DNA from: Acinetobacter qingfengensis
Lineage (GTDB): Bacteria > Pseudomonadota > Gammaproteobacteria > Pseudomonadales > Moraxellaceae
Assembly (NCBI RefSeq): GCF_008693185.1
Contig: NZ_VXKN01000001.1
Span: forward strand, 434,001-498,000
Length of the DNA stretch: 64,000 nucleotides
Direction of reading: 5' to 3'
Under the pieces are notes generated by a model. It was given only the letters and a program-made list of their open reading frames with translations. It was not told where the DNA came from and did no database searches. The stretch's first letter is position 1; every line of letters begins with the position of its first letter. A program made the position numbers and the translations under genes. Below are positions 1-64,000 of this stretch, in pieces.

Positions 1-1028
1 CAATCCCTAAGGAATTTGGTGGTGCAGACGTCAAATATCGAACACTGGCTGAAGTTGTGAATATTATTTCTAGTGTAGACTCTTCATTGGGACAGATTGC
101 ACAAAATCATTGGGCTTTCCTTGAACATCTACGTTTGGATGCTAGTCTGGAACAACAGCAATTCTTCTTTGCACAAGTGTTGCAAGGTGCACGATTTGGG
201 AATGCCTTTTCAGAAAAAAATAGCAAGAATGTTGCTGCACTGGAAACAAAAATACAAAAAGTAGATCAGGATCATTACGAAATTAATGGTCAAAAATTTT
301 TTGCAACTGGTGCATTATTGGCACATTGGATCCCTGTGATCGCAGTAGATGACGAGAATAATCCTTATGCAGCTTTGGTTCCGCAACACAGTCCTGGATT
401 AGAAATTATCAATGACTGGTCTGGTTTTGGCCAACGGACTACGGCAAGCGGAAGTGTAAACCTAAAACAGGTAAAGGTTGATGCCAAATATGTTGTTCCA
501 GTTTACAAAGCCTTTGAGCGCCCAACAGCCGCAGGAGCAATCTCACAATATATTCAGGCAGCAGTAGATGCAGGTATTGCACGTGGTGCCATTGAACAAA
601 CCATTCAATATGTACGTCAATATACCCGTCCATGGATTGATTCTGGTTTGGAAAAAGCAAGTGATGATCCATATACCATTGCCAATATTGGGGAATTGAA
701 AATTAGACTACATGCGGCTGAAGCTATTCTGGCACTGGCCGGAGATGCCATAGATCTGGCAAAACAGCAACCAACAGAACACAATGTTTCGCTGGCCACC
801 TTAAAAACAGCCGAAGCAAAAGTATTAACCACAGAAATAGCGATTCTCGCGACCAATAAATTATTTGAATTGGCAGGCACCAGATCCACATTATCCGAAT
901 TAAATCTGGATCGTCATTGGCGTAATGCTCGTACGCATACATTACATGATCCTGTACGCTGGAAATACAATATTATTGGAAATTATTACCTTAATGAGAT
1001 AGAACCGCCACGACATTCATGGAGTTAA
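1..1028 (+). CDS. SfnB/DszC-like flavin-dependent oxidoreductase (5' truncated by window edge)
   Basis: The reading frame is open to the left edge and starts upstream of the window; its first visible residues read IPKEFGGADV, typical of the N-terminal region of acyl-CoA dehydrogenase-fold proteins. The motif DWSGFGQRTTASG matches the SfnB/DszC branch, flavin-dependent enzymes linked to use of organic sulfur compounds when sulfate is scarce. The C-terminal part has the family-like helix LDRHWRNARTHTLHDP. The next gene is a clear paralogue in the same direction, and the two coding regions are only about 40 bp apart, so they are probably co-transcribed. An internal GTG at 57 is in frame but is not the natural start. 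The exact substrate cannot be read from sequence; a plain acyl-CoA dehydrogenase role is less likely because of the FGQRTT motif. Confidence 0.8.
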   Translation, partial: IPKEFGGADVKYRTLAEVVNIISSVDSSLGQIAQNHWAFLEHLRLDASLEQQQFFFAQVLQGARFGNAFSEKNSKNVAALETKIQKVDQDHYEINGQKFFATGALLAHWIPVIAVDDENNPYAALVPQHSPGLEIINDWSGFGQRTTASGSVNLKQVKVDAKYVVPVYKAFERPTAAGAISQYIQAAVDAGIARGAIEQTIQYVRQYTRPWIDSGLEKASDDPYTIANIGELKIRLHAAEAILALAGDAIDLAKQQPTEHNVSLATLKTAEAKVLTTEIAILATNKLFELAGTRSTLSELNLDRHWRNARTHTLHDPVRWKYNIIGNYYLNEIEPPRHSWS

Positions 1029-1069
1029 TTTTCATTTTTGAATATTTAAAGCATGAGAGGATAAAAATT

Positions 1070-2320
1070 ATGAGTGATCTAAACATTGCAACATCAGAAT
1101 TGTCTTTAGGCGCAGATTATGAACAGGTGGCCAAACAATTTCGTCCAGTATTTGAAAAAATTGCTGCAACAGCATTACAACGTGAGCAGCAGCGACAATT
1201 GCCTTATGAACCCATTCAATGGTTAAAAGATGCTGGTTTTGGTGCAGTGCGTATTCCTGTGCAATATGGTGGACAAGGTGTTTCATTGCCACAATTATTC
1301 CAATTACTGACAGAATTGGCAAAGGCAGATTCCAATCTAACTCAGGCATTGCGTGGACATTTTGCATTTGTGGAAGATCGTATCGTTGCTCACAAAACCG
1401 TAGCACAACAAAAGTGGTTTGAACGTTTTGTGCAGGGTGATTTGGTTGGAAATGGTTGGACTGAGGTTGGTAAAGTTAAAATTGGTGACGTAGTTACACG
1501 AGTAACCAAGAATTCACAAGGTCACTTGGTGGTTAATGGTGAAAAATATTACTCAACAGGCTCAATTTTTGCAGACTGGATTGATCTGTTTGCTTTTGAT
1601 GAAACCACACAACAAAATGTTATTGCTGCAATTTCTACCCATGAAACAGGTGTTCAAATTAAAGATGACTGGGATGGTTTTGGACAACGTACGACTGGGA
1701 GTGGCACTTTAACAATTGAAAATGTGCCTGTGTTCGCAGAACATGTTTTACCTTTTGATCAACGATTTAAATATCAGACCGCTTTTTATCAAGTCTTTCA
1801 TCTTGCTACACTTACAGGTATAGCCCAATCAGCAGTAGAGACTTTTACGCAGGAAGTCCAGAATCGTCAGCGTATTTTCAGTCATGGCAATGGCGATTTG
1901 GTACGTCATGATCCACAAATATTACAATTAATTGGTAAAGCATCTGCGCAAACTTATGCCAGTGAAGCCATTACACAACGTACAGCACAGGCGTTACAAA
2001 CTGCTTATTTAAGTCATTTTGGTTCCTCTGAACTTAAAGATATTCAGGCAAATAATGCGGCTGAGCTGGAATCAGCTCAGGGGCAGGTCATTATTTCTGA
2101 ACTGGTACTAGACTTAACCAGTCGTTTATTTAATACATTAGGTGCTTCTGCTGCAAGCTCAAGTAAATCCCTTGATCGTTTCTGGCGAAATGCTCGAGTT
2201 GTTTCTTCACATAATCCAATCATTTATAAAGAAAAAGCAATTGGAGATTGGGAAGTGAATCAGCAAGCTTTACCATTTGTCTGGCAAATTGGCGCAAGTC
2301 CAAGTATTAAAACTGCTTAA
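1070..2320 (+). CDS. SfnB/DszC-like flavin-dependent oxidoreductase, second copy
   Basis: 416-residue acyl-CoA-dehydrogenase-fold protein, full length for the SfnB family. It carries IPVQYGGQGV near the N-terminus, DWDGFGQRTTGSG in the middle and LDRFWRNARVVSSHNP near the C-terminus, each aligning with the upstream neighbour. The start is set at the ATG preceded by AGAGG (1056-1060); an in-frame ATG at 1019 would overlap the end of the previous gene and adds a tail with no family resemblance. SfnB proteins are thought to be flavin-dependent monooxygenases or dehydrogenases acting on organosulfur compounds; the substrate here is unknown. A strong hairpin follows the stop codon, so the pair probably forms the end of a transcript. 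Confidence 0.8.
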   Translation: MSDLNIATSELSLGADYEQVAKQFRPVFEKIAATALQREQQRQLPYEPIQWLKDAGFGAVRIPVQYGGQGVSLPQLFQLLTELAKADSNLTQALRGHFAFVEDRIVAHKTVAQQKWFERFVQGDLVGNGWTEVGKVKIGDVVTRVTKNSQGHLVVNGEKYYSTGSIFADWIDLFAFDETTQQNVIAAISTHETGVQIKDDWDGFGQRTTGSGTLTIENVPVFAEHVLPFDQRFKYQTAFYQVFHLATLTGIAQSAVETFTQEVQNRQRIFSHGNGDLVRHDPQILQLIGKASAQTYASEAITQRTAQALQTAYLSHFGSSELKDIQANNAAELESAQGQVIISELVLDLTSRLFNTLGASAASSSKSLDRFWRNARVVSSHNPIIYKEKAIGDWEVNQQALPFVWQIGASPSIKTA

Positions 2321-2330
2321 ATACACCTAA

Positions 2331-2399
2331 AAAATCACTTATTTGAATGTTCGGATATTTTTAAATTGATGGATCAGAACATTGAATAAGTGATTTTTT
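2331..2399 (+). terminator. rho-independent terminator after the SfnB-like pair
   Basis: Long inverted repeat: AAAATCACTTATTTGAATGTTC (first 20 bases quoted as AAAATCACTTATTTGAATGT) at 2331-2352 pairs with 2377-2396, followed by a run of T residues. It lies just after the stop codon at 2320. Confidence 0.8.
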
Positions 2400-2524
2400 G
2401 TTTTTTAACTGTCCTATAATTTACGGCAAGCAGACATTATAAAAACATCTTGAAATTTAACAGATCTTTTTCGGTAGTCTGGCAGGTGTTACACTAGTGA
2501 AATTGATTACAGGACCATGTTTGT

Positions 2525-4231
2525 ATGATTCATTATCAGCTTGAATTTGATGACTATACGCAACATTTGATTAACGTCACCATTCGATTTTTAGCCAATC
2601 CCCAACAACAACTCTGGTTACCTACATGGATTCCGGGAAGTTACCTGATCCGTGAATTTTCTAAACATATCGAAAATGTCAAAGCCTATAATGAAGCCGG
2701 ATTATCGCTAACTATCCATAAAACTCATAAGAATCGCTGGGAATTAACCAATACTGAACATGAACTGATTACTGTAGAATATCAGGTTTATGCTTATGAT
2801 TTATCGGTGCGAGGCAGTTATGTTGATCAAACCCGAATTTATATCAATCCAACTACTGTTTGTTTAGGGTTAACAGATCAGGAAGATGCTGCACATGAAG
2901 TGGAAATCTTTTTGCCGACAGCTTTGAAGCATTTTAGTTTGGCTGGTGCCTTGAGCAGCAAATCATTAGTTAAGGGTCGTTATACCTTAAAAGCTAAAAA
3001 TTATGCACATTTAATAGACAGTCCGTTCGAATTGGCGCAGCAACAGCAATTTAGCTTTGATGCACAAGGCATTCATCATGATTTTGTCATTTCTGGTCAA
3101 CATCATGCAAATCTGGATCGCATAAAACAGGACTTGCAAAAAATTTGTGCTACAGAAATTGCTATGTTTGGTTCAGCACCTTTTGAAAAATATACTTTTT
3201 TGACCATGGCAACCGGTAGTTTATATGGTGGATTAGAACATTGTGAAAGTACCAGTTTAATTTGTCCACGTGATGATTTGCCAACAGCAAAAGAAACTGA
3301 TCAACCAAGTAAAAATTATCAACGATATCTTGGATTATGTAGTCATGAATATTTTCATGCCTGGTTGGTCAAATTTATTCGTCCGGAAAATTATGTTCAT
3401 CCTAACTTGAATCAGGAAGGCTACACTTCATTATTGTGGATTTTTGAAGGATTTACGTCCTATTATGATGACCTGATTTTGGCTCGAAGTCAGGTGATTT
3501 CGCAAGAAGATTATTTAAAATTACTGACAGAACAAATTAATCGTTATTTGCAGAATCCGGGACGCCAAATTCAATCGGTAAGTGAGTCCAGTTTTGATAC
3601 ATGGATAAAATTTTATCGTCAGGATGAAAATAGTAATAATGCTGGAACAAGCTATTATAATAAAGGTGCATTGGTTGCTTTATGTTTGGATTTAGGATTA
3701 CGTAGTCATGGTTCAGGTTTAGATCATGTATTAAAAACTTTATATGCCAATACCCAAAAAGGTATTCAGGTTAACGAGCGTAGTATTTTTGAAATTTGTA
3801 AATCCTTAACTGGTCAGGATTGGGCAGATCGCTTATCATTTTTGATTAATAGTACTGAAGAATTACCACTGGATGAAGTATTGGCAGAGTTTGGTATTGA
3901 TTATCAAGTTCAGACAGAGCAAACACTGGCTTTTGGTGCCAAGATTCAGGAAAAACCGGAAGGATTACTATTACAACAGGTATCAAGAACAAGTCATGCA
4001 GCACAGGCTGGTTTATCTGCACATGATATTGTCGTGGCAATTGATGGTATTAAAGCAACTGAGGCCGTATGGAAAAGCAAAGCCAAGACACAGCGTAATA
4101 TGACTTGTCATGCTTTTAGACGTGACGAATTCATGCAATTTGAATTAATGGCAGAAGAATATGTTTTGCAGACTGTTAAATTACAGGTTAAAGATCAACG
4201 GAAAGTTTCTCAATGGATTTTTAACCAATAA
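2525..4231 (+). CDS. M61 family metallopeptidase (glycyl-aminopeptidase-like) with PDZ domain
   Basis: 568-residue protein of peptidase family M61. The zinc motif HEYFH lies at 274-278 and the third-ligand glutamate is probably E308 in FEGFTSYYDD. The N-terminal ~180 residues match the beta-rich domain of the family (WLPTWIPGSYLIREFSKH), and a C-terminal PDZ-like region (about 470-545) contains AGLSAHDIVVAIDG. No signal peptide is evident, so it is probably cytoplasmic. The start codon follows AGGA at 2511-2514; an upstream ATG at 2517 runs straight into a stop. Family members are aminopeptidases preferring glycine or alanine; the substrate here is inferred only. Eight bases separate it from the next gene, suggesting an operon. 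Confidence 0.85.
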   Translation: MIHYQLEFDDYTQHLINVTIRFLANPQQQLWLPTWIPGSYLIREFSKHIENVKAYNEAGLSLTIHKTHKNRWELTNTEHELITVEYQVYAYDLSVRGSYVDQTRIYINPTTVCLGLTDQEDAAHEVEIFLPTALKHFSLAGALSSKSLVKGRYTLKAKNYAHLIDSPFELAQQQQFSFDAQGIHHDFVISGQHHANLDRIKQDLQKICATEIAMFGSAPFEKYTFLTMATGSLYGGLEHCESTSLICPRDDLPTAKETDQPSKNYQRYLGLCSHEYFHAWLVKFIRPENYVHPNLNQEGYTSLLWIFEGFTSYYDDLILARSQVISQEDYLKLLTEQINRYLQNPGRQIQSVSESSFDTWIKFYRQDENSNNAGTSYYNKGALVALCLDLGLRSHGSGLDHVLKTLYANTQKGIQVNERSIFEICKSLTGQDWADRLSFLINSTEELPLDEVLAEFGIDYQVQTEQTLAFGAKIQEKPEGLLLQQVSRTSHAAQAGLSAHDIVVAIDGIKATEAVWKSKAKTQRNMTCHAFRRDEFMQFELMAEEYVLQTVKLQVKDQRKVSQWIFNQ

Positions 4232-4239
4232 AGATATGC

Positions 4240-4731
4240 ATGAGCTTTATTAATCCTGAGTTAGTAAAGTCCAGTATACACGTATATCAGCTCAGACAGA
4301 TTTGCGATGAAATCTGTCGGGGCAAACGCTGGCATACACTCGAAGTTGAAAATGAAATTGACAAGATTCGTTTGATTGTTGCGTTGATCGATGTGATGTA
4401 TCATCAGGGCAAGCTTACACAAGCTTTAATCCTGTCACAACGTACGAATGTTTTACTACAGATGCAATCGAGTTTTGCATTACATACCATATTATCTGCA
4501 CAAATGTTGTTAGCGCAATATGAGGCCACAATTGTACAATTATGTGAATATCAGCAATTTTTTCAAAAATATGGTTATCAGGACTTACAACCGATTTTAC
4601 AGCGTTTTGAAATCGTTGTATTGGATCGTATACAACATCCTGTTCAGGATATTTTTGTACGAAAACTTGAACAATTTTATACAGGCGCCGTACTTCAGGT
4701 TAGTTTGCAACAGAAAAATTTATATTTATGA
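4240..4731 (+). CDS. conserved hypothetical protein, helical
   Basis: 163-residue protein that I do not recognise. It has no signal peptide, no clear membrane helix and no catalytic motif. It appears almost wholly alpha-helical, with repeated amphipathic stretches reminiscent of TPR-like helical repeats (LIVALIDVMYHQ, LTQALILSQRT, LLAQYEATIVQL). It follows the M61 peptidase by 8 bp and its stop overlaps the start of the next gene (ATGA, 4728-4731), so the three are probably one transcription unit with translational coupling. The tight link to a glycosylase-like protein is the only functional hint. Confidence 0.7.
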   Translation: MSFINPELVKSSIHVYQLRQICDEICRGKRWHTLEVENEIDKIRLIVALIDVMYHQGKLTQALILSQRTNVLLQMQSSFALHTILSAQMLLAQYEATIVQLCEYQQFFQKYGYQDLQPILQRFEIVVLDRIQHPVQDIFVRKLEQFYTGAVLQVSLQQKNLYL

Positions 4732-5312
4732 TTGAAATTGAACATCATCCACTTCAGCCGTTTTTACCTGAGCATGCCAAAGTTCTCTTGCTAGGCAGTT
4801 TCCCGCCACCTCGTTTACGCTGGAAAATGGATTTCTATTATCCAAATTTTCAAAATGACATGTGGCGAATCATGGGGTTGATTTTTTTTCAGGACAAAAA
4901 TTATTTTATTGATTTGCAAAATAGAACATTTAAAACGATTGTAATTCAGCAATTTTTACAGACAAAGGGGATTGCAATTTATGATAGTGCTATTGCTGTA
5001 AAACGCCTTAAGGGAAATGCAGCAGATTCACATTTAGAAATTGTAGAATATGCAGATTTACAAAAGATTTTAGCTCAGCTCAAACAGTGTCATCATATAA
5101 TTACCACAGGCGAAAAAGCTGCGCAGACCATGATGCTTGCACTAGGGGAGAGTTTACAAGCACCGACAATTGGACAATCACAGCATATTCATCTGGGAGA
5201 AAGAACTATTTACTTACATCGTTTGCCATCATCATCTAGAGCTTATCCGATGAAATTAGAGCAGAAAGCACAACATTATGCTGCATTATTTGATCAGATT
5301 GGACTGATTTAA
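4728..5312 (+). CDS. uracil-DNA glycosylase superfamily protein
   Basis: 194-residue protein with the two hallmark regions of the UDG superfamily: motif 1-like GSFPPPR at 23-29 followed by YYPNFQNDMW at 37-46, and motif 2-like LPSSSRAYP at 166-174. The arrangement recalls the mismatch or hypoxanthine glycosylase branches rather than classical Ung, which is encoded separately at about 31 kb. It would remove damaged or deaminated bases from DNA; the exact lesion is not predictable. Motif 1 lacks the GQDPYHG form, so it is not a second Ung. The start overlaps the upstream stop by four bases. It ends one base from the convergent ArsR gene, with no terminator between. Confidence 0.75.
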   Translation: MIEIEHHPLQPFLPEHAKVLLLGSFPPPRLRWKMDFYYPNFQNDMWRIMGLIFFQDKNYFIDLQNRTFKTIVIQQFLQTKGIAIYDSAIAVKRLKGNAADSHLEIVEYADLQKILAQLKQCHHIITTGEKAAQTMMLALGESLQAPTIGQSQHIHLGERTIYLHRLPSSSRAYPMKLEQKAQHYAALFDQIGLI

Positions 5313-5313
5313 A

Positions 5314-5652
5314 CTAATCTTGATGATAAAGCTTAAAAACGGTTTCTAATAACTTCAATAAATTTTCATCAGTAATACGATAAAAAATCTGTTTACCATC
5401 CCTGCGAGTTTCTACCAACTTTGAATTACGTAATACGGTAAGTTGCTGTGATAACGTAGGCTGATGAATATCAGTTAATTTTTCAATGGTTTGCACATTA
5501 AATTCATTACCAATTAACATACACAGAATTTTCATTCTATCTGGATTTGATAGGACTTTAAGTCGATCAGTAACCAAATTAATTTGATCAATCGTGATAG
5601 ATGATTCTGAAACAGCCTGAAGATTTTCCAATGGGAAACGCTCCTTAATCAT
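5314..5652 (-). CDS. ArsR/SmtB family repressor, BigR/SqrR-like
   Basis: 112-residue winged-helix regulator. The recognition region IHQPTLSQQLTVLR and the following ETRRDGKQIFYRI are very close to BigR, SqrR and YgaV, which sense sulfane sulfur or persulfides through a pair of cysteines. The first sensing cysteine is present (C44 in ILCMLIGNE), but the second, expected near the C-terminus, is absent: the region reads VFKLYHQD, with His where Cys is expected. No sulfide quinone reductase or persulfide dioxygenase gene is adjacent. The target genes are unknown; an AT-rich dyad-like stretch just upstream (5655-5690) could be an autoregulatory site. Family assignment is firm, the inducer is not. 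Confidence 0.8.
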   Translation of the reverse strand: MIKERFPLENLQAVSESSITIDQINLVTDRLKVLSNPDRMKILCMLIGNEFNVQTIEKLTDIHQPTLSQQLTVLRNSKLVETRRDGKQIFYRITDENLLKLLETVFKLYHQD

Positions 5653-6299
5653 GGGGTATATAATATATAAAAAAATATAATAAATTACAAGAAAACACCG
5701 GAATAATCCCGATTCAGCTTATCCTCATAAAAATTGCAATATGAGTTTAAACTTGTATTGTGCTAGCTAGACATAGTGATATTGTATGGTTAAAAATCAC
5801 TTTATGTAATGCTGGCCTAATGACTTTAATGGACACTCAAGGTTGAATTAAAGCGGCATTCTTGGCAAAAAATATTATATTTTTAATTTTATCTTATAAA
5901 TAGCATTTTTCTGTATTTTTCAGTAACAAAAGAGATTGTGGGACTAAAATTTCATCATTTGATTGAAATTGTTAATAAATCGTATTTCTGTATATTTTTA
6001 AAAAAAAAGAAATGATCAATTTCTAGCTTGTAATTTAGAATAAAAATGTTGTGCTAATTGGCAAAAATGTACAACAAATTAGTTTAAATCACAAAGGTTA
6101 GAAAAAATAATAGGTATGTTGTGAAATTTATTTTTTACATATAAAAACGACATCTTCTTGTTAAAAATTTGCTATAGCCTGATATCAAATAATATTTAAA
6201 AAATATTTTAATGATTAAAAAATAGGTGATACATCATAATATTACAATTTAGCATATTATGTTTATTGTCGAGTATCTATCAACAATATACTGATTGAA
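5653..6299. other. long AT-rich intergenic region, no gene found
   Basis: About 650 bp of very AT-rich DNA between the divergent ArsR gene and the DUF2946 transcript. I find no convincing open reading frame, tRNA or terminator. It includes an A9 run at 6000-6008 and several short A/T tracts. It may hold promoters for both flanking genes, or decayed coding sequence, but nothing definite can be read. Confidence 0.5.
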
Positions 6300-6349
6300 T
6301 TGGTTCTAACAATTAGAATACTATGATTAAACAGTGAGAATTATGAATA
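6300..6349 (+). promoter_or_regulatory. candidate promoter with weak Fur-like box upstream of DUF2946/receptor
   Basis: A possible sigma-70 promoter reads TTGGTT (6300-6305), 16 bp, TATGAT (6322-6327). Just downstream, TGAGAATTATGAATA (6335-6349) matches a 7-1-7 Fur box at about 10 of 14 positions. Transcription from here would give a leader of about 200 nt before the DUF2946 ORF. Pattern match only. Confidence 0.3.
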
Positions 6350-6537
6350 TAGCTTTCCAAATTTTATTTTACTTCTGCACCATGGCTTGCCATTATTTCT
6401 GAGCAAAATTTTGAATATTGTTAAACAATAGTAACAACTAAAAAACTTTTGCGTTTTATACTGGTTTGGACAATGTTTATTTGCAATCATTTTAAAAGTT
6501 GACTATCTTGTGTCTGCTATTTTATTTGATATTGTTC

Positions 6538-6939
6538 ATGATTCGGTTTGGTATTTTATTGGGGATTCTTGCAGTTCTATTACAGAATATGGTGTTCTGG
6601 CAAGCTTTATTACCTAAAAAAATGTACCAAAATCAAGTTTGTATCGAAATTATACATGCAATGGATCATTCAGTAGTACCATCATCACATCACCATTTAG
6701 CATTACAGCAATCTAGCCTTGAACATCATGTGAAAATCGACAGTACTATGGACTGTCACTTTTGCCAATTGTTTCATTCTAGTTTGGCAATATCTATTTC
6801 ATCTCCACAATTAATTGAAATTAGAACATTGATGAGGATCATTTACCTGACTATCTCATGGTATATCTTCTTTTATCTGCAACGTCTATTTCTTTGTCCT
6901 CAAGGACGTGGTCCACCTGTATCGCCTGTTTTTGTTTAA
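6538..6939 (+). CDS. DUF2946 family protein, possible copper-responsive leader ORF
   Basis: About 133 residues from the ATG at 6538; an in-frame TTG at 6499 would add 13 hydrophobic residues, and neither start has a strong ribosome site. It has an N-terminal membrane helix, a His-rich middle (SSHHHL, LEHHV), a Cys pair CHFC (codons 6754-6765) and the C-terminal motif GRGPP (6904-6918), the signature of DUF2946. In Bordetella a DUF2946 ORF upstream of a TonB-dependent receptor, called CruR, acts as a copper-responsive upstream ORF whose CXXC motif lets copper control the receptor. The same architecture appears here, 53 bp before the receptor gene. The regulatory role is inferred from that parallel. 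It could alternatively be a membrane copper-binding protein in its own right. Confidence 0.7.
   Translation: MIRFGILLGILAVLLQNMVFWQALLPKKMYQNQVCIEIIHAMDHSVVPSSHHHLALQQSSLEHHVKIDSTMDCHFCQLFHSSLAISISSPQLIEIRTLMRIIYLTISWYIFFYLQRLFLCPQGRGPPVSPVFV
6896..6914 (+). promoter_or_regulatory. overlapping alternative hairpins at the end of the DUF2946 ORF
   Basis: The sequence GTCC-TCAA-GGAC-GTG-GTCC offers two exclusive 4-bp pairings: GGAC (6904-6907) can pair with GTCC upstream (6896-6899) or downstream (6911-6914). It sits exactly over the Gly-Arg-Gly-Pro codons. A second hairpin, GTTGC-TTTT-GCAAC (6949-6962), lies between the ORF and the receptor. Short stems, so structure is uncertain. Confidence 0.35.
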
Positions 6940-6992
6940 AAATTGTTGGTTGCTTTTGCAACTTAAATCTTAATCAATGACAGAGTACGAAT

Positions 6993-9095
6993 ATGTCTAA
7001 ATTTTTATTGCATCCACTTACGTGGAGTCTTGCACTGATCCAAATTTCAATAACAGTATATGCCGAACAAAACAATACTGATGCTGTGCAGGAGATTGAG
7101 CAATTGCCAACATTGGTTGTCAAAGCTGAAAAACAAAATGAAAAATTTAATTCATCACAGGCAATAACACAGTTTCAACATAATTTGCTTGATGTCCCTT
7201 TTAATAAATCCCACTTATCCGTAACTGAGCTTGAAAATTATCATATAAAAAATATCAGTGATGCACTGTCCATGGTGAGTGGCGTGTTTTATCAGGACAG
7301 TTACGGTGGTGGTGGCTGGGATAATTATTCTTTTCGTGGTTTCAGTACTGATCCGAATATGGGAACCAGTAATTTACGTAACGGTTTAAGTACAATTCCC
7401 GGTATTCATGTCCCAAGGGATATGGTTAATGTTGAAGCAGTTGATTTTTTGAAAGGACCGATGGCGGCAATGTATGGTCAAGGGGCGATTGGTGGTGTAC
7501 TTCATATCAGCACTAAACAACCTGAATGGGAAACCACTCGCCGGCTTAATCTTGAAGCGGGGACAAATGACCAATACCGTGCAGCACTGGACAGCACAGG
7601 TGCAATAAATGATCAGATAGCTTATCGTTTGGCTACATCTTATGAAAATAATCATAGCTTTCGAAATTATGTCACCAATCAGCACTATTTTATTGCGCCA
7701 CAACTGGTATGGAAAATTTCTGAACAAACCCAACTAAATCTGGAGAGTGAAATTGGGCAATACCAGTACGTTTTTGATCGTGGAATTCCCATGTCAAATG
7801 CTGGCAAAATATTGACTGATAAAAAGACCTTTCTGGGCGAGCCGAATGATGGTGATGTCAAAGTAAATGAGCAGATGTATCAGTTACGTTTAAACCATCA
7901 ATTGAATGAGAATTGGGACAATACTTCAGCCATTACTTATGCTCAGGGTCAGCGTGAAGGTACATCAACAGAAATTGCATCAATTCATGCTGATCTCGCC
8001 AATCGTTTCCGTCGTTATCGTAAATTTAACACCGAAACGGCCCAGTTTCAGTCTATTTTACGGGGACAATTTAATACTGGTACAATTGCACATGAATTTG
8101 TTGCTAATGTTGAAGCAAGTCATTATGTTATTAAGCAAATTCAATATCGTAATGCTTCTGGTATTAACATGCCTATCAGTTTATCTTCACCTGTGTATGG
8201 CAATATTTTACCTTTATCCAGATTAACCAAACACTCAAAGGAAACACAAAATAATCTTGCTTTGAATATACAGGATCAGATTTTTCTAAATTCAAAATGG
8301 AATATTTTATTTGGCGGTCGAATAGATTATATGCAGCAGAAAATTTATGATGATAAATCTGCAATTTCAGATCAAAAAACTTATACGCCATTTAGCCCAA
8401 GAATTGGTCTGAATTATCAACCGACCTCTGCTTTATCTTTTTATAGCAACTGGGGTAAAGCTTTTGAAATGAATACTGGCTTAAAAGAGAGTACTGGTAA
8501 TTTATTTGATCCAGAAACAACCCAGAGTTGGGAGATCGGTGGAAAATATCAATATGGTATGCAGAACTGGTTGAGTTTGACTTATTTTGATATGCGTAAA
8601 CAGCATTTGTTGACAGAAGGTGTTTTTGATAGTTATGTTGATAATGGTGAAGTTAAAAGTCAAGGACTTGAGTTGAACTGGCAACATCAATTTTTTGATG
8701 CTTTAACCTTATCTGCAAATTATAGCTATACTGATGCGAAAGTGATTAAAAGCGAAACAGAACGCTCAGGTGCAAGATTAAAAAATATTCCCAAACATGC
8801 AGCAAATTTAAGTGGTGAATATACTTTTAATCTTTTTGGATATGCATCAGGATTAACCAGTAATGTAAATTATTATGCTCAAAGAAGTGCGAATTATAAA
8901 GATAATGGCACAACTTTACCTTCTTTTCTGCTATTAAATTTAGGTGCATATACTCAGTTGACACCCATGCTTAAAGTACAGCTTAATATACATAATGTTT
9001 TTGACCGTGATTATTATGTTGCAAGTTATACCAATTACTGGATTATGCCGGGCGAGCCGTTAAAAGCAACTGTGAGTCTAGTTTTTAATTTCTAA
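6993..9095 (+). CDS. TonB-dependent siderophore-type receptor
   Basis: 700-residue outer-membrane receptor. A signal peptide (about 1-24, cleaved after VYA) precedes a TonB-box-like stretch (LPTLVVKAE), a plug domain with DALSMVSGVFYQDSYGGG and FLKGPMAAMYGQGAIGGV, and a 22-strand barrel ending in the terminal aromatic VFNF required for assembly by BAM. The plug matches the TonB-siderophore receptor class; the ligand could be a ferric siderophore or a copper chelate, and sequence does not decide. It lies directly downstream of the DUF2946 ORF and probably shares its transcript. The ribosome-binding site is weak, which fits translational coupling or leader control. A 13-bp inverted repeat follows the stop. 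Confidence 0.85.
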   Translation: MSKFLLHPLTWSLALIQISITVYAEQNNTDAVQEIEQLPTLVVKAEKQNEKFNSSQAITQFQHNLLDVPFNKSHLSVTELENYHIKNISDALSMVSGVFYQDSYGGGGWDNYSFRGFSTDPNMGTSNLRNGLSTIPGIHVPRDMVNVEAVDFLKGPMAAMYGQGAIGGVLHISTKQPEWETTRRLNLEAGTNDQYRAALDSTGAINDQIAYRLATSYENNHSFRNYVTNQHYFIAPQLVWKISEQTQLNLESEIGQYQYVFDRGIPMSNAGKILTDKKTFLGEPNDGDVKVNEQMYQLRLNHQLNENWDNTSAITYAQGQREGTSTEIASIHADLANRFRRYRKFNTETAQFQSILRGQFNTGTIAHEFVANVEASHYVIKQIQYRNASGINMPISLSSPVYGNILPLSRLTKHSKETQNNLALNIQDQIFLNSKWNILFGGRIDYMQQKIYDDKSAISDQKTYTPFSPRIGLNYQPTSALSFYSNWGKAFEMNTGLKESTGNLFDPETTQSWEIGGKYQYGMQNWLSLTYFDMRKQHLLTEGVFDSYVDNGEVKSQGLELNWQHQFFDALTLSANYSYTDAKVIKSETERSGARLKNIPKHAANLSGEYTFNLFGYASGLTSNVNYYAQRSANYKDNGTTLPSFLLLNLGAYTQLTPMLKVQLNIHNVFDRDYYVASYTNYWIMPGEPLKATVSLVFNF

Positions 9096-9141
9096 ATCTG
9101 ATTGTAAAAAATAAACAAATAGATTTTTGTGAAAGTCTCTA

Positions 9142-9187
9142 GAAAGTCATTAAATTTACTTATTATCAAGATAGTTTAATGACTTTC
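9142..9187. terminator. terminator-like inverted repeat after the receptor gene
   Basis: Perfect 13-bp arms GAAAGTCATTAAA (9142-9154) and TTTAATGACTTTC (9175-9187). There is no clear T run on the plus strand, so intrinsic termination is only probable. Confidence 0.5.
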
Positions 9188-9340
9188 ATAAAAAAATATG
9201 GATAATCTTTTATACTTTTAATTTTTTTTAAAAGACCATCTATTTTAACCAGATTAAATGATGAATTGAATTATAAAAAATAGATTTTCTAGTATATGCT
9301 TATAATCATACATTGTTTTATAAGAATGAATTTTGGGGAA

Positions 9341-9369
9341 AATAAAGGCCGCTTAAAACGACCTTTATT
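9341..9369 (-). terminator. terminator-like hairpin downstream of hmp
   Basis: AATAAAGGCCG (9341-9351) pairs imperfectly with CGACCTTTATT (9359-9369) across TTAAAA-type loop bases. It lies about 110 bp past the hmp stop; T-rich flank is modest. The rest of 9096-9482 shows no gene. Confidence 0.4.
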
Positions 9370-9482
9370 GAGATAATTTTTGCAAAATTATATATTTTTT
9401 CTAAGAAATATATAATGATTAAACTTTTACAGAAAACTGAACACTTATTGTTAGCAATCTATTTTACACAAACATGATGTAC

Positions 9483-10769
9483 TTACAGTGCAACGCCACC
9501 AGTACCAAAAGCCTCACTATGAATTTGATCTTGTGGAATACCAAGTGCTAACAATGTTTGATTTTGATGTTGCATGAATGGAATAGGGCCACATAGATAA
9601 TAATCAGCATCTTTAGGTAAAAGATTTACTGGTACCTTGGTCAAATCCAAACGCCCCAATTGTTGATAATCTTCACGGGAAATCTTACTGTTGTCAGCAA
9701 TCTGTTCATAAGCGACAAACACATTTAAATGATCGTGATGTTGACTCAGTGCCTTGACTTCCTTACGCATGGCATGTACTTCTGGATTACGTGCTGCATG
9801 AATAAAGCTGATCTGATTTTTATGTGCATTATGATGTGTAAATGGTGCTTTGATTTTATCCCAAAATGAAGCTTTTTGGTTTGGATCAGTATTTTCGGTA
9901 ATTAACTGATTTAACATCGCAATCATTGGGGTTAAACCAATACCCGCACTGATCAGTACATTATTTTTTTCCGGATTGATCAGAAAAAAGTTTCCAGTAG
10001 GTGCACTGACTTCAATCACATCGCCTTCGTTGATATGGTTGTGTAGGGTAGAGGATACATAACCTGGATCCTGATTTTCTACATGTGCATCTTCACGTTT
10101 AACAGAAATCCGCAGATATTCACCAGATGGGCTATCAGACAGACTATATTGACGTGGCTGTTTGATACCAAGCTCAGGTACAGTAACTCGAACAGTAATA
10201 TATTGACCTGGTTTATATTGCGGAAGTGACTGTTTATTCTGCGGGATCAAATAGAATGAGGTAATTTCGTCATTTTCCTTCACTTTACGGCTAACAACAA
10301 AATTTCTCCAGCCTAACCAGCTACCTTTGGTTTTTTCATGTTCATCATAAATGGCTTTTTCTGTTGCAATGAATAGGTCAGCAAGTTGTTTGTAGGCAGC
10401 TCCCCATGCAGCAATCAGGTCATCTTCCATGGAAATGTTTAGCACTTCACTGATGGAATGTAGCAGGTTTTCACCCACGATATCATAATCTGGTGCTTGG
10501 ATATTCAAACTGACGTGTTTATGGCAAATCAATTCAACTACAGGTGCGAGAACGGAAGGATCGTCAATATTTTCTGCATAAGCAAGCACCGCACCAGCTA
10601 AAGCTTTGGCTTGTGCACCACTGCGTTGATGTCCCATGTTAAAGGTTTCTTTTAGCTGGGGATTATTACCTAGCATACGTTTATAGAAATAATCAGTTAA
10701 TGCAACACCATTTTCTTTCAAAACAGGGACTGTTGCTTTAACGAGATCTTTTTGCTCAGGACTTAGCAT
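9483..10769 (-). CDS. hmp: flavohaemoglobin, nitric oxide dioxygenase
   Basis: 428-residue cytoplasmic enzyme that oxidises NO to nitrate using O2 and NAD(P)H. The globin domain (1-140) has the proximal haem ligand H85 in ICHKHVS, Y29 and Q53 in the distal pocket. The FAD domain contains RQYSLSDSP and the NAD domain GIGLTPM and YLCGPIPFM. It is about 30 residues longer than the E. coli protein because of a Lys/His-rich insertion (TENTDPNQKASFWDKIKAP region, roughly 300-325) between the FAD- and NAD-domain elements. An NsrR-like operator overlaps its promoter, so NO-induced expression is likely. Monocistronic, transcribed away from acuR. Confidence 0.95.
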   Translation of the reverse strand: MLSPEQKDLVKATVPVLKENGVALTDYFYKRMLGNNPQLKETFNMGHQRSGAQAKALAGAVLAYAENIDDPSVLAPVVELICHKHVSLNIQAPDYDIVGENLLHSISEVLNISMEDDLIAAWGAAYKQLADLFIATEKAIYDEHEKTKGSWLGWRNFVVSRKVKENDEITSFYLIPQNKQSLPQYKPGQYITVRVTVPELGIKQPRQYSLSDSPSGEYLRISVKREDAHVENQDPGYVSSTLHNHINEGDVIEVSAPTGNFFLINPEKNNVLISAGIGLTPMIAMLNQLITENTDPNQKASFWDKIKAPFTHHNAHKNQISFIHAARNPEVHAMRKEVKALSQHHDHLNVFVAYEQIADNSKISREDYQQLGRLDLTKVPVNLLPKDADYYLCGPIPFMQHQNQTLLALGIPQDQIHSEAFGTGGVAL

Positions 10770-10790
10770 AATTGTGACTCAGTGACTCAA

Positions 10791-10830
10791 AAGATATATT
10801 TAAAATACACCTTTAATGTGACATTATCAA
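10791..10830 (-). promoter_or_regulatory. hmp promoter with NsrR-like operator
   Basis: On the minus strand a promoter reads TTGATA (10825-10830), 17 bp, TATTTT (10802-10807). A 23-bp dyad covers the -10 (10791-10813; arms AAGATATATTT and AAATACACCTT around a central A), matching the known 11-1-11 NsrR consensus at about 9 of 11 in each arm. NsrR is an iron-sulfur repressor released by NO. No nsrR gene is in the window. Confidence 0.7.
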
Positions 10831-11012
10831 TACAGGGTTTAATTTTTGTTGATGAAATTACAAGTCAGGAATAGGGAAAGTCATCATTATTTTAATTTAA
10901 ATGCATGATATACATATAAATTATTAAATAATTTATATGAGCTTGATTGGTTTGAAAAAATATTTATATCAAATACTTGATATTTGTAGTTACTCGGTCT
11001 ATTTTATTTTGC

Positions 11013-11651
11013 ATGAATACATCATCTTTACCAAAACGTCCAAGGGGCAGACCCAGCAAACATGGACTCGCTTATGCAGATACTAAACAAACGTTGATAC
11101 GTCGAGGCATAGAAATGCTGACGGAACAGGGTATGATCGCTACCAGTCTGGATGAACTGATGCGTTCTGTACAGGTCCCGAAAGGATCTTTTTATCATTA
11201 TTTTACCAGTAAGGACGCTTTTGTTCTCGAGGTTGTAAATGCTTATAACGTCTATTTTCTTAAAAAGCTGGATCGGTTTTTGTTAACTGAAGATTTAAGT
11301 CCTATGCAACGGATAGCGGCATTTGTACAAGATGCAGGTCAGGGTATGCAGCGTTATGCGTTTAAACGAGGTTGTCTGGTTGGTAATCTAGGACAGGAAG
11401 CATCTTATCTGGATGGGGAGTTGATTAATCGTCTGGAAAGTATTTTTCGAGAATGGGAAGTCAAGATTTGTTGTTGTTTGCAGCAAATTCCTGTTGAGAA
11501 GATTCACCATTCATTGAGCTGTGAGCAATTGGCACATCAATTTTGGATCGGTTGGGAAGGTGCGGTGTTGAGAGCTCGGTTAGTCAAATCGGAGCAACCT
11601 TTACATGAATTTTATCAATTATTCAAAATGGCAGTATTGTCATCTGAATAA
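11013..11651 (+). CDS. TetR family regulator, AcuR-like
   Basis: 212 residues from the ATG at 11013; an in-frame TTG at 10977 adds 12 residues with no family support. The N-terminal RPRGRPSKHG arm and helix-turn-helix (TSLDELMRSVQVPKGSFYHY) are typical of the AcuR/NemR branch of TetR regulators. AcuR represses acrylate or acryloyl-CoA metabolism genes and responds to acrylate-type compounds. The next gene encodes an AcuI-family reductase, and a TAGAC/GTCTA dyad lies in its promoter, so this protein most likely represses acuI. Two adjacent Cys-Cys-Cys residues (KICCCLQ) in the ligand domain could sense electrophiles; that is speculation. Confidence 0.75.
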   Translation: MNTSSLPKRPRGRPSKHGLAYADTKQTLIRRGIEMLTEQGMIATSLDELMRSVQVPKGSFYHYFTSKDAFVLEVVNAYNVYFLKKLDRFLLTEDLSPMQRIAAFVQDAGQGMQRYAFKRGCLVGNLGQEASYLDGELINRLESIFREWEVKICCCLQQIPVEKIHHSLSCEQLAHQFWIGWEGAVLRARLVKSEQPLHEFYQLFKMAVLSSE

Positions 11652-11657
11652 AAAATC

Positions 11658-11685
11658 AATGCATTTATCATAATGCATTATTTTT
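11658..11685 (+). terminator. hairpin between acuR-like and acuI-like genes
   Basis: AATGCATT (11658-11665), a 6-nt loop, AATGCATT (11672-11679), then ATTTTTT. Compact intrinsic-terminator form just after the acuR stop; it implies acuI has its own promoter. Confidence 0.6.
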
Positions 11686-11714
11686 TGGTTATTTATAGAC
11701 ATCTAGTCTAATTA
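11685..11714 (+). promoter_or_regulatory. acuI promoter with AcuR/NemR-type operator
   Basis: TTGGTT (11685-11690) and TAATTA (11709-11714) form a plausible promoter with 18-bp spacing. Between them is the dyad TAGAC-ATCTA-GTCTA (11696-11710), whose arms resemble the TAGACC/GGTCTA sites of NemR- and AcuR-type regulators. A repressor here would block RNA polymerase. Confidence 0.5.
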
Positions 11715-11736
11715 TGGTATTGCAGGAGTTTGGATA

Positions 11737-12720
11737 ATGTTTAACGGTATTTTGATTGAAAAAGATGAATTAAATGGCTATCAGGCTCGACTTAAGCAGA
11801 TTGATGATGAATTACTTGGACAAGGCGATGTTTTGGTTCAGGTGTATTATTCTGGATTAAATTACAAAGATGCTTTGGCGATTACAGGACAGTCACCTGT
11901 TGTTCGTCAGTTTCCTATGATTCCTGGAATTGATTTTTCTGGTGTGGTGTTAAAAAGTAGTCACCCAGATTGGCAGGCAGGTGATGAAGTTATTTTGAAT
12001 GGTTGGGGTGTTGGTGAGAAGTTTCCGGGTGGTTTGGCCGAACTTGCGCAGGTTTCCGGTGATTGGTTGATTCGTAAGCCGCAGGCTTTTTCCTTCCAGC
12101 AAACCATGGCAATTGGTACGGCAGGCTATACGGCGATGTTATGTATTATGGCGCTGGAAAATCATGGTATTACGCCGCACTCAGGTGAAATTCTGGTGAC
12201 GGGTGCTAATGGTGGGGTAGGGAATGTTGCAATTGCCATACTGAAAAAATTGGGCTATCAGGTTGTTGCATCAACTGGACGGATGCAGGATGATGAGCAT
12301 CTTTATCAGTTGGGGGCCAGTGTAGTGATTGATCGTGCTAAATTGTCAGGGCAGGGAAAACCATTGCAAAAAGAACGCTGGGCAGGTGTGATTGATACTG
12401 TAGGCAGTCATACATTGGCAAATGCCTGTGCGGGTACTCTATATCGCGGTGCAGTTGCAGCATGTGGGCTTGCTGGTGGTATGGATTTTCCTGCAACCGT
12501 TGCGCCATTTATTTTGCGTGGTATTACTTTATATGGCATTGATAGTGTTATGGCACCAAAATCTTTGCGGGAACAGGCATGGCAACGTCTGGCTCAGGAT
12601 CTGGACAGCGATAAACTTGCAGCATTGACAAAAGAAATTACGTTGCAACAATGTTTTGATGTTGCGCACAAAATACTGGATGGTCAGGTTCGCGGAAGGA
12701 CGGTAGTGAAAATCAGCTAA
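11737..12720 (+). CDS. acuI: acryloyl-CoA reductase / YhdH-AcuI family oxidoreductase
   Basis: 327-residue zinc-free medium-chain dehydrogenase. The NADP-binding motif TGANGGVGNVA lies at 155-165, and GLNYKDALAITG near residue 40 is characteristic of the YhdH/AcuI subfamily, which reduces acryloyl-CoA to propionyl-CoA with NADPH and so detoxifies that reactive intermediate. The length equals that of E. coli AcuI (about 324). AGGAG (11724-11728) sits 8 bp before the ATG. An AcuR-like regulator precedes it with a dyad operator in the promoter. A general quinone or enone reductase role cannot be excluded. Confidence 0.85.
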   Translation: MFNGILIEKDELNGYQARLKQIDDELLGQGDVLVQVYYSGLNYKDALAITGQSPVVRQFPMIPGIDFSGVVLKSSHPDWQAGDEVILNGWGVGEKFPGGLAELAQVSGDWLIRKPQAFSFQQTMAIGTAGYTAMLCIMALENHGITPHSGEILVTGANGGVGNVAIAILKKLGYQVVASTGRMQDDEHLYQLGASVVIDRAKLSGQGKPLQKERWAGVIDTVGSHTLANACAGTLYRGAVAACGLAGGMDFPATVAPFILRGITLYGIDSVMAPKSLREQAWQRLAQDLDSDKLAALTKEITLQQCFDVAHKILDGQVRGRTVVKIS

Positions 12721-12773
12721 GTAACAGAATTCACAAGTTTCTTTAAGTTTAGTTAATTTATGGTTTAATTCTG

Positions 12774-13652
12774 ATGAATATGCAGTATAAATATGTTGCA
12801 GTGAATGACTTCCAAATTTTTTACCGTGAAATTGGTAAACCTGATGCACCTGTTATTTTACTGTTGCATGGTTTTCCTTCGTCATCGAGAATGTATGAAC
12901 AATTGATGCTGTTGCTCTCAGAGCAATATCGGCTGATTGCGCCAGATTATATTGGTTTTGGACAAAGCAGTTGGCCATCGCATGTGGATTTTCATTATAC
13001 ATTTGATAATCTTAGTGATGTGATGCTGCAATTCATCGAGAAGCTGAATTTGCAACAATATACACTTGTGGTACAAGATTATGGCGGTCCAATTGGATTT
13101 AGAATTGCGAGTCAGTTTCCGACACGTGTGAATGCTCTGATTGTTCAGAATGCCGTTGCGCATGCAGAAGGTTTGGGGCCATTGTGGGATACCCGTAAAG
13201 CATTCTGGAATGATAGGGATAGTTATGAAAGTCAATTAAAACAAAATTTTGTTTCTCTTGAAGCAACCAAATTAAGGCATGTGGGTAATAGCCCTAATAT
13301 TGAGTTATACAATCCAGATATTTGGGTAGATGAACATTATTTTCTTTCGCAGCCAAAACAGGTCGATATTCAGCTTGATCTATTTTATGACTATCAGTCC
13401 AATGTCAAATTATACCCGCATTGGCAGGATTATTTTAAGCAATATCAGCCAGCGACTTTGGTGGTATGGGGAAAACATGATCCATCTTTTACCATCGATG
13501 GAGCTTATGCCTATGTCAAGGATATTCCATCTGCTGAGATCCATTTACTAGACGGTGGTCATTTTGTGCTAGAGGAGTCTTGTCAACAAACTGCGGAAAT
13601 AATGAAAGCTTTTTTGCAGAAACTAAAAAATAATGTTGATAAAAATGCATGA
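12774..13652 (+). CDS. alpha/beta hydrolase, Asp-nucleophile type (epoxide hydrolase/haloalkane dehalogenase-like)
   Basis: 292-residue soluble hydrolase. The oxyanion-hole motif HGFPSSS lies at 32-38, the nucleophile is probably D102 in VVQDYGGPIG rather than Ser, and D236 (GKHDPSF) and H263 (DGGHFVLEE) complete the triad. An aspartate nucleophile in QDYGGP is the hallmark of haloalkane dehalogenases and soluble epoxide hydrolases; without the halide-binding Trp pattern the choice is open. It follows acuI by 53 bp in the same direction and may be co-transcribed. The ribosome-binding site is weak. A hairpin closes the gene. Confidence 0.8.
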   Translation: MNMQYKYVAVNDFQIFYREIGKPDAPVILLLHGFPSSSRMYEQLMLLLSEQYRLIAPDYIGFGQSSWPSHVDFHYTFDNLSDVMLQFIEKLNLQQYTLVVQDYGGPIGFRIASQFPTRVNALIVQNAVAHAEGLGPLWDTRKAFWNDRDSYESQLKQNFVSLEATKLRHVGNSPNIELYNPDIWVDEHYFLSQPKQVDIQLDLFYDYQSNVKLYPHWQDYFKQYQPATLVVWGKHDPSFTIDGAYAYVKDIPSAEIHLLDGGHFVLEESCQQTAEIMKAFLQKLKNNVDKNA

Positions 13653-13662
13653 TTAAAATGAA

Positions 13663-13693
13663 GAACGTGAAGGCTTATAATCTCTCCACGTTC
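13663..13693. terminator. bidirectional terminator between convergent genes
   Basis: GAACGTG (13663-13669) pairs with CACGTTC (13687-13693), followed by ATTATTT on the plus strand. It separates the hydrolase from the convergent CoA-transferase gene. Confidence 0.6.
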
Positions 13694-13719
13694 ATTATTT
13701 CTGTTATTTTAGGTCTAGT

Positions 13720-15165
13720 TTATAGCCATTCTGCACGATTGCTACCAAGATCAGGTGTGGTGCCAAACCATTTTGGTGAGGTTTCAGACATACGAACTAC
13801 TGGCCCCAAGCTTTTTAAATCCCCATAACCTGTATTATCGTCAAAAACGGCATATTGTTCAAACTCTTCAGCAGTTAAGCGACCAGGAGCATTCTCAAAA
13901 TCTTCTATTAATCCTTGTCGTTGTAATAACATGGCAGATTGACATAAAGAAACCTGTACTCGATAACTGCCGCCTTCTTTTGCCCGACGTGCGAGTGCAA
14001 TCAATGCGCCAAATGTACCTAGAAATCCAGTCATGAAGTCACACATAAATACGGGTGTAAGCTTTGGTTGTCCGGCTTTTGTGGCTTCGCCTTGTGTATG
14101 GCAAATACCTGTCACAGCTTGGGCAACCTGATCCCAGCCAGCGCGTGATGCAAAAGGTCCACCGGAACCAAAACAGTTGACTGACACATGGATTATACCG
14201 GGTTTAAGTTTAAATATATCGTCTGCACCAAAACCATGAGCTGCAAGACGGTCTGGTCTGTAACCATCAATAAATACATCGGCATCTTTAATCAATTCCC
14301 GAAGTTTTTGTGCTTCATCAGGATGGTTAAAATCCAAAAAGCAGCTTCTTTTACCATGGCTGGTATCACGGACAAATGCCGGTACTTGTGGTAATTCGGG
14401 AGAGGTCACCATCAATACATCGGCACCGTATTCGGCAAAGCCCAATCCGCATGATGGACCTGCCAAAATGCGGGTAAGATCCAGAACTTTAATTCCAGAA
14501 GCTGGATAATCACCCTCAGGTAAAGGCACAGGCTCACTTTCTGAAATTTTGGTAATTTCGACGACAGGCTTGAGTGCTAGATATGCGCCATGTGGATGGG
14601 CAAGCCATTCTTCAGGTGTTCTTACCTTGCCACCACAGGCAAATTGTTCAGCAATCACATCTTCAAGTTCATCAGCATTCCATTTGCTGACGCCTTCTGC
14701 AATAGACTCTGGCGTACTTTCGCATTTTAAAATATCAAGTATTCTTTTTTCTAGATGAGGCAGGTTGGTATGTGGTAATAACCATTGATGATCTGCGGTT
14801 TGCCATGGCTGGGTTAACGAAATCATGTGTTTCAATTCCACAGAAGAGGGAATCGGCTCATATATTCCCTGTTCATTTTTTTTCTGGGTTATGTCTCCGC
14901 CTGAAAGCGAAGTTGCAGCAGCAGCTCTGACATCAATTTCAATCGATTGACGGCGACCAGTACGCAATTCCCACAAATCATTGGCAGCAACTGCCCGAGC
15001 TGCCAACACATCAGCCGTGGTTTCGCCGATACGAAATGGTGAAAAGAATAATGGATCCTGACCAGTAATTTTGATTTCATCTGCAATAATAGGTGTACCA
15101 TTACGGATGGACATCAGTTCTGCAAATGCGCCTGTACGTCCTAGGGAATCATTTGAATTTGTCAT
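13720..15165 (-). CDS. family III CoA-transferase (CaiB/BaiF) with rearranged halves
   Basis: 481-residue CoA-transferase of the CaiB/BaiF family, which moves CoA between carboxylic acids. Residues 221-250 (SGIKVLDLTRILAGP and following) are the normal N-terminus of this family, and the likely catalytic Asp is D376 in MCDFMTG. What precedes them (1-210) looks like the C-terminal half of another family member: FRIGETTADV...LRTGRRQSIEID and TPEEWLAHPHGAYLAL, a motif normally near the C-terminus. The protein is therefore a half-swapped or truncated-tandem form. GAGGAAAAAAC precedes the ATG. It lies 110 bp downstream of the actP-like symporter on the same strand, suggesting that the imported acid is activated here. 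Substrate unknown. Confidence 0.8.
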   Translation of the reverse strand: MTNSNDSLGRTGAFAELMSIRNGTPIIADEIKITGQDPLFFSPFRIGETTADVLAARAVAANDLWELRTGRRQSIEIDVRAAAATSLSGGDITQKKNEQGIYEPIPSSVELKHMISLTQPWQTADHQWLLPHTNLPHLEKRILDILKCESTPESIAEGVSKWNADELEDVIAEQFACGGKVRTPEEWLAHPHGAYLALKPVVEITKISESEPVPLPEGDYPASGIKVLDLTRILAGPSCGLGFAEYGADVLMVTSPELPQVPAFVRDTSHGKRSCFLDFNHPDEAQKLRELIKDADVFIDGYRPDRLAAHGFGADDIFKLKPGIIHVSVNCFGSGGPFASRAGWDQVAQAVTGICHTQGEATKAGQPKLTPVFMCDFMTGFLGTFGALIALARRAKEGGSYRVQVSLCQSAMLLQRQGLIEDFENAPGRLTAEEFEQYAVFDDNTGYGDLKSLGPVVRMSETSPKWFGTTPDLGSNRAEWL

Positions 15166-15275
15166 GTTTTTTCCTCAACATCAGGTATTTGCTGATGATT
15201 TATGGTTGAATGTATTGGTCATAAAAAGAATCTGTTGTGAATGAATATGAGTTAGTATTCATGCTGAAAACAGGA

Positions 15276-16865
15276 TTAAGATTTGTTCGCTTCAATATGT
15301 ATTGGCAAATTTTTGGGTTGTGTGAGCAAGGACACGACGATACAGACAATAAATGCCAGTGGTACCGTAACAATTGCTGGAGGATCTATTGGGAACAATG
15401 CTTGACTAAACCCAAAGACTTTAACCCAGATAGACGGTCCCATAATGGTAAACAATAAGGAACTTAATAAGCCGATCCCACCACCTGCTACTGCACCGAT
15501 ACTGGTTAATTTTTTCCAGTAAATAGAGAGAATAAGAACAGGAAAAGTTGATGAACATGCAATCGAAAAGGCTAGACTGATCATATAGGCTACATTTTGG
15601 CCTTTGAAAATAATACCAAGGAATACTGCAAAAACACCCAATACAATGGTTGAAATTCTTACAATTTTGAGCTCACTCGCACTACTCAAATCTCCTTTTT
15701 TATACAAAGCACTGTAAATATCATGACTAATCGCTGATGCACCAGAGAGTGTTAAACCCGCAACCACGGCAAGAATTGTTGAAAAGGCAATTGCAGATAC
15801 AGCACCAAACATAATATCGCCACCCAAGAGATGGGATAGATGTAATGCAGCGGTATTACTTCCACCAATCAAGCCACCTTTACCATCAAAATATTCTGGA
15901 TGCATATTTAATAAAGCAAGCGCACCGAATCCGATAATAAAAATCATTGCATAAAAACTGTTCATGAAAATCGTTGACCACAATACCGAGGTACGAGCAG
16001 CTTTGGCATCAGGAACTGTAAAGAAACGCATCAAAACATGAGGTAAACCAGCTGTTCCCAGCATCAATGCAATTGCCAGTGAAATACCTGAAACAGGATC
16101 TTTCGCCAACGCTTGTGGAATCAAAATATTTTGCTGATCAGGATGAATTGCTGTAGATGCCTGAAGTAACTGAATAAAACTAAAGTCAAACCTAGCCATC
16201 ACCAAAACACTAATGACAACACCTATACCCAGCATCAGAATAGCTTTGATAATTTGAACCCAGGTGGTTGCCATCATTCCACCAAAAACTACATATAACA
16301 CCATCAACGAACCTACTAACATAATAGCGACGTTATAATTGATGCCAAATAACAATTGAATCAACTGACCAGCACCAACCATTTGTGCAATTAGGTAAAA
16401 TGAAACAATAATGAGTGATGCCATAGCTGAAAAGATACGAATAGGTGTACCTTTGAGCTTGGAACAGACCACATCTGTGAATGTATATTTGCCAAGTTTT
16501 CTTAATCTACTTGCCATCAAAAAAACTACGATAGGTAGACCAGTGGTATAACCGATCGCATATATCAAACCATCAAAACCGCTGTTAAACACCAATGCAG
16601 TTAAACCTAAAAATGCGCCAGCCGATAACGCATCTCCAGTAATGGCCAAACCATTTTGAAAACCTGATATTTTTCCGCCTGCTGCGTAAAAATCGCTAGT
16701 TGACTGGGTTTTTTTAGATGCCCACCAAGTAATACAAAGTGTAATGCAAATAATCAGTACAAACAGTGTCAGAGAAATACGATTACTTTGTCCTATACTT
16801 GACTCTGTTGCCATGGCATGGGTATTGGTGATTAATAGCAAAATACAAAAAATAATTTTTTCCAT
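15276..16865 (-). CDS. cation/monocarboxylate symporter, ActP-like
   Basis: 529-residue sodium:solute symporter (SSS family) with a signal-like N-terminus (MEKIIFCILLLITNTHA) and about 13 membrane segments. SDFYAAGGKISGFQNGLAITGDALSAG is the signature loop of ActP acetate permeases (positions about 57-83); GTAGLPHVLMRFFTVPD follows in the middle. ActP imports acetate, pyruvate or other short monocarboxylates. It starts immediately after the DUF485 stop codon (TAAATG), with GAGGAAAGC inside that gene as ribosome site, so the two are translationally coupled as yjcH-actP is in E. coli. The substrate is not necessarily acetate, given the downstream CoA-transferase and divergent LysR gene. Confidence 0.85.
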   Translation of the reverse strand: MEKIIFCILLLITNTHAMATESSIGQSNRISLTLFVLIICITLCITWWASKKTQSTSDFYAAGGKISGFQNGLAITGDALSAGAFLGLTALVFNSGFDGLIYAIGYTTGLPIVVFLMASRLRKLGKYTFTDVVCSKLKGTPIRIFSAMASLIIVSFYLIAQMVGAGQLIQLLFGINYNVAIMLVGSLMVLYVVFGGMMATTWVQIIKAILMLGIGVVISVLVMARFDFSFIQLLQASTAIHPDQQNILIPQALAKDPVSGISLAIALMLGTAGLPHVLMRFFTVPDAKAARTSVLWSTIFMNSFYAMIFIIGFGALALLNMHPEYFDGKGGLIGGSNTAALHLSHLLGGDIMFGAVSAIAFSTILAVVAGLTLSGASAISHDIYSALYKKGDLSSASELKIVRISTIVLGVFAVFLGIIFKGQNVAYMISLAFSIACSSTFPVLILSIYWKKLTSIGAVAGGGIGLLSSLLFTIMGPSIWVKVFGFSQALFPIDPPAIVTVPLAFIVCIVVSLLTQPKNLPIHIEANKS

Positions 16866-17111
16866 TTAGCTTTCCTCATTACGATTGACAACAATCACAT
16901 AAATCACCGTCAAAAAAGTGCCGAGTAAAATAACTGCCAACCCCATAGCAAAAGATAGGGGTATATTTAAAACTGCGATTTGAGTTGCTAGGAATTCATT
17001 AAAAAAACATCCCAACAAAATAAATGAAAAATAGAAAAGTATCTGTAAAATCGTAAAATAAATACTTAATGGAATATACTCATCAGCTTCGTCATTTTTT
17101 AAGGATTTCAT
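16866..17111 (-). CDS. DUF485 family membrane protein, YjcH-like partner of the symporter
   Basis: 81-residue protein with two membrane helices (about 18-38 and 50-75), the layout of the DUF485/YjcH family encoded directly before ActP symporters. The sequence is divergent and lacks the usual basic N-terminal motif, so assignment rests on topology, size and position. AGGAG lies 6 bp before the ATG. Its role is unproven in general; it is assumed to support symporter assembly or activity. Confidence 0.7.
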   Translation of the reverse strand: MKSLKNDEADEYIPLSIYFTILQILFYFSFILLGCFFNEFLATQIAVLNIPLSFAMGLAVILLGTFLTVIYVIVVNRNEES

Positions 17112-17560
17112 GTATTTCTCCTTAAATGTATATCAATAAAGATATAACATAGGTTAAATTAAATAGGATAATATTGAGATATTTAAATCATAAAAATACT
17201 CATCATTAAAATATCCATTTTTTTAATATGAATTAATTTTTAGGCTTTGGAAAACATTTAATTTTGATGTCAGCAATCTCTATTTTTGATGATTTTATTA
17301 TTGTGCATTCTTGTTCTGAAATGATGCATTCGTATAACAAAAGGCACTGTTTTAAAGCTAATTAAATTAAAGTTAAGCTGACGTTAAAGAAAGATTTTAT
17401 AGAATTAGATTTAAAATCATCAGACTATTTTTAAATTTATATAAAAAATTCAATTATATATGTTGGTTTTTGTTTTTTTATAGAGTTGGCCTTGTTTTTG
17501 CTAATTATATGTAAATTTGATGAATGAACTCTCCTATCATCTTTTAAAGGAAACAAAAAG
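17112..17560. other. divergent promoter region between symporter operon and LysR gene
   Basis: About 450 bp, AT-rich, between the divergently transcribed DUF485-actP operon and the LysR gene. The arrangement is typical for a LysR regulator and its target, so T-N11-A operators are expected here. Several AT dyads exist, for example around TGCATTC...GAAATGATGCA (17306-17331), but none is decisive. Confidence 0.45.
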
Positions 17561-18454
17561 ATGGAAATCAGCGATCTGATAACTTTTTCTACAGTTGCAC
17601 GTTGTGCAGGTATTACTCGTGCCGCAAAAGAGTTGAATACTGTACAATCTAATGTAACCAGTCGTATTAAAAGCCTCGAAGATGAAGTCGGAGTTGCTCT
17701 ATTTGAGCGACATAGCAGAGGAGTGGCCCTAACCAGTGCAGGTCTGCGCCTATTGCCTTATGCATCAAGGATTACAATGTTACTGCATGAAGCAACTGAT
17801 GCTGCAAGAGATGATGGTGTGGCACTGGGGAGTTTGCGTATCGGTACGATGGAAACAACATTGGCAGTGCGTTTACCCGAAATTCTTGCAGATTACCATT
17901 CAAAATATCCGAATGTGGAATTAATTGTCCAAACAGGACCAACGGCTGAGCTTGTTCAAAAAGTTCTTGATAATGAGATAGATGGTGCCTTTGTTGCAGG
18001 ACCTATTGATCATGCATTATTGGAGGGAGAACAGATATTCAATGAAAAACTGGTGCTTATTACTTCAAGGAATATTAAGAGTTTAGCAGATTTACAAAGT
18101 GCAACCATTCCTTTGACTGCATTAATGTTTAGAGCAGGGTGTGCATATCGAAAAAAACTTGAGCAATTACTTACTTCATTGGGTCGACCACATTATCATT
18201 CATTAGAATTTGGCACTTTGGAAGGAATTTTGGGATGTGTCGCAGCAGGTGTAGGTATTGCATTATTACCTGAACATTTAATCAAAAATTCAAATATATA
18301 TAAACAAATTAATATTCATGAAATTGATAAAGATATTGCGAATACACCAACAATATTTATTCGACGCAATGATGTGCGTGAAGGTACATCTATGAAATTT
18401 TTTAAAGAATGTTTATTTGATGGTGATTACTCAAGTAAATTATCTTTTAATTAA
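17561..18454 (+). CDS. LysR family transcriptional regulator (probable regulator of the carboxylate operon)
   Basis: 297-residue LysR protein: winged helix-turn-helix at 1-60 (ITRAAKELNTVQSNVTSRIK) and an effector-binding domain with RIGTMETTLAVRLP. It resembles the CysL/PtxR-like set of LysR regulators only in general features; the inducer is unknown. A strong site AAAGGA precedes the ATG. It is divergent from the DUF485-actP-CoA-transferase operon, the usual arrangement for a regulator and its target, and upstream of an MFS gene that it may also control. Confidence 0.85.
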   Translation: MEISDLITFSTVARCAGITRAAKELNTVQSNVTSRIKSLEDEVGVALFERHSRGVALTSAGLRLLPYASRITMLLHEATDAARDDGVALGSLRIGTMETTLAVRLPEILADYHSKYPNVELIVQTGPTAELVQKVLDNEIDGAFVAGPIDHALLEGEQIFNEKLVLITSRNIKSLADLQSATIPLTALMFRAGCAYRKKLEQLLTSLGRPHYHSLEFGTLEGILGCVAAGVGIALLPEHLIKNSNIYKQINIHEIDKDIANTPTIFIRRNDVREGTSMKFFKECLFDGDYSSKLSFN

Positions 18455-18757
18455 ATAATGATTATTTAAATACTTGTCTGTTTGAAAATATCATTCTTGA
18501 TGATAGCGTTATTTGATATTTTATAAATATTGAATGGTTTCTTGGAATATATGGATGATTTTATATATTAATTATTTATATATGATTTTAAAAATATTTT
18601 AATGTTATGCTAGTTTAGAAATAATAAATTCAAAACTAAGAAATTTATATTTAAAAGTATAAAGAAGAAAAATGAATAATATTTTCAGAATTATTTATTT
18701 TGTTTTTTACTTAAAAAGTATTTAGATGTTTCTTTATTTGATGGCAGTAATAATCTT
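18455..18757. other. AT-rich intergenic region before the MFS gene
   Basis: About 300 bp of extremely AT-rich sequence. No gene or clear terminator. It presumably contains the promoter of the MFS transporter. Confidence 0.4.
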
Positions 18758-20224
18758 ATGAGTGTTGAGAGTTCAGTAAATCAGGATAGATATGAAATAA
18801 ACACACCAGATGATGTTTCTAAGCTTGTTTCAAAATTTGCTGGGTCAGGTAAAACCAATAAAGTTATCTGGTTGGCCTTAATTGGGGTATTTATTGACGC
18901 TTATGATTTAACAACACTTTCTTTTGGTATAGAGCAAGTTGTTGAAGAGTTTTCATTAACACCAGTGATGACAGGGGTGGTTGCTTCAGCAATTATTTGC
19001 GGAACAATATTCGGTAATTTAATTGGGGGTTGGTTAACTGATAAAATAGGTCGATATCGTGTATTTATGGCAGATATGGTGCTGTTTGTCATTGCTGCTA
19101 TTGTTGCCGGTTTTGCACCAAATGTATGGGTGTTAATCATTGCCAGATTTATTATGGGAGTAAGTGTAGGCGTTGATTTACCTGTGGCAATGTCCTATTT
19201 GTCTGAATTTTCTAAATTTAATGGAAAAAGTAATAAGGCCGCAAGATTAGCCGCATGGTGCCCAATGTGGTATGCTGCATCTTCTGTATGTTTTGGTATA
19301 GTGTTGGCCTTATATTTTATTTTACCTCCGGAACATATTAACTGGTTATGGCGAGCTTCTCTGATTTTTGGTGCTATTCCAGCCCTACTTATTATTTTTA
19401 TTCGCAATAAATATCTTACAGAATCTCCAATATGGTTGGCTAATCAGGGAAAACTGGAAGAAGCTGCCAAAATTTTACGTGATTCGTATGATATTAATGC
19501 ACATGCAACAGTTAAAGAAACAAGTATAAAACAGAAAAAACATAAGCAAGAAGGCTTTTTAGTATTATTTAATCAAACATATTTATCCAGAACCATTGTA
19601 TCTATTGTTATTCATATTTCGGTAGCTTTTCAATATACAACGATTGCTTTCTTTTTACCTTCAATTTTAAGTCGATTTTTCCATACAGATACCTTAACAA
19701 CCATCTCGACAACATTAGGGTTAAATCTTTTATTTGCATTTACAGGTGGTTTATTAGGCGTTTATGTTGCCAGTCGATTAGCATCGCGTCATGTATTATT
19801 GGCTGGGTTCTTTCTACAATTTATTTCATTATTAATCTTGGCTTGGATAGGACAACCAGAAAACTCGTTATTGGTTTATACTGCAATCATTATGCTTGGT
19901 ATATGGCTATTTGCAGAAGGATTTGGGCCTGGGGCACAAATGATGGTTTACCCAACAATGGCATATCCTGCATCTATTCGTGGAGTGGGCGTTGGGTTTA
20001 ATCGTGCTGTTACAGGTGTTGCTCAGGCAATTGCAATGTTTGTATTACCAATCTGGATGGCAAATTATAAAACGGATGTATTTTTGATTATTTCTGTCTT
20101 TGCTTTCATACCATTAATCGTGATTGGTTTATTAATTAAATTTGAACCAACTAAACAAGATGTCGATGCTACTATCATTGAAGATAATCAGCAGTCATCG
20201 GTTGGAAAACCTGCGATAGAATAA
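18758..20224 (+). CDS. MFS transporter, metabolite:H+ symporter type
   Basis: 488-residue major facilitator protein with 12 predicted membrane helices. FIDAYDLTTLSFG in helix 1, the loop 2-3 signature GGWLTDKIGRYRVF (about 91-104) and GVSVGVDLPVAMSYLSEF in helix 4-5 place it with sugar-porter-like and organic-acid transporters. A long hydrophilic central loop (TESPIWLANQGKLEEAAKIL) is typical. The substrate is not predictable. It lies downstream of the LysR gene and near a symporter/CoA-transferase operon, so an organic acid is a fair guess. The C-terminal tail is acidic and poorly conserved. Confidence 0.8.
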   Translation: MSVESSVNQDRYEINTPDDVSKLVSKFAGSGKTNKVIWLALIGVFIDAYDLTTLSFGIEQVVEEFSLTPVMTGVVASAIICGTIFGNLIGGWLTDKIGRYRVFMADMVLFVIAAIVAGFAPNVWVLIIARFIMGVSVGVDLPVAMSYLSEFSKFNGKSNKAARLAAWCPMWYAASSVCFGIVLALYFILPPEHINWLWRASLIFGAIPALLIIFIRNKYLTESPIWLANQGKLEEAAKILRDSYDINAHATVKETSIKQKKHKQEGFLVLFNQTYLSRTIVSIVIHISVAFQYTTIAFFLPSILSRFFHTDTLTTISTTLGLNLLFAFTGGLLGVYVASRLASRHVLLAGFFLQFISLLILAWIGQPENSLLVYTAIIMLGIWLFAEGFGPGAQMMVYPTMAYPASIRGVGVGFNRAVTGVAQAIAMFVLPIWMANYKTDVFLIISVFAFIPLIVIGLLIKFEPTKQDVDATIIEDNQQSSVGKPAIE

Positions 20225-20238
20225 AAATTATTTTAAAA

Positions 20239-20271
20239 ATTCCCCAATTAACCCATGCTCAATTGGGGAAT
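20239..20271 (-). terminator. terminator of sstT (minus strand)
   Basis: Perfect 11-bp arms ATTCCCCAATT (20239-20249) and AATTGGGGAAT (20261-20271). On the minus strand the hairpin is followed by TTTTTAAAA, fitting termination of sstT; it may also serve the convergent MFS gene. Confidence 0.75.
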
Positions 20272-20300
20272 CTATCTGTCTGTATAAAAAAGTGGAATTC

Positions 20301-21521
20301 TTATTCAGAAATACTAATTCCTTGTTTTTGTTTCATGGCCTGATCGGCAGCAATTACAAATAACACATCAGTAGATGAGTTGAGCGCAGTTTCTGTTGAA
20401 TCCTGAAGAATACTGATTACCATACCTACGGTTACGACCTGCATGGCAATATCACTACTGATACCAAATAAGCTACAGGCTAACGGCACCAGAAGAAGTG
20501 AGCCTCCAGCAACACCGGCAACTCCACAGGCACTTAGTGCAGAAACAATACACAATAAAAACATGGAAAATAAATCGACCTGCATTCCCAGTGTATGAAT
20601 AGTGGCCATGGTTAAGATGGTAATCGTAACCGCAGCCCCAGCCATATTAATAGATGAACCTAAAGGTACAGCAATTGAATATAACGATTTATCTACTCCC
20701 ATACGGTCTGCAAGTGCAAGATTAACCGGAATGTTGGCAGCAGAACTACGGGTAAAGAAAGCCGTAATGCCACTATCTTTTAAACAGGTTAGAACCAATG
20801 GATAAGGGTTACGACGAATAACAAGTGCAACCATAAATGGATTAATTACTAATGCGACAAAAGCCATAGTTGCCAATAAAATCAGCAATACATGAAGGTA
20901 GTTTTTAATGGCATCTACGCCGGCTTCTACAATAGAAACCACAACCAGTCCAAAAATCCCAATTGGAGCACATTTAATAACTAAAGAAATAATAAACGCA
21001 ATGCTATTGGAAAAATCCCGAATAACCTGCTTTGTCGTGTCACTAGCATGACGAATAGCAATACCAATTCCGATGGCCCATGCCAGTACACCAATGAAGT
21101 TGGCATTTGCTAGGGCATGAACAGGATTATCAATAAAGCTAATCAATAAGCCTTTTAATACCTGACCTACATCGCTTGGTGGCTGTGTTGCTGCATCATA
21201 AGCATGTTTTAAATTAAGTTCGGAAGGAAATAATAAACTGGCAACAACTGCTGAACTGGCAGCAAGTAGTGTTCCAATTGCATAGAGGATAAAAATATAG
21301 CGGATTTGCTTATTATTTGCAGGTTGATAATTGGTAATGGCGGAGATAACCAGCACAAAAACCAAAATTGGTGCCACAGATTTCAACGCCTTAATGAACA
21401 GTTCTCCAAGGATCGATACATAAGATGCGCTTTGTGGAAATACAAAAGCGACAATAATCCCGAGAATTAAAGCAATAAAAATTTGTGTCACTAAATTTAA
21501 TTTAGTAATAGCACGAAACAT
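20301..21521 (-). CDS. sstT: sodium:serine/threonine symporter
   Basis: 406-residue dicarboxylate/amino acid:cation symporter (DAACS family). [21 protein letters not shown]-type motif (residues about 255-275) with the Ser-rich [10 protein letters not shown] and [12 protein letters not shown] correspond to the substrate- and sodium-binding loops of SstT, an inner-membrane Na+-coupled importer of serine and threonine. Length matches E. coli SstT (about 414). Single gene, divergent from tkt, with its own terminator. Confidence 0.9.
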
Positions 21522-21809
21522 TGGAGCCTTTATTTCAAGTCAATCAAAGTGGCACAGGTTAGCTCAAAGTTGTTTTAATGGCTAGTATTTTCGGCTAAAT
21601 CAAAGCCGTCGCAATGGCGTTATTCAGTCAAATTCTCCAACTATTTTGTAAGTCTGCTGGTTTTTTGTGTTGTGATACTTTACCCATGAGTATTTTTTTA
21701 GGACAATATCAGCTAATTAAATTTTGTGAATAATAATATCCATTTATTTGTCGATATTATTTTCAACATCATCCTTTCTTTACTTGTTTACGTTTTGGAA
21801 CTTGATCTT

Positions 21810-23795
21810 ATGACAACCCCGTTAAATGAACGCCGTATTGCAAATGCAATTCGTGTATTGGCAATGGATGCTGTACAACAGGCAAATTCTGGACATCCAG
21901 GTGCACCTATGGGTATGGCTGATATTGCTGATGTGGTATGGCGTGAGTTTTTAACCCATAACCCGGGTAATCCTCAGTGGATTAATCGTGATCGTTTTGT
22001 GTTGTCTAATGGACATGGTTCCATGTTGCAATATGCGCTGTTACATTTAACAGGTTACGATCTGTCAATCGAAGATCTAAAACAATTCCGTCAGCTTCAC
22101 TCAAAAACACCTGGACATCCGGAGTTGGGGTATGCACCAGGTATCGAAACAACAACTGGCCCATTAGGTCAGGGGATTGCCAATGCGGTTGGTTTTGCTC
22201 TAGCTGAAAAAACGCTGGCAGCACAATTCAATAAAGATGATCTTAATGTTGTAAACCACTTTACTTACTGCTTTTTAGGTGATGGTTGTTTAATGGAAGG
22301 TGTTTCTCATGAGGCATGTTCACTGGCTGGGACTTTGGGTTTAGGTAAGCTTATTGCTTATTATGATGACAATGGTATTTCCATTGATGGTGAAGTTGAA
22401 GGCTGGTTCAGTGATGATACCGAGCAACGTTTTAACGCTTATGGTTGGCAAGTATTGCGTGTTGATGGTCATGATGCACAAGCCATTCGTCAGGCTACTC
22501 TTAAAGCACAAACTGAAACAACAAAACCAACATTAATTATTTGTAAAACAATTATTGGTTTGGGTTCTCCAAATAAACAAGGTAAGGAAGATTGCCACGG
22601 TGCACCATTAGGTGGTGAGGAAATCAAGTTAACTCGTGAAGCATTAGGCTGGGCTGAGGAAGCCTTTGTTATTCCTGAAGATATTTACGCAGCATGGAAT
22701 GCCAAAGAGAAAGGAACACAGGCTGAAGCGACCTGGAATGAATTATTTACACAATATCAGGCAAAATATCCACTTGAAGCCGCAGAATTACTGCGTCGTA
22801 CTTCCGGTGACTTACCTGATGATTTTGCAGAAAAAGCTGCACAATTTATCAGTGATACCAACGCAAAAGCTGAAACTATTGCCACACGTAAAGCAAGTCA
22901 AAATACTTTACAGGCTTTTGGTCCATTACTACCTGAATTATTAGGTGGTTCTGCTGATTTGGCCGGGTCAAACCTAACACTTTGGAAAGGTTGTCAAGGG
23001 ATACAGGATAATCCTGCCGGCAACTATGTTCATTATGGTGTTCGTGAATTTGGTATGACAGCAATTGCAAATGGTGTTGCATTACATGGTGGTTTTATTC
23101 CGTATGTTGCAACCTTCCTGATGTTTATGGAATATGCACGTAATGCTGTACGCATGTCTGCCTTAATGAAACAACGTGTGATTCATGTTTACACCCACGA
23201 TTCCATTGGTTTAGGTGAAGATGGTCCGACTCACCAGCCGATTGAACAGATTGCATCTTTACGTGGGACACCGAATTTAAATACTTGGCGTCCGGCAGAT
23301 ACGGTAGAAACAGCTGTGGCATGGAAATCGGCATTAGAGCGTAAAGAAGGTCCGTCAGCACTGATTCTTTCCCGTCAGAATTTGCCATTCCAAAATCGTA
23401 ATGCTGAACAAATTGCTAATATTGAAAAGGGTGCATATATTCTTGCTGAAGAAAAAGGCGAGTTAAAGGCCATTATTATTGCCACAGGTTCTGAGGTTGA
23501 TCTGGCAATGCAGGCTTATACCGAGCTGGATGGTGTACGTGTTGTATCGATGCCATCTGCAGAAGTCTTCATGCAACAAGATGCAGCATATCGTGAAACT
23601 GTTTTACCAGTAAATATCCGTGCCCGTGTTGCTGTTGAAGCAGCTCATGTAGATTATTGGTGGAAATTTGTTGGTTTGGATGGCAAAGTCATTGGTATGA
23701 CAAGTTATGGCGAGTCTGCACCAGCAAAAGATTTATTTAAGCACTTTGGTATTAGCAAAGATGCAGTGATTAATGCAGTCAAATCTTTGGCCTAA
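21810..23795 (+). CDS. tkt: transketolase
   Basis: 661-residue thiamine-diphosphate enzyme of the pentose phosphate pathway, transferring two-carbon units between ketose and aldose phosphates. The start is the ATG at 21810, preceded by GGAA and giving [20 protein letters not shown], the usual N-terminus; an in-frame GTG-type start further upstream adds a hydrophobic tail absent from the family. ThDP-binding [18 protein letters not shown], the substrate His in [10 protein letters not shown] and the transketolase signature [18 protein letters not shown]-like region (here [17 protein letters not shown]) are intact. A strong terminator follows. Confidence 0.95.
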
Positions 23796-23810
23796 AGATT
23801 AAATACTTCC

Positions 23811-23847
23811 AAAAGCGGCATTTTCAGTGAGAGATGCCGCTTTTTTT
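23811..23847 (+). terminator. rho-independent terminator after tkt
   Basis: AAAAGCGGCAT (23811-23821) pairs with ATGCCGCTTTT (23834-23844), followed by a T run. Confidence 0.9.
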
Positions 23848-23916
23848 ATGCAAAAAACTGTATTTTTTTATAAAAATGGATTGCCTTGAAAGAACAGAAT
23901 CACTATTATTTGCCCC

Positions 23917-24588
23917 TTGCTAAAACATAACGTAGGCGTGGTTTTGAGTAATTTTTTACAAGATTGCCTGGTGTATCGGGATGAGGATATTTTAGTCATT
24001 CAAAAACCCGAAGGGTTACTCAGTGTTCCAGGTAAAGGTGAAGCATTATTCGATAGTGTATTAACACGTTTACACGCCATAGAACCTAAAACGCTGTTGA
24101 TCCACCGTCTGGATCGTGATACGTCAGGATTATTAGTTTTTGCGTTAAATAAAGCAGCACAAAGCCATATTTCCAGACAGTTTCAGGAACGTCAAACTTA
24201 CAAACTTTACCAAGCCATTGTCGAAGGTGATTTACCTGAACGAGGTGAGGTGAATGTGCCTGTTTGCTACGATCCAAGCCGCCCGCCATTGCATATTGCC
24301 GATCCGAATTTTTCTAAACCCGCTTTAACGCAATTTGAAGTCATTGAGTATTTGACTATTCAGAATCAGAAAGTGAGTCGGGTCGCATTAACGCCGATTA
24401 CAGGTCGATCACATCAATTACGTGTCCACATGCAATATCTTGGGCATCCGATTATTGGTGATACACTTTATGCAACGGTAGATGGTCAGACCCTATCTTC
24501 CCGTTTGTGTTTACATGCAACGGCGTTAAGTTTTAAGCATCCCGTTAGTGGTCAGGCATTGAAGTTTGTTTGTCCACCACCATTTTAA
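23917..24588 (+). CDS. RluA family RNA pseudouridine synthase
   Basis: About 215-223 residues. HRLDRDTSG (63-71) carries the catalytic Asp (D66); NKAAQSHISRQFQERQTYKLYQA and TGRSHQLRVHMQYLGHPIIGD are the other conserved blocks. The short length and lack of an S4 domain match RluA, which modifies U746 of 23S rRNA and U32 of tRNAs. No ATG is available: candidates are TTG 23917, GTG 23938 and TTG 23944; the last two give the N-terminus closest to RluA. Lies alone between tkt and rapA. Confidence 0.85.
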   Translation: MLKHNVGVVLSNFLQDCLVYRDEDILVIQKPEGLLSVPGKGEALFDSVLTRLHAIEPKTLLIHRLDRDTSGLLVFALNKAAQSHISRQFQERQTYKLYQAIVEGDLPERGEVNVPVCYDPSRPPLHIADPNFSKPALTQFEVIEYLTIQNQKVSRVALTPITGRSHQLRVHMQYLGHPIIGDTLYATVDGQTLSSRLCLHATALSFKHPVSGQALKFVCPPPF

Positions 24589-24690
24589 AGTATTGAAGAT
24601 TTATTCCAATCGATAAGGCTGTTATGATCGTATGCGCTGCATACACTCAGAGAATGGTGTTTTTTTAATTAATCGTTTAAGGTGAGAAAA

Positions 24691-27519
24691 TTGCAACAAT
24701 TTGCTATTGGACAACGTTGGCTTTCAGATACTGAATCAGAACTTGGTTTAGGTGTACTTATCGATGTCGATGAGCGATCCGTCAGCATTTTATTCCCCAA
24801 AAGCGATGAAACCCGCGTTTATGCACGCAATAATGCACCTCTTTCTCGTATCATCTTTAATGTTGGAGATAGCATTCAGGATCAGGAAGGCTTGGACTGG
24901 ATTGTTGAAGCTATCAACGAAAATCATGGTGTGTTGCGTTATCATGCTAGACGTATTGATGAAAATGGACAGGATGTTGTCAAGGATCTCAATGAAACCC
25001 GTCTGGGAGCCCATATTCAGCTTTCAAAACCATTAGAGCGTTTATTAGCTAGTCAAATTGATTATAAAGAATGGTACGACCTGAGAATTCAGGCGTTGTT
25101 AATGCAGGCACAAATGAGCCGTAGTCCGTTGCGTGGTTTGCTTGGTGCAAGAGTAGGTTTAATTCCGCATCAACTCTATATTGCCAATGAAGTTGGTACC
25201 CGACTTGCGCCCCGTGTATTACTGGCCGACGAAGTAGGTTTGGGGAAAACCATTGAAGCAGGTCTAATTATTCATCAGCAGCTTAAAACCGGACGTAGTG
25301 AGCGTGTATTAATTCTGGTTCCTGACTCACTGCAATATCAATGGATGATTGAGATGCGCCGCCGTTTCAATCTACAGTTTTCATTATTTGATCTGACCCG
25401 TACCGCAGCCATTCGTGAACATGATCCTTATTTGAATCCGTTTTTAACAGAGCAACGTATTATTGCCAGTATTGATTTGATGCTGGATCATCCTGATTTA
25501 CATGAACAAGCGATAGAGGCTGGTTTTGATTTGCTGGTTGTCGATGAAGCACATCATTTAATGTGGAGCGAACAGGAAGGTGGTAATGATCGTTATGCAC
25601 TGGTTGAGGATTTTGCCAATAAAACAGCAGGTGTACTACTCTTAACGGCAACTCCTGAGCAACTGGGTGTAGAGAGTCATTTTGCACGATTGCGGTTACT
25701 GGATCCACAACGTTTTGATGACTTGGATCGTTTTCTTGAAGAAGAAGAACAATATCAGCAAACTGCCAAAATTGCAGAAATATTAATGTCTGATGAGCCG
25801 CTCGATTCCCAACAAATTCAAGCTATCGAAGCATTATTGGAACATGATTTTACTGATGAACCAGAACAACGTTATCGTGCGATTCATGAATTACTAGATC
25901 GTCATGGTACTGGACGTATTTTATTCCGTAATACCCGTGAAGCCATTCAGGGATTTCCGGGACGGGATTGTCAACCAGTTGCCTTGCCAAAGCCGGAAGA
26001 TTGGAATACCACAGGAAAATTACGTGAGCAAATGTGGCCCGAAGAACAGCAACTTGATGGTACATGGATGGAGACTGATCCACGTGTTACCTGGTTGCTG
26101 GAAGCCCTGCGTACAGATTTAAAACATAAAAAAGTATTATTGATTGCACGTAGTGGTCCGGTGGTTGAAGCACTGGAAAATGCACTACGCTTACATGCCG
26201 GTATTCGTACAGCAATGTTCCATGAAGGCATGAGTTTATTGGAAAGAGATCAAGCGGCTGCATATTTTGCTGAAGAAAGTTATGGTGCACAAATCCTGTT
26301 ATGCTCAGAGATTGGATCAGAAGGACGTAATTTTCAGTTTGCCAGTGATTTAGTATTATTTGATCTGCCTGCGAATCCTGATGTACTTGAGCAACGTATC
26401 GGTCGATTGGATCGTATTGGCCAGCAAAATCGTATTCAAATTCATGTGCCTTATATTGAAGGCTCTGCACAGGAACGTATGTTCCGCTGGTATAATGAAG
26501 CACTCAATATTTTTAGCAATATTTCGCCGACAGCCCAAACTTTGCAAGAAAACTTTATTGTTGAGCTTAAAGATTGTTTACTATCCGATTTATCAGAAAA
26601 ATTTGAAGCATTACTGGAAGAAGTTAACCAGCAACGTCAGCTTCTGGAGCAAGAATTACAGGAAGGCCGTGATCGATTATTAGAATACAATTCTTGTCGG
26701 CCAAAAGTTGCCCAGCGTATTGTTAATGCATTAGAAGATTACGAAGATAATTCATTGGTTCCTGATTTTATCAGACGATTTATGTCTTCAACCAATATTG
26801 ATTTTGATGAGCAAAGTAACGGAACTGTGATCATCCGACCGACTGATCAGATGCAGGTGCAAGGTTTGCAACTTGATGAAGATGGTATGACAGCGACCTT
26901 TTATCGAGATCAGGCACAAGCCCGCGAAGATGCGCAATTTTTAACGCTGGAACATCCTTTTGTTGAAAGCGTTATGGAATTTATCAATACCCAGTCTTTT
27001 GGTAGTGCTAACGTTGCATTATTAAAAAGTAATGCCATTAAACCGGGAACAATTTTGGTTGAAATATGGTTTAAACTTAATGCAATTGCGCCTAAATTAC
27101 TTAACGTGCCTGCCAGTTTGCCGAAACAATTAATTCGTGTTTTATTAAGTGAAAATGGTCAGGATTTATCTGAAAAAGTTGCTTCCCACGTTTTACAGCC
27201 ATATATTCAGCATCTGGATAATAATAATGCTCGTCAAGTGATTAAAGCTCGTCGTGAAATTATTGAGGAACGTTATCAACAGGCGCTGGATTTGGTAAAA
27301 ACACAATTACCGCAAATTGTACAGGATGCGCAACAACATTATCAAAATCGCTGGCAACATGAAATTGATCGGTTAAATTTTTTAAAACAGCATAATTCGG
27401 GTATTCGTCAAGATGAAATTGATCGTTTGGAAAAGCTAAAACAAGAAGGTTTAGCGGCCTTACAACAAGTGAATATCTCTCCGGAGGCAGTTCGCGTTAT
27501 GGTTTCTGTTAAGCCTTAA
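24691..27519 (+). CDS. rapA: RNA polymerase-associated ATP-dependent recycling factor RapA
   Basis: 942-residue Swi2/Snf2 ATPase that releases stalled RNA polymerase from DNA. The TTG at 24691, preceded by AAGGTGAG, gives MQQFAIGQRWLSDTESELGL, which aligns with the E. coli start; the GTG at 24682 lies within that ribosome site. N-terminal Tudor-like domains, Walker A VGLGKT (about 182-187), DEAH at 285-288, helicase C motif IGRLDRIGQ and the RapA C-terminal domains are present. Length is close to E. coli RapA (968). Confidence 0.95.
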   Translation: MQQFAIGQRWLSDTESELGLGVLIDVDERSVSILFPKSDETRVYARNNAPLSRIIFNVGDSIQDQEGLDWIVEAINENHGVLRYHARRIDENGQDVVKDLNETRLGAHIQLSKPLERLLASQIDYKEWYDLRIQALLMQAQMSRSPLRGLLGARVGLIPHQLYIANEVGTRLAPRVLLADEVGLGKTIEAGLIIHQQLKTGRSERVLILVPDSLQYQWMIEMRRRFNLQFSLFDLTRTAAIREHDPYLNPFLTEQRIIASIDLMLDHPDLHEQAIEAGFDLLVVDEAHHLMWSEQEGGNDRYALVEDFANKTAGVLLLTATPEQLGVESHFARLRLLDPQRFDDLDRFLEEEEQYQQTAKIAEILMSDEPLDSQQIQAIEALLEHDFTDEPEQRYRAIHELLDRHGTGRILFRNTREAIQGFPGRDCQPVALPKPEDWNTTGKLREQMWPEEQQLDGTWMETDPRVTWLLEALRTDLKHKKVLLIARSGPVVEALENALRLHAGIRTAMFHEGMSLLERDQAAAYFAEESYGAQILLCSEIGSEGRNFQFASDLVLFDLPANPDVLEQRIGRLDRIGQQNRIQIHVPYIEGSAQERMFRWYNEALNIFSNISPTAQTLQENFIVELKDCLLSDLSEKFEALLEEVNQQRQLLEQELQEGRDRLLEYNSCRPKVAQRIVNALEDYEDNSLVPDFIRRFMSSTNIDFDEQSNGTVIIRPTDQMQVQGLQLDEDGMTATFYRDQAQAREDAQFLTLEHPFVESVMEFINTQSFGSANVALLKSNAIKPGTILVEIWFKLNAIAPKLLNVPASLPKQLIRVLLSENGQDLSEKVASHVLQPYIQHLDNNNARQVIKARREIIEERYQQALDLVKTQLPQIVQDAQQHYQNRWQHEIDRLNFLKQHNSGIRQDEIDRLEKLKQEGLAALQQVNISPEAVRVMVSVKP

Positions 27520-27577
27520 ATTATTACCCAATATATTGGTTTAATTTGAGTTTATATCAAAAACTGATATAGCTAAG

Positions 27578-27605
27578 AAAGATAGCCATGCGCTATCTTT
27601 TTTAT
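27578..27605 (+). terminator. rho-independent terminator after rapA
   Basis: AAAGATAGC (27578-27586), loop CATGC, GCTATCTTT (27592-27600), then TTTATT. Confidence 0.85.
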
Positions 27606-27658
27606 TGAATTTATTATATTTTTGGTTTGTTGATATGATTAAGCTTATTAAAAATGAA

Positions 27659-28273
27659 TTAATTTTCAAAATTAGACATATTTAAATTTTTATCAACCCA
27701 AAAGGCATGATCTGCAAATTTCAGCATGGCATAATCTTCTCGACTATTGCCATAGGCATAAATTGATTCATAATCTTTAGGATTTAAACGACAAATGAGC
27801 TGTTTGATTTTTTCCTGATTGCTGCAATCTCGGCTAGCATAAAAACCTGTCAATTGATTGTTTAAACAATCAACTTTGGTGCAGATTAGCTCTACGCCTA
27901 AACGCTGTGCTAAGGGTTCCAGATATAAATCCAATGATGCAGAAACAATAACCACATGGTGTTGTTGCTGTTGATGCCATTGCAAACGTTCCAATAACTG
28001 CTGGTTTAATGCAGAATAATAAAGATAATGTGCAAATTGTTCGCCATAATATTTTGCTTTATTGACAGGGTAATGCTTAAACATTTGTCGATACAGCTCA
28101 GGACGCATACGATGTGGCGGATAAATTTTTGCATAATACGCAATAATTTGTGGCAAAACTTTTAAGCTTTTCTTGTAAAAATAAGGCTTATCAAATACAT
28201 AGTGCATAAATCCGGTAAAACTGTCTTTTTCACACAGCGTGCCATCAAAGTCAAATAGTGCAAGTGCAGACAT
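27659..28273 (-). CDS. HAD-IB family phosphatase (PgpC/SerB-like)
   Basis: 204-residue haloacid dehalogenase-superfamily hydrolase. Nucleophile and acid/base are D8 and D10 in FDFDGTL; motif II Ser in VIVSASLDLYLEPLA and motif III GNSREDYAML are intact. The subfamily IB layout with a helical cap (about 20-95) resembles phosphatidylglycerophosphatase C and phosphoserine phosphatase-like enzymes; the substrate is uncertain. Its ATG lies 3 bp beyond the DUF1615 gene stop on the same strand, so both are probably co-transcribed. Confidence 0.8.
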   Translation of the reverse strand: MSALALFDFDGTLCEKDSFTGFMHYVFDKPYFYKKSLKVLPQIIAYYAKIYPPHRMRPELYRQMFKHYPVNKAKYYGEQFAHYLYYSALNQQLLERLQWHQQQQHHVVIVSASLDLYLEPLAQRLGVELICTKVDCLNNQLTGFYASRDCSNQEKIKQLICRLNPKDYESIYAYGNSREDYAMLKFADHAFWVDKNLNMSNFEN

Positions 28274-28276
28274 CAG

Positions 28277-29464
28277 TTAGGATATTTTTAGTTTTAAACG
28301 TTTAGCACGTTGCATGCAGCTAACATAACGGCTATTCACACGTTCAGCATACCAATTGGTGTTGTAATCACGGCTTAATTTAGGGCCAGAAATCACTACT
28401 TTTGGCATAATGGCATAAGGTGCATCATGACCTATTTTATCTTGATATTTTTTTATGACATATTTATAGGTGTTGGTATTTTCAAAGGCTTGAGTTTTTT
28501 CTTTTTTTAGATCAGATCGAATATCTCCTGCAGATGGTGCTGTAGGGTCTTTAGAAAAGTATTGCATGAGTGCTTGTTCAGTACCACTTTTTTGTAACTT
28601 TACATCACCATCTTTGTTGTATTGCAATAAATCACCATCTAGATCAAGTTTTTCTTTTTCATCCATTAATTTGTTGAGCATTTTTTGAAAGGCAGCATTA
28701 CGGCTGGAATACATGCCAGAATTGTAATCTGCAAAGCGGTATAAAGGTTTATCATAATTAGCAGGATACATCATCAAACGATGTATTCCATAATACAAAC
28801 CACCATATTCTGTATACAGTTCATCACGTAACTGATTAATATTCATGTATGAACGCTTATTTTGTTTGGCATAATTAACATGCACTTGCATTGACCCAAG
28901 TGTGGTAATTGGATTAAAGCGTTCGGCAAGATCTTCTCCGACCAGTTTTGCTGCGCCGGTTAATAAGCTGACATGGTATTGCTGACTATAATAGCTAAAC
29001 ATTTCCCGATATAATTGATCAAGATCTTTTTCTGTTTTAACTTTTTTAATCTGATTTAAATAATTATCATCAGGTGTTGGTTTGGTTTTAAGCATATTTT
29101 CAAAATAACCTGCCATAGTCTTGCCCAGTTTATCTTGTAGACGTTCTTTAATTTCTGTGGCAGCTTTATTTCCTAAACCGGGTACAACGGGATTAGCAAC
29201 GAAATTTGACTCCTGATCTACCACAGCAACAATGGTACACATGTTTTCCGCATTTTGAGGAATCTTTAATTCATCTGTGATTTCTAGAATATCTTGTGCC
29301 CATGATTCCCGATCCTGTACACGTGCAGGAATCAATTGTTTGATTTTTTCTGCACTTAATTTGTTTTCATTTTCTGCACCTGATTGTCCGCCACAGGCAG
29401 TCAATAACAAAGAAGCAAGACAAAGAACAGAAATATGAAAATGGCGGTTGCTATTCATAAGCAC
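28277..29464 (-). CDS. DUF1615 lipoprotein (YaiW-like)
   Basis: 395-residue lipoprotein with a lipobox LLTAC (lipidated C24) followed by Gly-Gly, consistent with outer-membrane sorting. The rest matches DUF1615, the family of E. coli YaiW, a surface-exposed outer-membrane lipoprotein implicated in peptide uptake. Recognisable blocks are VDQESNFVANPVVPGLG, ITTLGSMQVHVNYA and YRFADYNSGMYSSRNAAFQ, which have a lysozyme-like/transglycosylase flavour. Enzymatic activity is not proven for the family. It precedes the HAD phosphatase by 3 bp. Confidence 0.8.
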   Translation of the reverse strand: MLMNSNRHFHISVLCLASLLLTACGGQSGAENENKLSAEKIKQLIPARVQDRESWAQDILEITDELKIPQNAENMCTIVAVVDQESNFVANPVVPGLGNKAATEIKERLQDKLGKTMAGYFENMLKTKPTPDDNYLNQIKKVKTEKDLDQLYREMFSYYSQQYHVSLLTGAAKLVGEDLAERFNPITTLGSMQVHVNYAKQNKRSYMNINQLRDELYTEYGGLYYGIHRLMMYPANYDKPLYRFADYNSGMYSSRNAAFQKMLNKLMDEKEKLDLDGDLLQYNKDGDVKLQKSGTEQALMQYFSKDPTAPSAGDIRSDLKKEKTQAFENTNTYKYVIKKYQDKIGHDAPYAIMPKVVISGPKLSRDYNTNWYAERVNSRYVSCMQRAKRLKLKIS

Positions 29465-29551
29465 ATTCTACAGCAAAAAACTAGCGTTCAAGGAGCACAA
29501 GTATACTCCGTTCTAACGGATTGAAAAGAGATTGGTAATATCAAAATTAAT

Positions 29552-30058
29552 TCATTTACTCTCATTGAGAAGCAATTGCAGACAAGTGAGATCCAGCCAT
29601 TGTCCGAACTTTTTACCAACCTGTGGAAAAGTGCCAATATGTTGGAATCCCAGCTTCTGATGTAGTTGAATGGATGCAATATTACCGGATTCGATTGCAG
29701 CGATCATGGCATGTTTATTTTGTTGTTTCGCTGTTTCAATCAATTGATTAAGTAAGTGGGTTCCAATACCACGACCACGATAAGTTGTATCAATATAAAT
29801 GGAATGTTCAATGCTGTGGCGATAACCATCAAAATATCGCCATTGCCCGTAACTGGCATAACCCATGACTTGCTGATGTTGCATATCGACTGCTACAAAA
29901 ACAGGTTCATTATTTTGTTGCTTTGCTGTTAGCCATTGTTCACGATTTTGCTGTGTTACCAATTGATCATTCCAGATGGCAGTAGTATGTTGTACTGCAT
30001 CATTATAAATTGTAGTAATCGCAGGAATATCCTGAATTTGGGCGGAGCGAATAAGCAT
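29552..30058 (-). CDS. GNAT family N-acetyltransferase (PAT/MnaT-like)
   Basis: 168-residue acetyltransferase. The acetyl-CoA pyrophosphate loop is RGRGIG (94-99), preceded by HSIYIDTTY and followed by IESGNIASIQLHQKLGFQHIG. This pattern is typical of the phosphinothricin or methionine-sulfone acetyltransferase group, which acetylates small amino-acid analogues. The true substrate is unknown. It stands alone between the DUF1615 lipoprotein and the divergent queD-like gene. Confidence 0.85.
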   Translation of the reverse strand: MLIRSAQIQDIPAITTIYNDAVQHTTAIWNDQLVTQQNREQWLTAKQQNNEPVFVAVDMQHQQVMGYASYGQWRYFDGYRHSIEHSIYIDTTYRGRGIGTHLLNQLIETAKQQNKHAMIAAIESGNIASIQLHQKLGFQHIGTFPQVGKKFGQWLDLTCLQLLLNESK

Positions 30059-30229
30059 AAGAAAATCCTGAAATATTAGGATTGATTAATCTTAATATTT
30101 TAAAATGTTTTGTTAATGAATGTGAAGTTATACAGTGATAGTGAAAGAATTTTCAACTTTTCATAAAATATATTCACAATTAAATTGGTTAGATTATACT
30201 TGACTAGATTTATAAGATTTTGACTGATT

Positions 30230-30826
30230 ATGATTATTCGTAAATTATTTAAGTTTGAAAATGCGCATATTGTACGCAATTGTACATCAGATCGCTGTAA
30301 GCGTTCCATTCATGGTCATAGTTATAAAGTAGAAATTTTATTGCAGGCAAATCGGCTTGATCATGGACAAATGGTCTATGACTTCGGATTATTAAAAGGT
30401 GTAATTAAGGATTTTATTGATAGTTTTGATCATGCCATCACCTTTTGGAATAAAGATAGTGCAGAATATATTGCTGCTTGCAAGAAGTTTAGTGCCAGAT
30501 GGATTGCCTTACCTGTTTCTCCTTCAGCAGAGCAATTTTCCCGAGTGTTTTTCTTTCTTGTTGCAGAAGTATTGAAGCAAACGCAAACTCAAAATGGTGA
30601 AGGGGATGTTACAGTTCATTCTGTGATTGTGCATGAAACTGATACTGGATATGCTCAGTGTTTTCTGGAAGACATTGAAAATGAGCAAATGGGTATTTTA
30701 ACTTTGCAAGAAATTGAATTTTCAGAGCAAGTTAAAGCAGAGTGGAGTCGTGCAGATTTATATGACAGGCTAAAGAGTGGTCAAAGTTTTATAAATCCTG
30801 TGGTAGAATTGCAAGTTCAATTGTAA
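30230..30826 (+). CDS. 6-pyruvoyl-tetrahydropterin synthase / QueD family protein, divergent
   Basis: 198-residue member of the PTPS/QueD family. Zinc ligands H13, H28 and H30 (IHGHSY) are present, and VHETDTGYAQC supplies the conserved Glu. The probable catalytic cysteine C23 is four residues before HGH (CKRSIHGH), whereas E. coli QueD has CxxxHGH, and a further C18 lies upstream. It is about 75 residues longer than E. coli QueD (121), with an insertion around 75-130 and a C-terminal extension. It may make 6-carboxytetrahydropterin for queuosine, or perform another pterin reaction. No other queuosine gene is nearby; ung follows 24 bp downstream. Confidence 0.75.
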   Translation: MIIRKLFKFENAHIVRNCTSDRCKRSIHGHSYKVEILLQANRLDHGQMVYDFGLLKGVIKDFIDSFDHAITFWNKDSAEYIAACKKFSARWIALPVSPSAEQFSRVFFFLVAEVLKQTQTQNGEGDVTVHSVIVHETDTGYAQCFLEDIENEQMGILTLQEIEFSEQVKAEWSRADLYDRLKSGQSFINPVVELQVQL

Positions 30827-30850
30827 AAAAGTCAGGGTAGATTTTGCTGT

Positions 30851-31561
30851 ATGCAGAGTGAAAAAACAACAGAACAACTCAAACGTGTCAAGCTGGATGA
30901 TAGCTGGAAATATCCGTTAGTAGATTCTTTAACGGGTGCGCGTATGCAGCACTTAAAAGAATTTTTAAAAACACAGCAGCAGCAAAATAAATTAATTTAT
31001 CCTCCGAACGCTCAGATTTTTCGTGCATTAAATGAAACCCCTTTATCTGAAGTAAAAGCGGTTATCTTAGGACAAGATCCATATCATGGTGTAGGCCAGG
31101 CGAATGGATTGAGCTTTTCTGTGAACAAGGGTATTGATTTACCGCCGTCTTTGCGTAATATCTATCATGAGTTAAAGACTGATCTGGATATCAATCCTCC
31201 TCGTCATGGCGATTTAAGTGCATGGGCAAAGCAAGGGGTATTGCTATTAAACAGCGTACTCACTGTAGAACGTGCGCAACCAGCTTCACATCAAAAGCAA
31301 GGTTGGGAAGAGTTTACGGATGCTGTGATTGATGTCATTAATGAGCAGCGTCAATCCGTAGTGTTTATTTTATGGGGAGCTTATGCGCAACGTAAAGGAC
31401 AGCGCATTGATACACAAAAACATTTGGTATTAAAAGCAGCTCATCCATCCCCATTGTCAGCGAACCGTGGTGGTTTTTTTGGATGTAAAGTTTTTTCAAA
31501 AACCAATGAATATTTAATACAACACGGCATTGAACCGATTAATTGGCAATTGGACGCATAA
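30851..31561 (+). CDS. ung: uracil-DNA glycosylase, family 1
   Basis: 236-residue base-excision repair enzyme removing uracil from DNA. The water-activating Asp is D76 in GQDPYHG (74-80), the uracil-binding region is LLLNSVLTV, and the second catalytic motif HPSPLS includes H198. Length fits the family (about 229 in E. coli). AGGGT precedes the ATG. It forms a tight cluster with the next two genes: the hydratase-family gene begins 5 bp after its stop. Confidence 0.95.
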   Translation: MQSEKTTEQLKRVKLDDSWKYPLVDSLTGARMQHLKEFLKTQQQQNKLIYPPNAQIFRALNETPLSEVKAVILGQDPYHGVGQANGLSFSVNKGIDLPPSLRNIYHELKTDLDINPPRHGDLSAWAKQGVLLLNSVLTVERAQPASHQKQGWEEFTDAVIDVINEQRQSVVFILWGAYAQRKGQRIDTQKHLVLKAAHPSPLSANRGGFFGCKVFSKTNEYLIQHGIEPINWQLDA

Positions 31562-31566
31562 ATAAA

Positions 31567-32685
31567 ATGAGTAATGATTATATTAAACACCCTGATGTTC
31601 TGGTCGAATCGCTTAAAAATGGCTGGTGGTCGGTACGACTTAACCGCCCAAAATCTTTACATGCTTTAGATGAACAGATTGTCACAGCACTTTATTCCAC
31701 CTTTGAATATTTACATCAAAATGACTTGGTTAAAGCCATTTGGTTTGATTCAACCACACCTAAAGCTTTCTGCGCAGGTGGCGATGTGCGAAAATTACGG
31801 CAATTGGTTCTGGAAGATCAGCTTGAACAGGCCAAACAATTTTTCAAGCAGGAATATGCACTTGATCGTTTGTTACATCATTATGCTAAACCTTTGGTCG
31901 TTTGGGGAGAAGGTTATGTAATGGGGGGCGGCTTGGGATTATTTATGGCAGCCCCATTTCGTTTGGTTACGCCGCATTCCCGTTTGGCCATGCCGGAAAT
32001 TAATATTGGGCTTTATCCGGATGTTGGTGCTACTCGCTTTTTGGCAGATCGTGGCACCATTGGTCTATTTATTGGTTTAACCGGATCAATCATGACTGCT
32101 GCCGGCGCATACAGTATTGGCTGGGCTACTCATGTTTGTGAGCAAGGGCGAGATATTGTGTTGAATCATTTGACCAGTATCCGTTGGAAAGATTATTCAG
32201 CAGGTGATTTCCGTGCTATTGATGATACTTTAAATAGTTTGCATCGACCTTTGGCTGCTGGCCCCTTGCAAAACTCTCTAGATGTCATTCATAGTGTTTG
32301 TCGTGGACAAGACTTTATTCAAGACTATCAGTCGATTTGTGGTTTGGGTAATGCACGTAGTGATTGGTTGCGTCAAGCCAGTGAAAATCTGAGTAATGGT
32401 TCACCAACAACTGCGGCATTAACTTGGTTGTTATGGCAATGGGCAAAACAAAATCGTTCATGGAATGAAGTGTTTAGTCTTGAAGAAGAAATTTCCGGGT
32501 GGAAAATTCAGCATGCTGATTTCATTGAAGGTGTACGTGCTCGGTTGGTAGATAAAGATCTGCAACCAGACTGGCAAAAAAAATCTTTTCAAAATCTAGC
32601 CGATTTATTTAAAGATAATCCGCCTTTTAGTGAATCTGTAGATAGCTGGAATGCCTTGTTAAGGCAGTACGGTATTTTAAAGTGA
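31567..32685 (+). CDS. enoyl-CoA hydratase/isomerase family, 3-hydroxyisobutyryl-CoA hydrolase-like
   Basis: 372-residue crotonase-fold protein from the ATG at 31567; an in-frame TTG inside ung would add a few non-family residues. The oxyanion-hole elements are FCAGGDVR (68-75) and GGGLG (120-124). E144 (MPEINIGLYPDVG) and D152 occupy the positions of the catalytic Glu and Asp of 3-hydroxyisobutyryl-CoA hydrolase, which acts in valine breakdown. The long C-terminal part is typical of that branch and not of plain enoyl-CoA hydratases. Its stop overlaps the tadA start. Confidence 0.8.
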   Translation: MSNDYIKHPDVLVESLKNGWWSVRLNRPKSLHALDEQIVTALYSTFEYLHQNDLVKAIWFDSTTPKAFCAGGDVRKLRQLVLEDQLEQAKQFFKQEYALDRLLHHYAKPLVVWGEGYVMGGGLGLFMAAPFRLVTPHSRLAMPEINIGLYPDVGATRFLADRGTIGLFIGLTGSIMTAAGAYSIGWATHVCEQGRDIVLNHLTSIRWKDYSAGDFRAIDDTLNSLHRPLAAGPLQNSLDVIHSVCRGQDFIQDYQSICGLGNARSDWLRQASENLSNGSPTTAALTWLLWQWAKQNRSWNEVFSLEEEISGWKIQHADFIEGVRARLVDKDLQPDWQKKSFQNLADLFKDNPPFSESVDSWNALLRQYGILK

Positions 32686-33182
32686 TACACCTTGCATCAT
32701 CTATAGTGGATAATTTTACACAAGAAGATTTGTTTTGGATGCAACAGGCACTTCAACAGGCAAAAATCGCACAGGAACAGCAGGAAGTTCCTGTTGGTGC
32801 TGTTATTGTGCATGAGGGGCAAATTATCGGGCAAGGATTTAATTGTCCAATTACCTCTCATGATCCAACAGCACATGCAGAAATTCAAGCCATTCGTCAC
32901 GCCTGTACACAATTAAAAAACTATCGATTGCCGGAAGGCTCGACTTTATATGTGACACTTGAGCCTTGTACGCAATGTGTAGGCGCTTTGATTCATGCTC
33001 GTATTGGTAAGGTGATTTTTGCGGCACATGAACCTCGTGCAGGATCTTTAGTAAGTGCAAGACAGCTACTCGCACAAGGATTTTATAATCATTATTTTGA
33101 TTTTGTGGGTGGCTGTAGGGAAGAAGAAAGCCGCTTATTGTTAAAGCAGTTTTTTAAGCTTAGAAGATCAATAAAAAAATAG
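32682..33182 (+). CDS. tadA: tRNA-specific adenosine deaminase
   Basis: 166-residue zinc deaminase converting A34 to inosine in tRNA-Arg(ACG). HAE (65-67) and PCTQC (C96, C99) are the zinc and catalytic residues; VPVGAVIV is the conserved N-terminal strand. The GTG start overlaps the upstream TGA (GTGA), implying translational coupling. Size and motif order match E. coli TadA (167). Confidence 0.95.
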   Translation: MIHLASSIVDNFTQEDLFWMQQALQQAKIAQEQQEVPVGAVIVHEGQIIGQGFNCPITSHDPTAHAEIQAIRHACTQLKNYRLPEGSTLYVTLEPCTQCVGALIHARIGKVIFAAHEPRAGSLVSARQLLAQGFYNHYFDFVGGCREEESRLLLKQFFKLRRSIKK

Positions 33183-33331
33183 CGCCGCACTATTGATTAA
33201 AACATTAATAATTTCTCTAAAATTGTTGAATAACTCATCTTTTATATTTTGTGGAATTTTTTGTGTCTTTTCATTGGTGGCAATTTCGCTTAGGCTATAA
33301 AAACCGATTGATATATGTGAAGACAGACAAA

Positions 33332-34027
33332 ATGGCAATTAAAATTATTACGATTGATGGACCAAGCGGTTCAGGTAAAGGTACATTGGCTGCAAAGCTG
33401 GCACAACATTATCAATTTCACTTGCTCGATTCAGGTGCAATTTATCGTCTACTGGGGCTAAAGTTACTTAAAAAAAATTTATTAAGCCAACTGGATACCC
33501 AATTGAAGGTTTGTGTGCAAACTGCAGAAAAATTAGATATTGAATTTAAATCTATAGAAGATGGCTTATTGGTATTGCTGGATGGGCAAGATGTTTCCAA
33601 AGAAATTCGGACTGAAACAGTGGGTGAATATGCATCTAAAGTTGCAGCAATTCCGGAATTACGTGCAGCTTTGTTACAACGTCAACGTGATTTTGCGGTA
33701 GCACCAGGATTGGTTGCTGATGGTCGCGATATGGGAACACTGGTTTTTCCTGAAGCCCAGGTAAAATTATTTTTAACAGCTTCTGCTCAGTCACGTGCCG
33801 AACGGCGTGTAAAACAGTTGCAGCAAATGGGTGTAGCTGCTAAAATAGATGGCATTTTAGCTAATATCGAAGCTAGAGATCAGCGAGATACGCAGCGTGC
33901 AGTTGCGCCATTAAAGGCGGCAGTAGACGCTAAAATTATTGATAGTTCCAAACTATCAATTGATGAAGTATTTGCAGAGATGCTTACACATATTGATCAC
34001 AGCTTTGCGATTAGTCATTCAGATTAA
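33332..34027 (+). CDS. cmk: cytidylate kinase
   Basis: 231-residue P-loop kinase phosphorylating CMP and d[12 protein letters not shown] (10-18) is the nucleotide-binding loop; [13 protein letters not shown] and the Arg-rich lid [14 protein letters not shown] are typical. The ATG at 33332 gives [10 protein letters not shown], matching the family, so upstream in-frame starts are rejected. It precedes rpsA by about 110 bp, the conserved cmk-rpsA order. Confidence 0.95.
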
Positions 34028-34135
34028 TTTTTTAAACAGTACTTTTATAAATCGGTCAGATTTATGGTTTATACGAGTACTTAACTAAACCGGACTTGCC
34101 TGATCCAAGACCGATATGACTTTACTAGGTATCAC

Positions 34136-35815
34136 ATGACCGAATCTTTTGCAGCCCTCTTTGAAGAAAGTGAATTAAATCTTAACGTTGAAAAGGGTGC
34201 AGTCATCCAAGGTGTTGTAGTTAGCATCGATGACGACTGGGTAACTGTTGACACTGGCCTTAAATCTGAAGGCGTTGTTGACCGTGCCGAATTTTTAAAT
34301 GACCAGCGTGAACTAGAAGTTCAAGTTGGCGATACTGTTGACGTTGTTGTTGAAGCACTTGACAATGGTATGGGTCAAACAGTTTTATCACGTGAAAAAG
34401 CAAAACGTGCTGAAACATGGACCAAGCTTGAAAAAATCTTTGAAGATGGCGAAATCGTTACTGGTGTTATCTCTGGTAAAGTTAAAGGTGGTTTCACTGT
34501 TGACATCGGTCCAGTTCGTGCGTTCTTGCCAGGTTCATTGGTAGATACTCGTCCGATCCGTGACACAACTCACCTTGAAGGTAAAGAGTTAGAATTTAAA
34601 GTCATCAAACTTGATGCAAAACGTAATAACGTTGTTGTATCTCGTCGTGCTGTAATGGAAGCTGAATCTTCTGCTGATCGTGAAGCATTACTTGCTCAGC
34701 TTGAAGAAGGTCAAACAGTTACAGGTACAATTAAAAACCTTACTGACTACGGTGCATTTGTTGATCTTGGTGGTATTGATGGTCTTCTACATATCACAGA
34801 TATGGCTTGGAAACGTATCAAACATCCATCTGAAGTGGTTGAAGTGGGTCAAGAAGTTACTGTTAAAGTACTTAAATTTGATCGTGAACGTAACCGCGTT
34901 TCACTTGGCTTAAAACAATTAGGTCAAGATCCTTGGATGGAAATCATGAGCCGTTATCCAAAAGGCTCGATTGTTAAGGCACGTGTAACTAATCTAACAG
35001 ACTACGGTTGCTTCGCTGAAATTGCTGAAGGTGTAGAAGGTTTGGTTCACGTATCTGAAATGGATCATACTAATAAAAATATTCACCCATCTAAAGTTGT
35101 TCAGATTGGTGATGAAGTTGATGTTATGGTTCTTGAAGTGGATGAAGAACGTCGTCGTATTTCTCTTGGTATCAAACAAACTCGTGCTAACCCATGGGAA
35201 GAATTTGCGAAAAACCATGAAAAAGGCGAAAAAGTATCTGGATCAATTAAATCAATTACTGATTTCGGTATTTTCATCGGTTTACCGGGTGGTATCGATG
35301 GTTTGGTTCACTTGTCTGATATTTCTTGGAATGAAGCTGGTGAAGAAGCAATTCGTCGCTACAAAAAAGGTGATACAGTTGAAGCTGTTATCCTCTCTGT
35401 AGATGCTGAAGGTAACCGTATCAGCTTGGGTATTAAACAATTAAATAGTGATCCATTTAATGATTTCCTAGCTGCTAATGAACGTGGTGCTTTGGTTAAA
35501 GGTACAGTAACTGCTGTCGATGCTAAAGGCGCAACTGTTAAGTTAGCTGACGAAATCGAAGCACAATTGAAAGCTTCTGAAATTAACCGTGATCGTGTTG
35601 AAGATGCAACTAAATTCCTTGAAGTTGGTCAAGAAGTTGAAGCAAAAATCATCAATGTTGATCGTAAATCTCGTACAATCAACTTGTCGATCAAAGCAAA
35701 AGATGAAGCTGAAGAGAAAGAAGCTCTAAATCAGGCTCGTCAAGCTGCTGCTCAAGTATCAGAAAGTAATGGTCCAAAAACCATTGGTGATTTGATCAAA
35801 GCACAAATGAAATAA
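34136..35815 (+). CDS. rpsA: 30S ribosomal protein S1
   Basis: 559-residue ribosomal protein with six S1 RNA-binding repeats (roughly 21-87, 105-171, 192-260, 277-347, 364-434 and 451-520); the repeated signature is G-x-V-x-x-(L/I)-TDYGxFV. It binds mRNA on the 30S subunit for initiation. The coding sequence uses a more biased codon set (GAA, GGT, CGT, AAA) than its neighbours, as expected for a highly expressed gene. E. coli S1 represses its own translation; that is likely here too but not visible. A terminator separates it from ihfB. Confidence 0.97.
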
Positions 35816-35874
35816 TTTGCCTTAATAATCTTTTAGTTAGGTAACTTTCTGCTAAAAGTTTATTATATTAGTGT

Positions 35875-35913
35875 AAAAGGTAGCATCAGATATCATTCTA
35901 ATGCTACCTTTTT
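35875..35913 (+). terminator. rho-independent terminator after rpsA
   Basis: AAAAGGTAGCAT (35875-35886) pairs with ATGCTACCTTTTT (35901-35913). Confidence 0.9.
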
Positions 35914-35974
35914 GTATTTAAACAGGTTATTATCTTGTTAAAGATGCAAACACAAATATAGGGGAAACACTCTC

Positions 35975-36280
35975 ATGAATACGGAAGCACTGAATAAATC
36001 CGATCTTATTTTAAGAATTTCAGAAAAAAATCCGCATTTGGCCGAACCAATTGTTGAAGAAGCTGTTAAGATTATGATAGATCACATGATTGCGGCACTT
36101 TCTGCTAACCAGCGTATTGAAATTAGAGGCTTTGGTAGTTTTGCTTTACATCATCGTCAACCACGTCTGGGGCGTAATCCTAAAACAGGTGAAAAAGTCA
36201 CTGTATCAGCAAAAGCTGTTCCACATTTTAAACCGGGTAAAGCATTACGTGATGCAGTAAACGAACAAGCCGGCAAATAA
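35975..36280 (+). CDS. ihfB: integration host factor subunit beta
   Basis: 101-residue DNA-bending protein of the HU/IHF family. [20 protein letters not shown] and PKTGEKV form the conserved beta-arm region, with the family-typical intercalating Pro between. It pairs with IhfA, encoded elsewhere, to bend DNA in promoters and recombination sites. AGGGGAAA precedes the ATG. Position after rpsA and before lapA is conserved in gammaproteobacteria. Confidence 0.95.
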
Positions 36281-36300
36281 TTCTTAAAAAGGTTGTTTAT

Positions 36301-36660
36301 ATGCGTTATTTACTTATTGCCATTTTAATTGCAATATTTTCCTATGCACTGGCATTGGTATTACAAAATGGTACAGAATTACCAGTAGATTTATTATTTA
36401 CTCAAGTGCCTGCAATGCGTCTAGGCTTATTGTTGTTGCTTACATTGGTATTAGGTATTGTTATCGGTTTGCTCTTAGGTGTTCTTATATTTAAGGTAAT
36501 TCAAAAAACATGGGAAATTAAACGTTTACGTAAGGACATAGAATATTTAAGACAACAACAAATTCACACAGCAGAAGCAGCAGCGGCTCAGGCAGCATCA
36601 GTAGCTAGACATGAAAAAACTGTCTTGGATATTCACTCAGAAGATAAAAGGCCATTATAA
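36301..36660 (+). CDS. lapA: LapA (DUF1049) membrane protein
   Basis: 119-residue inner-membrane protein with two N-terminal helices (about 2-22 and 40-64) and a cytoplasmic coiled-coil tail (residues 70-110). It belongs to the LapA/YciS family, which in E. coli works with LapB in control of lipopolysaccharide synthesis. No lapB follows here; pyrF does. Start 20 bp after ihfB. Confidence 0.85.
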
Positions 36661-36691
36661 TAAGCTTGTTATTAGAAGTGGGAAAATTATT

Positions 36692-37375
36692 TTGAGTATC
36701 ATTGTTGCGCTAGATGTACATAATCACAATCAAGCACTGGCTTTAGCTGATCAGTTAGATCCTAAACTTTGCCGATTAAAAGTTGGAAAGGAATTATTTA
36801 CCTTAGTTGGACCACAAATTTTACAATCATTGCATGATCGTGGATTTGATATTTTTCTTGATCTAAAATTTCATGACATTCCAAACACAACAGCTCAAGC
36901 CGTTTTGGCAGCAGCAGATTTGGGTGTTTGGATGGTAAATGTGCATGCCATGGGTGGTCGAAAAATGATGGAAACCTGTGTAGAACGTTTGCAAAAACAT
37001 CAACATAAAACACAATTAATTGCTGTAACGGTTTTAACATCTATAGCACGAGAAGACTTAATTGAATTGGGTTTGGATGTTGAACCTAAAGATCAGGTAT
37101 TAAAACTAGCTAAATTAACACAAGATTGTGGATTGGATGGAGTAGTATGTTCTGCACAAGAAGCACCATTATTGCGCCAAATAACTTTGCCTAGATTTCA
37201 ATTGGTTACACCAGGAATTCGTCCATTAGGAAGTAATTCTGATGATCAAAAACGTATTGTTACACCTCAACAAGCGATTCAGGATGGAGCCACACATCTT
37301 GTGATTGGACGTCCAATTACAAAATCTGATGACCCAAGTCATACATTACAAGAGATCTATAATAGTATCCACTAA
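36692..37375 (+). CDS. pyrF: orotidine 5'-phosphate decarboxylase
   Basis: 227-residue TIM-barrel enzyme making UMP from OMP, the last step of de novo pyrimidine synthesis. The catalytic triad lies in [12 protein letters not shown] (D57, K59, D62); LVTPGIRP and LVIGRPIT close the active site. The family N-terminus M-SIIVALD is obtained from the TTG at 36692; a longer frame opening at 36611 would overlap lapA by 50 bp and adds no conserved sequence. Follows lapA by 31 bp, so likely co-transcribed. Confidence 0.92.
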
Positions 37376-37378
37376 AAA

Positions 37379-37409
37379 ATTGGATGACACGATATTTCTG
37401 TCATCCAAT
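37379..37409 (+). terminator. hairpin after pyrF
   Basis: ATTGGATGACA (37379-37389) pairs with TGTCATCCAAT (37399-37409). No T run follows, so termination efficiency is uncertain. Confidence 0.5.
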
Positions 37410-37851
37410 CAATTACGAAAAAACCTCTAATTGGAGGTATTGATATTTGGTATACAAATTATCATTTATTTTATTATTTCAGTAGTTTAATAATTATTTT
37501 AAATTATATCTTTTAATGAAAATAATTATTAAACAGTGTAATTTATTGCTTAAGTAGCATATCTTTTGTTGTAGAAATAGTTTACTGAAGATATATAAAT
37601 ATATCTCTTTTCAACGTTAGTATAATAATTAAATGAAGCTTCAAAGTGTAGTATTAAAAAAAATCAAACATTAGTTTAATATCACTAAAGTATATAAAAA
37701 TATTCTAAAGCATAAAATTTTCATTGAATATGAAATGTCTCTAATTAATTTTGGTTATTTATAGTCTTAAAGTTTTTAGTATAAAATTAACTTCAAATGA
37801 AGTAGAATTAAATGATTACTAAATATCATTGTTGTAATACTAAAAGAACTC
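37410..37851. other. AT-rich intergenic region
   Basis: About 440 bp between convergent pyrF and a nitroreductase gene. Besides a small CCTC-TAATT-GGAGG hairpin (37424-37437) I see no gene, no promoter pair I trust and no repeat. Confidence 0.4.
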
Positions 37852-37890
37852 AAAAAGTGATTTTTGCATATTATACAAAAATCACTTTTT
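37852..37890. terminator. bidirectional terminator
   Basis: Perfect 15-bp arms AAAAAGTGATTTTTG (37852-37866) and CAAAAATCACTTTTT (37876-37890), usable on both strands; it ends the nitroreductase gene on the minus strand. Confidence 0.85.
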
Positions 37891-37918
37891 ATTATTAAGA
37901 ATTATCTTTTTAAATATA

Positions 37919-38512
37919 TTAAGCAAAGGTTTTAAAGCGAATTGTATCATCAATGAATGTTTTTTCGCCTGCTGGCGCTTCAATTGAACCTAATACTAAT
38001 TGTGCTCGTAGTTTCCATGTAGCTGGGATTTCAAAAGTCTGAGCAACTTCTGCATCAATAATTGGGTTGTAATGCTGTAATGAGGCGCCTACATGAATTT
38101 CTGATAATGCTGTCCATACTGCAAGTTGAGCCATTGCTGTTGAATGCTCTGACCATATTGGAAAATTTTCTGCATAAGCAGGAAATTGTTCTTGCAATCC
38201 TGTAATTACAGATTGATCTTCATAAAATAATACTGTGGCAAAACCAGCAGAAAAGCTATTGATTTTATTATCAGTTGAAGCAAATGCTTCGGGTGGAACA
38301 AGTTTACGCAACGTTTCACGTACAATTTCCCAGAAATTTGTATGGGATTCACCAAATAAAGTAACAGCACGAGAAGATTGGGAGTTGAATGATGATGGTG
38401 CATATTTAATTGCAGTATGAATTAATTCATTTAACTGTTCTGGTGATTGTTGAACATTTTTACCAATTGCGTAAATGGTACGACGCTGTTTAAGTTGATC
38501 GATAAATGACAT
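37919..38512 (-). CDS. nitroreductase family protein
   Basis: 197-residue FMN-dependent oxidoreductase of the nitroreductase superfamily. The N-terminal RRTIYAIG and APSSFNSQSSRAV segments carry the FMN-contacting residues; VGASLQHYNP in the C-terminal half is conserved. The group resembles the HBN1-type and YdgI/NfnB-like small nitroreductases; the physiological substrate is unknown. GAGGAAATA precedes the ATG. A LysR gene lies directly upstream on the same strand and may regulate it. Confidence 0.85.
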   Translation of the reverse strand: MSFIDQLKQRRTIYAIGKNVQQSPEQLNELIHTAIKYAPSSFNSQSSRAVTLFGESHTNFWEIVRETLRKLVPPEAFASTDNKINSFSAGFATVLFYEDQSVITGLQEQFPAYAENFPIWSEHSTAMAQLAVWTALSEIHVGASLQHYNPIIDAEVAQTFEIPATWKLRAQLVLGSIEAPAGEKTFIDDTIRFKTFA

Positions 38513-38675
38513 ATTATTTCCTCAATTTACATTCTTTTGTAAAGGCTTGTAGATGTAGTATAGATAAAAACTTGTTTCGGCATAGTGTCAGTTTTAAGAT
38601 AATTTGTTGCATAATTGGAACAATCATCAATAGTATGAGATTTTAGTCATTATTAATAAAATAAAAATTTTGAAG

Positions 38676-39587
38676 TTAGATTGGATCATGAGATTCTGTA
38701 AATTCCTCTACTAAAAAATCAATAAAAACCTTCACTGCGGGAAGAATGCCTTGCCGACTTGGATAAACCATGTGAAAAATACCACGAGGCGCATGCCATT
38801 CAGGTAAAACGGTAATAAGTTCGCCCGATTGAATTGAATCCCCAATAATGGTGTCTGGTAATAATACAATACCGCAATTTTGCTTCGCTAATTGATGAAG
38901 CATCATCAAATTTAATCCAACAACATGTGGTTCAATTTTAAATTTTTGAGAGTGCCCCATAGGAGATATTAGCTCTAAGTCATGCTGAAGAGTATGCTCA
39001 GTCATGCTTAACATTCTGTGTTTAGCCAATTCATCGGGATGTTCCGGTGTGCCGTATTGATTTAGATAGGCTTGGCTTGCACATAAATGTTGTTCTACTT
39101 TTGCAAATCGACGAACAATCAATCCAGTATCATTATCCAGTTGACTACGCACTCTTAATGCAACATCAATTCCTTCATTAATCACATCGTAGCGTCGATT
39201 ACTTACTAATAATTGGATATTAATTTCTGGATACATTTGTAAAAATTTAGGTAAAACTTTTGCTAATTGTTTTTGTGCAATATCTGTAGGTGTACTAACT
39301 TTAACGGTTCCTCGAGGACTTTCGCTGAGTTTATTGACGATCTCTTGTGCTGTTTGTGCAGCATTCAGCATAATTTTAGCTTGATCATATATTTTTAAAC
39401 CCATATCGGTCACAGAAAATTGCCGAGAATTACGATGGATTAAACGTACTCCTAAATATTGCTCTAAGTTATAAATTCTACGGCTAAGTTTAGATTTTGG
39501 AATTTCGGTAGCACGTTCAGCAGCGCTAAATCCACCGTATTCAACAACAATTGCAAAACAATAAAAGTCATCAAAATGAGAAATCAT
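38676..39587 (-). CDS. LysR family transcriptional regulator
   Basis: 303-residue LysR protein: helix-turn-helix at about 1-60 (GGFSAAERATEIPKSKLSRRIYNLEQ; typical of the CrgA/DsdC-like branch) and effector domain with GTVKVSTPTDIAQ and CGIVLLPDTII. Regulators of this branch often control redox enzymes and the neighbouring gene is a nitroreductase on the same strand, so that is a plausible target. The ribosome site is weak. The tRNA-Glu gene lies upstream. Confidence 0.85.
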   Translation of the reverse strand: MISHFDDFYCFAIVVEYGGFSAAERATEIPKSKLSRRIYNLEQYLGVRLIHRNSRQFSVTDMGLKIYDQAKIMLNAAQTAQEIVNKLSESPRGTVKVSTPTDIAQKQLAKVLPKFLQMYPEINIQLLVSNRRYDVINEGIDVALRVRSQLDNDTGLIVRRFAKVEQHLCASQAYLNQYGTPEHPDELAKHRMLSMTEHTLQHDLELISPMGHSQKFKIEPHVVGLNLMMLHQLAKQNCGIVLLPDTIIGDSIQSGELITVLPEWHAPRGIFHMVYPSRQGILPAVKVFIDFLVEEFTESHDPI

Positions 39588-39683
39588 TAGTAAGAGATAT
39601 ATAGTGAGTGATAATCTTTTATTTTACGAGGATATTTATAAAAAAATACAGTAATTTTGTAGATGTGTTTCAAGCATAAAAAA

Positions 39684-39759
39684 TGGCGTCCCTACGGGGA
39701 TTCGAACCCCGGTTACCGCCGTGAAAGGGCGATGTCCTAGGCCTCTAGACGATAGGGAC
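39684..39759 (-). tRNA. tRNA-Glu (anticodon UUC)
   Basis: 76-nt tRNA including an encoded 3' CCA. The minus-strand sequence begins GTCCCTATCGTCTAGAGG and ends with T-loop GGTTCGAATCC and acceptor GGGACGCCA. The anticodon loop is CTTTCAC with anticodon TTC at 39725-39723. Acceptor (GTCCCTA/TAGGGAC) and other stems pair. A single gene, not in an array. Confidence 0.97.
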
Positions 39760-39937
39760 GTTATGAGGTGTGTGAATTATATAGATGAAATTATATTTAG
39801 TCAAGAGAAAGATTAAATTTTATGTATTAATTAATGATTAATATCTTTACAAAAAAATCATGCATTTTTTTCAAAAAAATAAGTATCAATATCCTTCATA
39901 GCATGCTAAGCTCATAATCGTAGTTTTTACTTGATTA

Positions 39938-40125
39938 TTGATGCAAAATAGTTAGCAAAGATAATGAACAAAATTACAGATGGATGTGGTAGGTTGATGT
40001 TGAAAGTTTATCAGAATGACAACGATGAATAACAATGCAAAGCTGTTTTTGTTTCGTGTTTCTCTGCTGTTGGCAACGCCTGTGCGTCCTTTCTTTTTTA
40101 TTTAAAAAATCGATGAGGAATAGTT
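39938..40125 (+). promoter_or_regulatory. promoter and long 5' UTR of the cold-shock gene
   Basis: A promoter-like pair TTGATG (39938-39943), 16 bp, GATAAT (39960-39965) would start transcription near 39972, leaving a 5' UTR of about 150 nt before the ATG. Long structured leaders are a feature of cspA-type cold-shock mRNAs. GAGGAATAG lies just before the start codon. Positions 39760-39937 show nothing definite. Confidence 0.45.
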
Positions 40126-40338
40126 ATGTCAGCACGTGAGCAAGGTGTTGTAAAGTGGTTTAACGATACTAAAGGTTTCGGATTTATCCAACGTAGTAAT
40201 GGCGAAGATGTATTTGTACATTTTCGTGCAATTCAAGCCGATGGCCACCGTTCTTTACGTGACGGTCAACGTGTAGAATTCACAGTTGCACAAGGTCAAA
40301 AAGGTTTACAAGCGGAAGAAGTTCGCTCTGTAGAATAA
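40126..40338 (+). CDS. CspA family cold-shock protein
   Basis: 70-residue single cold-shock domain with RNP1 KGFGFI (16-21) and RNP2 VFVHF (29-33); it binds single-stranded RNA and DNA as an RNA chaperone. N-terminal [12 protein letters not shown] is canonical. It has a strong terminator and probably a long 5' UTR. Whether it is truly cold-induced cannot be told from sequence. Confidence 0.95.
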
Positions 40339-40351
40339 GACCTATTTTTTA

Positions 40352-40387
40352 AAAAAACGCCTCAATGCATTTATTGGGGCGTTTTTT
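40352..40387 (+). terminator. rho-independent terminator after the cold-shock gene
   Basis: AAAAAACGCCTCAAT pairs with ATTGGGGCGTTTTTT across the loop GCATTT; ends in six T. Confidence 0.9.
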
Positions 40388-40436
40388 ATGTTTATACTAT
40401 GTACGCAAAATTTTGACATATTAAAGATTGGATATT

Positions 40437-41588
40437 ATGGTGAGTGAATTTGACGTATTGCATTTGCATCCACAATTAAAACAGGCCATTGATCATTTAG
40501 GCTACACGCAAATGACGCCAATTCAGCAAAAAGTGTTGAAATTTACTTTAGCAGGACATGACTCCATTGGACGTGCACAAACTGGAACGGGAAAAACGGC
40601 TGCTTTTTTAATTAGTGTTATTAATGATTTATTAAATAATCCAATCAAGGAAACACGTTACCGAGGCGAAGCCCGTGCGTTGATTCTGGCACCTACACGT
40701 GAATTGGCGTTACAGATAGAAAGTGACGCACGCCATTTAACACAGTTTAGTTCGTTACATGTCGTAACTTTACTGGGAGGTGTGGATTTTGACATACAAA
40801 AAAGACAACTTGCAGAAAATTTTGTTGATATTGTGGTTGCTACACCTGGGCGTTTGATTGACTTTATTGAACAGCATGAAATTTGGCTGGATCGTTTAGA
40901 TTTTTTAGTCATTGATGAAGCTGATCGTATGCTAGATATGGGATTTATCCCTTCTGTGAAGCGTATTGTCAGATATTCTCCTCCTAAAGAAGCTCGACAA
41001 ACCTTATTATTTTCAGCAACTTTTAATATTGATGTACTTAATCTCGCACATCAATGGCTATATGAACCAATTACTGTCGAGATTGAACCTGAAAAGAAAA
41101 CCAATGCTGATGTTGAACAACGGGTGTATATGGTTTCCAATCGTGATAAATATCGTTTACTAGAAGATATTCTAAAACAAGAACCTATTGAAAAAGTGAT
41201 GATTTTTGCTAATCGGCGTGATCAGGTACGTAAATTGTATGATCGTCTAAAATCTGATGACTATAAAGTCGGAATTTTATCAGGTGAGATTGCGCAGGAT
41301 AAACGTATTAAGATGCTGGATCAATTTAAAAAAGGTAAAATTAGAATCATGATCGCCACAGATGTTGCAGGTCGAGGGATTCATGTTGATGGTGTATCGC
41401 ATGTGATTAATTTTACTTTGCCAGAACACTCTGATGATTACGTGCATCGTATTGGGCGTACAGGTCGGGCAGGGGCACAAGGTGTGAGTATTAGCTTTTT
41501 ATCGGAAGATGATGCATTTAATTTACCAAATATCGAAAAAGCAATTGGGCAAAAATTACCACTAACAAGAATTGAGGGTTATTGCTAA
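40437..41588 (+). CDS. rhlB: DEAD-box RNA helicase, RhlB-like
   Basis: 383-residue ATP-dependent RNA helicase with the usual motifs: Q motif MTPIQQK (26-32), motif I AQTGTGKT (47-54), motif Ia PTRELA, motif II DEAD (160-163), SAT (LLFSATF), and C-terminal HRIGRTGRAG. It is most like RhlB, a degradosome helicase, but is shorter at the C-terminus than E. coli RhlB (421) and lacks a basic tail. The ATG at 40437 is chosen; an in-frame TTG at 40428 and GTG at 40440 are alternatives. A hairpin covers the stop codon. Confidence 0.8.
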   Translation: MVSEFDVLHLHPQLKQAIDHLGYTQMTPIQQKVLKFTLAGHDSIGRAQTGTGKTAAFLISVINDLLNNPIKETRYRGEARALILAPTRELALQIESDARHLTQFSSLHVVTLLGGVDFDIQKRQLAENFVDIVVATPGRLIDFIEQHEIWLDRLDFLVIDEADRMLDMGFIPSVKRIVRYSPPKEARQTLLFSATFNIDVLNLAHQWLYEPITVEIEPEKKTNADVEQRVYMVSNRDKYRLLEDILKQEPIEKVMIFANRRDQVRKLYDRLKSDDYKVGILSGEIAQDKRIKMLDQFKKGKIRIMIATDVAGRGIHVDGVSHVINFTLPEHSDDYVHRIGRTGRAGAQGVSISFLSEDDAFNLPNIEKAIGQKLPLTRIEGYC

Positions 41589-41595
41589 CCCTCAA
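41572..41595. terminator. hairpin over the rhlB stop codon
   Basis: TTGAGGGTTA (41572-41581), loop TTGC, TAACCCTCAA (41586-41595). The rhlB stop TAA (41586-41588) is inside the 3' arm. It lies between two convergent genes and may terminate both. Confidence 0.55.
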
Positions 41596-41600
41596 AAATC

Positions 41601-41981
41601 TTATGATTTACAGTAAAAATCCATAGTAACATTGTAATCGGTATCTTTACTGACATTTATATCACGACCAATTACGGCACCTGCAATGGTGCCGGCCTGG
41701 TTGATCAGTTTTCCAGTTTCTTCGCTCAATGTACCATTATATTTTGTCGCTGTATTGATAACAACTGGCGTCATACTACGTTTGCAGGTTTGTTGTGCTG
41801 CTTTAACTGCATTATTTTGTGCTGTAAGCTGATCTTTACCAATACCTGTCACCTGAAATTGATTATTTTCTTTTTGAATAGCAAGTGTAGAGGTCTGTTG
41901 GCTGACACAGGCAGTTAGTGTTATTGCACTTAGTATTATTGCAATTGTGATTTTTAATTTTATTACGAATGAAGTTGTCAT
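41601..41981 (-). CDS. small lipoprotein of unknown function
   Basis: 126-residue protein with a signal sequence and lipobox LTAC; the lipidated Cys is followed by VSQQTST. The mature part is Gln/Thr/Asn-rich with no catalytic motif and a few hydrophobic positions (INQAGTIAGAVIGRDI). A longer frame extends 15 residues upstream, but AGGAAA before the ATG at 41981 decides the start. Function unknown; family annotations in Acinetobacter are 'hypothetical lipoprotein'. Confidence 0.75.
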   Translation of the reverse strand: MTTSFVIKLKITIAIILSAITLTACVSQQTSTLAIQKENNQFQVTGIGKDQLTAQNNAVKAAQQTCKRSMTPVVINTATKYNGTLSEETGKLINQAGTIAGAVIGRDINVSKDTDYNVTMDFYCKS

Positions 41982-42181
41982 GGTGCTTTCCTGATAAAAA
42001 GAAATTTCGTCATAAATATTATGCAATTCGATAATAAAAAACTGTTTTACTCTGTAACCTTTGCCAAATGATCAGTTTTATTTATGCATTTTAATAATTT
42101 GAAAAAAGTGCTTAGCATAGGATTGTTGCTTTGGCTATGGTACATTGTATATAGATTTTTCGACAGAATGAGAGTTTGCAA

Positions 42182-42742
42182 ATGCTGACTGAATCGGTTT
42201 TACAATTAATTAATGATCGCCAATCTATTGGACATTTAGTGGAACCAGCACCATCTCAGCAACAGATACAGCAAGCAATAGGTGCAGCTTTAGCAGCACC
42301 TGATCATCGTCGATTACATCCATGGCAGTTTATTCAAATTGACCATGATCGGCGAGTTGCTTTTGGAGAACTTATTGCACAGTGTCTTGCCAAAGAGGGT
42401 GAAATAGATCCGATACAATTAGAACGTGTTAAACATCATCCTTTGCGAGCACCATTGTTATTAATATGTGTGATGAAATATCAAGCACATGCTAAAGTGC
42501 CGAAATTTGAACAACTTTTAAGTTGTGGCGCTGCTATTGAAAATTTATTATTGGTTTTACAGGCGCAAGGCTTTGCAAGCATTTGGCGTACAGGTGATAT
42601 TGCTGAAAATTCATATTTTAGACAAGCAATGGGTTGCGATGAACATGACGTGATTACCGGTATTGTTTACATTGGCACAGCATTTAAAGATATTCCGGCA
42701 AGAGAGCCATTGAAAGTTGAAGATTTTTTATCACATTGGTAA
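42182..42742 (+). CDS. YdjA-type nitroreductase
   Basis: 186-residue FMN-dependent oxidoreductase from the ATG at 42182, after GAGAG; an upstream TTG is in frame. APDHRRLHPWQF (FMN-binding) and SIWRTGDIAENSYFRQAMG with VYIGTAF at the C-terminus match the YdjA nitroreductase group, which lacks the long helix of NfsB. Substrate unknown. Distinct from the nitroreductase at 38 kb. Confidence 0.85.
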   Translation: MLTESVLQLINDRQSIGHLVEPAPSQQQIQQAIGAALAAPDHRRLHPWQFIQIDHDRRVAFGELIAQCLAKEGEIDPIQLERVKHHPLRAPLLLICVMKYQAHAKVPKFEQLLSCGAAIENLLLVLQAQGFASIWRTGDIAENSYFRQAMGCDEHDVITGIVYIGTAFKDIPAREPLKVEDFLSHW

Positions 42743-42790
42743 TGTGTGAATTTAGCTAATTTTATTATATATTGCATTTAAGGACTATCC

Positions 42791-43876
42791 GTGTCACAGA
42801 CCACAAGTTTTACTGAGATTGCAGAACAAAACAAAGTCAATGCAGCAGACAGACCTCAACTTCGCGTAACAATTTTGGGTGGTGGAAGTTTTGGTACCGC
42901 AATGGCAAATCTTTCAACGCGTAATGGTTGCAATACCATTATGTGGATTCGCGATCAGGCTACAGCGAAACAAATTCAAACTTCAAGAATAAACGAACGC
43001 TATTTACCAGATTTTAAACTTGAAGATCAGCTTTTAATTACTTCTGATTTGGATTTTGCAGTAAAGGATCGAGATATTATTCTGGTTGCTATTCCAAGTC
43101 ATGCTTTTCGCAGTGTTATTCAAAAAATTGCACCAATGATTAGTGGTCAGGCGGTAATTTCTTTAACAAAGGGTATTGAAAAAGATAGCTTTTGCTTTAT
43201 GAGTGAAATTATTCGTGAAGAGTTACCAGAAGTTCCGTATGGTGTCCTTTCAGGTCCTAATCTAGCTAAAGAAATTATTGAAGGCATGCCAGCAGGTACA
43301 GTCATTGCAAGCCATTCAGAACAAGTACGCTTAGCAGTGCAGCAGGCATTACATAGCGCTTTATTTCGTGTGTTTGCCAGTGATGATGTGCATGGTGTGG
43401 AATTGGGCGGCGCTTTAAAAAATATTTATGCGATTGCGATGGGAATGGCTGCGGCATTTAATGTAGGGGAAAATGGTCGTAGTATGCTAATCACTCGAGC
43501 ATTGGCGGAGATGAGTCGTTTTGCTGTGAAGCAAGGAGCAAATCCTTTGACTTTCTTGGGTTTATCTGGTGTAGGGGACTTATTTGCGACTTGTAATAGT
43601 CCATTAAGTCGTAATTATCGTGTTGGATATTCATTAGGATTGGGAAAAACACTTGATGAGGCCGTAGCAGAATTAGGACAAACAGCAGAAGGAATTAACA
43701 CCATTCTTCAAGTGCGCCATAAAGCAGCACAATTAGATGTATATATGCCAATTACCAATGCTTTATACGAAGTCATTTTTGAACATGCACCACCATTAAA
43801 TATAGCCTTGTCATTAATGAAAAATGGCCATAGAAGTGATGTAGAATTTGTTTTACCACATCAAGAAATGTCATAA
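42791..43876 (+). CDS. gpsA: glycerol-3-phosphate dehydrogenase [NAD(P)+]
   Basis: 361-residue enzyme reducing dihydroxyacetone phosphate to sn-glycerol 3-phosphate for phospholipid synthesis. GGGSFGTA (30-37) is the nucleotide-binding loop, and LGGALKNIYAIAMGM contains the catalytic Lys. A GTG start follows AAGGA. It is about 20 residues longer than E. coli GpsA because of an N-terminal extension. sixA follows 40 bp downstream, an arrangement common in Acinetobacter. Confidence 0.95.
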   Translation: MSQTTSFTEIAEQNKVNAADRPQLRVTILGGGSFGTAMANLSTRNGCNTIMWIRDQATAKQIQTSRINERYLPDFKLEDQLLITSDLDFAVKDRDIILVAIPSHAFRSVIQKIAPMISGQAVISLTKGIEKDSFCFMSEIIREELPEVPYGVLSGPNLAKEIIEGMPAGTVIASHSEQVRLAVQQALHSALFRVFASDDVHGVELGGALKNIYAIAMGMAAAFNVGENGRSMLITRALAEMSRFAVKQGANPLTFLGLSGVGDLFATCNSPLSRNYRVGYSLGLGKTLDEAVAELGQTAEGINTILQVRHKAAQLDVYMPITNALYEVIFEHAPPLNIALSLMKNGHRSDVEFVLPHQEMS

Positions 43877-43916
43877 TTTTTTGCTAATCTTGGGGAAAAG
43901 ACTGGATTTTTAAGCT

Positions 43917-44378
43917 ATGAAATTAATTTTGATTCGTCACGGTGAAGCTGCACCAGGTTTATCTGGTCAAGATGCCATTCGACAACTTACAGTACGAGGG
44001 CATCAACAGGCAGAATTAACAGCAAAATATATTGCCGAAAACTTCCGTCCGGATTTATTTGTTGTGAGTCCTTATACTCGTGCACAGCAAACACTTGCCC
44101 ATATTCAGGAGAACTTTCCTGATATCCCTACACAAGTATATAAAGATATTACTCCGGATGATCCAGCAACTCCGGCTTTACATTGGTTATCAAACCTAAC
44201 TGCAGAAACAATTGTAGTCGTTTGTCACATGAATATTATTGCCTATATAGCAGCTCTATTGACTGAAGATTTCCCTGAAAGTTTTGCATTAGCTGAAGCT
44301 CGTGTATATGAACAACCCGTAATCATGGTTGGACTTTCTCAGGAAAAATCCAGATTTGTTCCCTACCTTGAGTCATGA
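43917..44378 (+). CDS. sixA: phosphohistidine phosphatase SixA-like
   Basis: 153-residue histidine phosphatase. RHGEA near the N-terminus includes nucleophile H8, and VVCHMNII supplies the second catalytic His. It resembles SixA, which dephosphorylates phosphohistidine of phosphotransfer proteins; substrates here are unknown. It is probably co-transcribed with gpsA. About 90 bp separate it from the promoter of the next transcript. Confidence 0.85.
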   Translation: MKLILIRHGEAAPGLSGQDAIRQLTVRGHQQAELTAKYIAENFRPDLFVVSPYTRAQQTLAHIQENFPDIPTQVYKDITPDDPATPALHWLSNLTAETIVVVCHMNIIAYIAALLTEDFPESFALAEARVYEQPVIMVGLSQEKSRFVPYLES

Positions 44379-44465
44379 TATGTTTAGTGATTATCAATTC
44401 AAGATTATTTTCACTTTTGTCAAAGTACATTTATGCAAATAATCTGCAAAAGTTAGCATTACTAC

Positions 44466-44494
44466 AAGACAAAATTAAAAATTAACTTTATAAT
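44466..44494 (+). promoter_or_regulatory. promoter of the Mn riboswitch transcript
   Basis: AAGACA (44466-44471), 17 bp, perfect TATAAT (44489-44494). Transcription would begin near 44501, right at the start of the riboswitch motif. Confidence 0.6.
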
Positions 44495-44500
44495 TTTAGA

Positions 44501-44739
44501 ATCTTTGGGGAGTAGCCGCACAAATATCCCATGTGACAAGCGTCAACATACTTGTTTTTTGATTAAAACATGGCGTTTGTATCTTTACCACAAATTTTTG
44601 TGGTTGGACTGGCAAGACCATTGACACTATTTTTGTCGTCACTTGGATATAGCTAACAGCCATTATCCATTGGTAGCGTTTTTGGCTGGCAAAAAATAGT
44701 TGTCAATTTGAGTCATCAAATGCCAGCCAGAGAAAATTT
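44501..44739 (+). promoter_or_regulatory. yybP-ykoY manganese riboswitch
   Basis: The 5' segment ATCTTTGGGGAGTAGCC is the hallmark of the yybP-ykoY (Mn2+) riboswitch. Other family-like parts are the CCACAAATTTTTGTGG hairpin (44588-44603), GGCAAGACCATTGACAC and TTGTCGTCAC. An expression-platform stem GGCTGGCA (44684-44691) pairs with TGCCAGCC (44721-44728), directly before the AGAG ribosome site; TGCCAG could instead pair with CTGGCA in the aptamer (44609-44614). Mn2+ binding would then open the ribosome site of the exporter gene. Class known, wiring inferred. Confidence 0.9.
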
Positions 44740-45315
44740 ATGGAAGCCTTTTTGATTTCTACAGGTCTTGTTGCACTTGCTGAAATGGGTGATAAAACCC
44801 AGCTTTTAGCATTATTGCTTGCTGCACGATTTCGTAAACCCGTTCCAATTATTATCGCGATTCTTGCTTCTACAATTGTCAATCATGCACTTGCTGCTGC
44901 ATTGGGGCAGTGGTTAACACAATTAATCAGCCCTCAAGCGATGCACTGGATTCTTGCACTGTCATTTATCGCAATGGGATTCTGGATGCTGATTCCGGAC
45001 AAGCTGGATGATGAGAGTGAGAGTGTCAATCGTTGGCAGCGTTATGGCGTATTTACTACAACATTTATTTTATTTTTCCTTGCTGAAATGGGTGATAAAA
45101 CCCAAATTGCAACAGTGGCATTATCTGCACGATTTGATAGTTTATTATCTGTGATTATGGGAACAACTGCCGGAATGATGATTGCCAATGCACCAGCAGT
45201 AATTATTGGGGATAAAATGGCTAATCGTTTACCGATCGCTTTAATTCATAAAATTGCTGCGGCAATTTTCTTTATTTTGGGTGTAATTATGGTGATACAG
45301 CCATTTTTAGCTTAA
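44740..45315 (+). CDS. TMEM165/GDT1 (UPF0016) family metal exporter, probably Mn
   Basis: 191-residue protein with six membrane helices in two repeats, each with the motif EMGDKTQ (15-21 and 116-122), the metal-binding signature of the GDT1/UPF0016 family, members of which export Mn2+ (for example MneA of Vibrio and GDT1 proteins). The start codon sits 11 bp after the riboswitch expression platform, so it is Mn-regulated. It ends on a TTAA shared with the convergent CDF gene. Function is supported by both family and riboswitch. Confidence 0.9.
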   Translation: MEAFLISTGLVALAEMGDKTQLLALLLAARFRKPVPIIIAILASTIVNHALAAALGQWLTQLISPQAMHWILALSFIAMGFWMLIPDKLDDESESVNRWQRYGVFTTTFILFFLAEMGDKTQIATVALSARFDSLLSVIMGTTAGMMIANAPAVIIGDKMANRLPIALIHKIAAAIFFILGVIMVIQPFLA

Positions 45316-46286
45316 TGCTGGTGGTCATGATCGTGTTGATGGTCATGACCATGTTGATGTGGAATTTCTAAGCTACAAGTACGGTGATGTTGATGATCCC
45401 GAGTTTCTGTCTGGATTGTTGTATGTTCAATACCTAATTTTTTAATTGAGTTTTCCACTTCAAATAATATTTCCTGCACTTTAGACATTGTCATATCGTC
45501 ATTTACAACGATGTGACAACTTAAAATATAGCGTTTACTATTTAAACTCCAGAGATGTAAATCGTGAACATCAATAATATCTTTTAATTGAAGAATTTGC
45601 TGTTTTATTTTTTCTGGATCAAAGCGATCTGGAGTTCCTTGCATCAAAATATGACCAGCTTTGAAAGTAATACTTGCACCACTTCGCAAGACTAAAATTG
45701 CTACCAGAACACTGGCAAGAGGATCTGCCCATTTCCAATCAAAAAAATAAATACATAAGGCAGCTGAAATTGCACCAACTGAACCGAGTAAATCACTTAG
45801 CACATGTAAAAAAGCACCACGCATGTTTAAATCATGCTGGGTATCACTGCCGCTGAACATCATCCATGCCACAATAATATTAATTAGTAGACCTAAACTA
45901 CTGATAATTAACATGCCTTGAATATTAATTTCTTGTGGAGTACGAAAACGAACCAGAGCTTCAATAAAAATATAAAGCGCAATAACAACCAGAGTTAAGC
46001 CATTTATTGATGCTGCGAGAATTTCAAAGCGCTGGTAGCCAAAGCTATGTCGCATATTACTGGCACGTTGTCCAATATATACCGCAGCTAAAGCAATACC
46101 CAACGCAACGCTATCGCTAAGCATGTGACCAGCATCAGAAATTAGTGCTAAACTATTGGTGAAAAAACCACCAATAAATTCAACTACCATAAAAACACTA
46201 ATTAAAATAAAACTAAGCAGGAGAATTTTCTTATTATTTGGTACATGATCGTGGTCATGATGATCATGGGAGTGATCGTGGCTCAT
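45312..46286 (-). CDS. cation diffusion facilitator (CzcD/ZitB-like exporter)
   Basis: About 324 residues from the ATG at 46286, chosen because GGTGA lies 5 bp before it (an ATG 9 bp upstream is also in frame). Six membrane helices; metal-site residues in HSFGYQRFEILAA and the HVLSDLLGS segment, and His-rich termini (SHDHSHDHHDHDH and HQHGHDHQHDHDHQH). It exports Zn2+, Co2+ or Cd2+ in exchange for H+ or K+. It overlaps the convergent Mn-exporter gene by 4 bp at the stop codons. No adjacent regulator is visible. Confidence 0.9.
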   Translation of the reverse strand: MSHDHSHDHHDHDHVPNNKKILLLSFILISVFMVVEFIGGFFTNSLALISDAGHMLSDSVALGIALAAVYIGQRASNMRHSFGYQRFEILAASINGLTLVVIALYIFIEALVRFRTPQEINIQGMLIISSLGLLINIIVAWMMFSGSDTQHDLNMRGAFLHVLSDLLGSVGAISAALCIYFFDWKWADPLASVLVAILVLRSGASITFKAGHILMQGTPDRFDPEKIKQQILQLKDIIDVHDLHLWSLNSKRYILSCHIVVNDDMTMSKVQEILFEVENSIKKLGIEHTTIQTETRDHQHHRTCSLEIPHQHGHDHQHDHDHQH

Positions 46287-46498
46287 AGCATTCACCGGTA
46301 ATAATGAATTTTTATCTTACAAAAATAGTGACAGTGAGTAAATAAACGTTTTTAAGGTCAGATAAAATGATGTCTTATGGGTTATCATTTAGATATCATA
46401 GAGAAGAATTTTAAATATGCGACAAGATAAGTGCTTGTCTGACACGAGTAAGAGATAATGGCTAAAGCGAGTTGAAAGTAATTTTAAATGGAAATGAG

Positions 46499-47281
46499 AT
46501 GGCAACAAAAAGACCTTTACTATTAATTCATGGAACATGGTGTACGTCAAAATGTTGGGGAGATTTTGTTCCTCAATTACAACAGCTTGGATTTGATGTG
46601 TACGCACCATCTTTACGCTATCACGAGTTGGCTTTTTCAGAAATGCAAAATCTTGTTGCCACAGTCAGTTTACAGGATTATATCTTTGATTTAGAAGAAA
46701 TATTATTGTCATTTGATCAACCCGCCATTGTTGTCGGTCATTCACTGGGCGGTTTACTTGCTCAATTATTGGTTGCAAAACATCCAGAGCAGTGTTGTGG
46801 CATGATCTTGTTAGGTACTGCGCCGATGGCAGGGATTTATGCCTTATATCCTACAATGATTGCCAGTTTTTATCAGCATTTTCTACGCTGGGGATTCTGG
46901 AAAAAACCGTTATTACCTAATAAAAAAACTGTGCAGAAATATGTTATGAATCGTCAATCTGCATCAGATCAACAGCAATTTTTTGCCAAGCTGGTGGCTG
47001 AATCAGGGCGAGTTTATGCAGAAATGGCGTTATGGTTTTTGGATCCTGGATATACAGCTCAGGTAAATACACAAGCTGTTGACCTTCCTGTTTTAGTCAT
47101 TAGTGGTACAGATGATAAAGTGGTTGTCGATAAAATTAGTCAAACTACTGCACAGCGTTATCGTCAATCAACATGTGTTATTCTACAGGGTGCCGATCAC
47201 ATGTATATCATGGGCGAAACTTTACCAAAAACCATGATACATATTCGTCAGTGGATGATTCAAAATCACATTTTAAAATAA
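46499..47281 (+). CDS. alpha/beta hydrolase
   Basis: 260 residues from the ATG at 46499; an in-frame TTG at 46472 would add nine residues. HGTWCTSKCW near the N-terminus, nucleophile elbow GHSLGG (Ser82), ISGTDDKVV (acid) and GADHMYI (base) form a complete triad. General serine hydrolase; substrate unknown. No partner genes; a MarC gene follows in the same direction after about 105 bp. Confidence 0.75.
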   Translation: MATKRPLLLIHGTWCTSKCWGDFVPQLQQLGFDVYAPSLRYHELAFSEMQNLVATVSLQDYIFDLEEILLSFDQPAIVVGHSLGGLLAQLLVAKHPEQCCGMILLGTAPMAGIYALYPTMIASFYQHFLRWGFWKKPLLPNKKTVQKYVMNRQSASDQQQFFAKLVAESGRVYAEMALWFLDPGYTAQVNTQAVDLPVLVISGTDDKVVVDKISQTTAQRYRQSTCVILQGADHMYIMGETLPKTMIHIRQWMIQNHILK

Positions 47282-47386
47282 AAATGATAAATATAATAAC
47301 AAAACTAATCTTTCGTGGAAAAGTCCATAATGCTCAATATGTTAGTATATATGTATTAACCAAAATCAAATAAATGAGCGAGATTA

Positions 47387-48001
47387 ATGTTCACTACATA
47401 TATCCATTCTTTTGCTTTATTTTTTTCATTACTCAATCCATTTTTAATGAGTATTTACATGATTGGCATGATTCGCAATTCAGAAGCCAAAACATTCAAC
47501 AAGGCATTAATACAGGGAAGTTTGATTGCTTATCTGGTTTTTTTGTTTTTTGCTTGGGGCGGTGAAGCTGTTTTTAATCGTTATCTAAATGTTCGTTTTG
47601 AGTCTTTTCAGATCTTTGGTGGAATTATTTTTTTGGTAATCGGCTATCGTTATGTATTTCAGGGTGCGGATACGATTGGTGAAATTCGTGGTGCACCTGA
47701 GCATTTGGCTACCCAAATTGCTATGCCATTTATGATTGGGCCGGGAACTATTGGTGCAGCAGTGATAACAGGCATGAATTTACCGATATTGGGTGTAGTT
47801 GCCACGATTGCAGTTACTTTATTTTTAACTTGTAGTATTTTGATTTTAATGAAATATGCACATGATAATTTACGAGATAAGCATGCAAAATATATTGACT
47901 ATTATTTCGATATTGTTGGCCGTTTATCTGCATTATTAATTGGGACTATTGCAATTGATATGATTGTTAATGGCACTATGGGGCTAATTCAAGCAGCTTG
48001 A
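47387..48001 (+). CDS. MarC family integral membrane protein
   Basis: 204-residue protein with six predicted membrane helices. AMPFMIGPGTIGAAV is the MarC/YchE family signature. Despite the name, MarC is not established as an antibiotic-resistance protein, and transport function is unproven. GAGCGAGAT precedes the ATG. A hairpin follows the stop. Confidence 0.8.
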   Translation: MFTTYIHSFALFFSLLNPFLMSIYMIGMIRNSEAKTFNKALIQGSLIAYLVFLFFAWGGEAVFNRYLNVRFESFQIFGGIIFLVIGYRYVFQGADTIGEIRGAPEHLATQIAMPFMIGPGTIGAAVITGMNLPILGVVATIAVTLFLTCSILILMKYAHDNLRDKHAKYIDYYFDIVGRLSALLIGTIAIDMIVNGTMGLIQAA

Positions 48002-48046
48002 ATTAACAATACTGCGCATATCTCGATTGCGATTGGAAGTTTTATG

Positions 48047-48088
48047 AAAAGTTCTTGGATTTTTCTATAGGGATAATCTAAGAACTTT
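48047..48088. terminator. terminator-like hairpin after the MarC gene
   Basis: AAAAGTTCTTGGATT (48047-48061) pairs, with one mismatch, with AATCTAAGAACTTT (48075-48088). It lies between convergent genes. Confidence 0.5.
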
Positions 48089-48161
48089 CATTATTTTCGT
48101 AATAGGTGTACTAGATTTGGCTAACGATCACCAGACAAAATGAACATCTAAAAATAAATAT

Positions 48162-49787
48162 TCACTGTTTTATGGGTGACCATATTGAACCTTCAGGTGC
48201 ATTTTTCAAACGCTTTTTAGCTTGTTGATAAAAACCTAAGAAAAGTATTGAGAATCCGAGAATAATCAGATCAATTAAATATAAATCCTTTGCATAAAAT
48301 AATCCTGATTGTGGAAAAATTATGGCAATCAATGTAGTGAATGGAATCATAAAACAAAAAATTGAAATCATTAATAATAATTGAGGTAAGGCTTTGGCTG
48401 CACCTATCAAAAAACTATAAATGACAATCAACAGGAACAGTACATAATAACTGTACATTAAGTAGTGATTTATACTGGTAATATCTAAAATAAATAAATT
48501 GTACCAGCGTGACAAAAATAAACAGGCCACAATTGCCAACATGCAACCTAAACAACTACCAATCGTGAGATTAGCCATAAATCTGACATCTTTACGTTGT
48601 ATCGGTATATTTTGATTGGGTGTTTTTTGTTTTTTTAATCTGGATTCTACCCAAAGAATATTACCGGAATAGAATAAATATGCACCTGCTAAACCAAACA
48701 CCAGATATATCCAGCGTGTGACATCACCACCATAATTACCAAAATGTATTGCAAACATAGATTTAATAAAGCGATCGGCATTACTAGCATGAGTGTCTAG
48801 TGTTGATAAGTTATAAGCACTTGTCTGATAAGGATTAAAAGAAAGATAATCAAAATTATCGCCACGTAGCATTTGGTCAGGATTATATACTGCCGCAAAT
48901 GTATTGGCTTGAGCTGGCTTATCTAGGCCACGTAAGGATAAACCTAAAATCTGATAATTTGGTGTTTGTTGGTGAATACGATGATAAATTTTTTCAATAT
49001 CCAGTTTAGGTTGTTTTTGTTCAATAACCATTGGCGCTGGCCGCTCAAATAGCGGCTGGTCTTTAAATGCTAATTTACCAAGTGCAACATAGAATAAATC
49101 ATGGAATGCAAAAACAATGACCGAGATTGCAATAATGATATGAAAAGGCAGGCTGGTGATACCAATCACATTATGTGTATCCAACCAAAAACGCTTTTTA
49201 TTTTTTCCTGGACGAATGGCAAAGAAATCCTTTACTAGTGTTGGAAGTAGTACAATTAATCCGGACATGATTGCAAGAAAGTAGAGGACAGCAACAATTC
49301 CCATGACATATACACCGATCGTATGATGCCCTAATGTTCCTGGAATTCCTGCAGTTTCATGTAACTGTTCAATTAACCAGCCAATTTTTGACACATTTTG
49401 TTGTTGGACAATTAAATTGCCTTGCTGATCTAAAGAGGCAAGCATGGTGCCTTGAGCTGCATTAAAACCGTGATCATCATGATCGGAACTATGAGCCGGC
49501 TCCCATTGCATAGGTGCATTAAAACCTTCTTTTGCAGAAAAATTAATTAAAAAAGATTGATGAGTTTCTGGATAGCGTTTTTGTACTTCTTCAATTAAGT
49601 GATTGTATTGATTTAACTCAATTTTGGGTAATTGCTGTTGTGTTGGAGCAGCCCATCGACTAAGATCATGCTGGAACATGGTTAAACCACCAGCAAAAAA
49701 ACAAATAAAGAGAAAAATTCCTGCGGTGATGCCTACCCAAGTATGCAGGTTTTTAGCGACCTTGATAATATCTGCACGAACTTTCAT
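48162..49787 (-). CDS. PepSY-associated membrane protein (iron/siderophore-type)
   Basis: 541-residue inner-membrane protein from the ATG at 49787, after AGAGG; a longer in-frame start at 49814 is not needed. It has PepSY-TM organisation: an N-terminal membrane helix with LHTWVGITAGIFLFI, a periplasmic PepSY-like portion, a helix pair with LDTHNVIGITSLPFH, and C-terminal helices. Family members (PiuB, FegFe-like) are often encoded with siderophore uptake genes and may handle iron reduction in the periplasm. It is the last gene of a three-gene operon with two small membrane proteins. Confidence 0.85.
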   Translation of the reverse strand: MKVRADIIKVAKNLHTWVGITAGIFLFICFFAGGLTMFQHDLSRWAAPTQQQLPKIELNQYNHLIEEVQKRYPETHQSFLINFSAKEGFNAPMQWEPAHSSDHDDHGFNAAQGTMLASLDQQGNLIVQQQNVSKIGWLIEQLHETAGIPGTLGHHTIGVYVMGIVAVLYFLAIMSGLIVLLPTLVKDFFAIRPGKNKKRFWLDTHNVIGITSLPFHIIIAISVIVFAFHDLFYVALGKLAFKDQPLFERPAPMVIEQKQPKLDIEKIYHRIHQQTPNYQILGLSLRGLDKPAQANTFAAVYNPDQMLRGDNFDYLSFNPYQTSAYNLSTLDTHASNADRFIKSMFAIHFGNYGGDVTRWIYLVFGLAGAYLFYSGNILWVESRLKKQKTPNQNIPIQRKDVRFMANLTIGSCLGCMLAIVACLFLSRWYNLFILDITSINHYLMYSYYVLFLLIVIYSFLIGAAKALPQLLLMISIFCFMIPFTTLIAIIFPQSGLFYAKDLYLIDLIILGFSILFLGFYQQAKKRLKNAPEGSIWSPIKQ

Positions 49788-49789
49788 GG

Positions 49790-50077
49790 TTAACCTCTGA
49801 GTAGAAATACACAACTAAATGTAATGATATTTAGAATGAAATAACATAAAACCGCATGCCAGCCTTTTTGAAAAAAATAAGCTGCAAAAAATACAATCAT
49901 CCAGAGCCAGGGAATTGCCCACATTCCAAGTTGTGGAACTAACATACGATCAAAATGCCCCATTGAAACTATAGAGATTAACGAACCGATTGCGATTGAC
50001 AGACTTAAACCAAGAATCAGGCCAGCAAAAGTTTTAGTCCACCAGTCGGGCTGAATTTTTTGTTTAGTTTTAATCAT
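49790..50077 (-). CDS. small membrane protein (DUF3649-like)
   Basis: 95 residues, three hydrophobic segments (FAGLILGLSLSIAIGSLISI, MLVPQLGMWAIPWLWMIVFF, VLCYFILNIITFSCVFLL). Position between a DUF3325-like gene and a PepSY gene matches operons where a DUF3649 iron-uptake protein is found, but the sequence match is weak to my eye. Its stop lies 2 bp from the PepSY start. Confidence 0.65.
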   Translation of the reverse strand: MIKTKQKIQPDWWTKTFAGLILGLSLSIAIGSLISIVSMGHFDRMLVPQLGMWAIPWLWMIVFFAAYFFQKGWHAVLCYFILNIITFSCVFLLRG

Positions 50078-50335
50078 TTATGAATTAGCTCGCTTGAATA
50101 AAGGAATAAATGGCAAAAAAGACCAGACAAATGTCAGAATTGCTAACCACATCAATACTGCCACTAACTTACTTAAACTACATAGCAAAAAAATTAGGCC
50201 AATAAAGCTAAAGAAAATTCCCGTATATTGCCAGATCTTTGGCAACGTTTGTTTTAGAATTGCTTGATTCGAATGACTAAGGTACAGCACGATATAGCCA
50301 ATAAAGCTAAAGAAGATTCCGGTGAGCTTTAACAT
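50078..50335 (-). CDS. small membrane protein (DUF3325-like) with internal repeat
   Basis: 85-residue hydrophobic protein with about three membrane segments. The segment TGIFFSFIG occurs twice, at 5-13 and 38-46, reflecting a duplicated DNA stretch. The arrangement GYIVLYLSHSNQAIL is reminiscent of DUF3325 proteins that accompany PepSY genes. It is the first gene of the operon and is adjacent to its neighbour without a gap. A weak Fur-like box lies upstream. Function unknown. Confidence 0.6.
   Translation of the reverse strand: MLKLTGIFFSFIGYIVLYLSHSNQAILKQTLPKIWQYTGIFFSFIGLIFLLCSLSKLVAVLMWLAILTFVWSFLPFIPLFKRANS
50198..50321 (-). repeat. direct repeat inside the DUF3325-like gene
   Basis: The 24-nt stretch GCCAATAAAGCTAAAGAARA..TTCC (plus strand) occurs at about 50198-50222 and 50297-50321 with one mismatch, 99 bp apart (33 codons). 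It encodes the repeated TGIFFSFIG helix. Confidence 0.8.
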
Positions 50336-50358
50336 ATTTTGCGACTAATTAACATTTA

Positions 50359-50376
50359 AAATTCATTCTTATTATC
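50359..50376 (-). promoter_or_regulatory. weak Fur-like box upstream of the PepSY operon
   Basis: Minus-strand GATAATAAGAATGAATT contains two to three NATAAT-type hexamers and matches about 13 of 19 consensus positions. It lies 24-41 bp before the operon start. Tentative. Confidence 0.3.
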
Positions 50377-50504
50377 TATAATTTTTATGAAGAAATAAAT
50401 GATTAATTAGATTTATGTAAAAAATTATGCCTTAGTCTTACATCTCTGTACATTAAGAAGTACAAGAGGTAAAAGAATACTCTAGTTAAAGAATGGAGAA
50501 AAAA

Positions 50505-51008
50505 ATGTGTGCTGATTTTGTCACTTGTGATTTGTTGGATGGTCATTCAGATAAGAACTTACAGGTGGTTTCACCTTCAATTGATGGTAAATCATTTAAA
50601 AATTTTGGTGCAAGAATTACATTTGGCGGCCAAGTTGTAACGGTGAAGTGTTTTGAGGATAATTCAAGAGTCAAAGAATTACTGGCAACAGACGGAAGTG
50701 GAAAAGTGTTGGTTGTGGATGGTGGAGCATCTATACGTTGTGCATTAATGGGAGATTTAATCGCCGAATCCGCTGTGAAGAATCATTGGAATGGTGTGAT
50801 TATTTATGGTTGTGTGCGGGATGTCGATGCAATTGCTACATTGGATTTAGGTGTGCAGGCATTGGCTGCGATTCCACAAAAAAGCACACGAAAGGGAGTT
50901 GGCGAAATCGGTTTGACCGTATATTTTGGTGATGTCGAAATTGCACAGGGCGATTATATTTATGCAGATAACAACGGCATAATCGTTGCAAAACGAGCTT
51001 TAATTTGA
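50505..51008 (+). CDS. RraA family protein
   Basis: 167 residues from the ATG at 50505 (GGAG at 50494-50497); an ATG 12 bp upstream would overlap that ribosome site. GGASIRCALMGDLIAE and GCVRDVDAIATLDLGVQALA are the family blocks, with the R-D motif (CVRD) that in some members binds Mg2+ for HMG/CHA aldolase activity. It may be an RNase E inhibitor (RraA) or a 4-hydroxy-4-methyl-2-oxoglutarate aldolase. No partner genes. A hairpin follows. Confidence 0.85.
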   Translation: MCADFVTCDLLDGHSDKNLQVVSPSIDGKSFKNFGARITFGGQVVTVKCFEDNSRVKELLATDGSGKVLVVDGGASIRCALMGDLIAESAVKNHWNGVIIYGCVRDVDAIATLDLGVQALAAIPQKSTRKGVGEIGLTVYFGDVEIAQGDYIYADNNGIIVAKRALI

Positions 51009-51045
51009 TCATTAGGTTTTTTCAAATAATTTGTGGTATTCAATA

Positions 51046-51082
51046 ACTCCATTGAAATATAATTTTTTAACTTCAATGGAGT
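51046..51082. terminator. hairpin after the RraA gene
   Basis: ACTCCATTGAA (51046-51056) pairs with TTCAATGGAGT (51072-51082) across an A/T loop with a T6 run. Between convergent genes. Confidence 0.6.
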
Positions 51083-51104
51083 AAACAAGATAATATTATA
51101 TAAA

Positions 51105-53141
51105 TTAAGGTTGATATTTACCAAGTTCAGTTAAATGTAACCGTAAAATACGTCGCAACTCAAGTACTGCTTCAGGTGTGTATTGAATGGAATGTCCTCC
51201 ATGAATAATTTTTTCAGATTGAGCATGATCTAAGTGTGCACTTTGATAAGTGACAACACCATCTGTCATTTTATCCGGATCAATCGCATCTGTATTGTTT
51301 CCAATAATTAAATGATATTTTACTTGAGGCGAAATTTGTGCATTTTCGGTAATTTGAGTAAATGCAGATTTTTTACTGAGATCGCTTGGACCATTTTGTA
51401 TCAAATCTCGTCCAAAGTGATCAATTAATTCTTTAGGATTAAGCTGTTCGCTATTTATGCCATGCGTGATTGTATCAAGTGTTGCAGAAATAAAACTTTG
51501 TGGTAAACGAATGATTTTTCTTGCCACAAGTGTAAACCAACGATCTGCATAGTCTGTTCCTTGAAAAGGCGAAGAAATAAATATTGCACGATCAACTGGA
51601 GGGACAAGCGCATGCATTGCTAAACGTTGATGTGCAAGTGGAAAATCCTTAATTTCCTGATATTGTTTAAAATCTTTTTTCTGTAAGTATTCTAGAATCT
51701 GTGGGGTAAAATCATTGTCGCTAACTAATAAGCGACTAATTACCCCCCCCATACTATGACCAATCAAAACTGTATGAGAGGGTGGTTTATTAGGGAATTG
51801 TACAGCCAGTTGATCAAATGATTGTTTTAGTAAAGCATAAATCTGATAACGACTTTCAATAATTGGCATATTTGTGGAATAAAAAATTTGCCAAACCTGA
51901 AAGTTATCTCTGAGTGTTGTATCTCCCATAATGTCATTGGTGACCGCAATCCACGCCTCAGGGCTGCTGGCTAGGCCGTGAATCATAACAATGATTTTTT
52001 TATTTGGATTATATGGTTCAAGCATAAATAAATGCGGCATGACTAAATTCTTTTCACGATCAATCAGGCTTAAATAAGCTGAAGCGCCTAATTTATTATT
52101 TGCCAACCATAAACCATAAGGTGCTGAAAAATTCGCAGCTAAAGGATATTTTTGTTGTTCAATATGAATTTCAAGATATAGATTGGGATCAATGACACGA
52201 AGTTGTAGATCAGAATCATTAAGAATTTCTTTTAAACTATTTTTATGTTGTGGTTCAATTACGATTGTTGCAGGAACATAGAGGGCTTGATGAATATTTG
52301 GATGATCCTTTAAATCTTTGGATTGTACAAATGGATTAGGCATATACTGATTAAATTGTTTTTCTTGATCTTTTTTCATTTCAATGACAAATTCAGAGCC
52401 AAAGCCATCACGGCGACTCATTGAACGCAATCCTGAAAATTTCAGATTATAAGTTGAAATTAACTTATCAACCTGATCCAGATGCAAGCTGGGATATTGA
52501 CTAAGGTCTATATGATAACGACTTTTACCAATTAAAATAGGTTTGTTGAAATTGGTTGGAGCTTGAGTTGTCTGGTCATTATAAATATTAATTAAGTTAG
52601 CGATTGCCTGATTATAAAAATCCCGTACCTGCACTTGTCTGTTATCAAATAATCTTTGTTGTGGCGGGCGTTTACTTGAAAAAAGATAGGCATAGCTATA
52701 TCGAATGGATTGATTCAGTGCTTCTAACTGATTACGCATACAGGATTGATATTGTTGTGTTATTTCTTGTTTGGTTTGATCATCCTTAAACTTTTTTTCT
52801 AAATTTTTTGCATTACACTGTGAATCACTTTTAAGTTGGTTCGCATTTGCCAAATAAATTTCACTACCAGTGGATAAAAATTGCTCATCAGGAACTTCAG
52901 GGATTTGCTGAATATCGTGTAGGCATCCTTCGGGATCAACAATACATTTTTTTGCTTCTCGTCCAGTCATCGACAGTACATTTAGACTGGCTTCACTTAG
53001 CTTGTCCTGAGTCAGAATGCTATCACGCTCACTACTCATGGTAATGCCTAGTTTCTGTTGTTTGACACTGACAACCTGACAACCACTTAATGCCAGAACA
53101 ATAACGGTAAGGCCAATAGGTAAATAAGTATACTGTATCAT
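51105..53141 (-). CDS. large lipoprotein with lipase/PGAP1-like alpha/beta-hydrolase domain
   Basis: 678-residue lipoprotein with signal MIQYTYLPIGLTVIVLALSG-C (lipobox LSGC). The C-terminal ~300 residues form an alpha/beta hydrolase: MIHGLASSPEAW (oxyanion), GHSMGGVISR (nucleophile S463) and HGGHSIQ (His). The first ~370 residues are unassigned, with several Cys and a SRRDGFGSEFVIE segment. It resembles PGAP1/lipase-type lipoproteins found in Acinetobacter; substrate unknown. A run of eight G lies in the codons just after the catalytic Ser. No operon partners. Confidence 0.85.
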   Translation of the reverse strand: MIQYTYLPIGLTVIVLALSGCQVVSVKQQKLGITMSSERDSILTQDKLSEASLNVLSMTGREAKKCIVDPEGCLHDIQQIPEVPDEQFLSTGSEIYLANANQLKSDSQCNAKNLEKKFKDDQTKQEITQQYQSCMRNQLEALNQSIRYSYAYLFSSKRPPQQRLFDNRQVQVRDFYNQAIANLINIYNDQTTQAPTNFNKPILIGKSRYHIDLSQYPSLHLDQVDKLISTYNLKFSGLRSMSRRDGFGSEFVIEMKKDQEKQFNQYMPNPFVQSKDLKDHPNIHQALYVPATIVIEPQHKNSLKEILNDSDLQLRVIDPNLYLEIHIEQQKYPLAANFSAPYGLWLANNKLGASAYLSLIDREKNLVMPHLFMLEPYNPNKKIIVMIHGLASSPEAWIAVTNDIMGDTTLRDNFQVWQIFYSTNMPIIESRYQIYALLKQSFDQLAVQFPNKPPSHTVLIGHSMGGVISRLLVSDNDFTPQILEYLQKKDFKQYQEIKDFPLAHQRLAMHALVPPVDRAIFISSPFQGTDYADRWFTLVARKIIRLPQSFISATLDTITHGINSEQLNPKELIDHFGRDLIQNGPSDLSKKSAFTQITENAQISPQVKYHLIIGNNTDAIDPDKMTDGVVTYQSAHLDHAQSEKIIHGGHSIQYTPEAVLELRRILRLHLTELGKYQP
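51743..51750 (-). repeat. G8 homopolymer at the nucleophile elbow
   Basis: C8 on the plus strand (51743-51750), read as G8 spanning ATG GGG GGG GTA of GHSMGGV. Single-base slippage here would frameshift the protein right after the active-site Ser. Confidence 0.9.
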
Positions 53142-53483
53142 GGAATTTAAACTGGAATTTGTATAAATATAATGCGCTTAACATTAAAGATTTCTATAAC
53201 AACTGTCTATAAAAATATGAGATTAAAAAACAGAAAATATTAAATTTTTGATGGTATGAATTACTGTCATATCACGAAGGATATAAAGTATTTTTCTATC
53301 TTCCAATATATGAATAAAGTATCCTTGGTATGCATGCTGAAAAGATGAGATGAATAATTTAAAAGTAACGACAGAATAAAATAGTAAAGTTGTTTTTTAT
53401 AATTGATGTGATTACGTGATATTACTATCTTTTGTTAATAAAAAACCATAATGTAAAGTCCAAGTTAATCATGGGATGTAAAA
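53142..53483. other. AT-rich intergenic region
   Basis: About 340 bp between divergent genes, presumably holding both promoters. No hairpin, repeat or conserved motif found. Confidence 0.4.
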
Positions 53484-53843
53484 ATGAAATTTTTGGCAAT
53501 ATGGGGTATTTGCATCAGCGTGACTTCTATTTGTCATGCCGACATGAGTAGTGGTTATGGGACAGCAAATATGATCAATTCTTCTGCTATAGGTAGTGAT
53601 TTAAATCCCTATAGCCAATCGTCATTACAATCTAAAAAAAATGGCACATCTATTATTAAGAATGTATATGGTGATCCGGACACAACCTTAAATCCGCAGC
53701 GCTCATCCACACAACAATATTATTCATTACAACCAGACAATAGTTTAAATTTGAATACAGCACCAACACAGGATAAAAATTCTTACAGCCTTTATAATAA
53801 GTTTAAAAAACAAAATATTATGCAAAATAGATTACAAAAGTAA
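53484..53843 (+). CDS. small secreted protein, unknown
   Basis: 119-residue protein with a signal peptide (MKFLAIWGICISVTSICHA, cleavage after CHA). The mature part is Ser/Asn/Gln-rich, low complexity (SSTQQYYSLQPDNSLNLN), with no Cys and no recognised domain. Probably periplasmic or exported. GGGATG lies before the ATG. It may be a real gene, because signal-peptide coding and ribosome-site spacing are good, but its function is unknown. Confidence 0.6.
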   Translation: MKFLAIWGICISVTSICHADMSSGYGTANMINSSAIGSDLNPYSQSSLQSKKNGTSIIKNVYGDPDTTLNPQRSSTQQYYSLQPDNSLNLNTAPTQDKNSYSLYNKFKKQNIMQNRLQK

Positions 53844-53916
53844 GTTACTAATAATGTGAACAATAAATAATCTATATGGTTTAGAAATTGTATTGGATTT
53901 GAAAATCCAGACAATA

Positions 53917-53944
53917 TAAAAACCGAGCTGTGTTATAGCTCGGT
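53917..53944 (-). terminator. terminator of the Pro/Gln-rich secreted-protein gene
   Basis: Plus-strand ACCGAGCT (53922-53929) pairs with AGCTCGGT (53937-53944); on the minus strand it is followed by TTTTTATATT. It ends the gene at 53976. Confidence 0.85.
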
Positions 53945-53975
53945 CATATCATAAATTTTAAAAATCACGCCAATA

Positions 53976-54356
53976 TTATTCTATGGAAGAAGGAGGTGCT
54001 GGCGGTTGTGGTGCTGCTTGTATATCATACTGTTGAGGCGGTTGCTGCTCAGGAGCTGCTGGATATGGCGCCGAAACAGGACGTGGTTCAGAGCGTGTTT
54101 CAGATAAACTACCTTGGGTTTGTGTGTCCTCTCCACCAGATGGCGGTAATGGTGGTTGGAATACTAATCCTTTTTCTCCAGCAACACATGTTCCATTGAA
54201 TAGCACGCCTTTATGTGCAAATGAGATCGGTCGTCCTTCTTTTTTCCCCTTACAAACTTTAGTGTAACGTGCTTCTAGTGGATCTGGCGCTGCATACGCC
54301 ATGCCTGTTATACATACCGTTGATAAACAGATTATTTTAAGCATTACATTTTTCAT
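53976..54356 (-). CDS. small secreted Pro/Gln-rich protein
   Basis: 126-residue protein from the ATG at 54356 after GAGGAAAAATC; a longer frame starting 14 codons upstream is rejected. A signal peptide (MKNVMLKIICLSTVCITGMAYA) is followed by a short Cys-bearing portion (CKGKKEGRPISF, NGTCVAGEKG; two Cys could form a disulfide) and a proline-rich tail (PPLPPSGGED, QPPQQYDIQ, PQPPAPPSS). No domain recognised; found as a hypothetical in Acinetobacter-like genomes by general appearance only. Confidence 0.65.
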   Translation of the reverse strand: MKNVMLKIICLSTVCITGMAYAAPDPLEARYTKVCKGKKEGRPISFAHKGVLFNGTCVAGEKGLVFQPPLPPSGGEDTQTQGSLSETRSEPRPVSAPYPAAPEQQPPQQYDIQAAPQPPAPPSSIE

Positions 54357-54569
54357 GATTTTTCCTCGCATCGTGGTGATGAAATTACATATTTTCAATA
54401 TGATATATTTCTAACCAAAATAGCAGTATGCTTATACTGCATTCGTGCAAGAAAGTGTGGCAATATGTTCATGTTCTGCTCAAGTTATAAATAAAATTGT
54501 AAAATCAAAAGTCATTGCTTAAGTTTTTTGTTAAAATATTGCGTCATTTTTTCAAGCGTATATAAAACC

Positions 54570-56450
54570 ATGCATTATCCTAAAGTTTATGATGTGATTG
54601 TGATTGGCGGTGGTCATGCAGGAACAGAGGCCGCATTGGCTGCTGCACGTATGGGACGACAGACGCTATTACTGACGCATAATATTGAAACTTTAGGTCA
54701 AATGAGTTGTAATCCGGCTATTGGTGGAATTGGTAAATCTCATCTGGTGCGTGAAATTGATGCGTTAGGTGGGGCAATGGCACTGGCAGCGGATAAAGGT
54801 GGTATCCAGTTTCGTATTCTGAATTCGCGTAAAGGAGCTGCGGTTCGAGCCACCAGAGCACAAGCTGATCGTATTCGCTATAAAGCTGCGATTAGACATA
54901 CATTAGAAAACCAACAACATTTGGATATCTTTCAACAGGCAGCCGATGATCTGATTGTTGAAGGCGATATGGTAAAAGGTGTTGTTACCCAAATGGGGAT
55001 TCGCTTTGATGCCAAAACTGTAGTATTAACTACAGGAACTTTTTTAGGTGGGGTGATCCATGTTGGGCTACAAAATGCCAGTGGTGGTCGTGCAGGGGAT
55101 CCGCCATCTATCGCTCTGGCACATCGTTTACGTGAATTAAAATTACCGGTTGGCCGTCTAAAAACGGGGACACCGCCGAGAATTGATGCGCGTAGTGTTG
55201 ATTTTTCTGTAATGACACCTCAGCCGGGAGATTTTCCATCGCCTGTCATGTCATTTATGGGGGATGTATCAATGCATCCACAACAAATCAATTGTTATAT
55301 CACACATACCAATGAAAAGACTCACGATATTATTCGTGCCGGGCTGGATCGTTCACCAATGTATACAGGTGTGATTGAAGGCGTGGGCCCACGTTACTGT
55401 CCATCTATTGAAGATAAAATTCATCGTTTTGCAGACAAAGACTCACATCAAGTCTTTTTGGAGCCGGAAGGTCTGGATACACATGAGCTTTATCCAAATG
55501 GTATTTCAACCTCCTTGCCGTTTGATGTGCAATTTAATCTGGTGCGTTCAATCCGTGGTATGGAAAATGCACATATTTTGCGTCCGGGTTATGCGATTGA
55601 ATATGATTATTTCAATCCGCAGGCTTTAAAATTTACTTTGGAAACTAAAGCCATTCAGAACTTGTATTTTGCCGGTCAGATTAATGGGACAACAGGTTAT
55701 GAAGAAGCTGGAGCACAAGGATTATTGGCTGGTTTAAACGCAGCTCGCCGTGCATGGGATCAGCCACAATGGACTCCGAAACGTGATCAGGCCTATATGG
55801 GAGTATTGGTGGATGATCTGATTACACTGGGTACCAAAGAACCGTATCGTATGTTTACTTCACGTGCGGAATATCGTTTGATGTTGCGTGAGGACAATGC
55901 CGATCAGCGTTTAACCGCTATTGGTCGTGAACTTGGTTTAGTCGATGATGATCGTTGGGCAGCATACTGTCAAAAAATGGAAGCAGTTGAACAGGAAACT
56001 TCGCGTTTATCACAGTTATGGGCAGCACCAAATAATCCAATGGGTAAAAAATTCGTGGAAATGACTGGTGCAGATTTAAGTAAAGAATGTAGTGCAATCG
56101 ATTTACTTAAACGTCCAAATATTAACTTTACCCAAATTGCGGAATTAACCGGATCACAAGTATCTGAACAGGTTGGTGAGCAAATTGAAATCGCAGTGAA
56201 ATATGAAGGTTACATTCATCGTCAACAAGATGATGTTGCACAGTTAAAACGTTTGGAAGAAACCAGAATTCCTGCCGATTTTGATTATGATGTAATTTCC
56301 GGATTATCTCGTGAAATTACACAGAAATTAAAAACTATATTACCGGAAACCTTGGCACAGGCCAATCGTATTCCTGGGGTAACACCTGCTGCGGTACAGT
56401 TGATTATGATTACTATCCGCAAGAATGCTCAGGCAAGAAAATCGGCATAA
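54570..56450 (+). CDS. mnmG: tRNA uridine-5-carboxymethylaminomethyl modification enzyme MnmG
   Basis: 626-residue FAD protein that works with MnmE to modify U34 of tRNAs. GGGHAGTE (13-20) is the FAD-binding motif; [20 protein letters not shown]-like ([11 protein letters not shown]) and [12 protein letters not shown] are family signatures. The ATG at 54570 gives [19 protein letters not shown]; an in-frame TTG at 54528 adds non-conserved residues. Transcribed alone; a bidirectional terminator follows. Confidence 0.97.
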
Positions 56451-56468
56451 ATTAGAAAATCTAGCCAT

Positions 56469-56506
56469 AAAAAAGCCCGTTAATGATTACATTAACAGGC
56501 TTTTTT
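56469..56506. terminator. bidirectional terminator between mnmG and cysB
   Basis: AAAAAAGCCCGTTAATG (56469-56485) pairs with CATTAACAGGCTTTTTT (56490-56506), one bulge; T runs on both strands. Confidence 0.9.
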
Positions 56507-56517
56507 ATATTTAAATT

Positions 56518-57435
56518 TTATGGATAGGCGGCTGTTTTTAATGTTCGGATATCTGCATCAGGATAGCATAAAGAAATAAAATCATAGCCGAATCCTCTTA
56601 ATAAGAATCCTTTCCTGACGGCAATCCAGGTAGTATTTTCACCAAATAAATCCGTATCAATTTTACTTAAATGAATGTCACGTTTGGGATCATAAGCTAG
56701 ACTGTTGACAATACCTATCCCTAAACCAAGTTCAATATAAGTTTTAATAACATCAGAATCCAATGCTGTCATAACAATATCAACATCGATATTGGCATCT
56801 TTAAATGCTTTATCAATTTTGGCTCGTCCAGTGAATCCTTCATGATAGGTGATCAGTGGATATTTTTGCAGATCCTGAAGCTGGATGTTTGTTAAACTCG
56901 CCAATGGGTGTTGATTGGGTGTGATAATACTGTGTTTCCACTGGTAATAAGGCACACTAACAATAAATTCTTCCGATTGTAAAAGTTCGGTTGCAATACC
57001 AATGTCTGCTTCACCTCGCAATAATAATTCAGAAATTTCGGAAGGATTGGCTTGTTGCAGCACTAAATTTACTTTAGGAAATAGGCGTTTAAATTTATTG
57101 ATAATTGGAGGAAGAACATAACGTGCCTGTGTATGGGTTGTGGCAATGGTTAAAGTTCCTTCATCAATATCATTAAAGTCATCAGCCAGACGCTTGATAT
57201 TGTCTGCATCAACCAGCATTCTTTCGACAATTTTGTGCAGGGCATATCCCGGTTCGGTCATTCCTAAAATACGTTTGCCTTTACGAATAAATAATTGTAC
57301 GCCTAGTTCATCTTCAAGATCCTTGATATGTTTACTCACTCCGGATTGGGATGTAAACAGAACTGCTGATGCTTCGGTCAGATTATAATTTTGACGTACA
57401 GTTTCCCGAATAATACGTAGTTGCTGAAAATTCAT
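56518..57435 (-). CDS. cysB: LysR-type sulfur regulator CysB
   Basis: 305-residue LysR regulator. The N-terminal helix-turn-helix (LTEASAVLFTSQSGVSKHIKDLE) and IATTHTQARYVLPP are characteristic of CysB/Cbl, which activate sulfate assimilation genes with N-acetylserine and switch off with sulfide. It is the last gene of the sulfate transporter operon, 34 bp after cysA on the same strand, so it may be co-regulated with its own targets. Its closest function is CysB rather than Cbl, but distinguishing them needs alignment. Confidence 0.9.
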   Translation of the reverse strand: MNFQQLRIIRETVRQNYNLTEASAVLFTSQSGVSKHIKDLEDELGVQLFIRKGKRILGMTEPGYALHKIVERMLVDADNIKRLADDFNDIDEGTLTIATTHTQARYVLPPIINKFKRLFPKVNLVLQQANPSEISELLLRGEADIGIATELLQSEEFIVSVPYYQWKHSIITPNQHPLASLTNIQLQDLQKYPLITYHEGFTGRAKIDKAFKDANIDVDIVMTALDSDVIKTYIELGLGIGIVNSLAYDPKRDIHLSKIDTDLFGENTTWIAVRKGFLLRGFGYDFISLCYPDADIRTLKTAAYP

Positions 57436-57469
57436 TTAATAAACTCCTGACTTTTCAGTGATCCATGAC

Positions 57470-58522
57470 TTAGGCATTGGCATTAAATAAATGTATATTT
57501 TCTGCGGTTACCCAGACTGTTTGTTGCTGTTTAAGCTGCAATTGATCAAACTGATGTGGAGATAAAGCAATTTCAAATGCCTGTTGATCTTTGGTTTTTA
57601 ACTCCGCACGAATTTCCCCAGCAATCCATAATTCTTTCTGGAAAATGGCTTCAATTGCATTTTGTTGAGGAGTAGTGTGCACAACTAGATCTCCGGGACG
57701 GGCAAAAGCTACGACGTCACCTTGCTGCTGTGTTTGAGAGAGTAATAATTGATTGTTACCAAAGATAAAGTGATTGGCTTGTACAGTACCTTCGAAGCGA
57801 TTGGCTTGCCCCAAAAAGTCGAATACAAAAGAAGAGGCTGGTGTTTCATAAACTTCTCGCGGTGTACCAACTTGTTCGATTTGCCCCTTGTTCATTACTA
57901 CAATTTTATCGGCCACCTCCAATGCTTCTTCTTGATCGTGTGTTACAAAAATTGAAGAAATATGCAACTCATCATGCAGTGTTCGTAACCAGCGGCGTAA
58001 TTCTTTACGTACTTTGGCATCTAGTGCGCCAAAAGGTTCATCTAGTAATAAAACACGCGGTTCGACAGCTAGTGCACGAGCCAAAGCAATACGTTGACGC
58101 TGACCTCCGGATAATTGCGAAGGATAACGATTTGCCAGAAAACCGAGTTGTACCAGTTCCAGCAAATTGTTTACACGTTTTTTTATTTCAGCTTCACTTG
58201 GTCTGGTTGAGCGTGGACGTACCCGCAAACCAAAGGCAACATTTTCAAAGACTGTCATATGACGAAACAGGGCATAATGCTGGAATACAAATCCAACTTG
58301 ACGTTGGCGAACATGCAAGTGTGTCGCATCTTCACCTTCTAGTAAGACTTGTCCGGAATCGGCATGTTCTAAGCCTGCAATGATTCTGAGTAATGTTGTT
58401 TTGCCGCAACCAGAAGGGCCAAGTAATGCAACCAGCTCACCGTCAGGAAAGTTTAGGCTGATATCTTTTAATGCATGAAAATCGGCAAAATGTTTCTCAA
58501 TATTATGTACTTGAATGCTCAT
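57470..58522 (-). CDS. cysA: sulfate/thiosulfate ABC transporter ATP-binding protein
   Basis: 350-residue ATPase of the CysPTWA-type importer. Walker [10 protein letters not shown] (35-43), signature LSGGQRQR (137-144), Walker B LLLDEP (158-163) and the switch His in FVTHDQEE are intact; a C-terminal regulatory TOBE-like part follows. GAGGA precedes the ATG. It lies 10 bp after cysW and 34 bp before cysB. Confidence 0.95.
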
Positions 58523-58532
58523 AAATTTATCC

Positions 58533-59417
58533 TCAATCTTGTTGCTGTGCTTTCAGGCTTTTTTCTTGACGGTATTCTACCCAGCTCTTAATCAGTAAGG
58601 TCAGTAATGCCAGTAATGCCAGTAATGAAGCCACAGCAAAGGCTGCACTATAGCTATACTCGTTGTATAAAATTTCAACATGAAGTGGTAAAGTGTTGGT
58701 TTCACCACGAATATGTCCTGAAACTACCGATACAGCACCAAATTCACCCATTGCTCGTGCATTACACAGAATTACACCGTAGAGTAGTCCCCATTTAATG
58801 TTTGGCAGGGTAACTTTCCAAAAGGTTTGCCATCCAGAGGCGCCAAGAACGATGGCTGCTTCCTCCTCCTCAGTACCTTGCGCTTCCATTAAAGGAATAA
58901 GTTCTCGGGCAACAAAAGGAATAGTGATAAATACAGTGGCTAATACAATGGCTGGAACAGCGTATAAAATTTTAAAATTATGATCTTGTAACCATTCTCC
59001 CCACCAGCCTTGCGTTCCAAACATCAATACCAGCATCAAACCTGCAATGACTGGTGAAACTGAAAATGGCAAATCAATGAATGTGGTCAGAATGGATTTG
59101 CCTCTAAAGTTAAATTTAGCAACCGCCCATGCAGCAGCAACACCAAATACAACATTAATAGGTACGGCAATTGCGGCAGTAATCAGTGTTAATTTAACTG
59201 CGGACAGTGTATCTGGCTCAATTAAAGCTTGAAAATAAACATTAATGCCTTGCCGAAAAGCTTCCACAAAAACCAGAATCAATGGTAACAATAAGCAACT
59301 TAGAAAAAATATCAAGGCGATGCTAAGTAAAACATAACGAACCCATTTTGGTTCACGAGTAGCGTCATTTGATTGTAATTTTAAAGCCAGAGATGAATTT
59401 TGATGAACTAAACTCAT
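58533..59417 (-). CDS. cysW: sulfate ABC transporter permease CysW
   Basis: 294-residue permease from the ATG at 59417, which overlaps the cysT stop (ATGA); a longer in-frame start within cysT is rejected, since GGGAG lies suitably upstream. Six membrane helices with the ABC permease EAA loop ([23 protein letters not shown]). The C-terminal helix contains a leucine-rich repeat ([14 protein letters not shown]) from a tandem 9-nt DNA repeat. Works with CysT and CysA. Confidence 0.93.
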
Positions 59418-60247
59418 GGTGCAGTTCTCCCTGTACGACGGCTTGCCCATGCCTGTAATAAATTAATGAGCAATAAGAAGGCAAAGGAAATGACTAACAT
59501 AACGACAGCAACTGTGGTTGCAGATTCATAGTCATATTCTTCGAGATAAGAAATGATCATCAATGGTGCAATTTCAGTTTCGTAAGGTTGATTACCGGCA
59601 ATAAAAATTACCGAACCATATTCACCTACACCTCGAGCAAATGCCAAGGCAAAACCCGTTAATAATGCTGGCAACAAAATTGGTAAAATAATTTTAGTGA
59701 TGGTCTGCCAGCGGTTTGCCCCCAGAGCGGTGGATGCTTCCTCTAGTTCGGTTTCAATATCGGCCAAAACGGGTTGAACGGTACGTACAACAAAAGGAAT
59801 ACCAATGAAAATCAGAGCGATAGTGATACCTAAAGGTGTATAAGCTACCTGAATATTTAATTGATCCAGATATTGACCAATCCAGCCATTTGGAGAATAC
59901 AATGCCGTTAATGCGATACCAGCAACAGCTGTAGGCAACGCAAAAGGTAAATCGACCAATGCATCAATCAATTTTTTACCCGGAAATTGATAACGTACCA
60001 GACACCATGCCAGTAATAAACCAAAAATCAGATTTACCAGCGCAGCAAAAAATGCTGTACTAAAGCTAAGTTGTAATGATTTTAGAATTCGTTCTGAACC
60101 CAAAATATCCAGAAAACCACTCCAACCGATACCAAAAGATTTAATTAATACTGCTGATAAAGGAATTATGACCAGTAATGACAAATAGCTAAGCGTAAAG
60201 CCGAGTGATAAACCAAAACCCGGAATCACTGTGGATCGACGTGACAT
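59414..60247 (-). CDS. cysT: sulfate ABC transporter permease CysT (CysU)
   Basis: 277-residue membrane permease, six helices, with EAA loop [22 protein letters not shown] and [17 protein letters not shown], typical of sulfate permeases. It forms the membrane channel with CysW. Downstream overlap with cysW by 4 bp indicates coupling. It starts 63 bp after the hydrolase gene. Confidence 0.93.
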
Positions 60248-60310
60248 AGCCGCTCCTTAAAAAATAAAGCTGAAATAGAATGAGAAAGATGGACGAAATA
60301 AAATAAATGG

Positions 60311-60937
60311 TTAATAGGCCAAATATTTAGGTTGCATTGAAGGTATTTCATCTTTTGACGCAGCCTGAAACTTTTTTTGTAAATATTCCAGTTGTTTTAG
60401 ATAGTCAAAAACCTGCGGCCAAACACCAAAACCTGAAGCAACATTAATATGACCTGCTGTGCCTTGGCTAATGCAATGACTTCCCCATGCTTTTGCATAA
60501 TGCAAGGTAGATTTAACATCATGCCATGGATCATTTTCGCTATAGATCAACAAACTTGGAATATCTAAATGCATCGCTATAAATTGATTTGCAAAATCCT
60601 GTCCTGAATCCTGTGCAAAGCCAGTTGTGGAAAAACGTCTTGGATTTGCTGGTGCAACCAATAAAATACCAGTGATTTTTTGGTTTAATTCAGGATGTTG
60701 ATGCAGTGCAGCAATTGTGGTTAAACAACCAAAACTATGTGCAACAATTTGTATCGGGGCTGCAATATTCTGGATATGCTGTACAAATTGCTTGACCCAT
60801 CGCGATAAAATCGGATCATTCCAATGTTGCTGTTCCACACGAGAGGAGTATAACAACTGACTCTGCAACCAACTCTGCCAGTGGCGTTTTTCACTACCAC
60901 CAACACCCGGAACAATAACGGTATGTAGTTTTTGCAT
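60311..60937 (-). CDS. RBBP9/YdeN family serine hydrolase embedded in the sulfate operon
   Basis: 208-residue alpha/beta hydrolase of the RBBP9/YdeN family. PGVGGSEKRHWQSW (10-23) and nucleophile elbow AHSFGC (S68) are the family marks; SENDPWHD supplies the acid and GTAGHINVASGFG the His. Family members act on small ester or amide substrates; no link to sulfur is established. It lies between sbp and cysT on the same strand (30 bp after the former, 63 bp before the latter), so it is very probably part of the sulfate transporter operon. Its purpose there is unknown. Confidence 0.85.
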   Translation of the reverse strand: MQKLHTVIVPGVGGSEKRHWQSWLQSQLLYSSRVEQQHWNDPILSRWVKQFVQHIQNIAAPIQIVAHSFGCLTTIAALHQHPELNQKITGILLVAPANPRRFSTTGFAQDSGQDFANQFIAMHLDIPSLLIYSENDPWHDVKSTLHYAKAWGSHCISQGTAGHINVASGFGVWPQVFDYLKQLEYLQKKFQAASKDEIPSMQPKYLAY

Positions 60938-60967
60938 TTGTCTACTCCTCCTTAGCCAATGAATGGT

Positions 60968-61975
60968 TTATTTTGCTCTATTGGCTTGAACGATTTGATC
61001 GTAAATACCACCGTTTGCAAAATGTTGCTGTTGAACTTTTGGCCAACCACCAAATTCCTGATCAATGGTGACCAGTTTTAATGGTTTGAATACATTACTG
61101 TATTTTTTCAACACTTGTGCATTACGAGGACGATAGAAATTTTTTGCAGCGATTTCCTGACCACGAGGCGAATATAAATAATTCAGATAACCTTTCGCCA
61201 CCAACAGATTGCCATTTCGCTGTGCATTTTTCTGTACGATTGCAACTGGAGGTTCTGCCAAAATTGACAAAGAAGGCGTTATAATTTCAAATTTTCCAGG
61301 TTGTTCACGCACAGCCAGATAAGCTTCATTTTCCCAAGCCAGCAAAACATCACCGATACCGCGCTCAGCAAAAGTTGTAGTTGCACCTCGTGCACCAGAA
61401 TCCAATACTTTGGTATTTTTATAAATTTGTTGTACAAAAGTTTTGGCCTTAGCATCATTTCCGCCTGGCTGATGTTTTGCCCAAGCCCAAGCAGCAAGGT
61501 AATTCCAACGTGCGCCACCAGAAGTTTTTGGATTTGGTGTAATAATTGCAACCCCCGGTTTAACCAGATCATTCCAGTCTTTAATATGTTTTGGATTGCC
61601 TTTACGTACTAAAAATACAATGGTAGAAGTATATGGCGTAGAATTATTTGGCAATAAGGATTTCCAGTTCGCTGGTAGTAATTTGCCTTTTTGCGCAATT
61701 TCATCAATATCCGCAGCCAAAGCCAGTGTAACCACATCAGCATTTAAGCCATCAATGACAGCACGGGCCTGTTTACCTGATCCACCATGTGATTGACGAA
61801 AGTTAATATCCTGTTGTGTTTTTTGCTTCCACCAAGTGCCAAAATTTTTATTAATTTCAACATAAAACTCACGTGTTGGATCATACGAAACATTCAGAAA
61901 ATCTTTGGCAAAAGCGGCACTTGATAATCCTAATAAAGCAGCTAATACACCAATTTTGAAACCATTTTTAACCAT
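60968..61975 (-). CDS. sbp: sulfate-binding periplasmic protein
   Basis: 335-residue substrate-binding protein with signal peptide ([23 protein letters not shown]). [28 protein letters not shown] and [16 protein letters not shown] are sulfate-binding blocks typical of Sbp/CysP. It delivers sulfate or thiosulfate to CysTWA. First gene of the operon; GGGAG lies before the ATG, and a CysB-activated promoter is expected upstream (not resolved). Confidence 0.92.
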
Positions 61976-62459
61976 TTCTATTCTCCCAATGTTTCAGATT
62001 AAAATGAATTTGTTTTGATAGAGGCAAGTGTATGCAAACAATTAAATCTTAAAAAATAATAAAAAGTTAAATCTTTATGAAAAAAAAGACTATAGGTAAA
62101 AATATGATAAAAATTGTAGAAAAAATGCCTTGAAAACTAGAGGATTAGATTAAAAAATTGTCTTATAGGAAAAAAAGCTTTATATATTGAAAAAAAGTAT
62201 TTAATTAATTGTGATATATATGTCCTAGAAATTTACTTAGATCGCTTATTTAATAATGGACTAGCATAACATCATGTAAAGTGATCTCAAGTTTATTGAA
62301 TTAAAATGATCAGGTGGATTTTATGATGAAAATTTAATGGAAATAAACGATTTTTTAATAGAAATTTGATGAAGAGGGATGAGGGTTTAAACCTGATTAA
62401 TACATAAAAAATCATTGCAAGAAGTGAGTTTATTATTTTATTTCTAATGGAGTTTTAGC
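61976..62459. other. AT-rich divergent promoter region
   Basis: About 480 bp between the sulfate operon and an unknown exported-protein gene. Presumably holds the sbp promoter and CysB sites near 61985-62050, but I cannot assign a clear -35/-10 pair. No gene or repeat seen in the rest. Confidence 0.4.
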
Positions 62460-63365
62460 ATGTCTAATATTGCTTATTTTCGAATAGTACAAAGTTTGTT
62501 TCTAAAAAAAATTGTTTACTCTAGTTTTATTTTAATGACAGTTTTATGTTTCAGTTCAAATAGCAAAGCCAAAGAAGATTCTTTTATTGGGTTTTATAAT
62601 GGCTCTAAAATGGAATTAATGTTTCATTTATATCTACTGCCCAATCATGAGTTTGTAATTAATTTAAGTTATGGCTCAGAAGATCGTGTAATTTTAGGAT
62701 CCTGGATTCAAATAGAGAAAAATAAAATCCATTTGACAGAGATTAGAGATCAGGACGATTCATTTTTCGTTTATGCAGCAGAGGGTAGTGGAACAAGCCG
62801 AAAAATTGAATTTAGATCATTTGATGAAAATACCTATAATGCTTTAGCGTTTGGAGAAATATTTAATAGAAAAGCGTTGAGATATATTTTAAAACCAGAT
62901 GAAAATAATTTTTACTACACTTATGATCTTGATAAAAGTGTTGCTAGTTCAAAAAAAATTTATCTTAGTCGCTCAATTTCTCAAGATAAGCACGAAGTAT
63001 ATGAATTTGAACCCAAAGATAATAATCATAATGTATTGCTAATATATAATCGATTAATAGATAAACCGTTGTTTACTCTTGATGCAGTTTTAAAAGATGA
63101 TGTACTTTTTACTGTTGATGATATGGAATCACAGCCTTTAGGCAAAAAACAATTGCTTCCAAAAAATATTATGTTTCAGCTCTCTGAAGTTAAAAAGCTT
63201 CATCAAATTCCTGACCAGCTGATGTCTGAAAAAGATGGTAAGCCTATTAAATATAAGCGATTATTTCCCATAAAAAAATTTACAACAATCATGAAGCTTA
63301 ATCCACAGGAGTCTTACTTTGGCAGTGAAAAAATTGAGATTTCAAAAATTATGTATGGACAATGA
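62460..63365 (+). CDS. exported protein of unknown function
   Basis: 301-residue protein. An N-terminal hydrophobic segment (about 17-35) ending in SSNSKAK suggests a signal peptide or anchor; GGAG lies before the ATG. The rest is rich in beta-forming and charged residues without Cys pairs or recognised domains; FIGFYNGSKMELMFHLYLLPNHEF could be a start of a beta-rich lipocalin-like fold, but I would not insist. Codon use is very AT-rich, a little more so than neighbours. Unknown family. Confidence 0.6.
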   Translation: MSNIAYFRIVQSLFLKKIVYSSFILMTVLCFSSNSKAKEDSFIGFYNGSKMELMFHLYLLPNHEFVINLSYGSEDRVILGSWIQIEKNKIHLTEIRDQDDSFFVYAAEGSGTSRKIEFRSFDENTYNALAFGEIFNRKALRYILKPDENNFYYTYDLDKSVASSKKIYLSRSISQDKHEVYEFEPKDNNHNVLLIYNRLIDKPLFTLDAVLKDDVLFTVDDMESQPLGKKQLLPKNIMFQLSEVKKLHQIPDQLMSEKDGKPIKYKRLFPIKKFTTIMKLNPQESYFGSEKIEISKIMYGQ

Positions 63366-63434
63366 GTCAAATCATTGTCGTGAAAATAAAATTTGATATT
63401 TGCTTTTTAAGTGACATGCTTCTTATTAAAGAAA

Positions 63435-63468
63435 AACAATCGCATTCATAGACTTGGATGCGATTGTT
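63435..63468. terminator. hairpin between the exported-protein gene and prmA
   Basis: AACAATCGCAT (63435-63445) pairs with ATGCGATTGTT (63458-63468). Convergent genes; A run on the plus-strand left side makes it a good terminator for prmA. Confidence 0.75.
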
Positions 63469-63493
63469 GATAATATTTGTTATAAATAGTCAA

Positions 63494-64000
63494 TTAATCT
63501 TTACGATAACCGGATAATCGGCACCAGTTTTCTTCACGCATTTGTTGGCCAGTTACTTCAAAATAAGGATGATAGGCTTGTTTGACATCCTCAATTTGTT
63601 CTTCGATTAAGCCGGCCAAGGCAAATTGTGCCTGTGGTTTAGTCAGATTGTAGAAGGTTTCAACCAGCATCATTAATGGTTTGGCCAGAATATTTGCAAC
63701 CAGTACGTCCGCTTGAACAGTAAATTCTTGTTCAAATTCTTCCGGTAAGCCTACATATAAGCGGTCTGAGACGCCATTTAACTCGGCATTTTGTTTGGTT
63801 GCCAAAACAGCTTGTGGATCTATATCTGTGGCATATACTTTTTTTGCTCCTAATAATAGGGCAGCAACGCCTAAAATCCCTGATCCACAGCCATAGTCCA
63901 CAACAATTTTATCTTTTAAATCAATTTCAGCAAGCCATTGTAAACATAAAAAAGTACTGGCGTGATTACCTGTACCAAATGCCAAACCTGGATCCAGTTT
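63494..64000 (-). CDS. prmA: ribosomal protein L11 methyltransferase (3' part, N-terminus outside window)
   Basis: Frame is open to the right edge. The visible C-terminal ~168 residues begin [16 protein letters not shown], the SAM-binding family signature, followed by [16 protein letters not shown] and [11 protein letters not shown]. PrmA trimethylates ribosomal protein L11. The N-terminal domain lies beyond the window; an internal TTG at 63985 is not the start. Confidence 0.92.

Follow-up and report, generated by a model that had tools for sequence, protein, structure and literature searches.

In the SecM-secA pair, expression of the downstream gene is controlled by SD occlusion. The arrest peptides of this kind with RAPP or RGPP share with the leader described here a C-terminal RxPP-like core and a next gene that is controlled by ribosome position, but export or localisation is what SecM and its Sec/YidC relatives sense, whereas the CXXC motif found here suggests a metal (parts of PMC12992588 and PMC10987492). 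The closest described system is CruR (bp2923) of Bordetella pertussis, a DUF2946 copper uORF for which the available part of PMC9426467 describes a Rho mechanism and an arrest that copper relieves. In vitro, CruR arrests at RAPP, and in other contexts the arrest was most stable with RGPP (PMC12992588, in part); its CXXC and RAPP motifs are 45 residues apart, a spacing that the family keeps to within one or two residues, according to the same partial sources. CutF of Rhodobacter capsulatus, which belongs to the same broad family, is also a leader with a metal motif; its intergenic region is short, and a stem that a stalled ribosome should open shields the SD of the next gene. As far as the accessible text of PMC9973294 goes, the gene controlled is a copper oxidase turned on by high copper, and the stem is described as intergenic, whereas at our locus one strand consists of the last codons of the uORF itself. 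The class of CruR/DUF2946 copper uORFs is already known, and what is new here is a variant with a predicted helix between the leader tail and the SD of the receptor gene.

The window, that is, the whole stretch of 64,000 nucleotides analysed, carries a DUF2946/CruR-like leader ORF of 133 aa on the forward strand (6538..6939, from an ATG; with the alternative TTG start at 6499 it would be 146 aa long). It matches PF11162 (DUF2946) with 24.7 bits in the ATG form and 25.3 bits in the TTG form, barely exceeding the curated cut-off of 23.7, and has orthologues within the genus. Judging from dN/dS values across six ortholog pairs, which range over 0.10-0.22 (0.14 with the closest relative) and point to purifying selection, the uORF is a real protein-coding gene, beyond chance. 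Its N-terminus appears hydrophobic from the sequence. The CHFC motif (codons 73-76, 6754..6765, forward strand), a presumed Cu(I) site, is invariant among 13 aligned close orthologues, as are the R and PP of the presumed arrest motif RGPP (codons 124-127, 6907..6918, forward strand), where the P-site codon would be 6913-6915 and the A-site codon 6916-6918 if the position from CruR toeprinting (PMC12992588, in part) is transferred. The two motifs are separated by 47 residues as against 45 in CruR, a near-identical spacing, and the leader likewise stands first before a TonB-dependent receptor gene. It differs from CruR in having RGPP instead of RAPP, a tail of six residues after this motif instead of three, and an intergenic region of 53 nt instead of the 162 given for B. 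pertussis in the available part of PMC9426467. The sequence-only reading had described a DUF2946 ORF with CXXC and C-terminal RGPP 53 bp before a TonB receptor, and coordinates, motifs and profile matches agree with this; the CruR-like nature of the leader is well supported by family, CXXC, RxPP, spacing, purifying selection, the position before a receptor and a second DUF2946 leader before OprC.

The downstream gene (6993..9095, forward strand) encodes a TonB-dependent receptor of 700 aa with PF00593 and PF07715 domains and a match to TIGR01783 (TonB-dependent siderophore receptor) of 284 bits, where the cut-off is 223.5. Among PDB chains, its nearest relatives are entries labelled CntO and FoxA at E values of ~1e-45 (best E 7.9e-46), together with FetA and FhuA entries. 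CrtA of Bordetella (9RVQ) follows at an E value of 4.4e-9 (38.7 bits), ranking below 29 other distinct chains. Loci of the CrtA/BfrG family have a PepSY_TM gene after the receptor in more than 75% of cases, and the receptors have six conserved binding residues including His358; here the receptor lies outside this family, and no PepSY_TM gene lies beside the pair in the 64-kb window, the nearest homologue of the genome being elsewhere (L074). By these sequence comparisons the receptor is FoxA/FhuA-like, and the orthology to BfrG/CrtA implied by the sequence-only reading was rejected.

A receptor of this type could import an iron siderophore, in which case the leader would sense another metal or an export state instead of copper. 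The nearest PDB entries and the TIGR01783 match favour such a reading, as do the PepSY_TM genes that 16 of 30 loci carry near the ORF-receptor pair, in varying orientations, and that could be FoxB-like reductases; for some CutF-like proteins the metal served seems to be nickel or cobalt (PMC9973294, in part). Against it, the best Fur-like site scored within the range of mononucleotide shuffles in all 15 upstream regions, leading us to reject Fur control, and a paralogous leader of the same genome heads OprC; we regard this alternative as unlikely.

Across 175 genomes of the genus, we found 30 receptor orthologues (at least 56% identity), and in 29 of these loci a DUF2946 ORF heads the presumed transcription unit, as judged by position; the pairing expected by the earlier reading, whose absence in relatives was to count against it, is therefore conserved. 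In four of the 29 loci, the ORF and the receptor are separated by another receptor gene, which is intact or reduced to a short piece, and a gene with an NlpE domain follows the receptor in 12 of 30. The gap between CXXC and RxPP in the 29 pairs is 47 or 48 residues, the latter being three off the 45 of CruR, and 26 of the 29 have RAPP instead of RGPP. An orthologous locus is present in the type strain of Acinetobacter baylyi. Outside the genus, 390 sampled genomes of the order held no receptor orthologue at E ≤ 1e-150 beyond the window's own, and 369 sampled genomes of the class yielded distant relatives (28-31% identity) in six genomes. One of these six (L079) has a CXXC/RAPP ORF immediately upstream of the receptor, which Pfam did not call as DUF2946 at E ≤ 0.01.

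A predicted helix joins the end of the uORF to the start region of the receptor gene. In the MFE structure, its 5′ strand (6918..6939, forward strand) comprises the last base of the second Pro codon, the tail codons and the stop codon, and its 3′ strand (6970..6989, forward strand), which pairs with the tail, includes the weak SD region ACAGAG (6980-6985). The pairs are 6918-6922 with 6985-6989, 6926-6930 with 6979-6983, 6932-6934 with 6975-6977 and 6936-6939 with 6970-6973, and at eight of the nine bases from -14 to -6 the probability of pairing with the tail is 0.75-1.00, the ninth being unpaired. The tail is six codons long in 13 loci, the window locus included, and pairing between SD region and tail is predicted in every one of them; these loci fall into four clades with four different sets of sequences (alignments A1 and A3 hold 13 and 12 window-type orthologues, respectively); the discovery of the helix and its first test used the same 13 sequences. 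The tail:SD duplex has a mean energy of -11.6 kcal/mol when each tail meets its own SD, compared with -6.2 kcal/mol across clades, and the helix exceeds intergenic shuffles in six of six representatives (p ≤ 0.033). With unrelated SDs swapped in, mean pairing is still 0.33 and p ≤ 0.05 is reached by only two of six representatives; the window locus alone gives p = 0.095 against swapped SDs and 0.054 against synonymous recoding. Thus, the modelled pairing is in part generic. The helix is missing from L044 and L045, two close orthologues whose tail has three codons.

The window also contains an internal intergenic hairpin in the MFE structure (GGTTGC-TTTT-GCAACT, 6948..6963, forward strand), and small intergenic hairpins of other sequence are predicted in most orthologues; as a signal by itself this hairpin was rejected, beating shuffles (p ≤ 0.05) in only one of 14 cases. 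The sequence-only reading had instead proposed a switch between exclusive GTCC/GGAC pairings. These pairings do exist in the window sequence, but they are not conserved: of the four pairs in either hairpin, two never vary because their bases belong to Gly and Pro codons, and the remaining pairs show no covariation beyond shuffles. This switch was rejected, and from the structure predictions the tail:SD helix is the better candidate. Between positions 6100 and 7150, we found no intrinsic terminator between the genes, and the nine promoter-like sites compare with 7.2 in shuffles, so that no promoter is informative. The sole Rfam match was sub-threshold, on the other strand, with an E value of 0.9.

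We modelled how a ribosome arrested at RGPP would affect the receptor start by masking the bases it would cover. Masking lowered the cost of opening the start site in the window from 9.4 to 5.4 kcal/mol, that is, by 4.0, and from 9.3 to 5.4 kcal/mol on average over the 13 loci. A drop of at least 2.5 kcal/mol occurred in 11 of the 13 leader loci and in none of 37 ordinary gene pairs, where the mean drop was 0.18 kcal/mol; the smallest gains were those of L032 (1.2 kcal/mol) and of the A. baylyi locus, L039 (1.7 kcal/mol). The mean unpaired probability of the SD in the window rose only from 0.19 to 0.25, and it decreased under arrest in L034, L036, L039 and L041. In these models, a helix over the SD of the next gene would be disrupted by a ribosome at the arrest site, as expected for SD occlusion, with mixed strength. 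Because a terminating ribosome lowers the opening cost equally (13-locus mean 5.3 versus 5.4 kcal/mol), the same geometry would suit plain translational coupling, in which the helix is melted by every ribosome that translates the whole uORF and regulated arrest is absent. Such coupling leaves the invariant CHFC and RxPP at a fixed spacing unexplained, and we give it little credence.

The second DUF2946 leader of the genome precedes OprC, a copper receptor (TIGR01778). A pair of uORF and oprC is mentioned for Pseudomonas aeruginosa in the available part of PMC9426467; in Acinetobacter, the leader is a paralogue that lies in the same genome and shares the predicted tail:SD helix, and the gene downstream is OprC and not a FoxA-like receptor. 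We collected the paralogous ORF before oprC at 61 distinct loci, where the tail:SD arrangement recurs with covariation. Because 60 leader loci were hand-picked among the matches listed, the sample is not random; the leader finder retained solely ORFs with CXXC and a C-terminal RxPP and chose start codons by SD score, and the resulting table has 88 rows, of which four repeat a locus (84 distinct). Tail:SD pairing in 28 oprC representatives was 0.56 versus 0.10 in shuffled sequences. The covariation score was 0.140 compared with 0.078 in shuffles, none of 500 reaching it; RNAalifold on the oprC alignment gave just two pairs and no covariation. That alignment (A2) holds 54 of 63 oprC rows. The nine excluded rows, one of them a duplicate, have extended tails or intergenic regions that are long or dissimilar; three oprC rows with intergenic regions of 168-243 nt, whose start is probably wrong, were kept in the shuffle test and left out of the masking and SD-swap tests. 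Among 26 OprC loci outside the genus, for which some OprC starts may be wrong, 16 lacked an RxPP ORF within 500 nt, one had an overlapping ORF and nine were scored; CXXC is missing in three of the nine (L165, a 77-aa ORF, L187 and L188). Leaders before cydA within the genus have intergenic regions of 145-273 nt and are mostly without the helix, which was significant in four of 12 representatives.

These cydA leaders favour a CruR mechanism as in Bordetella, by which an arrest at RGPP would shield the transcript from Rho and copper would let the ribosome leave so that Rho terminates before the receptor, the helix being irrelevant. The shared protein family, motifs and spacing and the Rho mechanism published for CruR (PMC9426467, in part) also argue for this. 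However, the short intergenic region and the recurrence of the tail:SD helix across clades speak against it, and the Rho signal is unexceptional, the best C-over-G stretch of the uORF lying at the 71st percentile of 51 window ORFs, which is a weak proxy; a special C-over-G signal is absent here, and a predicted SD-sequestering helix is present, in both respects a difference from CruR. We consider a Rho output improbable at this locus.

The protein-coding leader, the conserved motifs and their spacing, the coupling of the genes, the recurring helix and its geometry under a ribosome are supported computationally. The PepSY_TM and NlpE-domain neighbours and the lack of a Fur-like signal beyond shuffles also count in favour of a copper leader. 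From these we infer, with slightly better than even confidence, a CruR-type copper uORF that acts through SD occlusion similar to SecM and CutF and turns the receptor on in copper scarcity; this reading would include arrest, copper as the ligand, the direction of the response and SD occlusion instead of Rho. In scarce copper, a ribosome translating the uORF would arrest at RGPP and cover the codons just 3′ of it, which would otherwise pair with the SD region of the receptor. Because the arrested ribosome would occupy this strand of the helix, the SD would be freed and the receptor made. Copper bound to the nascent CHFC would relieve the arrest, the ribosome would finish and depart, the helix would close and receptor translation would drop.

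The opposite sign, as in CutF, would have metal binding strengthen the arrest, so that abundant metal would open the SD and lead to receptor synthesis. The SD-sequestering design and the short intergenic region resemble cutF-cutO (PMC9973294, in part), and nanosilver raised oprC ~18-fold in A. baumannii (PMC12647597, in part); silver would be expected to mimic Cu(I), so this rise counts against induction by low copper. Conversely, an uptake receptor downstream would make sense under scarcity, the CXXC and RxPP motifs and their spacing match CruR, whose arrest is relieved by copper in the partial account cited above, and sulfide, likely a copper trap, increased the transcripts of both oprC and cydAB in A. 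baumannii (PMC7315123, in part), a finding that is no more than suggestive. We hold the CutF-like sign to be quite improbable. The odds that we assign to the alternatives overlap with one another and with those of the preferred reading.

More tentatively, and somewhat short of an even chance, CruR-type leaders in Acinetobacter and perhaps in other Pseudomonadales may unite an arrest motif with anti-SD codons at or just after it, so that the arrested ribosome of a copper-starved cell unlocks the FoxA-like receptor and OprC independently of Rho, and leaders with longer intergenic regions may govern the copper-free cytochrome bd oxidase. If the preferred reading is true, the copper leader peptide family acts through two or more outputs, with Rho serving in Bordetella and SD occlusion at this locus. 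The transformable laboratory species Acinetobacter baylyi would then be a test bed for the reading of copper by a nascent chain, and copper uptake through two receptors would be under one type of translational control in a genus that includes clinical species.

Both ORFs that the sequence-only reading had proposed, a DUF2946 leader at 6538-6939 and a TonB-dependent receptor at 6993-9095 with a spacing of 53 bp, were recovered at these coordinates. Because the leader scored just above the PF11162 cut-off of 23.7 bits (24.7 from the ATG and 25.3 from an upstream TTG start), its assignment to DUF2946 is right but marginal by that model alone. Within the leader, codons 73-76 encode CHFC and codons 124-127 encode RGPP, after which come VSPVFV and the stop codon. 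Receptor orthologues (identity of at least 56%) were present in 30 of the 175 genomes of the genus, and we inspected all 30 loci (that of the window plus two sets of 14 and 15). The expectation that the pair persists in relatives was borne out, with a DUF2946 ORF heading the unit in 29 of the 30; the sole exception was L066, in genome G003, where a three-frame translation of the upstream 1 kb showed none. Leader relatives (E ≤ 0.001) occur in at least 171 of the 175 genomes.

Fifteen of the 29 leaders are of the window type (CHFC; 51 residues from the first Cys to the Arg), and the remaining 14 carry C-x-[FY]-C with 52 residues. Four of the 29 loci have an intervening receptor gene, which is full-length in L052 and L054 and a short ORF only in L053 (2219-3028) and L056 (2232-3026). 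The leader dN/dS was 0.10-0.22 (six pairs); on this sequence evidence, the leader ORF is a real gene and the pair is conserved. Among the named relatives are A. puyangensis (closest), A. soli, A. baylyi, A. calcoaceticus, A. brisouii, A. nectaris and A. pollinis. In A. seifertii (L101, 3001-3105), only the first 35 residues of the leader are matched, at 66% identity, with the receptor absent from the 6.1 kb examined, and this match looks like a remnant.

When the leader ends were folded, the tail codons following RGPP paired with the Shine-Dalgarno (SD) region of the receptor. In the window, the 5′ strand of this tail:SD helix lies at 6918-6939 and the 3′ strand at 6970-6989; within the ACAGAG hexamer, five bases pair with the tail. 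The pairing was found in all 13 orthologous loci with a six-codon tail, the window included, through four different sequence sets (CTGTT:GACAG; CCTGT with ACAG and a flanking stretch; AACTTTGTTT:AAACAGAGTT; GCCTTCAAC:GTTGAAAGGC). Own duplexes averaged -11.6 kcal/mol (13 loci) versus -6.2 for cross-clade combinations (122 pairs). For four clade representatives, the Fisher p was 1.1 × 10−4 with shuffled SD stretches and 0.013 with synonymous recoding. When the intergenic region was shuffled, pairing probability averaged 0.83 in the real sequences and 0.08 in the shuffled ones, with p ≤ 0.033 in 6/6 representatives (lowest attainable p, 0.016); for the other leader type, four of its six representatives were significant, and the signal was absent in L044 and L045, which have a three-codon tail. 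In a harder control, with 41 SDs from unrelated genes swapped in, the values were 0.83 versus 0.33, with p ≤ 0.05 in 2/6 representatives and a combined Fisher value of 0.0011 from six representatives that are not independent. Because unrelated SDs still reached 0.33, the pairing is partly a by-product, which probably stems from the likeness of Pro codons to the anti-SD. Among 37 ordinary neighbouring gene pairs, median pairing was 0.02 and two attained the lowest orthologue value.

A helix ahead of oprC was first seen in a few loci before the larger leader set was assembled. This set, chosen from the matches listed and limited to ORFs with CXXC and a C-terminal RxPP, comprises 88 scored rows (84 distinct loci), with OprC (66), CydA (15) or other receptors (7) downstream. 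Among the OprC rows, the 63 (61 distinct) whose intergenic region spans no more than 130 nt all showed, in the minimum free energy structure, pairing between tail and start region. Pairing was 0.56 versus 0.10 after shuffling (28 representatives; p ≤ 0.05 in 16; Fisher 1.5 × 10−12) and 0.61 versus 0.21 with swapped SDs (27 representatives; p ≤ 0.05 in 11; Fisher 2.4 × 10−9), both combined p-values being too small because the loci are related. Across 52 distinct rows, 84.5% of helix cells were paired, and the covariation score was 0.140 versus 0.078 for shuffled alignments (0/500 shuffles) and at most 0.086 when slid. Nine scored pairs from outside the genus gave 0.56 versus 0.13 (p ≤ 0.05 in 4/9). 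In the CydA leaders (intergenic 145-273 nt), the helix was mostly absent, being significant in 4/12 representatives.

In the oprC leaders (e.g. L020), an intergenic TTTATG pairs with GCATAA and often doubles as a putative two-codon start-stop ORF (ATG TTT TAA etc.) directly before the oprC SD, as judged by eye from the alignment. DUF2946 RAPP leaders precede cydA, encoding cytochrome bd oxidase, at 14 distinct loci (L024/L051, one locus under two labels; L053, L055, L056, L065, L115, L117, L145, L147, L148, L154, L158, L160 and L161), those of L053, L055, L056 and L065 being divergent from the receptor pair. This arrangement puts a copper-free oxidase behind a copper-type leader, and our search of partly accessible literature returned no publication on it. 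In two genomes of the class, receptors (31% identical) lie 5′ of ABC transporter genes, preceded in L077 by an RSPP ORF without CXXC, with a MerC gene present, and in L079 by a CXXC/RAPP ORF, with an ABC-2 permease present.

A ribosome reaches about 15 nt downstream. With the P/A-site position on RGPP borrowed from the available account of CruR toeprinting (PMC12992588), the codon presumed to occupy the P site has the 5′-strand core of the helix 5-19 nt 3′ of its first base and extra pairs up to +26, and in this model a ribosome arrested at RGPP should cover the first part of the strand. Masking by the arrested ribosome cut the modelled start-site opening cost for the window from 9.4 to 5.4 kcal/mol and, averaged over the 13 loci, from 9.3 to 5.4 kcal/mol; the drop was at least 2.5 in 11 of these, falling below in L032 (1.2) and L039 (1.7, A. 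baylyi). In the oprC rows (n = 63), costs fell from 9.7 to 6.8 kcal/mol, 55 rows dropping by more than 0.5; in the cydA rows (n = 15) they fell from 8.9 to 7.9, with a drop in 6. Ordinary gene pairs (n = 37) showed a mean drop of 0.18, none reaching 2.5. Counting against SD opening, the mean unpaired probability of the window SD rose only from 0.19 to 0.25 on arrest; the smallness of this rise is due in part to the model letting bases behind the ribosome pair with the SD. The same probability decreased in L034, L036, L039 and L041 and increased in 41 of the 63 oprC rows.

The output of arrest would most simply be exposure of the receptor SD rather than a CruR-like output; SecM, the arrest-peptide leader of secA, has this same output. 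In its partly available description, CutF of Rhodobacter capsulatus should likewise expose an SD (PMC9973294), unlike CruR, the DUF2946 copper uORF of Bordetella pertussis. The available account of CruR describes arrest at RxPP in low copper and relief by copper (PMC9426467); the leader ribosome would likewise arrest at RxPP when copper is low and copper would relieve it. No strong C-over-G or terminator signal was found by two tests, both weak, and Rho may act too, once the receptor gene is untranslated.

The receptor matches TIGR01783, and its nearest relatives are entries labelled FoxA, CntO, FetA (enantio-pyochelin) and FhuA. Because of this likeness, and because PepSY_TM proteins can be siderophore reductases according to the available part of one report (PMC12914433), the receptor may instead be an iron-siderophore importer. 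By clustering with one scanned member per cluster, a PepSY_TM gene lies near the pair in 16 of the 30 loci and an NlpE-domain gene follows the receptor in 12; neither adjoins the window pair. The same report, as available, places a PepSY_TM gene after crtA, the CruR-controlled receptor gene, in Bordetella (PMC12914433). A second DUF2946 ORF in the genome precedes OprC, a TIGR01778 copper receptor. Judged from gene content, the neighbours point to copper, short of proof. At L048 (5034-7706, outside the window), this second leader ends in RAPP plus a tail of five residues, lies 108 nt before OprC, and shares the tail:SD helix of the window pair, here with a value of 0.86. Also in the window are an ArsR-family regulator that lies ahead of the window's own DUF2946 leader and is oriented away from it (5314-5652, minus strand; top model BigR, 102.8 bits, under the 155-bit cut-off) and an ORF convergent with the receptor that by eye reads as a flavohaemoglobin (9483-10769, minus strand).

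DUF2946 leaders upstream of TonB receptors are described as widespread in the available parts of three publications (PMC9426467, PMC12992588, PMC12914433). Among papers on Acinetobacter and DUF2946, titles and abstract openings indicated no study of the leader. The nearest published system to an RxPP leader with SD concealment is, from its available text, CutF (PMC9973294). Because our search of partly accessible literature found no publication on a CruR-type RxPP leader that conceals the SD of the next gene, we consider the leader class to be already known and its predicted SD-hiding CruR-type form to be new.
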